This document shows, one piece after another, positions 1-34,186 of a stretch of DNA of 34,186 nt. The stretch's first letter is position 1; the number at the start of each line of letters is the position of its first letter. The stretch covers positions 1 through 34,186 of the forward strand of contig JAITJN010000020.1 in NCBI GenBank assembly GCA_031278895.1, in the 5' to 3' direction. The notes under the pieces were generated by a model. That model saw only the letters and a program-made list of their open reading frames with translations, ran no database searches and had not been told where the DNA came from. Origin of the DNA: Candidatus Endomicrobiellum guadaloupense. Its GTDB lineage: Bacteria > Elusimicrobiota > Endomicrobiia > Endomicrobiales > Endomicrobiaceae. The translations under genes were made by a program, and so were the position numbers.

Positions 1-1
1 A

Positions 2-316
2 GCGTATGATTTAGAAACGAAAAGAGAATCATATTATCATTCGTTATTTTTACTAGCAGGAAAGCTGAGTGGGTATGAAGTAGAGAGTGAAGTGCATACG
101 GACAAAGGAAGGATAGATGTAGTGTTAAAGAAAGGGAGAGAAGTGATAGTAGTGGAAATAAAACATGGGAAAGAGGGAAAGATAGAGAAGTTGCTAAAAG
201 AAGCAATGGCACAGATAAAGGGAAAGAAGTATTATGAGAAGTATGGAGATAAAGAAGTAAGTTTATTGGCAATAGCGTTTGGAGAAAAGAGAGAAATAGG
301 GTGTAAGTTTGAGTAA
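2..316 (+). CDS. PD-(D/E)XK nuclease-superfamily protein, C-terminal part (5' end outside window)
   Basis: The frame is open from the window edge to a TAA at 314-316, so only about the last 104 residues of a longer protein are present. A GTG at 92 is in frame, but coding similarity continues upstream of it (ESYYHSLFLLAGKL, then YEVESEV), so it is not the real start. The pattern is the nuclease core of the PDDEXK_9 / DUF1703 type: a conserved helix with YHS, Asp in GRIDVV (codon 116-118), then Glu-x-Lys in VVEIKHG (codons 155-163), followed by a helix rich in Lys and Glu. In this family the core usually ends a protein that starts with an AAA-ATPase-like domain, which would lie left of the window. 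The catalytic residues look intact. The biological role is unknown; a mobile or defence-related nuclease is an inference from the family. Confidence 0.72.
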   Translation, partial: AYDLETKRESYYHSLFLLAGKLSGYEVESEVHTDKGRIDVVLKKGREVIVVEIKHGKEGKIEKLLKEAMAQIKGKKYYEKYGDKEVSLLAIAFGEKREIGCKFE

Positions 317-417
317 TGAGAGACGGATTGAAAGAAAAGGAAGAAGTTAGAGATAATATAAATGACACTAAAAAGGGATGAGTATTTGCGGATTTCAAGA
401 ATATGGTATTGGAATAA

Positions 418-665
418 AAAAAAATCGAAAACAAAATAAAAAATCAGAGTAGATTCCTAAATCTAACCTTGATTTTTATACTTCTTTCAATCGTTCTTGT
501 AATAATACCGACATATTTAATTATGAATGTTTTTAAACTGGAAATATATTCTGCATGGCTTATAACTATGTATTATGTAATATCTCTTTTACGATTTTCT
601 ATCTAAGGTACAAGAGGGAATGAGGAAAAATGTGTGTTATAGATATGAAAGTTGTTGAAGGGTAA
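418..665 (+). pseudogene. Decayed C-terminus of a MATE-type multidrug efflux transporter
   Basis: From 418 one frame reads through two hydrophobic stretches (LTLIFILLSIVLVIIP, then AWLITMYYVISLLRF) and stops at 604-606. Shifting to the frame that starts at 597 gives FYLRYKRE, a TGA at 621-623 where a Trp codon would fit, then GKMCVIDMKVVEG and a TAA at 663-665. Joined, this resembles the last two membrane helices and basic tail of MATE transporters (AW in the last helix, then an R-Y-K-x-G-x-W type tail). At least one frameshift and one nonsense change are needed, and no start or upstream transporter sequence remains. It is therefore called a remnant. The family call rests on short motifs only. 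Confidence 0.55.
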
Positions 666-718
666 TCATATTTATCATAACTGTATAGATTACTTTTGGT
701 CTATTTAAAGGGGCTCAT

Positions 719-1855
719 ATGAACACAGGATCTAAGCTGGTTTCTTTTAGGGAAAAATGGAAAAGTTGTTATAAGAAAATACCGTTATATTCATTATATA
801 GGGAAATAGTCAATAAAAGCTTGAAAGCATTATTTAAAAACTTTCCTACTTTTGTCAAATTTACTTTTGCAAAGAAAAACAAAAAAATTGTTTATATTGC
901 ATTTCGTCCAGAAGGTGGTTTTGGAGATATTTTAAGACAAAAAGCAATTCTTACCGAAGTGATAAAGATGTTCCCTGATGTTGTTATTGATATATATCAT
1001 GATAAAGCATATTCTTTACTTAAGGACATTAGAAATATACGATTTATCTTTCGCGATAAGCACTCTCTTAATATTACGAAGAAATTTTATAATATTTCAT
1101 TTTCGCAATATGAAGATAAATTTAATTTATTTGTAAAACCTGGAGGAGAATATTATAGAAGAATAAAAAATAATTTAAATGAATATAAAATTGAGTATCC
1201 TAACTGTTTTAAAGAGGTAGAAGATAACATAAGTTTGAATAATAAGGTGATAGACTTTACTGCAGACTTTAACTTTCTCAATCAATGGGCAGAAGATAAT
1301 ATAAACTATATAGAATTATATAAATTGAGAGCTGGTGTTGACAATATAGAAGATGATACATTGCAAATTTTATTCAATGAGAAATCTTTATCTAAATTTG
1401 GTATTTTAAAAGAAACCAAATATTTAACTGTTCAATGTGGACAAGGATGTTCTGGTGATTTTGGTAGTAAAGGATGGAGTTTGGAAAATTGGGAAGAATT
1501 TGTAGCAATTGTTAGAGATGAATTAGATAAGGATATCAAAATTATTCAAGTTGGAATGACAAAAACTAGTTTGAAAGGCGTAGATATAAATATAAATAGA
1601 TTGACTACACTAGAAGAGCTTTGGACAGTATTGAAAAATTCTATACTTCATATTGATCTAGATGGCGCGTGTACGCATTTTGCAAGAGCGTTGAATACAA
1701 AATCAGTTGTTTTGTGGTGGCTGAAAGATCCATCTTTTATTGCTTATGCTGAAAATATAAATATAATTCCTGATGATGGGAATGTAAACTCAATATCTCC
1801 TGGATATGTCTCTAAAAGAGTTATTGAATACTTAACCTCACAGAGAAATCTTTAA
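719..1855 (+). CDS. Glycosyltransferase, GT9 / heptosyltransferase-like
   Basis: This is a 378-residue probable cytoplasmic GT-B glycosyltransferase, likely adding a sugar such as heptose to the LPS core. After a basic N-terminus of about 55 residues, the first Rossmann domain begins with RPEGGFGD (63-70), the glycine-rich acceptor-side motif of GT9 enzymes. The second domain starts near residue 235 (LTVQCGQG, GWSLENWEEF). It contains the sugar-nucleotide-side segment HIDLDGACTHFARAL near 310, equivalent to the D/S-x-G-x-x-H-x-A motif of heptosyltransferases. The ATG at 719 follows AAAGGGG at a good distance. It ends 11 bases before the ABC-F gene, so the two may be co-transcribed. gmhB downstream fits a heptose-containing LPS, but donor and acceptor cannot be read from sequence, and the long N-terminal extension is atypical. 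Confidence 0.68.
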   Translation: MNTGSKLVSFREKWKSCYKKIPLYSLYREIVNKSLKALFKNFPTFVKFTFAKKNKKIVYIAFRPEGGFGDILRQKAILTEVIKMFPDVVIDIYHDKAYSLLKDIRNIRFIFRDKHSLNITKKFYNISFSQYEDKFNLFVKPGGEYYRRIKNNLNEYKIEYPNCFKEVEDNISLNNKVIDFTADFNFLNQWAEDNINYIELYKLRAGVDNIEDDTLQILFNEKSLSKFGILKETKYLTVQCGQGCSGDFGSKGWSLENWEEFVAIVRDELDKDIKIIQVGMTKTSLKGVDININRLTTLEELWTVLKNSILHIDLDGACTHFARALNTKSVVLWWLKDPSFIAYAENINIIPDDGNVNSISPGYVSKRVIEYLTSQRNL

Positions 1856-1866
1856 GGCCTTAAAAT

Positions 1867-3723
1867 ATGATAAAAATCACAGATCTTAACAAATCTTTTG
1901 GTAGCAGAATTTTGTTTGATAATCTAAACTTGAACGTAAATGCTAAAGAAAGAGTTGGTCTTGTAGGAAGAAATGGACATGGAAAGACTTCTTTATTTGA
2001 AATGATTTTGGGAAATATGGAATATGATTCAGGTTCTATAAGCATGCCAAAGAATTATAAATTGGGATATCTTGAACAACATATAAACTTTATTCAAAAT
2101 ACAGTTATTGATGAAGCTTGTCTTGCTCTTGCTGATGAAGAAAAAGATTCATCTTGGAAGGCTGAAAAAATTCTTTCTGGCCTTGGTTTTTCTTCAAGTG
2201 ATATGCTTAAAAATCCTATAGATTTTTCTGGTGGATATAAAATAAGAATAAATCTTGCAAAAGTTTTGCTTTCTAATGCGGATATGCTTATGCTTGATGA
2301 GCCAAATAACTATCTTGATATTGTTGCTATAAGATGGCTTAGTGGATTCTTGCGTTCTTGGAAAGGGGAATTGATGCTTATTACCCATGATAGAAGTTTT
2401 ATGGATAGTGTCATAACTCATTGTGCTGCTATACATCGAGCCAGAGCTAGAAAAATTGAAGGAAACACCCAAAAGCTTTATGAACAGATAGAAAAAGAAG
2501 AAGAAATATACGAAAAAACAAGATTAAATGTTGAAAAGAGAATAAAACAAACAGAGCTTTTTATAAGGCGTTTCAGAGCAAAGGCAAGCCTTGCGGGAAT
2601 GGTTCAATCTCGCATCAAGACACTAGAAAAACAAGACAATCGTGAAAAACTTGATGAAATAGAAACTCTAAGTTTTTCTTTTTCAGGCTTAGAGTTTCAT
2701 GCTGCTAAAATGCTTGGCGTACACAATTTGACATTTGGGTATAGTTTAAATAAGCCTTTGATAAGTAAATTAAGTTTTGATGTGTTAAAAAATGAACGCA
2801 TTTGTGTTATAGGAAAGAATGGTAAAGGGAAATCTACGCTTTTAAGATTGATAGCAGAAAGACTCACACCTTGCGATGGTAGCATAAAAAAGCACCCTGA
2901 TTTAAAAACAGCATACTTTGTTCAGTCTGACAGGGCAGCTCTAAATCCTCAAAAGACAGTTTTTGAGGAAATTCTTGCATCAGATAAATGCTTACCTCAA
3001 AAAGCAAGAAATATTGCAGGTTCAATGATGTTTAGTGGTGATGATGCACTAAAGAAAATAGAGATTTTGAGTGGTGGTGAGAAAAGTAGAGTTCTGCTTG
3101 GTAAAATTTTGGCACAACCATGTCATCTTTTGCTTCTTGACGAACCTACAAACCATTTAGATATGGAATCTTGCGAAGGACTGATAGATGCAATTAACGA
3201 ATTTCAAGGCTCAGTTATTATGGTTACACATAATGAAGAAATGCTTCACAGTATAGCTACAAAGCTAATAGTTTTTGACAGGAATAGAATTTCTGTTTTT
3301 GGCGGTACGTATCAGGATTTCCTTGAAAAAACAGGATGGGAAGATGAAGGGTCTAAAATGAAAGCGAAGACTACTCAAAAAATATCTGGAAAGAGCAAAG
3401 AAGAAATAAAAAAGCTCCGTGCAGAATTTATACAGGAAAAATCAAGAATTATGAGACCTTTGGAAGAAAAAATTAAAAATTTAGAGGCATACATAACAAA
3501 AAAAGAAGAGGAGTTTAATTCAAATACAAAGCAGCTTATTGAAGCTTCAGAAAAAGGTAACATATTTTTTTTAGCTCAAGGTTCAAAGCTTAATAGAAAT
3601 CTTCAATCTGAAATTGAGAGTTTGTATTCAGATCTTTCCTCTTGTGTTGAAAAACTTGAAAAAGAAAGCGGAAGGTTTAAGGAATATATGGAAAAATTAG
3701 AAGACAATAATTCAAAAATATGA
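1867..3723 (+). CDS. ABC-F family ATPase (translation-associated type)
   Basis: This is a 618-residue soluble protein with two ABC domains in tandem and no membrane segments, the hallmark of ABC-F proteins that act at the ribosome. Domain 1: Walker A GRNGHGKT (34-41), signature FSGGY (120-124), Walker B with DEPNNYLD (144-151). Domain 2: Walker A GKNGKGKS (about 316-323), signature LSGGE (about 401), DEPTNHLD (near 425-432). Between them is the charged ABC-F linker (about 190-260, [16 protein letters not shown]). A C-terminal coiled coil of Lys and Glu residues follows from about 505. The first Walker B has Asn and Tyr where Thr and His are commonest, but the catalytic Glu is present. Subfamily (Uup, YheS, EttA or resistance type) is uncertain. 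The ATG at 1867 lies 11 bases after the glycosyltransferase stop with a weak AAGG ahead. Confidence 0.88.
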
Positions 3724-3831
3724 TTTTATATAAATCTGTCAGGTAAGCTCTAAAAATATAACCAAATAGGATCCAACGATCGTTTTCTAAACTAGGCATA
3801 TTACCAATTATGCCATCATCAATAATAAGGT

Positions 3832-3988
3832 TTAAATAAATCGTAGCTTGAGAACCAAAGCTAAATCTAATCCATCGTTTCTATGCGTATATGCATAAAC
3901 AGAGAGTCTTTGTTCTAAAAATATTCCTATCTTGAATTACAAATAGATCTCTGACTGCAGGAGCACCAATATTTCCCATTTCATATCA
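3832..3988 (-). pseudogene. Frameshifted C-terminal remnant of an outer-membrane beta-barrel protein
   Basis: Reading the minus strand from about 3988, one frame gives EMGNIGAPAVRDLFV. Continuing in the next frame from 3936 gives FKIGIFLEQRLSVYAYTH, then RNDGLDLALVLKLRFI and a TAA at 3834-3832. The second part has the alternating hydrophobic/polar pattern of amphipathic beta strands. It ends in LKLRF plus one residue, close to the terminal aromatic signature of outer-membrane barrels. A single frameshift separates the two parts, and no start or upstream barrel can be found. A competing frame is open across 3722-3886, so the assignment is moderate at best. The parent family was not identified. 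Confidence 0.42.
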
Positions 3989-4120
3989 TATTTAAATTTA
4001 TTAATATAGGTTTTTCTTTATTGATGCTATAATTATAAACACTGAAATTTTTTTGAGAAGCTTTTGTGAAAAGTAAATAAAAATATAAAAAGAGTAATAT
4101 GTTATAACATTGTACATGCG
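3989..4120. other. Intergenic stretch without a recognisable gene
   Basis: Very AT-rich. A TATAAT occurs at 4028-4033 but has no good -35 partner at normal spacing. No ORF, repeat or RNA gene was recognised. Together with 3724-3831 and the promoter region below, it makes up the roughly 500-base gap between the ABC-F gene and the envelope operon. Confidence 0.5.
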
Positions 4121-4150
4121 TTGGACTTTCGCTTTATAAATACTTATAAT
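4121..4150 (+). promoter_or_regulatory. Sigma-70-type promoter for the GT2-lpxK-gmhB operon
   Basis: TTGGAC (4121-4126) and TATAAT (4145-4150) are separated by 18 bases, close to the sigma-70 consensus. Transcription would begin near 4157, leaving a leader of about 64 bases before the ATG at 4221. This is the best promoter match in the window and sits at the head of an operon of overlapping genes. Confidence 0.6.
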
Positions 4151-4220
4151 ATTTTAGTCGTAATCGCAGTTGTTTCTGATAATATCTATCTAAATTCAAA
4201 TTTATTATATAAGAGGGAAA

Positions 4221-4985
4221 ATGATAAAAGTTTCTGCCTACGTTCTTGCAAAAAATGAAGAGAAGCATATAAAAGAATGTATAGAAAGTGTTAAGTGGGC
4301 TGACGAAATTGTAGTCGTTGATGATTTTAGTACAGACTCTACTGCTGAAATAGCAAAGAATATGAAATGTAAAATTGTTGAGCATAAATTTGAATATTTT
4401 GGCAAACAGAGAAATTTTGCTTTAACGCAATGCTTTAACGAATGGGTTATATGCCTTGATGCGGATGAAAGAATTACACCTGAATTAAAAGCGGAAATAG
4501 AGCAAGAGCTTCAAAGTACTCCAAGAGCTTATGCTTTTGTTGCTCCAAGAAAGAGTATGTTTATAAATAGATTGATACTGCATTCAGGTTGGTATCCAGA
4601 TTACAGACATCCTATTTTATTTAATAAAAATAAAATGAAATATAAAGATCAGTTGGTTCATGAGGACATTGAATATAATGGCAAAAAAGTTTATTTTAGA
4701 AGCGATATCCTTCACTATCCATATGACAGTATAAAACAATTTGTTAAAAAGTCTGATTTTTATACTGATTTGCGTTCAAAAGAAATGTTTAAGCGTGGGA
4801 AAAAGTTTAGAGTTTTAAATCTATTTATAAACCCAAGCGTTACGTTCTTTAAAATGTACATAATAAAGAAGGGGGTTTTAGATGGGTTAACAGGTTTTAT
4901 ACTTGCGCTGCTCTATTCGTCTTTTTATACATTGATGAAATATATAAAACTTTGGGAACGTGAAAACAAATGCGTAAAATCTTAA
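4221..4985 (+). CDS. Glycosyltransferase family 2, WaaE/KdtX-like LPS core glucosyltransferase
   Basis: This 254-residue GT-A fold glycosyltransferase probably transfers a sugar to the LPS inner core at the cytoplasmic face of the inner membrane. The N-terminal nucleotide-binding strand reads VSAYVLAKNEE (4-14), with VVVDDFSTDST (31-41) and the metal-binding DAD (80-82) in CLDADERI. GWYPDYRHPILF and LVHEDI resemble the acceptor region of WaaE-type enzymes. A hydrophobic stretch near the C-terminus (about 218-240) may anchor it to the membrane. The ATG is preceded by AGAGGG. It overlaps lpxK by 16 bases, so the two are surely co-translated. LPS core glucosyltransferase is the best guess from family and context; the acceptor is not proven. 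Confidence 0.78.
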   Translation: MIKVSAYVLAKNEEKHIKECIESVKWADEIVVVDDFSTDSTAEIAKNMKCKIVEHKFEYFGKQRNFALTQCFNEWVICLDADERITPELKAEIEQELQSTPRAYAFVAPRKSMFINRLILHSGWYPDYRHPILFNKNKMKYKDQLVHEDIEYNGKKVYFRSDILHYPYDSIKQFVKKSDFYTDLRSKEMFKRGKKFRVLNLFINPSVTFFKMYIIKKGVLDGLTGFILALLYSSFYTLMKYIKLWERENKCVKS

Positions 4986-5998
4986 GTTTTATTTTATATC
5001 CTATTTCTTTAATTTATGCTGTTTTATTAAATGCTGACAGAAAATTTACTGTTCCAAAAGAGCTTTCTCAACCTGTAATAAGTGTAGGCAATATTACTTG
5101 GGGTGGTACTGGAAAAACACCTATAGTTATAGAATTACTAGGACTTCTTAATATAAATAATTTTAAATCTACTGTTTTAACGCGCGGTTATTTAAGAAAA
5201 TCTAAAATTCCAACACTTTTAAAAAATGGCGCGCTAGACATTTCACCTGATGTAAGCGGTGATGAACCTCTTTTAATAGCAAGAAGTGTGCCCAATACAA
5301 CTGTTATTGTAGGTTCTGACAGATATAACAATACTTTAATGTTTAGCAATGAAATAGATCAAGATGTTTATATTTTAGATGATGGCTTTCAACATTGGAA
5401 AATCAAAAGGGATTTAGATATAGTTTGTATTAACGCTGCAAATCCATTTGGCAATGGAATGCTTATTCCTTCAGGAATTTTACGAGAACCATCTAAATCT
5501 TTAAAGAGAGCTGATATTGTAGTTATTACAAACTGCGATATGGTTTCAAAAGATAATCTTAATAAGCTTGAAGATAAACTGTTTAAGTTATCAGAAAAAG
5601 CACCTGTTTTAACATGCTATGGAGACTTTAAATATAAAGCAGTAGATTTAGAGTCAGATTTTGATATTAATATTTTAAAAGATAAGAAAGTTTATTCTTT
5701 AAGCGCAATAGGTTTTGGTAAAGGGTTTAAAAATTCTATAGAAAAGTCAGGTGTTACTTTAAAAGACAGTATAATGCTAAGGGATCATAACCAATATAAC
5801 AGCTATGAATTAAATGAATTGCTTTTGCAAAAAGAAAAAGATGCTTATTTTATTGTAACGACTAAAGATGCAGTTAAATTACAAAAAATTGCTGGTAAAA
5901 TAAAAGAAAAAATTGCTGTTCTTACGGGTAGATTGCAGTTTATAAAAGGAAAAGAACAATGGGAGCAAACAATATTAAAGTGCCTGCAACCTTCCTAG
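4970..5998 (+). CDS. lpxK: Tetraacyldisaccharide 4'-kinase LpxK
   Basis: LpxK phosphorylates the 4' position of the tetraacyldisaccharide 1-phosphate precursor of lipid A, using ATP at the inner membrane. The 342-residue protein has the usual N-terminal hydrophobic segment (4-20), the family P-loop GGTGKTP (45-51) after VISVGNITW, and the diagnostic DDGFQHWKIKRDLDIV, where many homologues have DDGFQHR. Length matches the family. It starts inside the glycosyltransferase gene (16-base overlap) and its last 40 bases overlap gmhB. Presence of lpxK shows that the organism makes, or recently made, lipid A. Identification is firm. Confidence 0.95.
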   Translation: MRKILSFILYPISLIYAVLLNADRKFTVPKELSQPVISVGNITWGGTGKTPIVIELLGLLNINNFKSTVLTRGYLRKSKIPTLLKNGALDISPDVSGDEPLLIARSVPNTTVIVGSDRYNNTLMFSNEIDQDVYILDDGFQHWKIKRDLDIVCINAANPFGNGMLIPSGILREPSKSLKRADIVVITNCDMVSKDNLNKLEDKLFKLSEKAPVLTCYGDFKYKAVDLESDFDINILKDKKVYSLSAIGFGKGFKNSIEKSGVTLKDSIMLRDHNQYNSYELNELLLQKEKDAYFIVTTKDAVKLQKIAGKIKEKIAVLTGRLQFIKGKEQWEQTILKCLQPS

Positions 5999-6531
5999 AT
6001 CGCGACGGAACTGTAATTTTTGACAAGAACTACTTAAGCTCTCCTGAGCAAGTAAAACTTTATTCGTATACTGCAGATAGTATAAATAAACTGCACACAG
6101 CAGGGTTTAAGGTGATTATAGTCACAAATCAATCTGGCGTTGCAAGAGGAGTGTTTACAGAAGAAGACTTACAAAAAATACATGAAAAATTTGTATCGCT
6201 GCTTAAAAAAGCTAATGCTAAAGTAGATGCTATTTATTATTGTCCGCATATTGACGAAGATTCTTGTGACTGTAGAAAACCAAAGCCAGGAATGGTTTTG
6301 AAGGCTGCAAAAGATTTTAATATAGATCTTAAAAAATCTTATACAATTGGCGACACTATAAGAGATTATTTGCTTGGATATAATAGTGGAGGCAAAGGTA
6401 TTTTGGTCCTTACGGGACATGGTAAAAAACAACAGGCGAAAATAGCGCAAGAAAAAATTAAGCCAATGGCTGTGTGTAAAACTTTAAAGGAGGCAGTTAG
6501 TTTAATAATTAAAAATGATAAAAAGGACTAA
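5959..6531 (+). CDS. gmhB: D-glycero-D-manno-heptose 1,7-bisphosphate 7-phosphatase
   Basis: GmhB removes the 7-phosphate from heptose 1,7-bisphosphate in the route to ADP-heptose for the LPS inner core. The 190-residue HAD protein shows DRDGT (14-18) with the nucleophile Asp, IVTNQSGVARG as motif 2, and GDT (131-133) as the late acidic motif. The GmhB-specific zinc loop has Cys95, His97, Cys103 and Cys105. Together these separate it from histidinol-phosphatase and other HAD enzymes, although close relatives acting on other sugars exist. The ATG at 5959 lies 40 bases inside lpxK and has AAAAGGAAAAG upstream, so the overlapping start is well supported. Its 3' end overlaps the DUF3108 gene by 17 bases. 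Confidence 0.88.
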   Translation: MGANNIKVPATFLDRDGTVIFDKNYLSSPEQVKLYSYTADSINKLHTAGFKVIIVTNQSGVARGVFTEEDLQKIHEKFVSLLKKANAKVDAIYYCPHIDEDSCDCRKPKPGMVLKAAKDFNIDLKKSYTIGDTIRDYLLGYNSGGKGILVLTGHGKKQQAKIAQEKIKPMAVCKTLKEAVSLIIKNDKKD

Positions 6532-7315
6532 ATTAATTATTGCATTAACAACAGTAGTATTTATTTTGTTACCACTTCTCTGTTTTGCGCAAAATAATGT
6601 TGAGATATTTAACAAAAGTCATTCGTTGACAAGAGTGGGCAAATATAAGTTGCCAACAAATGAAAAACTAACTTATATTATCAAATGGAGTTCAATGGAT
6701 TTTGGAGATGCCATACTTGAAACAGAAGACTTTAAAAGTGTTGGTGGCAAGAAAGCTTATAATGTTCGTTTGAGAGTCACTACTAATCCATTTTTGAATT
6801 CTCTTTTTAATCTTAATGCAGAATTTGAATCTTTATTTGACGAAGAAAGTAAAGAATCCTTTGAGTTTAAGTCAAAAATAAAGCAAAACGGCCATGAAAG
6901 CGAAGAAGTAATAATATTTAATCCAATTGAAGAGACATATGAATTGAGAACTGTTGAAGGGGTTAGAAGAGGTCAAACATCAAGACATACACAAGATATT
7001 TTATCTGCTATTTGCAGCTTAAGATGTTTAGCTTTAAAGCCTGGAGATATTTATAATTTAAAAGTTCATTTAGGGGAATTATCTTATCCTTTGAGAGTCA
7101 AAGTTTTAAGAAAAGAAAAAATTAAAATAAGATTGGGCGAATTTAACTGCTTTGTAGTAGAGCTAACGTTAGAAGGAAATTCTAAAGATTTAGGATTGAA
7201 TGGTAAAATGTTGGTTTGGATTGTTGATAATAAGAAAAAACCACCTTGTTATTTTAAATTAGAAAGTCAGATAGGATTGATAATTGCAGAGCTAGAATCC
7301 ATTACCACTTTGTGA
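6515..7315 (+). CDS. Exported DUF3108 domain protein
   Basis: This 266-residue protein has a Sec signal peptide: KR at 3-4, a hydrophobic core at 8-22, and probable cleavage after Ala25 (LLCFA/Q). The rest fits DUF3108: LTYIIKWSSMDFGDAILE early on, an RTVEGV segment in the middle, GEFNCFVVEL, and a final GKMLVWIVDNKKKPP strand. These are beta-rich periplasmic proteins of unknown molecular function in Gram-negative bacteria. AAAGGAGG lies at 6485-6492, but the AAAAAGG just before the ORF codon region and the 17-base overlap with gmhB make the ATG at 6515 plausible by translational coupling. The LPS-related neighbours suggest an envelope role, which is only contextual. Confidence 0.8.
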   Translation: MIKRTKLIIALTTVVFILLPLLCFAQNNVEIFNKSHSLTRVGKYKLPTNEKLTYIIKWSSMDFGDAILETEDFKSVGGKKAYNVRLRVTTNPFLNSLFNLNAEFESLFDEESKESFEFKSKIKQNGHESEEVIIFNPIEETYELRTVEGVRRGQTSRHTQDILSAICSLRCLALKPGDIYNLKVHLGELSYPLRVKVLRKEKIKIRLGEFNCFVVELTLEGNSKDLGLNGKMLVWIVDNKKKPPCYFKLESQIGLIIAELESITTL

Positions 7316-7323
7316 GGTATTAG

Positions 7324-8253
7324 GTGCAAAAAAACGAAACATATAAAATTGTACGGCTTTCTGTAGTTTCAAATACAATTTTGACTTTAGGGAAGCTCCT
7401 TACGGGGATAATTACAGGATCAATTGCAATTGTTTCCGAAGCTGTTCATTCTTTTATAGATTTAATTGCAGCTTTAATTGCTTATTTTGCTGTTAGAAAA
7501 GCTGCACAGCCTGCAGATAGAACTCATCCTTATGGCTATGGCAAATTTGAAAATATTTCAGGCACTATTGAAGGTTTATTAATCTTTGGCGCAGCAATTT
7601 ATATAGTTTATCATGCTATTGAAAAGTTTGTAAATCCAGAGCCTTTAGAAACACCTTCTGTAGGTGTTGCCATAATGTTGATATCTGCTGTTGTAAACTT
7701 TTTTGTCTCTCAAAAATTATTTTCAGTTGCAGAAGAAAACGAATCTTTAGCTGCAGAAGCTGACGCATGGCACTTGAGGACAGATGTTTATACTTCACTT
7801 GGAGTAATGGCGGCGCTTACTATAATAACTATTGCGGAATGGTTTTTTTCTGCAGCAAATATTTATTGGGTTGATTCTCTTGCAGCTTTTATAGTTGCTA
7901 TTATGATAACAAAATCAGCATGGGAGCTTGTAATAAAATCAGCAAAAGACTTATTTGATGTTAGTCTTCCACACAATGAAGTAGCTATAGTTGAAAATAT
8001 TGTTGAATCTAATGATGATATTGCAGGGTTTCATGCTTTAAAAACAAGGAAAGCAGGCAATAAAAGATTTGTAGAATTTCATATATTTGTAAATTCTCAG
8101 ATGACGGTGTACGAGTCGCATAGGATAACAGGATTGCTAAAGACTGAAATTGCATCAGAATTAGATAACGCCACAGTTATAATACACGTAGAGCCATGCG
8201 CTACTAAGAAATTGCTTTATAAAAGTTATAAAAGTGAAGATATAAAGAAGTAA
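7324..8253 (+). CDS. Cation diffusion facilitator (CDF) transporter
   Basis: This 309-residue inner-membrane antiporter exports divalent metal, probably zinc or a related ion, in exchange for protons. It has about six membrane segments in the first 210 residues and a cytoplasmic metal-binding domain after them (about 215-300, ending VIIHVEPC). The site A ligands are HSFID (His42, Asp46) in TM2 and HLRTD (His150, Asp154) in TM5. PYGYGKFE between TM2 and TM3 is typical. The start is GTG at 7324 with GAGGT a few bases upstream and the DUF3108 stop 9 bases away. It is the last gene of the operon, before the terminator at 8291. Metal specificity cannot be fixed from sequence. Confidence 0.88.
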   Translation: MQKNETYKIVRLSVVSNTILTLGKLLTGIITGSIAIVSEAVHSFIDLIAALIAYFAVRKAAQPADRTHPYGYGKFENISGTIEGLLIFGAAIYIVYHAIEKFVNPEPLETPSVGVAIMLISAVVNFFVSQKLFSVAEENESLAAEADAWHLRTDVYTSLGVMAALTIITIAEWFFSAANIYWVDSLAAFIVAIMITKSAWELVIKSAKDLFDVSLPHNEVAIVENIVESNDDIAGFHALKTRKAGNKRFVEFHIFVNSQMTVYESHRITGLLKTEIASELDNATVIIHVEPCATKKLLYKSYKSEDIKK

Positions 8254-8290
8254 AAATTGCAAGTATGGCATACACTTATTAGTAAATCTG

Positions 8291-8321
8291 CACCCGATTT
8301 TGTATCGGGTGTCTAATTTTT
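8291..8321 (+). terminator. Intrinsic terminator after the LPS/CDF operon
   Basis: CACCCGAT (8291-8298) and ATCGGGTG (8304-8311) form a perfect 8-bp stem with a TTTGT loop, followed by TCTAATTTTT. It closes the operon starting at 4221 and insulates tex. Confidence 0.85.
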
Positions 8322-8345
8322 ATCAATTCAATAAGGAGTTAAGAA

Positions 8346-10499
8346 ATGATCGGAGAGAGAATAATAGATTGGATCTCGTCAGATTTAAGTTTGCCTGAGA
8401 CATGTGTAAGAAATACTGTAGTTATGCTAAGCGATGGAGATACAGTTCCATTTATATCAAGATACAGAAAAGAAAAAACCGGTAATTTTACGGAACTCAA
8501 TGTAAGAGATGTTGCTGATAAATTGCAATATTATGTTGAACTTGAAACAAGAAAAAAAACCGTTTTTAAAAACATTGAAGAACAAAAAAAGTTAACTTCA
8601 GAACTAAAAAAACAAATTGAAGAGTGTAAAGAAAAAACAAAACTGGAAGATATCTATTTGCCTTATAAACCTAAACGCCAAACTAAAGCTACAATTGCTA
8701 AAGCAAATGGACTAGAGCCACTTGCTGTAGAAATTATGGAGCAAAAGCTCTCTGTGAAAGAAGACAGGACAAAAGCTATAAGCAAATATATCAATCCAGA
8801 AAAAGATATAGATACAATAGATAAAGCGGTTTCGGGGGCAATAGACATAATTGCTGAGCAGCTTTCAGACAATGCAGATATTAGAGGACTGCTAAGGAAT
8901 TTTATAGTTTCTACTGGAAGCATTCGTTCAAAAGTGACAAAAGCTGCAGAAAATTTAAAAACAAAATACGATATGTATTATGACTATAATGAACCATTGA
9001 AAACTGTTCCTGGCCATAGACTTCTTGCAATAAGACGTGGTTCAAAAGAACAGGTTTTATCATGGAAGATAATAGTAGATGATGAAAAAGCCATTGATAT
9101 GATGCTTGCAAGAGTAGCAAAAAATAATAGATCACTTTTTTATCCAGAACTTTTTACTGCTGTAAAAACAGCCTATGACAGACATTTATACCCTTCTGTC
9201 CAAGTTGAAATGTTTTTGTCAAAAATGAATGAGGCAGATAAAGATGCTATAAATGTTTTTGCGACAAATGTAAAAAACCTTTTGCTTGCACCTCCTGCTG
9301 GCCATAGAGTAATTATGGGTATAGATCCAGGCTTTAGAACAGGTTGCAAAGTTGTAGTTGTAGACACAAATGGAAATTTTAAAGAATACCATGCAATATT
9401 CCCTAATGAACCTGCTTCAAGACTAAAAGAAGCAGAAGATACACTAGTAGATTTACTAGAAGAATATTATGTTGACCTCATTGCAATAGGAAATGGAACT
9501 GCTTCAAAAGAAACAATTGCCTTTGTAAAAGCAGTTCTTAAAAAACATAATCTAACTCCTATGGTTGTAACTGTAAGTGAAGCAGGTGCTTCAGTATATT
9601 CTGCATCGCAGTTAGCTTCTCAGGAATTTCCAGATTTAGATGTAACAGTTAGAGGAGCTATAAGCATAGCAAGGAGACTTCAAGATCCTTTAGCTGAACT
9701 TGTGAAAATAGATCCAAAATCTATCGGGGTTGGACAATACCAACATGATGTTAATCAAATACAGCTTAAAAAACAGTTAGACGATACCGTTGAATCTGCT
9801 GTAAACTACGTCGGAGCAAATTTAAATTCAGCTTCAACAGAACTTTTGTCTTATATATCTGGTATAGGTAGAATAGTTGCAAAAAATATTGTTCAGTACA
9901 GGGCAAAAAATGGATCTTTTAACGATAAGAAAGAATTGATGAAAGTCCCTTTGTTTAGAGAAAAAACTTTTACTCAATGTGCAGGATTTCTAAGAATAGT
10001 AGATGGAATAAATCCTCTTGATAATTCTGCAGTGCATCCTGAAAGCTACCATGTTGTTGAAAAGATGGCAACAGACTTATCTGTTGATGTTGTGGGATTG
10101 ATAGGAAACGAGTCTTTAATTAAGCAAATTGACACTAAGAAATATGTTACACAAGATACAGGGCTTTTAACTTTAAACGATATAATACAAGAGTTAAAAA
10201 AACCTGGAGTTGACCCAAGAAAAGACTTTTCGACCGCTCAATTTAGTGATGATGTAAATACTTTAGAAGATTTGAAAAAAGATATGATACTAGATGGTAC
10301 AGTTACAAACGTAACAAACTTTGGCGCTTTTGTAGATATTGGCGTTCATCAAGAGGGTCTTGTCCATATTTCAAAATTAAGCTCAAAATTTGTTTCAAAT
10401 CCTCACGAAATTGTGTCAGTTGGAGAAACTCTAAAAGTAAAAGTTTTAAAAGTTGATGCTGAATTAAAAAGAATTAGTCTAGAAGTTGTTGGAGTTTAG
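8346..10499 (+). CDS. tex: Tex family S1 RNA-binding transcription accessory protein
   Basis: Tex is a conserved cytoplasmic nucleic-acid-binding protein linked to transcription and RNA handling. At 717 residues the length is normal for the family. Order of domains: an N-terminal helical Tex region (PFISRYRKEKTGNF near 37-50), the YqgF-like RNase H fold starting at GIDPGFRTG (about 325), helix-hairpin-helix segments (YISGIGRIVAKNIVQYR, about 500-518), and a C-terminal S1 domain (about 645-715, VTNFGAFVDIGVHQEGLVHIS). The ATG is preceded by AAGGAG at good spacing. It stands alone between a terminator and a gap of 212 bases, so it is probably monocistronic. Confidence 0.95.
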   Translation: MIGERIIDWISSDLSLPETCVRNTVVMLSDGDTVPFISRYRKEKTGNFTELNVRDVADKLQYYVELETRKKTVFKNIEEQKKLTSELKKQIEECKEKTKLEDIYLPYKPKRQTKATIAKANGLEPLAVEIMEQKLSVKEDRTKAISKYINPEKDIDTIDKAVSGAIDIIAEQLSDNADIRGLLRNFIVSTGSIRSKVTKAAENLKTKYDMYYDYNEPLKTVPGHRLLAIRRGSKEQVLSWKIIVDDEKAIDMMLARVAKNNRSLFYPELFTAVKTAYDRHLYPSVQVEMFLSKMNEADKDAINVFATNVKNLLLAPPAGHRVIMGIDPGFRTGCKVVVVDTNGNFKEYHAIFPNEPASRLKEAEDTLVDLLEEYYVDLIAIGNGTASKETIAFVKAVLKKHNLTPMVVTVSEAGASVYSASQLASQEFPDLDVTVRGAISIARRLQDPLAELVKIDPKSIGVGQYQHDVNQIQLKKQLDDTVESAVNYVGANLNSASTELLSYISGIGRIVAKNIVQYRAKNGSFNDKKELMKVPLFREKTFTQCAGFLRIVDGINPLDNSAVHPESYHVVEKMATDLSVDVVGLIGNESLIKQIDTKKYVTQDTGLLTLNDIIQELKKPGVDPRKDFSTAQFSDDVNTLEDLKKDMILDGTVTNVTNFGAFVDIGVHQEGLVHISKLSSKFVSNPHEIVSVGETLKVKVLKVDAELKRISLEVVGV

Positions 10500-10711
10500 G
10501 TTTAATGAAAATTTTAATCTAACCAGCTATAAATACCAAATAATTGATGGTGACACAACGCATGCAGTTACTATTTATATAGTGAGATTAGTATAAAGCT
10601 TTGGAAATAATATAAAAAATTTTTATAAAAATAAAAACTCTTTTATATAATCTGCATACTTATCTTTAAAATGCTAAAATATTTCAGAGTACAGATAATT
10701 TAGGAGCTATT

Positions 10712-11089
10712 ATGGAAAATAAAATGCCTATTTTGGACAAAGTTACATCATCTTTACTAGAAGCAATGCCATATCAATATGCTGGAAAAGATATAAATGT
10801 ATGTATAGAGACGCAAGAGTTTACTTGTCTTTGTCCTTGGACTGGACTTCCAGATTTTGCATATATAGTTATAAACTATATCCCTGATAAAAATGTTATG
10901 GAACTTAAATCTCTTAAAATGTATTTGCAAAGCTATAGAATGGTCGCAATGGTACATGAAAGCGTAGTAAATAGTATACTAGAAGATTTAGTTAAAGTTG
11001 TTGAACCAAAAGAAATGTCAATAGATATTGAATTTGGAATTCGCGGTGGAATAACAACCACGGTCAGTGCTCAATATTTTAAGAAATAA
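10712..11089 (+). CDS. queF: NADPH-dependent 7-cyano-7-deazaguanine reductase QueF
   Basis: QueF reduces the nitrile of preQ0 to the amine preQ1 in queuosine tRNA modification. The 125-residue protein is the short, single-domain type. Cys41 in CLCPWTG is the expected nucleophile and Asp48 in PDFA the proton donor. ELKSLKMYLQSYR is the family substrate loop, and His82-Glu83 sit 34 residues after the Asp, as in the Bacillus enzyme. GIRGGI matches the C-terminal motif. The start has TAGGAG upstream. No other queuosine gene is nearby, and it sits 18 bases ahead of murC, so it may be transcribed with the cell-wall genes. No preQ1 riboswitch is evident in the 212-base upstream gap. That gap holds a TATAAT at 10646-10651 without a clear -35. 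Confidence 0.9.
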   Translation: MENKMPILDKVTSSLLEAMPYQYAGKDINVCIETQEFTCLCPWTGLPDFAYIVINYIPDKNVMELKSLKMYLQSYRMVAMVHESVVNSILEDLVKVVEPKEMSIDIEFGIRGGITTTVSAQYFKK

Positions 11090-11107
11090 TATTTCTCGGA
11101 GAAAATA

Positions 11108-12463
11108 ATGTTTCGGAGAAATCAAAATATACATTTTGTTGGAATAGGCGGATCTGGAATGTCTGGGATTGCGGAAGTTTTGATAAATCTTGGACATAAA
11201 GTATCTGGTTCAGATTTAAAAAAAACTGATATTACAGAACACTTAAAATCAATAGGTGCAACAATTTGCATAGGACACAGTGCTAATAATATAAAAGATG
11301 CGTGTGTTGTTGTAACATCTACAGCAGTTAGTAAGAATAATCCTGAAGTTGTTGCTGCAATAAAAAAGAAAATACCTGTTATTGCACGTGTAGAAATGCT
11401 TGCTGAACTTGCTAGATTGAAATATGCTGTTACTATAGCAGGAACGCATGGAAAAACTACCACAACTTCGCTCACCTCTTTAGTTTTAGATGAGGGTGGG
11501 TTTGATCCTACTATAGTTATCGGCGGGAGACTAAAAAATCTTAAGACTAGCGCAAGACTTGGAAAAGGTGATTTTATAGTTGCAGAAGCTGATGAATCAG
11601 ATGGATCATTTTTAAAACTCTCTCCTGTTATTACAGTTGTTACAAATATAGATAATGATCATTTAGATTATTATGGTAATATGGAAAATCTTAAAAACGC
11701 ATTTATAAAATATATAAATTCTATTCCTTTTTATGGTGCTGCTGTAATTTGTTCTGACAATGATGTTATAAGAGAAATAACTCCAAGTATTACTAGAAAA
11801 TATATTACTTATGGATTTACAGGAAAGCCTGATATAAAAGCTTCAAATATAAAAACACAAAAAGAATGTACAAGTTTTGATGTAATATATAAAGGCAAAA
11901 AAATAGGGAATGTTTGTATTAGAATTCTAGGAAGACACAATATACTTAATTCCCTTGCAGCTATTGGCGTAGGTTTGTGGCTTGATATGCCATTTGCTTT
12001 AATTGCTAAAGCAATAAATAAGTGTGATGGTGTTGGCAGACGTTTAGAAATAAAAGGCGAACAGAATGGAATTATGGTGATAGATGATTATGGTCATCAT
12101 CCTACAGAAGTTGAAGTTACTATAAAAGCTGTGAAAGATTTCTGGCCTAAGCGTAGACTTATAGTTTTATTTCAACCTCATAGGTATACAAGGACTCGAA
12201 ATTTATTTGAAGAGTTTGGAAAAAGTTTTTCAGACGCTGATATTGTAAGAGTTTTAGATATTTATCCTGCCGGTGAAAATCCAATAAAAGGCGTAGGTTG
12301 TGACTTAATACTTAAAAGTCTGAAGAGAAACAAAAGTAATGCTGGACATTTTTCAGATTTAAAAACTTTTGCGACAACGTTGCTTGATGGAGATATAGTT
12401 TTAACTTTAGGTGCTGGAAACGTATGGAAGAAAGGCGAAGAATTACTTAACATTCTACAATGA
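11108..12463 (+). CDS. murC: UDP-N-acetylmuramate--L-alanine ligase
   Basis: MurC adds L-alanine to UDP-MurNAc, the first amino acid of the peptidoglycan stem, using ATP in the cytoplasm. The 451-residue protein has the N-terminal UDP-binding Rossmann motif HFVGIGGSGMSGIAE (9-23), the ATP loop GTHGKTT (112-118), EADESDGSF in the central Mur ligase domain, and FQPHRYTRT in the C-terminal domain with DDYGHHPTEV before it. All are typical of MurC rather than MurD, E or F. The start has CGGAGA upstream. It overlaps murB by 4 bases (ATGA), starting the run murC-murB-ddl-ftsQ-ftsA-ftsZ. Confidence 0.97.
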   Translation: MFRRNQNIHFVGIGGSGMSGIAEVLINLGHKVSGSDLKKTDITEHLKSIGATICIGHSANNIKDACVVVTSTAVSKNNPEVVAAIKKKIPVIARVEMLAELARLKYAVTIAGTHGKTTTTSLTSLVLDEGGFDPTIVIGGRLKNLKTSARLGKGDFIVAEADESDGSFLKLSPVITVVTNIDNDHLDYYGNMENLKNAFIKYINSIPFYGAAVICSDNDVIREITPSITRKYITYGFTGKPDIKASNIKTQKECTSFDVIYKGKKIGNVCIRILGRHNILNSLAAIGVGLWLDMPFALIAKAINKCDGVGRRLEIKGEQNGIMVIDDYGHHPTEVEVTIKAVKDFWPKRRLIVLFQPHRYTRTRNLFEEFGKSFSDADIVRVLDIYPAGENPIKGVGCDLILKSLKRNKSNAGHFSDLKTFATTLLDGDIVLTLGAGNVWKKGEELLNILQ

Positions 12464-13344
12464 AAGAAAATATTTTTAATGAACTATATCTAGCTGGCTG
12501 CAAAATTTTGAAAGACGAACCCCTTTCAAAACATTGTTCGTTTAAAATAGGTGGTTTAGCGGATTATTTTATTGAGATTCCAGATGAAGATGCGTTATCT
12601 TTATTTTTAAAAAGTATAGAAAGCGATAATTGCTATATTTTAGGTGGTGGTACAAACGTTTTATTTTCTGATGATGGTTATAAAGGAGTTGTAATTTCTT
12701 TAACTAAGAAATTTAAGGAAATTACAATTAATGGAGAAGAACTTTTTTGTGGTGCTGGAGCTTCTCTTTCAAATGTTTTAAATACTGCGATTAAGAATAA
12801 TCTAGTTGGACTAGAATTTTCTGCAGGAATACCTGGTTCTGTTGGTGGTGCTGTTTATGGTAATGCTGGTTTAAAATATAAATGGATAGACTCAGTAATA
12901 AAGAGTGTAGAGGTTTATAAGAATGCAAATAAGATAAGTTTAGAAAGTAAGAACATTAATTTTTCTTATAGAAAAAGCAATATTGAACATACTGTTATTT
13001 CAGGAATACATTTTTTCTTGAAAAAAGTTGTAGAAAATGATAGTTTAGCAGTCGTGTCAGAAAGTATTAATAGGCGCTTAAAAACACAGCCTTTAAATTT
13101 TCCAAATGCAGGAAGTATTTTTAAAAATCCAGAAGGACATAGTGTCGGGAAACTTATAGAAGAAGCAGGACTTAAAGGAGTCAGTATTGGCGATGCTCAA
13201 ATCTCTAAACTTCACGGGAATTTTATAGTCAATATAGGAAAAGCATCAGCAAAGGATGTTTTGGCTCTGATTGTTTTTATAGAAGAAACAATATATAAAA
13301 AATTTAATATAAGACTTGAAACGGAAATAAAGATAATAAAATGA
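12460..13344 (+). CDS. murB: UDP-N-acetylenolpyruvoylglucosamine reductase
   Basis: MurB is the FAD- and NADPH-dependent reductase that forms UDP-MurNAc. The 294-residue length and absence of the extra loop point to the type II form. The FAD-binding region shows ILGGGTNVLFSDDG (about 56-69) and SAGIPGSVGGAVYGNAG. The substrate domain has PNAGSIFKNP with the proton-donating Ser219 and GKLIEEAGLKG. The protein ends with the LETEI segment holding the conserved Glu. Its start overlaps the murC stop by 4 bases and its own stop overlaps ddl by 4, indicating translational coupling. Confidence 0.96.
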   Translation: MKENIFNELYLAGCKILKDEPLSKHCSFKIGGLADYFIEIPDEDALSLFLKSIESDNCYILGGGTNVLFSDDGYKGVVISLTKKFKEITINGEELFCGAGASLSNVLNTAIKNNLVGLEFSAGIPGSVGGAVYGNAGLKYKWIDSVIKSVEVYKNANKISLESKNINFSYRKSNIEHTVISGIHFFLKKVVENDSLAVVSESINRRLKTQPLNFPNAGSIFKNPEGHSVGKLIEEAGLKGVSIGDAQISKLHGNFIVNIGKASAKDVLALIVFIEETIYKKFNIRLETEIKIIK

Positions 13345-14291
13345 ATACTAGCGATATCCTGGCTAAATTGAAAAATAAAAAAATAGGTGTTTTATACGGT
13401 GGGCTTTCAAGCGAAAGAGAAATTTCTATTAAGTCTGGTAAAGCTGTTTTAAGTGCATTGAAAAAACTAAAATTAAAAGCTGTTGGCATAGATGTAGATG
13501 TAAATATATCCCAAAAGACAAGAAAAGCTAATATTGATTTAGCTTATATAGTTTTGCATGGACCAATGGGTGAAGACGGTACTATCCAGGGAATGCTTGA
13601 AATTATGGGTATCCCATACACAGGCTGTGGTGTTTTTGCAAGCGCTGCTTCTATGGATAAAGATATTTCAAAAAAGCTTTTTAGATGTTGTGGAATTGTA
13701 ACCCCTGAGTGGTTTATTATAAAACAATTTGAGCCTGTTGAAGAAATAAAAAAATATCCTGTTATTGTGAAACCTGTTTCTCAAGGATCTACGCTAGGAG
13801 TGACTATAGTAAAAAATCCTTTACAGTTTGGTGCTGCTGCAAAAGAAGCTTTTAAGTACGATAATGAAATAATGGTAGAAAATTTTATCTCAGGGAAAGA
13901 AATTACTGTAAGTGTTTTAAACGGTAAGGCTTTGCCTGTTATAGAAATAGTTCCAAAAGGCGAGTTTTATGATTTTAAGTCCAAATATCAAAAGGGTGGC
14001 TCTGAGCATATAATACCTGCTAGGATAAACGACAATGCTTATTGCCAAGCTCAGAGTTATGCTGAAAAGATTTTTAAAGTTTTTAAGTGTAAAGCAGCTT
14101 GTCGTGTTGACATGATAGTTGATAAGAAAAATAAAATTTGGGTTCTTGAGAATAATACTATTCCTGGAATGACTGCGACATCTCTCCTGCCTGACGCAAG
14201 TAAAGCTGTTGGGTATAGTTTTGAGGAGTTAGTTTTAGAAATAGCTTGGAGCGTATATGACAGCAAAGAAAAGGAATCGTTACGCTTATAA
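13341..14291 (+). CDS. ddl: D-alanine--D-alanine ligase
   Basis: Ddl joins two D-alanines with ATP to supply the end of the peptidoglycan stem. The 316-residue ATP-grasp protein has VLYGGLSSEREISIKSG near the N-terminus, the substrate motif HGPMGEDGTIQGML, and KPVSQGSTLGVTIVK for ATP binding. MVENFISGKEITVSVL follows, and near the end are RVDMIVDKKNK and LENNTIPGMTATSLLP with the metal-binding acidic and Asn residues. The order murB-ddl-ftsQ is a classic dcw arrangement. The start overlaps murB by 4 bases. Confidence 0.96.
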   Translation: MNTSDILAKLKNKKIGVLYGGLSSEREISIKSGKAVLSALKKLKLKAVGIDVDVNISQKTRKANIDLAYIVLHGPMGEDGTIQGMLEIMGIPYTGCGVFASAASMDKDISKKLFRCCGIVTPEWFIIKQFEPVEEIKKYPVIVKPVSQGSTLGVTIVKNPLQFGAAAKEAFKYDNEIMVENFISGKEITVSVLNGKALPVIEIVPKGEFYDFKSKYQKGGSEHIIPARINDNAYCQAQSYAEKIFKVFKCKAACRVDMIVDKKNKIWVLENNTIPGMTATSLLPDASKAVGYSFEELVLEIAWSVYDSKEKESLRL

Positions 14292-15072
14292 ATCTGTACA
14301 TTCACCCGGATCTAGTTGCCGTAATAAGAAAGGCAGAAAAAGTTTAAAGATTTTTTTCTGTCTTGTGTTTTGCGGAGGGATTATGTATGGCTTATATTTT
14401 GGCGTAAATGAACTTCTAAATATAGCTTACATTTCAGACAAAATAATTATAAAAGATATAGATATATTTGATGCAAAGAATGTTACAAAAGCTGAAATAA
14501 AAGAACTTCTTCCTTTTAAAATTGGGGATAATCTTTTAAAAGTCAATTTGTCTAGAACAGAAGATGAAATAAAAAGATTAAAACCAGAATTAAAAAATAT
14601 TTGCATTAACAGGCGCTGGCAAAAGGTTAGAATAAAGCTTTATGAAAGAACTCCAGAGGCTTTTATAATGCAAAACGGTGAGTTAAGTGGTATAGATTTT
14701 GATGATAAACCTTTTCCTCTACGTGGTTTTATGAGTGAAATGAAAGTTCCTAGAATTATTTACAAAACTGATAATGAAAGAATACAGATTTTAGATTTTA
14801 TAAAAAAGTTTAAGTCTATATGTGGTACATTTTTAGACAACATTTTAGAGATAAAATTAAATAATACTGGTGATATTATTTTTATTACCACTGATAATAC
14901 TAGTATTGTTTGGGGTGAAGAGATGCCGGAGCATCTGGCCAATAAATTTAAGAAATTCCAAGAAATTTATGAGGATGCAATTTCTAAATACAACAAGATA
15001 GAATACATAAATATGGCTCTTTATTCTTTAGGAAGAGCTATTGTGAAACCTGCTGAGACGTTGTTGCAGTAA
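14257..15072 (+). CDS. ftsQ: Cell division protein FtsQ/DivIB
   Basis: FtsQ is a bitopic inner-membrane divisome protein that links early and late division proteins. The 271-residue product has a basic cytoplasmic tail (1-29), one membrane helix (about 31-48), then a POTRA domain (about 58-130, with DIFDAKNVTKAEIKELL and a strand VRIKLYERTPEAFI) and a FtsQ-type beta domain. Sequence conservation is low, as is normal for FtsQ, so position between ddl and ftsA carries much of the weight. The ATG at 14257 overlaps ddl by 35 bases. A later start would cut into the basic tail but not the helix, so the exact N-terminus is open. Confidence 0.88.
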   Translation: MTAKKRNRYAYKSVHSPGSSCRNKKGRKSLKIFFCLVFCGGIMYGLYFGVNELLNIAYISDKIIIKDIDIFDAKNVTKAEIKELLPFKIGDNLLKVNLSRTEDEIKRLKPELKNICINRRWQKVRIKLYERTPEAFIMQNGELSGIDFDDKPFPLRGFMSEMKVPRIIYKTDNERIQILDFIKKFKSICGTFLDNILEIKLNNTGDIIFITTDNTSIVWGEEMPEHLANKFKKFQEIYEDAISKYNKIEYINMALYSLGRAIVKPAETLLQ

Positions 15073-15110
15073 ATTGAAAAATTGAGCTTAAAAAGCCTAG
15101 AGGTTTTGAA

Positions 15111-16352
15111 ATGTCTAAAAAAAATCTTATAGCAGGTCTTGATATTGGTAGTAATCAAATTTGTTGCGTTGCTGGAGCTTGTGATGAAGAGATGAGAATT
15201 GCAAAGATTCTCAGTGCGGTTGCAGTATCATGTGATGGAATTAAAGCAGGTGCTGTTATTAATATACAAGAAGCGGCTCTTGCAATAGGAAAAGCTTTTG
15301 AAGAGACAGAGAAGATAGCTGGTGGCCAGATAGGCACTGTTACTGTATCTTTGAGAGGCAATTTTATTTGTTCAAAAGGGTCTAAAGGTGTAGCTAACAT
15401 CAATCATTCCAATAGAGAAGTTACTGAACAAACTATTGAGAATGCTTTAGAAAGTGCAAGAAAACAAATAAGAATTGAACCTGATCAAGAAATATTACAA
15501 ATTATTCCACGCGAATATATACTAAATCAGCAAAGAGGAATACAAAATCCTATAGGTATGGAAGGAACGTATATAGAAGTTGATGTGCATGCTTTTATAG
15601 CTTCAAGCAGTAATTTAGGCAATATAAATAAAGCAATGGGTTGTGTAGGTGTAAGCTGTGATAATAGAGTTTATGGGTATTTGGCTGCAAGCGATATTTT
15701 AGTTACTAGAGAAGAAAAAGAATTGAGTTGTCTTGTTGTTGATTTTGGCGGACTTACGACTGGTATTGTCCATTATATTGATGGTATAATAAAACATACT
15801 GACGAGATCCTTGATGGTTCTGATTATATTACAAGAGATATCGGTCATAGACTAAGAGCAGCTTATTCGGTTTCAAAAGGTATTAAAGAAAAATATGGAG
15901 CGGCATTTGTTTATACTGATTTTAGTAATGAAGAATTTGAATATAGGGCAGCAGATGGAAGGAATATAAAAAAATGTAATAAGCACGAGCTTGTAAGTGG
16001 AATAATAACGCCTAGGATAGATAGAATTTTGTATGAAATAAAGGAATTGACTGAAAAAAATAATTATGGCGATGAATTCCTTTCAGGAGGAATAATTCTT
16101 ACCGGTGGTGGCAGCAATCTTGCCGGTCTTGCAGAGGCTTTTGAAAAAGCGTTTAATTGTTCTGTAAGAACTGGAAGTCCAAACCAAGATAAAGTTATAG
16201 GTCCAGATGAAATATTATTAAATCCTTCTTATACTACAGCTATTGGTGCTGTAGCATCAAATTTTTTAAATTCAAAAATTTATTTGGAAAAGAAGTCTTC
16301 AAAAAGCGGAATTGTATCTAAAATATCAAAATGGTTTGAGGAAGTTTTTTAA
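15111..16352 (+). CDS. ftsA: Cell division protein FtsA
   Basis: FtsA is the actin-like ATPase that tethers FtsZ filaments to the membrane. The 413-residue protein starts with the phosphate-1 motif AGLDIGSNQICC (8-19). The FtsA-specific 1C/SHS2 region follows with IIPREYILNQQRGIQNP, then phosphate-2 VVDFGGLTTGIVHY and the adenosine motif ILTGGGSNLAGLAE. The last residues (GIVSKISKWFEEVF) make an amphipathic helix, the expected membrane-targeting sequence. AGAGG precedes the ATG. The stop is directly followed by the ftsZ ATG without a gap. Confidence 0.96.
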   Translation: MSKKNLIAGLDIGSNQICCVAGACDEEMRIAKILSAVAVSCDGIKAGAVINIQEAALAIGKAFEETEKIAGGQIGTVTVSLRGNFICSKGSKGVANINHSNREVTEQTIENALESARKQIRIEPDQEILQIIPREYILNQQRGIQNPIGMEGTYIEVDVHAFIASSSNLGNINKAMGCVGVSCDNRVYGYLAASDILVTREEKELSCLVVDFGGLTTGIVHYIDGIIKHTDEILDGSDYITRDIGHRLRAAYSVSKGIKEKYGAAFVYTDFSNEEFEYRAADGRNIKKCNKHELVSGIITPRIDRILYEIKELTEKNNYGDEFLSGGIILTGGGSNLAGLAEAFEKAFNCSVRTGSPNQDKVIGPDEILLNPSYTTAIGAVASNFLNSKIYLEKKSSKSGIVSKISKWFEEVF

Positions 16353-17435
16353 ATGAGCATAAAACTAGTGTTACCTTCAAAAGAAATGAATGTAGGTCAG
16401 CCTGCTGTAATAAAAATTATGGGCGTTGGTGGTGGTGGCTGTAATGCTGTTAACAGGATGATTGCTGCTAATGTTGGCAATGTGGAATTTGTTGCTATAA
16501 ATACTGATGCTCAAGCATTGCTTAAGTCTTCAGCTACTGATATTTTGCAGATTGGCGAAAAAATAACTAAAGGCCTTGGTGTTGGAGGAAATCCTGAAGT
16601 TGGCAGACAAGCAGCAGAAGAAAGTATTGAAGAAATAAGAGGACGAATTATCGGTGCAGATATGGTATTTGTAACAGCTGGTATGGGTGGCGGGACAGGA
16701 ACAGGCGCTGCTCCAATAATTGCAAAACTTGCAAAAGAAGAAGGTATACTTACTGTCGGTGTTGTTACAAAGCCTTTTGAGCATGAAGGTAAAATAAGAA
16801 TGCAGCAAGCTGAAGAGGGAATAAAAAATCTCAAAGAATATACTGATGCTTTAATAGTAATTCCAAATGAAAGAGTTTTCAACGTTATTAACGAAAGAGT
16901 TGCGCTTGACGCTTTTTATCAGATTATAGATGATGTTTTAAGACAAAGTGTTCAGGCAATAACAGATGTTATAACAGTTACCGGTGAGATTAATAGAGAT
17001 TTTGCTGATGTAAAGAATATTTTGTTGAATTCTGGAACAGCCTTGATAGGTATTGGTGAGGGGTCAAGCACTGAAGTTAAAGAAGCAGTTAAAAAAGCCA
17101 TTACAAGCCCACTTTTAGATAACTATGATATTTCAAAAGCAAGCAAAGCTTTGGTGAATATAACTACAAATTCCAATATTGCAGCAATAAAGCTTCAAGA
17201 AATCTTTAACGATATTAAAAATTATGGAATTAACGGGCATGTGTTTTTTGGACATACTATAGATAATAGACTTGATGATAAAGTCAAAATCACTATTATA
17301 GCTACAGGTTTTCCTTTTGAAGATTTTAAAGAAGAACTAAAAGAGATTAGTCAACCTGATTTCTTTTCACAGTCTGAAGATATAGATCCGTCAAAACCTG
17401 CATATACCTACTGGAAACCAAAATTTTTAAAATAA
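16353..17435 (+). CDS. ftsZ: Cell division protein FtsZ
   Basis: FtsZ is the tubulin-like GTPase that forms the division ring. The 360-residue protein has the nucleotide-binding GVGGGGCNAVNRM (24-36) and the tubulin signature GGGTGTG (112-118). The T7-loop region includes NRDFADVKNILLNSG, in which Asp residues complete the GTPase site. The core ends around residue 325. What follows is short, about 35 residues, finishing in DPSKPAYTYWKPKFLK. The usual long disordered linker is missing and the C-terminal peptide differs from the common D-x-P-x-F-L-R form, though KFLK may play its part. It begins immediately after the ftsA stop. Confidence 0.98.
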   Translation: MSIKLVLPSKEMNVGQPAVIKIMGVGGGGCNAVNRMIAANVGNVEFVAINTDAQALLKSSATDILQIGEKITKGLGVGGNPEVGRQAAEESIEEIRGRIIGADMVFVTAGMGGGTGTGAAPIIAKLAKEEGILTVGVVTKPFEHEGKIRMQQAEEGIKNLKEYTDALIVIPNERVFNVINERVALDAFYQIIDDVLRQSVQAITDVITVTGEINRDFADVKNILLNSGTALIGIGEGSSTEVKEAVKKAITSPLLDNYDISKASKALVNITTNSNIAAIKLQEIFNDIKNYGINGHVFFGHTIDNRLDDKVKITIIATGFPFEDFKEELKEISQPDFFSQSEDIDPSKPAYTYWKPKFLK

Positions 17436-17453
17436 AAGAGATACACTTAATTA

Positions 17454-18098
17454 ATGGATTTTATATTTTCCAAACTATTTCCTCATAGACATTTTACAAC
17501 GCTTAGATCAGCTGGCGATATGAAGAACAAGACTGAAAGAGACAGTTTCTTTCAGTCTTGTTCTTTAAACTCTAAAGATTTAGTTCTTGCAAATCAAGTT
17601 CATGGGAATAATGTGAAAGTTGTTAAATCTTCAGATAAAAATACTATTATTGACAATTGCGATGCTTTAATAACAGATGATAATAGTGTATTACTGGGAA
17701 TTTTTACTGCTGATTGTATTCCTGTTCTTATTTCTTGCGGGAGTGGTAAGGTTAAGGCTGCAGTGCATGCTGGTTGGAAGGGCATTTATTTGGGGATAGT
17801 TGAAAATACTATAGAAATATTAAAAAAGGATTTCTGTATAAACAGTGAAGATATAAAAGTTTACATAGGTCCTCATATTCGTTTTTGTTGCTATAAAACC
17901 GGATATGAAATGGAAAACAAATTTAATGTAAAACTTGTTGATTCAAAGCTAGATTTATCTGCAATACTTTTCAATAAATTAAAAACATGTGATATTAATG
18001 AAATTTTTGACGTTAATCAATGTACACATCACAATGAAGCTTTGTTTTTTTCTTACAGGCGTAACTCTTGTACACAAAGACTCCTTTCTGTAATTTAA
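17454..18098 (+). CDS. pgeF: Peptidoglycan editing factor PgeF / YfiH (laccase-domain family)
   Basis: This family (PF02578) was long called polyphenol oxidase or laccase domain. Members are now linked to correcting L-Ser misincorporation in UDP-MurNAc-peptide and to purine nucleoside processing. The 214-residue product carries the three metal ligands: His50 in NQVHG, Cys88 in FTADCIP and His105 in AVHAGWKG. IGPHIRFCCYKTG and the C-terminal SYRRNSCTQRLLSVI are also conserved. The size is a little below the E. coli protein. Placement right after ftsZ agrees with a cell-wall role. It lies 18 bases after ftsZ with only a weak ribosome binding site. Confidence 0.9.
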   Translation: MDFIFSKLFPHRHFTTLRSAGDMKNKTERDSFFQSCSLNSKDLVLANQVHGNNVKVVKSSDKNTIIDNCDALITDDNSVLLGIFTADCIPVLISCGSGKVKAAVHAGWKGIYLGIVENTIEILKKDFCINSEDIKVYIGPHIRFCCYKTGYEMENKFNVKLVDSKLDLSAILFNKLKTCDINEIFDVNQCTHHNEALFFSYRRNSCTQRLLSVI

Positions 18099-18105
18099 AA
18101 TTCAC

Positions 18106-18128
18106 TAAGATTTCTAATTGAAATCTTA
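18106..18128 (+). terminator. AT-rich hairpin after the dcw cluster, probable weak terminator
   Basis: TAAGATTTC (18106-18114) and GAAATCTTA (18120-18128) form a perfect 9-bp stem with a TAATT loop, just after the pgeF stop. The following TATATCAAGTATT is only partly T-rich, so termination may be inefficient. It could also influence transcription of the next gene. Confidence 0.5.
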
Positions 18129-18155
18129 TATATCAAGTATTAAAAGGTATAATTA

Positions 18156-18755
18156 TTGTATATGAGAAATATTAAAAGTATTATACTATTTTCAATATCT
18201 GTGTCTTTGGCTTGTTTATTATCTTCATGTACAAAGCATTTAAATGATAATAACAACACAAGAACAGAAAATTATTACCGAGGAAATCCAAGATATATTT
18301 CTGATTATAATTCTAAAGTTATTGGTTTGGGAAGATTCCATGTAGCTCAAAATCAAAGAGTGTTGAAAATTGTTAATAGAGAGTTGACGCTAGGACTTAA
18401 AAAATCTCATTGGATTTGGTATATTTTCCCGCAGATAAAAGGATTAGGTGTTAGTGATATCAGTGAGTACTATGGTATATATTCTTTAGAAGAGGCAAAA
18501 CAATATTTAGAGGATAGTGTTTTAGGCGATAGATTGATTAAACATACAGGCCTTGTACTTAATTTTAGAAATAGCAAAACTCTAGAGCAAATATTTGGCT
18601 CAATTGATAAACAAAAATTCATATCTTCAATGAGTTTGTTTAATCAAGCATCTATTATGAATGGTATGAATAATTCTATTTTTAACCAAGCCCTTCAAGC
18701 TTTCAATAATGGTCGTGAAGATGTTAAAACTTTACAAATACTAGGCCTTAATTAA
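18156..18755 (+). CDS. DUF1810-domain protein with a lipoprotein signal peptide
   Basis: The body (about residues 55-195) matches DUF1810 (PF08837): GRFHVAQ near the start, the hallmark KSHWIWYIFPQIKGLG, YYGIYSLEEAKQYLED, VLGDRL, LEQIFGS, and a closing FNNGREDVKTLQILG. Function of this family is not established, and most members are short cytoplasmic proteins. Here it is preceded by a basic start, a hydrophobic core and LLSSC, a plausible lipobox, so the product may be a lipoprotein. Two starts are possible. TTG at 18156 is 8 bases after AAAAGG, and ATG at 18162 lies too far from AAAAGG but just past a TATAAT (18148-18153). The signal sequence is unchanged by the choice. The residues between the Cys and the domain are polar, like a tether. 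Confidence 0.78.
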   Translation: MYMRNIKSIILFSISVSLACLLSSCTKHLNDNNNTRTENYYRGNPRYISDYNSKVIGLGRFHVAQNQRVLKIVNRELTLGLKKSHWIWYIFPQIKGLGVSDISEYYGIYSLEEAKQYLEDSVLGDRLIKHTGLVLNFRNSKTLEQIFGSIDKQKFISSMSLFNQASIMNGMNNSIFNQALQAFNNGREDVKTLQILGLN

Positions 18756-18797
18756 TATCTGCAGTATTTCACATTTCTTATTTACCTAAAACCATCC

Positions 18798-18839
18798 TTT
18801 ATAGTGTCGCTATAAATAAATCTGCCATTTTAGTATAAT
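18798..18839 (+). promoter_or_regulatory. Putative pheA operon promoter with an inverted repeat upstream
   Basis: TATAAT at 18834-18839 lies 31 bases before the GTG start of pheA; transcription from near 18846 would leave GGGGGAGAGG as ribosome binding site. No good -35 is visible. At the -35 position is a perfect 7-bp inverted repeat, TTTATAG-TGTCG-CTATAAA (18798-18816), which could be an operator or a terminator stem of the upstream gene, although it has no T tract. Confidence 0.4.
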
Positions 18840-18870
18840 ATTTAAAATTAGTAGGGGGAGAGGATCCAAA

Positions 18871-19947
18871 GTGTCTTTAAAACTGCGTGAAGCTAGAAGG
18901 TCTATAGACAAAGTTGACAAAGAAATAGCAAAGCTCTTAGATAAAAGAGGGAGACTTGCATTAAATATTGCTAAAGCAAAAAATAATAAAGACTTTAGTT
19001 TAGGAGACATAGTATATTACGTTCCTTCTCGCGAAAAGGAAGTGTTAAAGAACATTACTTCTTCAAAGAGTGTTTTAGGACAAGAAGCTCTTAAAAATAT
19101 ATATACAGAGATAATAAGTGCTTGCAGAAATCTTGAAGCTCCGACAAGAGTGTCATTCTTAGGTCCTTGGGCAACGTTTTCTCATCAAGCAGCAATTAAA
19201 AACTTTGGTTCTTGTGGGTATTTTATTCCTGCCGCGACTCCTCTTGATGTTCTTTCAGAAGTTGAAAGTGGAAGATCAGATTTTGGTGTAGTGCCTATAG
19301 AAAACTCAAATGAAGGTTCTGTAAATATAATATTGGATATGCTTGTTGAAACTGAAATTAAAATATGTGCAGAGATAAGTTTAAAAATAGAACAGTGTTT
19401 CCTTGTGAAAAATCCTAAAGCTGAAGTTTTAAGAATTTATTCTCACACGCATGCTTTAGCCCAGTGTAGAGATTGGATAACACAGCATTACCCTGATGCT
19501 GAATTAATACCTGTTTCCTCAACAGCACAAGCAGCAAAGAAAGTTACTAAAGAAGATTTTTCTGCAGCAATAGCTTCGCAAGTGGCAGCTAAAATTTATA
19601 ATCTGTATATATTAGAAAAAGGTGTACAAGATAGCAAAGAAAATTTTACAAGATTTTTTGTTATAGGTAAGGTATCAACTGAACCTAGTTATAAGGATAA
19701 AACTAGTTTGGTTTTTATAGTTAAAGATAAAGTTGGAGCACTATACGAAGCTCTTGAAGTATTTAATAAAAACAATGTAAATTTGACAAAGATTGAGTCT
19801 CGCCCAACAAAGAAAAGAGCATGGGAATATATGTTTTTTGTTGATTTTAAAGGACATATCAAAGACCAAAACATAGTTAAAACAATAAAGAGTTTAGAAA
19901 GTAAAAATGTTTTTGTAAAAAGTTTGGGTAGTTACCCAAGAGCATAA
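18871..19947 (+). CDS. pheA: Bifunctional chorismate mutase / prephenate dehydratase
   Basis: PheA converts chorismate to prephenate and then to phenylpyruvate, the phenylalanine branch. Of 358 residues, 1-85 are an AroQ-type chorismate mutase (IDKVDKEIAKLLDKRGRLA; YVPSREKEVL). Residues 90-270 are the dehydratase (FLGPWATFSHQAA, VVPIENSNEGSV, FTRFFVIG with catalytic Thr). Residues 278-358 are an ACT domain (GALYEALEVF, then ESRPTKKRAWEY) expected to bind phenylalanine for feedback inhibition. SHTHALAQC replaces the common SHPQ form. The start is GTG at 18871, supported by GGGGGAGAGG a few bases upstream. It opens the aromatic operon; hisC starts one base after its stop. Confidence 0.96.
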   Translation: MSLKLREARRSIDKVDKEIAKLLDKRGRLALNIAKAKNNKDFSLGDIVYYVPSREKEVLKNITSSKSVLGQEALKNIYTEIISACRNLEAPTRVSFLGPWATFSHQAAIKNFGSCGYFIPAATPLDVLSEVESGRSDFGVVPIENSNEGSVNIILDMLVETEIKICAEISLKIEQCFLVKNPKAEVLRIYSHTHALAQCRDWITQHYPDAELIPVSSTAQAAKKVTKEDFSAAIASQVAAKIYNLYILEKGVQDSKENFTRFFVIGKVSTEPSYKDKTSLVFIVKDKVGALYEALEVFNKNNVNLTKIESRPTKKRAWEYMFFVDFKGHIKDQNIVKTIKSLESKNVFVKSLGSYPRA

Positions 19948-19948
19948 T

Positions 19949-21070
19949 ATGGATATACAAGACATCATCAGAAAAGCGTGCAATGGGCTTAAACCTTATG
20001 TTGCAGGTAAGTCCATAGAAGAGATAAAAAGAGAATATAATCTTAAAGAGGTTATAAAGCTTGCATCAAATGAAAACTCTTTAGGCGCTTCAAAAAAAGC
20101 TCTAAAGGCATTAAAAAATAATTTTGACAAAGTATTTTTTTATCCTGATTCAAATTCTTTCAACTTAAAAAAATATCTATCAAAACGATACAGGGTGTCA
20201 CCCGAGAATATTTTTACTGCAGCAGGTGGAGATGAAATAATAGAGCTTATAGCAAAATTGTTTTTTAATTCTGAAGATGAAATTGTTATTTCAAAATATT
20301 CATTTATAAGATACTCTATGGCTGTACAACTTATGGGATCTAAAGCTGTAGTAGTCCCTATGGATGGAAAGTTTAGATATGATTTGCAAGCTTTAGCAAA
20401 GGCATGTAATAGAAATACAAAAGCTGTTTTTATTACAAACCCAAATAATCCAACGGGTACATATAATACTAAGAAAGAATTTTCTCAGTTCCTAAAAGAT
20501 TTGCCTTTAAACAGGTTTGGAGTTAAGCCGATAGTAATTCTGGATGAGGCATATTTTGAGTATGGATCTATAGAAAAAGATTATCCAGACGGTACTAATT
20601 ATTTAAAAGATAATCTAACCCTAATAGTTTTTAGAACATTTTCAAAAATTTATGGTCTTGCAGGTTTAAGAGTAGCGTATGGTTTTGCTAACCAAAAGAT
20701 AGTAGAGTATATTGAAAGAACAAGACCTCCTTTCAATGTCAATCTCTTGGCACAAGCTGCTGCTTGCGCGGCTATAACAGACAAAGCCCAAGTAATACGA
20801 AGCCAGAAGCTTATAGTTAAAGAAAAAAAATACCTTTATAAAGAATTTAAAAAGATTGGTGTAGAGTACATAAAATCAGCTGCAAATTTTATTCTTTTTA
20901 AAACATTCCCCATTTTTGGAAAAGATATGTTTATAGAACTTTTGAAAGAAGGCGTAATAGTAAGAGCTATGGATGAATATGATCTTCCAGATTGGATAAG
21001 AGTTACAATTGGCCTTCATAAAGAAAATAAATTGTTTATAGCGAAGTTAAAGAAAGTTTTGAAATCTTAA
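19949..21070 (+). CDS. hisC: HisC-type aminotransferase, probably acting on aromatic keto acids
   Basis: This is a 373-residue PLP-dependent class I aminotransferase of the histidinol-phosphate aminotransferase family. Motifs: [18 protein letters not shown] near the N-terminus, [34 protein letters not shown], and [18 protein letters not shown] with PLP-binding Lys233. The C-terminal [16 protein letters not shown] holds the substrate-carboxylate Arg. By family it is HisC. Lying between pheA and the DAHP synthase, with no his gene in the window, it more likely makes phenylalanine and tyrosine from their keto acids, possibly besides histidine synthesis. Substrate range cannot be read from sequence. 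Confidence 0.88.
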
Positions 21071-21083
21071 AAAAGGAATTTCT

Positions 21084-22106
21084 ATGATAATAACAATGAA
21101 GCAAGGTGCAAAACCAAAAGATATTGCACTTATTGCAGGAAAAATTAAAGGCTTGGGATATAAGCCTCATATATCAAAAGGTAAAGACGTTACAATTATA
21201 GGAATGATTGGCGATTATGCTGAAAAGTATAAAGATGCTTTTGAGTCTATGGAAGTTGTTGAACATGTAAGTGAGATACAAAAGCCTTATAAGCTTGCTT
21301 CAAGAGAGTTCAAGAAAGAAAATACACTAGTTAAAGTAAGCAGGAATGTTGAAATAGGTGGTAAAAAAATACATGTTATCGCTGGTCCTTGTGCAGTTGA
21401 AAGTAAAGAGCAGATGTTTACTACTGCAAAAATAGTTAAAGATGCAGGAACAACAATAATTAGAGGTGGGGCGTATAAGCCAAGAAGTTCTCCATATGCC
21501 TTTCAAGGTCTTGGAGAAAAAGGTCTTAAATATTTGAAAGAAGCTGGTACAAAGCTCCATATGCCAACTATTAGTGAAGCTATGACTGTTGAACAGGTTG
21601 ATCTTGTTTCAAAATGTTGTGATATAGTGCAGATAGGTGCAAGAAATATACAAAATTATGATTTGTTAAAAGCTGCTGGAAAACAAAAAAAACCAGTCCT
21701 TTTAAAAAGAGGTATGGCTACAACAATAAAAGAACTCTTGCTCTCTGCAGAATATGTTCTTTCTCAAGGCAATTATAATGTTATTCTTTGTGAAAGAGGA
21801 ATAAGAACATTTGAAACTTCTACAAGATTTACAATGGATTTAAATGCAATTCCAGTTATAAAAAAGCTTTCGCATTTACCTGTAGTTTTAGATCCATCTC
21901 ATGGCATAGGTATTAGAGAGCATGTAGGCACTATGGCAAAAGCTTGTGTTGCTGTCGGAGCTGATGGTTTAATAATAGAGGTCCACCCTCAGCCAGAACT
22001 TGCCCTTTCTGATGGGCCACAGAGTTTGTTACCAGAGCAGTTTAAAACTTTGATGAAAGAGCTTGATTTAGTTGCAAAAGCTGTTGGCAGGGAGATTTTA
22101 GATTAA
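21084..22106 (+). CDS. aroF: 3-deoxy-7-phosphoheptulonate (DAHP) synthase, class I beta
   Basis: This enzyme condenses phosphoenolpyruvate and erythrose 4-phosphate, the first step of aromatic synthesis. The 340-residue protein has a ferredoxin-like N-terminal domain (about 1-75), which in Thermotoga-type enzymes mediates feedback inhibition, and a TIM barrel. Barrel motifs are [69 protein letters not shown], and the end [18 protein letters not shown] with metal and substrate residues. A clear AAAAAAGGA precedes the ATG. Its stop codon shares one base with the tyrA start (TAATG). Confidence 0.95.
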
Positions 22107-22924
22107 TGCTAAATATAGGCATAGTCGGATTAGGACAAATAGGCGGTTCTTTAGGGCTTGCTTTAAAAAGCAAAACTTTAAAGAACCTCTATCATATAAT
22201 AGGCATCGCAAGAAGGAAAGAAACTTTAAAATATGCTCTTAAGATTGGAGCTGTTGATGAAGTATCTTTATCTATTGAATCGGCGAGAAATGCTGATATT
22301 ATTGTTATATGTACGCCTGTTGATACAGTTGTTGCAATATATAAAAAGCTTGTTAAAATTGTTAAAAAAAATGCTGTAATTACAGATGTTGGTAGTATAA
22401 AATATCAAATAGAATATAAAATAAAAAATAGTAGCGGTAAAATTTCTTTTGTCGGTTCTCATCCAATGGCAGGAAAAGAAAAGAATGGATTGATATCTGC
22501 ATCTCCGGAAATGTTTAAAAATGCAAAAGTTGTTGTAACGGCACAAAGTGGGGAATCTAAAAAAGTTGTATCTAAAATGTGGAAAGATGTCGGTGCTGTA
22601 ATTGTAAAAATGTCTGCACAAAAGCATGACGAGTTAATTGCTTTTACAAGTCACATCCCTCACGTTATAGCTTTTGCACTAAACAAAGTTTATAAAAATA
22701 TGAAGAAAAAAAATCCGAAGATTGACGAACTTACTGCAGGATCTTTTAAAAGTATTACAAGAGTTGCTGTTTCTAGTGCAGATATGTGGGCTCCAATTTT
22801 TGCTTCAAACAGCAAAAATATCAATAAATATTTAGATGAATTTATAAAAGAACTTAATATCTTTAAACGAAATCTAAATAATAGTAGAAAAATTAAACAA
22901 GAGATTCTTAAGATTCAAAGATAA
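22106..22924 (+). CDS. tyrA: Prephenate dehydrogenase
   Basis: TyrA oxidatively decarboxylates prephenate to 4-hydroxyphenylpyruvate, the tyrosine branch. The 272-residue protein has the NAD(P) fold with GLGQIG (8-13), followed by VICTPVDTV and ITDVGSIK, then the catalytic GSHPMAGKE and SHIPHVIAFAL in the dimerisation domain. There is no ACT domain, so feedback control may be absent or rest on the aroF and pheA domains. An arogenate-specific enzyme is an alternative that cannot be excluded. It is translationally coupled to aroF by the TAATG junction. Confidence 0.92.
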   Translation: MLNIGIVGLGQIGGSLGLALKSKTLKNLYHIIGIARRKETLKYALKIGAVDEVSLSIESARNADIIVICTPVDTVVAIYKKLVKIVKKNAVITDVGSIKYQIEYKIKNSSGKISFVGSHPMAGKEKNGLISASPEMFKNAKVVVTAQSGESKKVVSKMWKDVGAVIVKMSAQKHDELIAFTSHIPHVIAFALNKVYKNMKKKNPKIDELTAGSFKSITRVAVSSADMWAPIFASNSKNINKYLDEFIKELNIFKRNLNNSRKIKQEILKIQR

Positions 22925-22934
22925 TGGATGATAT

Positions 22935-24227
22935 ATGGATATAAAATTAAAAAAAGTAAATTCTATTTCTGGCATTATTGAAGTGCCTGCAGATAAGTCT
23001 ATAACACATAGAGCTGTTATACTATCGTCTCTAGCAGAAGGAGAATCAATAGTTAGAAATTATTTGCCTTCTGACGATTGCAATAGGACAATAGAAGCTT
23101 TTCGTCAGATGGGCGCGGAAATTAAAATTGATAATGGAAATCTATACATAAAAGGTATTGGGTTAAAACTTAAAAAACCGCAATATGGGCAATATAATAT
23201 TTATGCAGGTAATTCCGCTACAACCGCAAGGCTTATTTCAGGTATTTTGGCAGGACAAAATTTTGAGTCTATTGTAACAGGTGATGAGAGTCTTTCAAAA
23301 AGACCGATGGGAAGAATAATAGAGCCATTATTTAGAATGGGAGCTAAGATTATTTCAAAAAGAGGATTTTTGCCATTGACAATAGATGGCAAGAGCCTAT
23401 TAAACGCTGTAAAGTACGATTGCAACAAATCTACAGCTCAAGTTAAGTCAGCAGTTTTATTTGCTGGACTTTATGCTGACGGAGCTACAACTTATAGTGA
23501 ACCTGTAAAATCTAGAGACCATAGCGAAAGAATGCTGAAAACTTTTGGAGCAGACATTAAAGTTAACGGAAATTCTGTAACAATTTATCCTGCGCGCAAG
23601 CTAAATCCACAAGATATTACTGTTCCAGGAGATATTTCTTCAGCGGCATTTTTTATAGCAGCGGCTTTAATTGTGCCTGGTTCAAGTCTGACGATAAAGA
23701 ATGTTGGTATTAACCCAACAAGAGATGGTTTAATTGAAGTTTTAAAGCGTATGGAGGCTAATATTTCTTTAGTAAGCCATAGAGAAATTTCTAATGAACC
23801 CGTTTGCGATATAGAAGTTAAATATTCAAAACTTAAAGCCGTAAATATAGATGCATCAATTGTACCAAAAATGGTTGATGAAATTCCTATATTTGTTCTC
23901 ATAGCGACCCAAGCTGATGGTATAACTAGAATCTCAGGAGCTGGAGAACTTAAAGTTAAAGAAACAGATAGAATTGCTGCTGTAGCAAGCCAATTCAAAA
24001 AGCTTGGTGCTCAAGTTGAAGCAATTGATGATGGTTTTATTATTAAGGGTAATGTGGGTGCATCTCTTAATGGAAACCTTTTAGATAGCTTTGAAGATCA
24101 TAGAATAGCAATGACTTTATCAATAGCTTCGTTGATAGCTTGTGGAGAAACTATAATTAAAGATTCAAGTTGTGTTAGCATATCTTTCCCAAATTTTTAT
24201 GAGGTTTTAGAAAACATATGCAAGTAA
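22935..24227 (+). CDS. aroA: 3-phosphoshikimate 1-carboxyvinyltransferase (EPSP synthase)
   Basis: AroA transfers the enolpyruvyl group of PEP to shikimate 3-phosphate. The 430-residue protein starts with the substrate motif ADKSITHR (Lys21, Ser22, Arg26). GNSATTARL (from Gly92) carries Ala95 where class I enzymes have Gly. SKRPMGRIIEPL, TAQVKSAVLFAGL, RDHSERML, DEIPIFVLIA with the catalytic Asp, KETDRI and DSFEDHRIAM follow. The Ala, together with the RPMGR and AQVKSA motifs, resembles class II enzymes, which are typically less sensitive to glyphosate. Start is ATG at 22935, 10 bases after tyrA, with a weak ribosome binding site. It overlaps plsC by 10 bases. Confidence 0.96.
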   Translation: MDIKLKKVNSISGIIEVPADKSITHRAVILSSLAEGESIVRNYLPSDDCNRTIEAFRQMGAEIKIDNGNLYIKGIGLKLKKPQYGQYNIYAGNSATTARLISGILAGQNFESIVTGDESLSKRPMGRIIEPLFRMGAKIISKRGFLPLTIDGKSLLNAVKYDCNKSTAQVKSAVLFAGLYADGATTYSEPVKSRDHSERMLKTFGADIKVNGNSVTIYPARKLNPQDITVPGDISSAAFFIAAALIVPGSSLTIKNVGINPTRDGLIEVLKRMEANISLVSHREISNEPVCDIEVKYSKLKAVNIDASIVPKMVDEIPIFVLIATQADGITRISGAGELKVKETDRIAAVASQFKKLGAQVEAIDDGFIIKGNVGASLNGNLLDSFEDHRIAMTLSIASLIACGETIIKDSSCVSISFPNFYEVLENICK

Positions 24228-24808
24228 AAGAGGAATCAACTTTTTTATTTCTTCTAGGAAGACAAATGTTTAGAATAATGTTTAAACTTTTTTATAGATG
24301 TCATATAGAAGGGGTAGAAAATATACCTAAAACAGGAGGAGCAATAATTGCTCCAAACCATATGAGTTTTTTTGATCCTCCTCTTACAGGAGCAGCTATG
24401 AAACGTCCATTGTATTTTATGGCTAAAAAGGAATTGTTTGACGTGCCTATTTTTGGTTGGACTATAAGGCAGACAAATGCATTTCCTGTAAAAAGAGAAG
24501 TTCAGGATATGTCTGCAATGCGCCATGCATTTTCTCTTCTTGAAGAAGGGCATTTACTTTTGATGTTTCCCGAGGGGACTCGTTCTAAAGACGGGAATTT
24601 AGGGAAAGCTAGAGCTGGAGCAGGTATGGTTGCATGTAATGCTCAAGTTCCGTTGATTCCAGTAAAAATAAAGAATACAAATATGATGTCAAAATTTAAA
24701 CAGATAAGAATAAAATATGGAAAGCCTATTTATCCTCCAAAAGATTTTTCAAAAAATGATTACATTGGGTTATCTCAAAAAGCTTTGGATGAAATATCAA
24801 AAATGTGA
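24218..24808 (+). CDS. plsC: 1-acyl-sn-glycerol-3-phosphate acyltransferase
   Basis: PlsC adds the second acyl chain to lysophosphatidic acid to give phosphatidic acid at the inner membrane. The 196-residue protein has a hydrophobic, amphipathic N-terminus, the catalytic H-x4-D as NHMSFFD (His48, Asp53), AKKELFDVPIFGW, and the substrate motif MFPEGTRSKDG (about 116-126). LIPVKIKNT is the family's third block. It starts inside aroA (10-base overlap) and ends in the ispH start. In many bacteria cmk sits between aroA and this gene; here it does not. Confidence 0.93.
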   Translation: MQVKEESTFLFLLGRQMFRIMFKLFYRCHIEGVENIPKTGGAIIAPNHMSFFDPPLTGAAMKRPLYFMAKKELFDVPIFGWTIRQTNAFPVKREVQDMSAMRHAFSLLEEGHLLLMFPEGTRSKDGNLGKARAGAGMVACNAQVPLIPVKIKNTNMMSKFKQIRIKYGKPIYPPKDFSKNDYIGLSQKALDEISKM

Positions 24809-25686
24809 TGGAGTATTTAGTGAATAAAAATTTAGGAGTAAAAATATCTGATAATGCAGGGTTTTGTTTTGGTGTTAAAAGAGCTATAGACTTAGTAGAA
24901 AAGACTTTAAATGAACAATCTAAAGTATATACTTTAGGACCAATAATTCACAATCCGCAAGAAGTTAAACGTTTAGAAGAAAAAGGCGTAAAAATTTTAA
25001 AAGATATAGATAGGGTCAAAAGTGGTTGTATAGTACTTAGAACTCATGGTGTATCTTTGGAATTACGCAATAGACTAGAAAAAGATAAAGCAATATCTGT
25101 TATAGATGCTACTTGTCCTTTTGTTAAGAAAGCTCAAGATATAGTCAAAAACTTGAGTTCACAAGAAACAACTATAGTAATAGTTGGTGAAAAATCCCAT
25201 CCTGAAGTTGAAGCCCTTGTTTCTTACGGTGAGGGGAAATGTGTTGTTGTTGGGAATCCTAAAGAAGCAGTTGAATTTAACGGTGTAGGCGATTTAAGTA
25301 TTGTAAGCCAAACAACGCAGACACCTCAAAACTTTAATGCTATTGTTGAAATTTTAAAAGATGAATTTAAAGTTACTATTTACAATACCATATGCAAAGC
25401 AACTCTTGAAAGGCAGGAAGCCGCAGAGAAGCTTGCTAAGAAAGTTGATTTGATGTTAGTTATTGGTGGAAAAAATTCAGGAAATACCACGCGTCTTGCA
25501 GAAATATGTAAAGCGCAAACAGAGACTTACCATATTGAGACTGTAGATGAAATTGATAATAAATGGTTTAAAAATTTTGAAATTATAGGCTTAACTGCAG
25601 GAGCTTCAACTCCTGATAGCATAATAAAAAGTGTTGAGAGGAGGGTTAGAGAGATTCTCGAGTGTTATGGAAAGCGATACTTTTAA
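24805..25686 (+). CDS. ispH: 4-hydroxy-3-methylbut-2-enyl diphosphate reductase
   Basis: IspH (LytB) is the iron-sulfur enzyme making IPP and DMAPP in the last step of the MEP isoprenoid pathway. The 293-residue protein has the three cluster cysteines: Cys21 in GFCFGVKRAI, Cys104 in DATCPFVKK and Cys197 in TICKATLERQ. THGVS, GEKSHPEV, GGKNSGNT and GASTPDSII are also typical. The annotated GTG at 24805 is immediately followed by ATG at 24808, which overlaps the plsC stop as TGATG. The ATG is the more natural start; residue numbers here count from the GTG. It ends the operon; the frequent neighbour rpsA is absent. Confidence 0.95.
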   Translation: MMEYLVNKNLGVKISDNAGFCFGVKRAIDLVEKTLNEQSKVYTLGPIIHNPQEVKRLEEKGVKILKDIDRVKSGCIVLRTHGVSLELRNRLEKDKAISVIDATCPFVKKAQDIVKNLSSQETTIVIVGEKSHPEVEALVSYGEGKCVVVGNPKEAVEFNGVGDLSIVSQTTQTPQNFNAIVEILKDEFKVTIYNTICKATLERQEAAEKLAKKVDLMLVIGGKNSGNTTRLAEICKAQTETYHIETVDEIDNKWFKNFEIIGLTAGASTPDSIIKSVERRVREILECYGKRYF

Positions 25687-25883
25687 TCTCGTCGTTTGAC
25701 AAGAAACCCTTTTGCATTTGCTATGAGATGGATTGTCATAATAAGGAACATTTTCTTTTAGATTTTTTATAAAATGATATATTATAAAGTGGAAATGTTA
25801 TGATTGACATTATTAAATAGGACTCCACGCGCGCCTTTAGGAGGTGCGTTGGTAGTTCACATTGTGTAAATATATAGTGTATT
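25687..25883 (+). promoter_or_regulatory. Leader region with a GC-rich hairpin before the radical SAM gene
   Basis: This 197-base gap separates ispH from the next operon. TTGACA occurs at 25696-25701 and 25804-25809, neither with a convincing -10. Bases 25822-25856 form a strong stem in very AT-rich surroundings: ACT-CCA-GCGCGCCT pairs with AGGTGCGT-TGG-AGT, with one bulged C and one bulged T and a TTAGG loop. The right side of the loop and stem contains AGGAGGTG (25839-25846), a near-perfect Shine-Dalgarno sequence. It is 37 bases from the ATG at 25884 but 4-5 from a TTG opening a six-codon frame (25849-25869). There is no T tract, so it is not a standard terminator. Function unknown. Confidence 0.5.
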
Positions 25884-28349
25884 ATGAAACAGTTATCAAA
25901 AATAGATGAAATACTAACACTTGTACAAAAACCAGCAAGATACATAAATAGTGAATTAAACTCACATAAAGCAGACATGTCTGCGGACTTTTCAATAGTT
26001 TTATGTTTCCCAGATATTTATGAAGTAGGAGCATCAAACTTAGGTCTTGAAATACTCTACCACCTTGTAAATGAAAAGAAACTTGCTCGCTGTGAAAGGG
26101 TTTTTGTGCCTGATACTGACTTAGAAGATATTTTAAGAAAAGAGAATCTTAAACTATTTTCTTTGGAGTCGCACAGCGACTTAAGAAGTTTTGATATTGT
26201 TGGTATAACAATACAATGTGAATTGGTTGCAACTAATATCGTTAATGTTTTAGACTTATCTGGCATTTCAATATTTTCAAAAGACCGAAAAGAAGATGAA
26301 CCTCTTGTTATAGCAGGTGGCCATGCACTAACAAACCCAGAACCTTTTTGTGATTTTTTTGATTTATTTGTCTTAGGCGACTGGGAAGAATCATTGCAAG
26401 ATGTAATAAAAGTATGCAAAGAAGTCAAGAAGAAGAAACTTTCAAAGATAGAAACATTAAGAAACCTCTCAAAAATAGAAGGAGTTTATGTACCGTCTTT
26501 TTATGATGTGCAGTATAATGACGACAACACAGTAAAATCTGTAACGCCTATTTCTTCCGATGTTAAACCTTTGATAAAAAAGAGACTTTTAAAACTTGAA
26601 AATGCTTACTTCCCAGAGAAAAAAATAATACCTTTTGTGGAGACAGGCCACAATAGATTAAATATTGAAGTTACAAGAGGTTGTCCAGCCCAGTGCCGTT
26701 TTTGCCAGGCATCTAAATATTATCGTCCTTGGAGACAGCGTCCTCTTGAAAAATTGATAGATCTTGTAAAAAAAGGTATACAATCCACTGGTTTTGAAGA
26801 AGTGGCATTTTCTTCACTTTCTTGTAGCGATTATAGACATTTAGATAAACTTCTCATAGAAACAACAAATTTATATGGTGATCCAAAACTACGCATATCT
26901 TTGCCGTCTTTAAGATGTAACGAGCGTTCTTTGAAAGTTGTGCAGTATATAAACAGAAATAAAAGACCAACTCTTACATTTGCTCCTGAAGCAGGTTCAG
27001 ATAGATTAAGAAATGTCATAGGAAAATATATCTCTGAAAAACAAATAGTAGAAACTTTACTTACTGCAAATGCCATGGGCTGGAAAGCAATAAAACTTTA
27101 TTTTATGATAGGGTTACCTACAGAAACCGACAAAGATTTAACAGGTATAGAACATTTAGTAAAGCTTGTTAAAAAAGAGGCAAAATGGCAGACATTTACA
27201 GTAACAATTTCTCCTTTTGTTCCAAAATCTCAAACTGCATTTCAATGGGCAGTAATGGCAAGTTCAGAAGCTATAAAACAAAAAATAGATTTTCTAAATA
27301 AAATACTTCCAGCAAATGTTAAAGCTTATAATCATAGAGGCAGTGTGTTAGAAGCTTTTATAGCAAAAGGCGATAGACGTATTTCAAAAGTTATTTATAA
27401 AGCATGGCAGAAAGGTGCAAGATTTGACAGATGGGCAGACAAATTTGACAATAATATATGGGATGAAGCTCTTGCTGAAAGTAATATAGACTTAAATTTC
27501 TATGTCTATAGAGAAAGAAAATATGATGAAGTTTTCCCTTGGGATCATTTATTTTTCGGTACGTCCAAACAAGAATTATATCAAGATTATATTAAAGGCA
27601 TAAATGAAACAGCAAATACTTTAGTTGAGCAATTTGATAAATCAAACTGTTCATTGCCTGAAAATTATGTTGAACATACAATATCCGTTCTGCCACCTTT
27701 TATGCGATTACGTATTCGTTTTTCAAAAAAAGGTGTAGTAAAATTTATATCGCACTTAGAACAAATAGAAGTTTTTAGAAGAGCAGCAAGACGTTCAGGT
27801 CTTCCTATAGCATTTACAGCAGGGTTTAGCCCTCAGGTAAAATCTTCCTATGGTCCTCCTTTGTCCATAGGACAGGAAAGTATAAGCGAATATATGGAAT
27901 TATACTTTACACAAAGAATTGATATAGAGGAAGTTAAAAAAGAGTTTCAAAGAGTGCTTCCAGAAGGGTATAAAATACTTGATGCCAAAAGAGTTCCTCT
28001 AAATTTCCCAGCGATACATATTTTGTCAAATATTGCAGAATACGAAATAAAAAATATTGAAATAAGTCAGTTGGAAATTGATAAACTTTTAATGCAAGAT
28101 TCAATAATAATAGAGAAAATAAAAAATGACAAAGTTATACCAGTAGATGCTAAACCTTTAATTAGAGAATTTACTAGTAAAAATGGGGTTTTAAAACTTC
28201 ATCTCCGTTTTGGTAGAGGCAAAACTGTAAAGCCTGAGATGATTTTAAAGAAATTATTGGAAAATAAAGAAAATTATGGCACAATGTACAAAATAGAAAG
28301 AACAAATTTATATATTGAAACAAAAAAAGGCGAGTTGTTTTTGCCATAA
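25884..28349 (+). CDS. B12-binding-type radical SAM protein, TIGR03960 family, with C-terminal DUF2344
   Basis: The 821-residue protein is of a conserved but uncharacterised class commonly found beside RNase G, as here. The N-terminal part (about 35-160) looks like a degenerate cobalamin-binding Rossmann domain (CFPDIYEVGASNLGLEIL; VIAGGHALTNPEPF). The radical SAM core begins at TRGCPAQCRFC, with cluster cysteines 267, 271 and 274 in the CxxxCxxC spacing normal for this family. APEAGSDRLRNVIGK and FMIGLPTETDKDL follow. From about 605 comes the DUF2344 (TIGR03936) domain with RFSKKGVVKFISHLE and GFSPQVKSSYGPPLSIG. The ATG follows an in-frame TAG by two codons and lacks a clear Shine-Dalgarno. 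An RNA-modification role is a guess from the neighbour. Confidence 0.9.
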   Translation: MKQLSKIDEILTLVQKPARYINSELNSHKADMSADFSIVLCFPDIYEVGASNLGLEILYHLVNEKKLARCERVFVPDTDLEDILRKENLKLFSLESHSDLRSFDIVGITIQCELVATNIVNVLDLSGISIFSKDRKEDEPLVIAGGHALTNPEPFCDFFDLFVLGDWEESLQDVIKVCKEVKKKKLSKIETLRNLSKIEGVYVPSFYDVQYNDDNTVKSVTPISSDVKPLIKKRLLKLENAYFPEKKIIPFVETGHNRLNIEVTRGCPAQCRFCQASKYYRPWRQRPLEKLIDLVKKGIQSTGFEEVAFSSLSCSDYRHLDKLLIETTNLYGDPKLRISLPSLRCNERSLKVVQYINRNKRPTLTFAPEAGSDRLRNVIGKYISEKQIVETLLTANAMGWKAIKLYFMIGLPTETDKDLTGIEHLVKLVKKEAKWQTFTVTISPFVPKSQTAFQWAVMASSEAIKQKIDFLNKILPANVKAYNHRGSVLEAFIAKGDRRISKVIYKAWQKGARFDRWADKFDNNIWDEALAESNIDLNFYVYRERKYDEVFPWDHLFFGTSKQELYQDYIKGINETANTLVEQFDKSNCSLPENYVEHTISVLPPFMRLRIRFSKKGVVKFISHLEQIEVFRRAARRSGLPIAFTAGFSPQVKSSYGPPLSIGQESISEYMELYFTQRIDIEEVKKEFQRVLPEGYKILDAKRVPLNFPAIHILSNIAEYEIKNIEISQLEIDKLLMQDSIIIEKIKNDKVIPVDAKPLIREFTSKNGVLKLHLRFGRGKTVKPEMILKKLLENKENYGTMYKIERTNLYIETKKGELFLP

Positions 28350-28369
28350 AGTTTTGAAGTAGGAAAAAA

Positions 28370-29797
28370 GTGAACAAGGAAATAGTAGTAAACAGAAATC
28401 TTGAAGAAACAAAAGTTGCCGTGCTTGAAGACGGCAAGCTTTTTGATTTATTTATTGAAAGAAGAGAGTCTAAAAAAATTTTAAATAATATTTATAAAGG
28501 AAGAGTGCAGAATATAGTCCCTGCACTTGGGTCTGCTTTTATTGACATAGGTTTTGGAAAGAGTGCTTACCTTGGGATTGACGATATAATAGCTTCGCGT
28601 GAAGAAAAAAGCATAGAGAATATGATTAAAGTCGGGCAAGAAGTTATGGTACAAGTTTACAAAGAGCCTATTAACACTAAAGGCCCTAAAGTTACAATGG
28701 ATATTTCTCTTCCAGGAAGGCTTCTTGTGTACATGCCGTTTAGCAATAATATTGGCATATCAAAAAATATTGGATGTGAAAAAGAACACGACAGGTTAAA
28801 AATGATAATTTCTGTAATAAAAAAAGATATTCCTGGCGGTATAATTATAAGGACAGAGGCGGAAGATGCCGATGAGTCAGAAATAAAAAGTGAGATAAAA
28901 TATTTAACAAGGCTTTGGTCATCCATTGTTTCAAGATTTAGCGATGCTAAACCTATGAGCCTTATACATAAAGATTTAGGTGTTGTCTTCCAAACTATAA
29001 GAGATTATTTTTCAGATGATGTAAGTCTTATGCATATAGACTCTCCTAAAGAATTTAAAGATGTAACTGAATTTGTAAAAATAGTTTCTCCTGAATTTCT
29101 TGATAGAATAGTTCTCTACGATGGCAAAGTCTCTATATTTAAGACTTATGGTATTGAAGGAGAAATAAAAAGGCTTCGTTCAAATAAAGCAAGACTTGCT
29201 TCAGGAGGATATCTTATAATACAAGAAGCAGAATCTCTTTGTGCTATAGATGTAAATAGCGGGAAATTTACTGCAAAAAATTTTCAAGAAGATACAGCTA
29301 CTATTACAAATGTGGAAGCTTCAGCTGAAATAGCAAGGCAGATTAGACTTAGAAATATTGGTGGAATTATAGTTATAGATTTTATAGATATGAAGAAAGC
29401 TGATAACCGTCAGAAAATTCTAGATAGGCTTCGCGAAGCTACCAAAGGCGATAAAGCAAAAATAAAAATATGGCCTATAACAAAGCTAGGGCTTATAGAA
29501 ATGACAAGACAAAGAAAGAGAGAATCTTTGTTTTCTTTGCTTGGTGATACATGCCCTGTATGTAGAGGGTTGGGTCTTGTTTTATCAAAAGAATCTATAT
29601 TTATAAACGTTTGCGATGAAATAGAACAATTAAATTTTGACGAATATCACGGTAGAGTAAGAATAAAACTCCATCCTGATGTAATAGACTATTTTAAAGA
29701 AAGAAAGTCCAGACTTAAAGAATTATTTAATGCTGATTTTGAAATAAAAACAAGTCACAAAGTAGCCAGAGAAGAATATCAAATAGTTTTCGAATGA
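28370..29797 (+). CDS. rng: Ribonuclease G / E family endoribonuclease
   Basis: RNase G cuts AU-rich single-stranded RNA, for example during 16S rRNA 5' maturation and mRNA decay. At 475 residues it is the short, RNase G-sized form without the long RNase E tail. The S1 domain lies at about 35-125 (IYKGRVQNIVPALGSAFIDIG). The catalytic part has AIDVNSGKF (Asp294) and IDFIDMKK (Asp337, Asp340) as magnesium ligands. The zinc-link motif CPVCRGLG (Cys395, Cys398) supports dimerisation. The start is GTG at 28370 with TAGGA upstream, 20 bases after the radical SAM gene. The ribosomal protein genes rplU and rpmA, which often follow, are not present. Confidence 0.94.
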   Translation: MNKEIVVNRNLEETKVAVLEDGKLFDLFIERRESKKILNNIYKGRVQNIVPALGSAFIDIGFGKSAYLGIDDIIASREEKSIENMIKVGQEVMVQVYKEPINTKGPKVTMDISLPGRLLVYMPFSNNIGISKNIGCEKEHDRLKMIISVIKKDIPGGIIIRTEAEDADESEIKSEIKYLTRLWSSIVSRFSDAKPMSLIHKDLGVVFQTIRDYFSDDVSLMHIDSPKEFKDVTEFVKIVSPEFLDRIVLYDGKVSIFKTYGIEGEIKRLRSNKARLASGGYLIIQEAESLCAIDVNSGKFTAKNFQEDTATITNVEASAEIARQIRLRNIGGIIVIDFIDMKKADNRQKILDRLREATKGDKAKIKIWPITKLGLIEMTRQRKRESLFSLLGDTCPVCRGLGLVLSKESIFINVCDEIEQLNFDEYHGRVRIKLHPDVIDYFKERKSRLKELFNADFEIKTSHKVAREEYQIVFE

Positions 29798-29823
29798 TTA
29801 TTTAAAAAGATAATCCTATTTTT
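29796..29823 (+). terminator. Weak hairpin terminator between converging genes
   Basis: GATTAT (29796-29801) pairs with ATAATC (29810-29815), followed by CTATTTTT. It overlaps the stop codon of rng and the 3' end of the converging minus-strand gene. The 6-bp AT-rich stem is weak but well placed. Confidence 0.45.
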
Positions 29824-30674
29824 GCACCATATTCAGATGTACTATTTTTTGGTTCAGAAAGACCATTAACCTCATTTGATTCTTCAACACTCCAATATTT
29901 AAAAAAAGGTTCAATGAAAATGAAGCTAGAGTTCCCAATGCTTTTACAGATTCTTATAGAGGTTCTTGCCCCATATCCAACGTCCTGAGTGAGTGTGGCT
30001 TTTAGGGGGCTGAAATTTTCTTTAAAAGCTTTATTTATTTTTTGCATTTCTTTCGTATTGTCGGTACTTTGTGTGCTATTAAGGAGAAAGTCAAGTTCAG
30101 AGTTAAGCTCAATAATCCATGATGAAATATTTATTTTGACATCGAACCCTAAAGGGAAATATAGATAGGATGATTCTCTTTCTTGGCCTGGACTTATGCA
30201 CTCAAATAATCTATTATCCTTTAATTTTATTACAGTTTCTATTTCATTATGTAAGTTTCTGATGCCAAATCCAAGATATAAAAATTTTTCTGTTTTGCTA
30301 TCTATATCATTCATTGCAAATCCTAGCAACAATCTATTTTCAAAAAAATCATTTTTAATACACTTAGCTTGTACTGGAGTAGGAGGGTGGCTTTTATGCT
30401 TAACTGCACCATTATAAGTGCAATAACCTGCCATATAAGAAAACTCGTATATTACAAAAAAAGAATCGAGAGGACTATGCCGATATTGCAATTTTCCTAA
30501 ACAACCAGTTGTATTACCTAAAATAGTCATAATGTTTTTTTCTTCATATTTATAGTTGCTCTTTTGAGGTGCTAATTCTAATCTAAAATGATTGAATTCT
30601 TTATAGGCAAAAACATTACTAGTAACTGTTAAAGTCAAAAATAGTCCAAATATAAACTTTAGAAGATGTTTCAT
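29802..30674 (-). CDS. Probable outer-membrane beta-barrel protein of unknown function
   Basis: This 290-residue protein was not assigned to a named family. Residues 1-23 form a Sec signal peptide (Lys near the start, hydrophobic LLKFIFGLFLTLTV, cleavage likely after VFA). The mature part shows alternating strands such as FRLELAPQ, FLYLGFGIRNLH, YLYFPLGFDVKI and SFIFIEPFFKYW, and it ends in Phe (YGAKIGLSF), the usual terminal signal for outer-membrane insertion. Five cysteines are spread through the mature chain. The minus-strand ATG has AAAAGGA upstream. TTGAAT and TAACAT lie at 17-base spacing further upstream as a possible promoter. It lies 85 bases downstream of PBP1A on the same strand, so it could be in the same transcript. 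Confidence 0.68.
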   Translation of the reverse strand: MKHLLKFIFGLFLTLTVTSNVFAYKEFNHFRLELAPQKSNYKYEEKNIMTILGNTTGCLGKLQYRHSPLDSFFVIYEFSYMAGYCTYNGAVKHKSHPPTPVQAKCIKNDFFENRLLLGFAMNDIDSKTEKFLYLGFGIRNLHNEIETVIKLKDNRLFECISPGQERESSYLYFPLGFDVKINISSWIIELNSELDFLLNSTQSTDNTKEMQKINKAFKENFSPLKATLTQDVGYGARTSIRICKSIGNSSFIFIEPFFKYWSVEESNEVNGLSEPKNSTSEYGAKIGLSF

Positions 30675-30759
30675 GGTAATCCTTTTATATATTTACACTC
30701 TCTATGTTAATTCTATATGTAGTCCAATTCAATTTGTGTATGTAGTTGTGATTTTCTTG

Positions 30760-32889
30760 TTAAAACCCTTCCTCTTCAATACTTAAATCTTGCCTTTCAC
30801 TATCAGGGTTTTTTGATTGATTGTAGTATCTAGTAGGGACTGTTCCATGTTTAAATGCTTCTAAGACTGCCCCAGGTGTTTTGCTTAAAGCTAATAAACC
30901 AGTGCTAGGGTCAATTAATGCCCATTCTATGCCGTCAGGTTGTTTAAAATCTAACACAGGCTTTCCTTCAAGGGCTTTTTTCATAAAATTTGTCCATATA
31001 GGGCATGCAAGCCCTCCTCCGGTAACCCTATCTCCCAAAGATATTGAGCGATCGTCATAACCAATCCATACACCTGCAGCAAGCTGAGGGGTATATCCAA
31101 TAAACCATACATCATTTCCATCGTTTGTTGTTCCAGTCTTTCCAGCACAAGGTCTTCCAAGGTTTTTGGCATACCAACCGCTTCCTTTTTCAATAACAGC
31201 TTTAAGCATATTGGTTACAATAAAGCACACTTGCGGGGAAAGAACTTCTTCTTGTTCTGGAATGTTTTCTTCCAGTACCTTCCCATCTTTATCAATTATC
31301 TTTGTTATAACGTAAGGCGTTGTTTTAATCCCCTCACAAGCAAGAACAGCAAAAGCTGAAACCATTTGTTCAAGAATTACATCGCTTGCTCCAAGTGCAA
31401 GAGAGTACGAGTTTATAAGAGGTGTAGTTATACCAAGATTTTTTGCAGCTTCAATAACTTTTAAAGGTGTTGTTTCCATAATTAGCTCAATAGCGCAAGT
31501 ATTTATAGATAAAGCTAGAGCTGTTCTTAAAGTTACTTTACCTCTAAACTTCTTACTATAGTTTTTTGGTGCCCAAACTTTGTTTGTATCAATCAAATCG
31601 CCTTCAGAAACATTTTCAGCTATTGTTTCAAGGTATGTTATATCTCTTGAGACTAAATCCCATGATCCTTTGTTATATACAAATACCATTGGCTTGTCTT
31701 CAAGTGTAGATGCAGGCGTAAACCCTTGTTGTATTGCAGTAAGATATACAAACGGTTTAAATGCTGAACCTGCTTGCCTTTTAGCTTGCGTTGCTCTGTT
31801 AAACTGGGATTCTTTAAAGCTGCGTCCGCCAACCATCGCCCGTATAGCTCCATTTTTTGGATCTATTGCTATAACAGCGCCTTGTACTTTTACAGGTATT
31901 TGTTTTGTCTTTTCAAAGAAAGCTTCTTTTCCTTTATCAAACTCTACAAGAGCTTCCTCTAAAGTTTTTTCAGCTGCTATCTGAGCCTGCATATCTAAAG
32001 TAGTATAAATAGAAAGACCTTCTTTAAACAAAACATCTGTTCCATATTTTGGCTCAAGAATAAGTCTTAAAGCTTCTACAAAATAATGTCCTTTATCCTC
32101 TTTCAATAAAGGCGCTTTTACAGGCAAAGGCGTTGCTATAGCTTCTTTTTCTTGTTCCTTTGTTATATATCCAAGCTGTTCCATCTTTGATAAAACAAGA
32201 TTTCTTCTTGAAAGAGCAGCTTTAGCATCTTTAAATGGATTGTAATAATTGGGGGATTTTGGTATTGCCGCAAGCATGGCGCATTCAGCAAGAGTTAAAT
32301 TTTTTACATTCTTATTAAAGTATATCTCCGCGGCAGACTGTACACCATGAGCACCACTACCAAAATAAATCTGGTTTATGTAAAACTGTAAAATTTCTTT
32401 TTTTGAGTAGTTTTTTTCAAGCTGTATTGTAAGCAGAGCTTCCTTAACCTTTCTCACTATAGTCTTTTGGCGTGTTAAGAATATAGTTTTTGCAAGCTGT
32501 TGTGTAATTGTGGATCCGCCTTCTGCCACCTTCCCTTTTAATAATATTCTAAAAAAAGCACGAATTATAGCTTTTGTTGAAATTCCCCAATGTTTAAAAA
32601 AGTCATTATCTTCAATTGATATAAAGGCATTTTGTAGATTTATCGGTATATCTTTTATAGGTGTAAGAACACGCCTTTCTGTGAAAAGTTCATCTATTAA
32701 ATTGTTGTCTTTATCATAGATTTTTGTTGATAAGTTTGGAGTATAGCTGCCAAGCTGTTGTATGGAAGGTAGACTATCTATAAAATTTGAGGCTATTTTA
32801 CCGCATGCCATTATTGCAATAGCTAAAAATACTGTAATGAGAATAAATTTAGAGGTATTATCTTTTTTTATTTTAAGGTTAGGCTTCAT
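30760..32889 (-). CDS. mrcA: Penicillin-binding protein 1A (class A, bifunctional)
   Basis: PBP1A polymerises lipid II into glycan strands and cross-links them in the periplasm. Of 709 residues, 14-35 are the membrane anchor. The GT51 transglycosylase follows with EDNDFFKHWG (catalytic Glu, about 93), GGSTITQQLAKT (about 125) and RKVKEALLTIQLE. A linker leads to the transpeptidase with SAFK (Ser375 nucleophile, Lys378), SIN (461-463) and KTGT (584-587). All catalytic motifs are intact. No Shine-Dalgarno precedes the ATG, and a TATAAT (minus strand, 32904-32899) ends only ten bases before it. It is divergent from the coiled-coil gene. The tail after about 650 is short. Confidence 0.95.
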   Translation of the reverse strand: MKPNLKIKKDNTSKFILITVFLAIAIMACGKIASNFIDSLPSIQQLGSYTPNLSTKIYDKDNNLIDELFTERRVLTPIKDIPINLQNAFISIEDNDFFKHWGISTKAIIRAFFRILLKGKVAEGGSTITQQLAKTIFLTRQKTIVRKVKEALLTIQLEKNYSKKEILQFYINQIYFGSGAHGVQSAAEIYFNKNVKNLTLAECAMLAAIPKSPNYYNPFKDAKAALSRRNLVLSKMEQLGYITKEQEKEAIATPLPVKAPLLKEDKGHYFVEALRLILEPKYGTDVLFKEGLSIYTTLDMQAQIAAEKTLEEALVEFDKGKEAFFEKTKQIPVKVQGAVIAIDPKNGAIRAMVGGRSFKESQFNRATQAKRQAGSAFKPFVYLTAIQQGFTPASTLEDKPMVFVYNKGSWDLVSRDITYLETIAENVSEGDLIDTNKVWAPKNYSKKFRGKVTLRTALALSINTCAIELIMETTPLKVIEAAKNLGITTPLINSYSLALGASDVILEQMVSAFAVLACEGIKTTPYVITKIIDKDGKVLEENIPEQEEVLSPQVCFIVTNMLKAVIEKGSGWYAKNLGRPCAGKTGTTNDGNDVWFIGYTPQLAAGVWIGYDDRSISLGDRVTGGGLACPIWTNFMKKALEGKPVLDFKQPDGIEWALIDPSTGLLALSKTPGAVLEAFKHGTVPTRYYNQSKNPDSERQDLSIEEEGF

Positions 32890-32898
32890 AGCGAAGAG

Positions 32899-32904
32899 AT
32901 TATA
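32899..32904 (-). promoter_or_regulatory. Putative -10 element for PBP1A, giving an almost leaderless mRNA
   Basis: On the minus strand TATAAT occupies 32904-32899. A start about seven bases downstream would fall near 32892, only about three bases before the ATG at 32889. No consensus -35 is seen 16-18 bases upstream, so the call is tentative. Confidence 0.35.
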
Positions 32905-32997
32905 TAAAATTACGTAACTTCCTTCTACGTTTTATCTGGACTAGTACCTTTTATTTAACAAATCGATTCTTGCTAATTCACAAATATTCCAAATACT

Positions 32998-33035
32998 ATT
33001 CACATAAAAATTTTAATTTTAGTCATTATGTGAAT
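32998..33035. repeat. 10-bp inverted repeat in the divergent promoter region
   Basis: ATTCACATAA (32998-33007) and TTATGTGAAT (33026-33035) are perfect inverted copies separated by 18 AT-rich bases. A partial extra copy (ATTCACAAAT) begins near 32977. The position between PBP1A and the secreted coiled-coil gene, about 50 bases before the ATG at 33086, suits an operator or an mRNA hairpin. No T tract marks it as a terminator. The remainder of 32890-33085 holds no gene. Confidence 0.55.
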
Positions 33036-33085
33036 TTTAATAGGTTAAAATTATATCAAGGAAATAAAAGAATACTGGAGGGTAT

Positions 33086-34186
33086 ATGATAAAAACAATA
33101 AAGAAAGTTGGTACATTAGCTGTAGCAGTTTCACTTATGACTACTTTGTTTTCTCAAGAGAGTTTTGCTTTTAAAACGAACACAGTTAACGGTCACGTAG
33201 TCATAGAACTTAATAAAAATGAAGAAAATCTTGCATTTATTAGAGCATTAACTATGGAAATGAAAATGGAGTGTGATAATCAGCATTCAAGTGACGCTCG
33301 GGGGCTCCTAATGAATGGTGTTGCTCAAGCTGAATATACAATGAAGCTTGCAAATGCAGCTTTAAGCACAGTGAAAGGTCCAGAAGTGATAGCATTTGCC
33401 TCTGCTGTAAAGAAGTATAAAGATCTTTTGAAACAACTAAGACGATTAAACCCTCAGGCTTATGCACAAGCTTTTTCTAATAATGTACTATTGGTTGTAA
33501 GAATACAAAAATTAGAGCAGCAAGTAGCTCAATTTAACGAACAAGATAGAAATAAAGCTGTGGAAATAGCAAATTTGAAAAGAGAAATAGATAGATTGAA
33601 GAAAGAACATAATAACATTATTGAGAAATTTAGAAAAAACTTAGCCAAAAAAGATCAAGAAGTAAGACATTTGCTACAAAAAAAGAGTACCTATAAAGCA
33701 CAGATTAAAGAGTTGAAAACACAAGAAACTCAAAGAGTTGAAAAAATAGGTAGCCTTAGTGAGACAATAGCACAAAATACTGATGAAATAAAGAGGTTAA
33801 AAACAGAAGTATCTCAAAAAAATGCAGAAATGGCTAGACTTAATAACCAAATAAGAGAACTTAGTAATTCAATATCTAACGTACAAAGACACTTAGAAAA
33901 TGAATTAGAAAAGGTAAATACAAGAATAGCGGAATTATTAATAGATGCAGCAAATAAAGATGAAAGAATAAAACTTTTAGAAGAACAGTTAAATAGAGAG
34001 AAACAAGAAAGAGGTAGAATGGAAGAAGAAAACAAGAGAACAATAGATAGCTTGAATCAAGATATAGAAAATCTTAGAAATGAGATTAGCACATTAAAAC
34101 AAAACGAGCAGTCAAATTTAAAAAGAATAGAAGAATTGGAATCACAGATAGAAATCCTTAATAAGGAAATAGTGGAATTAAAGGCA
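33086..34186 (+). CDS. Secreted coiled-coil protein, 3' end beyond the window
   Basis: The ATG at 33086, with GGAGGG 3 bases upstream, opens a frame that stays free of stops for 367 codons to the last base of the window. Residues 1-28 are a Sec signal peptide (KTIKKVG, hydrophobic LAVAVSLMTTLF, cleavage after ESFA). Residues 29 to about 145 form a mixed domain I do not recognise, including GHVVIELNKNEENLAF, an Ala-rich helical stretch (ASAVKKYKDL) and QAYAQAFSNN. From about 148 (VRIQKLEQQVAQF) to the end the chain is a continuous coiled coil rich in Glu, Lys, Gln, Asn and Leu with no clear exact repeat. No lipobox is present. It is probably periplasmic or surface-exposed. Its anchor, if any, would lie past the window end. 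Function is unknown. Confidence 0.82.
   Translation, partial: MIKTIKKVGTLAVAVSLMTTLFSQESFAFKTNTVNGHVVIELNKNEENLAFIRALTMEMKMECDNQHSSDARGLLMNGVAQAEYTMKLANAALSTVKGPEVIAFASAVKKYKDLLKQLRRLNPQAYAQAFSNNVLLVVRIQKLEQQVAQFNEQDRNKAVEIANLKREIDRLKKEHNNIIEKFRKNLAKKDQEVRHLLQKKSTYKAQIKELKTQETQRVEKIGSLSETIAQNTDEIKRLKTEVSQKNAEMARLNNQIRELSNSISNVQRHLENELEKVNTRIAELLIDAANKDERIKLLEEQLNREKQERGRMEEENKRTIDSLNQDIENLRNEISTLKQNEQSNLKRIEELESQIEILNKEIVELKA

Follow-up and report, generated by a model that had tools for sequence, protein, structure and literature searches.

Proteins of the DUF1810 family (PF08837) are common in two of three sampled phyla, and their structure has been solved at a resolution of 1.38 Å for Rv1873 (PDB 2JEK), which was the sole PDB relative found by sequence for the protein described here. 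In the accessible part of a computational survey Rv1873 appears as a computed binder of ATP (PMC5624866), and the literature searched under DUF1810, Rv1873 and COG5579/PF08837/2JEK, as far as its text could be accessed, yielded no functional account of the family. The genus Endomicrobiellum is described, in the accessible part of its source, as consisting of flagellate endosymbionts with a mean genome size of 1.13 Mbp, a mean G+C content of 32.3% and NTTs in some lineages (PMC11257099). A word search of the main text of that paper gave zero mentions of autotransporter, lipoprotein, effector or secretion, and a literature search found no paper pairing "Endomicrobium" with "autotransporter"; given this last result, the surface proteins of the Endomicrobium lineage look little studied.

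Here we followed up a first-pass annotation of a 34,186-nucleotide stretch of DNA from Candidatus Endomicrobiellum guadaloupense (the window; G+C content 32.05%), in which one gene had been read as a DUF1810 domain apparently exported as a lipoprotein. Loci and genomes are cited by L and G numbers, the window gene being L001 and its genome G000.

The DUF1810 gene between pgeF and pheA

A single plus-strand open reading frame (ORF) was found between pgeF and pheA in the window (Table 1). The frame first placed at 18156-18755 was recovered together with its domain, which matched the Pfam profile with 144.3 bits (E 2.7e-42; residues 56-194, profile positions 4-136 of 136), exceeding the gathering cut-off of 25 bits across the profile, and was the sole Pfam domain found in the ORF. 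Its location between a division and cell-wall cluster (ftsA, ftsZ and pgeF/yfiH upstream) and the aromatic genes (pheA next downstream) was likewise confirmed, and only the start was revised: the first-pass annotation had begun at TTG 18156, two codons 5' of ATG 18162, and the latter is preferred as the likely start because the closest relative (L005) begins at the corresponding ATG and offers no ATG, GTG or TTG further upstream. The resulting product has 197 residues. The neighbourhood gives no clue to function. In L004 no pgeF was listed before the domain and the next ORF is ftsZ, and the contigs of L005 and L007 stop before any pheA.

Table 1. Positions of the features of the window gene and its neighbours, and of three fused genes at other loci
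Feature	Position	Strand	Basis or source
Type II (lipoprotein) signal peptide, predicted, residues 1-22, ATG start	18162..18227	+	Basic start, hydrophobic core, lipobox LSSC; 5/20,000 shuffles match
Cys23 codon, predicted lipidation site; +2 residue Thr, not Asp	18228..18230	+	Sequence reading
Polar tether, residues 24-55, predicted disordered	18231..18326	+	Block pLDDT 46-56 over residues 1-50
DUF1810 domain, residues 56-195	18327..18746	+	Pfam 144.3 bits; 28/29 near-invariant positions; block pLDDT 95-98 from residue 61
Stop codon	18753..18755	+	Sequence reading
pgeF/yfiH (Cu-oxidase_4), upstream neighbour	17454..18098	+	Domain search; pgeF ORF also 5' of domain in L005, L006 and L007
pheA (chorismate mutase / prephenate dehydratase), downstream neighbour	18871..19947	+	Domain search; also follows in L004 and L006; follows barrel in L278
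DUF1810 + ADP-ribosylglycohydrolase	L066:2917-4191		Bacteroides genome
DUF1810 + ADP-ribosylglycohydrolase	L106:296-1597		Viral contig
DUF1810 + ADP-ribosylglycohydrolase	L171:694-1899		

Export signals were assigned by a simple rule of our own (basic start, hydrophobic core, and a lipobox with Cys near residue 15-35) rather than by a predictor of the SignalP type, and under this rule the window protein classes as a bacterial lipoprotein through Cys23. Residues 1-23 (MRNIKSIILFSISVSLACLLSSC, followed by TKHLNDNNN) comprise a basic start (R2, K5), a hydrophobic core with a mean KD of 2.5 over 11 residues, and the lipobox LSSC at residues 20-23, in the context LLSSC. To gauge chance, the 228 nt separating pgeF from the domain were shuffled 20,000 times with dinucleotides preserved; a reading frame of 57 codons or more stayed open in 69 shuffles, and in-frame signals were lipoprotein-like in 5, Sec-like in 78 and a membrane segment in 130. 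The signal with LLSSC and the polar tether of the first-pass annotation therefore both stand, the tether (residues 24-55) being predicted as disordered. LspA (PF01252), the signal peptidase II that matures lipoproteins, is encoded in the window's genome (124.3 bits) and was found in 36 of the 41 genus genomes in all, this one included. By the E. coli rule, Thr after the cysteine is no mark of inner-membrane retention, and we infer from these features that Cys23 would be lipidated; the protein may be exposed at the surface.

For the fold, AlphaFold2 modelling of the protein from 76 sequences gave a mean pLDDT of 85, with the highest values over the DUF1810 part and the lowest ahead of it (Table 1). 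At an E cut-off of 0.001 Foldseek returned a single match, 2JEK (E 1.3e-10), and VIA-align superposed the model on this structure with a Z score of 24.1, an rmsd of 2.0 and 42% identity over 140 aligned residues. Rows for importin/armadillo proteins, at Z 5.3 and below, were rejected as distant fold relatives since they resemble common helical arrangements. We also compared a near-invariant set of 29 positions, each at least 90% conserved in 69 chosen controls and including K-x2-HWxW-x2-FPQ and D-x2-K-x2-S, in the seven of the 12 genus copies that were scored. The window protein keeps 28 of the 29, the exception being T158, where Ser is found, and across the seven genus copies, the window's among them, the number is 26 to 28, set beside a control mean of 28.3 (range 23-29, n=69). 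With profile score, near-invariant residues and the Rv1873 fold of the predicted model in agreement, the DUF1810 membership first claimed is clear, and the retention of the conserved residues suggests that the activity of the domain is probably kept in the window protein and the six relatives.

DUF1810 copies outside and inside the genus

The controls were drawn from the best 80 of 583 confirmed loci in named genomes, which are the most query-like ones so that rare exported copies elsewhere are possible, together with 61 viral contigs, 4 plasmid regions and three sampled phyla. DUF1810 was present in 29/395, 56/398 and 1/398 genomes of these phyla, the last being the chosen centre genome only, and sequence stretches covered 44 of 45 survey rows in the first and 58 of 62 in the second, where the four left out were short. 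A motif search located 135 of 141 loci and the remaining six were recovered by a profile search. The 250 control frames gave 242 distinct domain strings, 237 of them with an in-frame domain start. In 232 of these 237 distinct frames a start codon lies no more than 15 residues from the domain, and none of the 237 carries a credible export signal under our rule; L039 and L177 were flagged by the rule and discounted, as their start codon lies 5-6 residues before the domain. This agrees with the family being normally cytoplasmic, as had been stated.

Among the viral contigs, a number of DUF1810 proteins (L116, L125, L131, L135, L137-L140, L144-L148, L150, L153, L154) carry a C-terminal addition of about 78-110 residues, which looks alike in those translated. 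Two Nitrospira loci (L033 and L071) each contain two DUF1810 genes close together.

Within the genus, 12 DUF1810 copies were found in 11 of 41 genomes, and a sample of 24 genomes covering the rest of the order, class and phylum yielded none. The remaining 30 genus genomes had no match, many of them being incomplete, and genome sizes in the genus range from 0.2 to 1.4 Mb. Tabulated by lineage, as the first-pass annotation had proposed, N-terminal signals are recognisable in 8 of the 12 genus copies (L001, L002, L003, L004, L005, L007, L008 and L009) versus 0/237 elsewhere, and this pattern, together with the sequence of the window gene, supports its suggestion that the domain has moved to the envelope in an unusual setting. 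The L003 gene starts at TTG, the signal of L004 is of the Sec type if translation begins at its ATG and of the lipoprotein type if it begins at a GTG further on, and L009 is a broken gene. Two further copies have damaged signals. In L006 the hydrophobic stretch ends in LCSC and the sole in-frame start lies 3' of the stretch, so that the protein would not be exported as it stands, and in L014 the hydrophobic stretch is in another frame and the lipobox Cys has become Ser. The last two are broken without a readable signal: another gene's sequence has taken the place of what preceded the domain in L010/L013, and the damage to L011 is too great for it to be read. In all, six of the 12 copies are disrupted (L005, L006, L009, L010/L013, L011 and L014). 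An ATG upstream of the domain and 3' of the hydrophobic stretch occurs in L008 (12 residues before the domain) and L006 (25 residues before).

A side observation concerns L013 (G015, about 1501-2150, minus strand), where the end of an unrelated gene runs in frame into the start of the DUF1810 pseudogene and has replaced its signal.

At least one flank places five copies (L001, L004, L005, L006 and L007) at the same locus as in the window. The interval between psd and dnaX houses L008 and L014, L009 and L010 adjoin dnaX, and L011 lies near dnaN, the dnaX placement of L009, L010 and L014 having been read from sequence; L002, L003 and L011 are at loci other than the window's. The window's genome has a second DUF1810-like protein, L002 (901-1998 of contig C11), with a Sec signal and a long extra C-terminal region. 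It has lost the HWxW motif and other conserved residues and may be a non-catalytic paralogue. In the tree, six of seven genus domains fall into one supported set (97), and one gain or two gains of the gene cannot be told apart because L003 is unplaced and 32 of the 59 internal branches lack resolution. An ATP/ADP antiporter was found in 9 of the 41 genus genomes and is absent from the window's genome, a distribution which agrees with the accessible text of PMC11257099; the genus probably consists of symbionts of termite-gut flagellates. No 16S gene was found in the window's genome. The comEC forward primer for 'Ca. Endomicrobium agilae' (PMC8809381) had one exact match among the 41 genomes, within a ComEC ORF of G019 but on the strand opposite the gene, and its reverse partner had no match in that 3-kb locus with up to 3 mismatches allowed.

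Autotransporter forms and clues to chemistry

In genome G032 a single ORF (L003) combines a signal, a DUF1810 domain (residues 23-162, 152 bits), proline-rich repeats and a PF03797 barrel (residues 356-593, 57.6 bits). In genome G025 one contig (C17) carries pgeF followed by a signal, DUF1810 and a charged linker (L007) reaching the contig end, and the end of another contig (C20) carries a PF03797 barrel (58.6 bits), which shows two apparent frame changes, followed by pheA. The two contig ends share no words, and synteny is what links barrel and L007; by this synteny a barrel may stand between DUF1810 and pheA at the window's locus in that genome. Relatives of the L003 barrel were found in 13 of 41 genus genomes, with two matches in the window's genome. 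By domain search the window ORF has no C-terminal PF03797 barrel and does not class as a classical autotransporter. These comparisons support more than one export route for a domain that is normally cytoplasmic, and the single exported lipoprotein of the first-pass annotation becomes one case in this wider picture.

The genome of L003 (1.0 Mb) contains 18 matches to the L003 barrel, some of them pieces of one frame, at about 15 separate places. This expanded family (L263, L276, L283, L287 and L290-L300) has varied passengers, some of them rich in poly-Gln or Pro-Thr repeats. One member, L295:146-1648 on contig C9, has a hydrophobic N-terminus, a NUDIX passenger (34 bits, cut-off 21.1) and a related barrel, the barrel match being partial (194/255 positions).

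The fused genes in Table 1 have glycohydrolase domains scoring 120.8 (L066), 126.5 (L106) and 142.4 bits (L171), and the NCBIfam DraG model matched both L066 and L171 with scores that fell far short of its cut-off. These fusions are a possible key to the function of DUF1810 and offer a concrete, testable chemistry for it. Among the 101 flanking ORFs (of 160 listed) of cytoplasmic DUF1810 genes no shared family was seen, the commonest reaching 4/101; because the neighbours share no family, the guess at a substrate comes from the three fusions and the one NUDIX case, which are suggestive only and point weakly to nucleotide or ADP-ribose chemistry. A role in anti-phage defence was considered and rejected, with 0 PADLOC-DB families at E 0.01 and no PHROGs match.

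Weighing of the explanations and comparison with known systems

The best explanation overall, to which we give a probability of about 0.6, is that a DUF1810 protein of this symbiont genus has turned into an envelope protein. It starts from what can be read in the DNA, namely the signal, the lipobox, the intact domain, the export signals across the genus and the autotransporter fusion, and the case for export is carried by the unlike signals in other species and by the signal-domain-barrel ORF L003. The window protein would be made with a Sec/lipoprotein signal, LspA would cut before Cys23, which would then be lipidated, and the protein would be held in the envelope, most likely in the outer membrane and perhaps facing outward, with the folded domain extending freely from the membrane on its 32-residue flexible tether. 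In sister species a plain Sec signal would take this part, or an autotransporter barrel which would place the domain on the outer surface. The domain may still do its ordinary chemistry, now outside the cytoplasm, as is implied by the retained near-invariant residues, and our best guess for its target would be a substrate of the nucleotide or ADP-ribose type, acted on at the boundary with a host cell.

Three other accounts have to be weighed against this one. The protein could be an ordinary cytoplasmic DUF1810 whose true start is TTG 18327 (Leu56), with the upstream signal a leftover or a fortuitous coding sequence. A start downstream of the hydrophobic segment was what the first-pass annotation had named as speaking against export, and this codon does coincide with the first residue of the domain and recurs in L005, in line with the position of the start in 232 of 237 cytoplasmic relatives; no protein-level selection is seen on the 55 upstream codons, because dN is 0.102 and dS 0.082 there between the window gene and L005. 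The same codons, however, are in frame and without indel in L005, no ribosome-binding site is visible before TTG 18327, a lipoprotein-like signal arose by chance in only 5 of 20,000 shuffles, unlike signals precede the domain in other species, and in L003 the domain sits between signal and barrel within one ORF, all of which makes a cytoplasmic product highly improbable. An account in terms of decay, by which the exported protein once worked and selection on it in the window species is now slight, so that genome erosion will remove it, is unlikely but deserves serious attention. Half of the genus copies are broken, and the genome's own second copy lacks the HWxW motif. For the DUF1810 gene dN and dS were 0.157 and 0.187 between the window and L005 in comparison to 0.038 and 0.137 for pgeF, and 0.246 and 0.238 between L004 and L006, giving dN/dS of about 0.8 to 1.0 in the two close pairs versus 0.28 for pgeF; these close-pair ratios are inflated because L005 and L006 are themselves broken, and the deeper pair of window and L004 gave a dN of 0.561 and a dS of 1.446. 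The window ORF, moreover, is full length with nearly all of its near-invariant positions. We read the disruption of six of the 12 copies and the high recent dN/dS as signs that an exported protein which was useful in the past is disappearing from several species.

Since lipoproteins are able to face the periplasm, the product might also be an inward-facing housekeeping lipoprotein acting on the cell wall and unrelated to any host, an idea suggested by the adjoining division and cell-wall genes. This context is not kept in the genus, with L008 and L014 between psd and dnaX and L003, L002 and L011 elsewhere, no match was found in 30 of 41 genus genomes (many incomplete), and the autotransporter form would face outward; a periplasmic housekeeping role is therefore doubtful, while retaining some weight. 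The envelope protein of our preferred explanation can be given a bolder form, which we consider speculative and rather improbable, in which the endosymbionts display DUF1810 and NUDIX domains on their outer surface via interchangeable lipoprotein and autotransporter anchors, acting on metabolites or ADP-ribosylated proteins of the host cytoplasm, with DUF1810 as a partner of ADP-ribosylglycohydrolase. A genus that exports DUF1810 with its conserved residues kept suggests either that a substrate exists outside the cytoplasm or that the host is the target, and the envelope setting hints that DUF1810 can work at or beyond the cell envelope.

In comparison with known systems, the DraG-like ADP-ribosylglycohydrolases (PF03747) stand C-terminal to DUF1810 in L066, L106 and L171 and may belong to a related pathway, whereas this domain is absent from the window protein and the three fused copies were unflagged for an export signal. 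L003 shares with the classical autotransporters (type Va, PF03797) the signal, passenger, proline-rich linker repeats and barrel, and differs from them in that its passenger is a compact domain which is cytoplasmic elsewhere; the window gene, for its part, is barrel-free. Like bacterial lipoproteins, the window protein has a basic start, a hydrophobic core, a lipobox, a cysteine and a polar tether, in a genome that encodes LspA, but its cargo is a domain never seen with such a signal in the 237 control frames. Its closest described relative, Rv1873 (PDB 2JEK), corresponds to it over the whole domain; the window protein retains the family's near-invariant residues and adds a predicted lipoprotein signal and a tether ahead of that domain.
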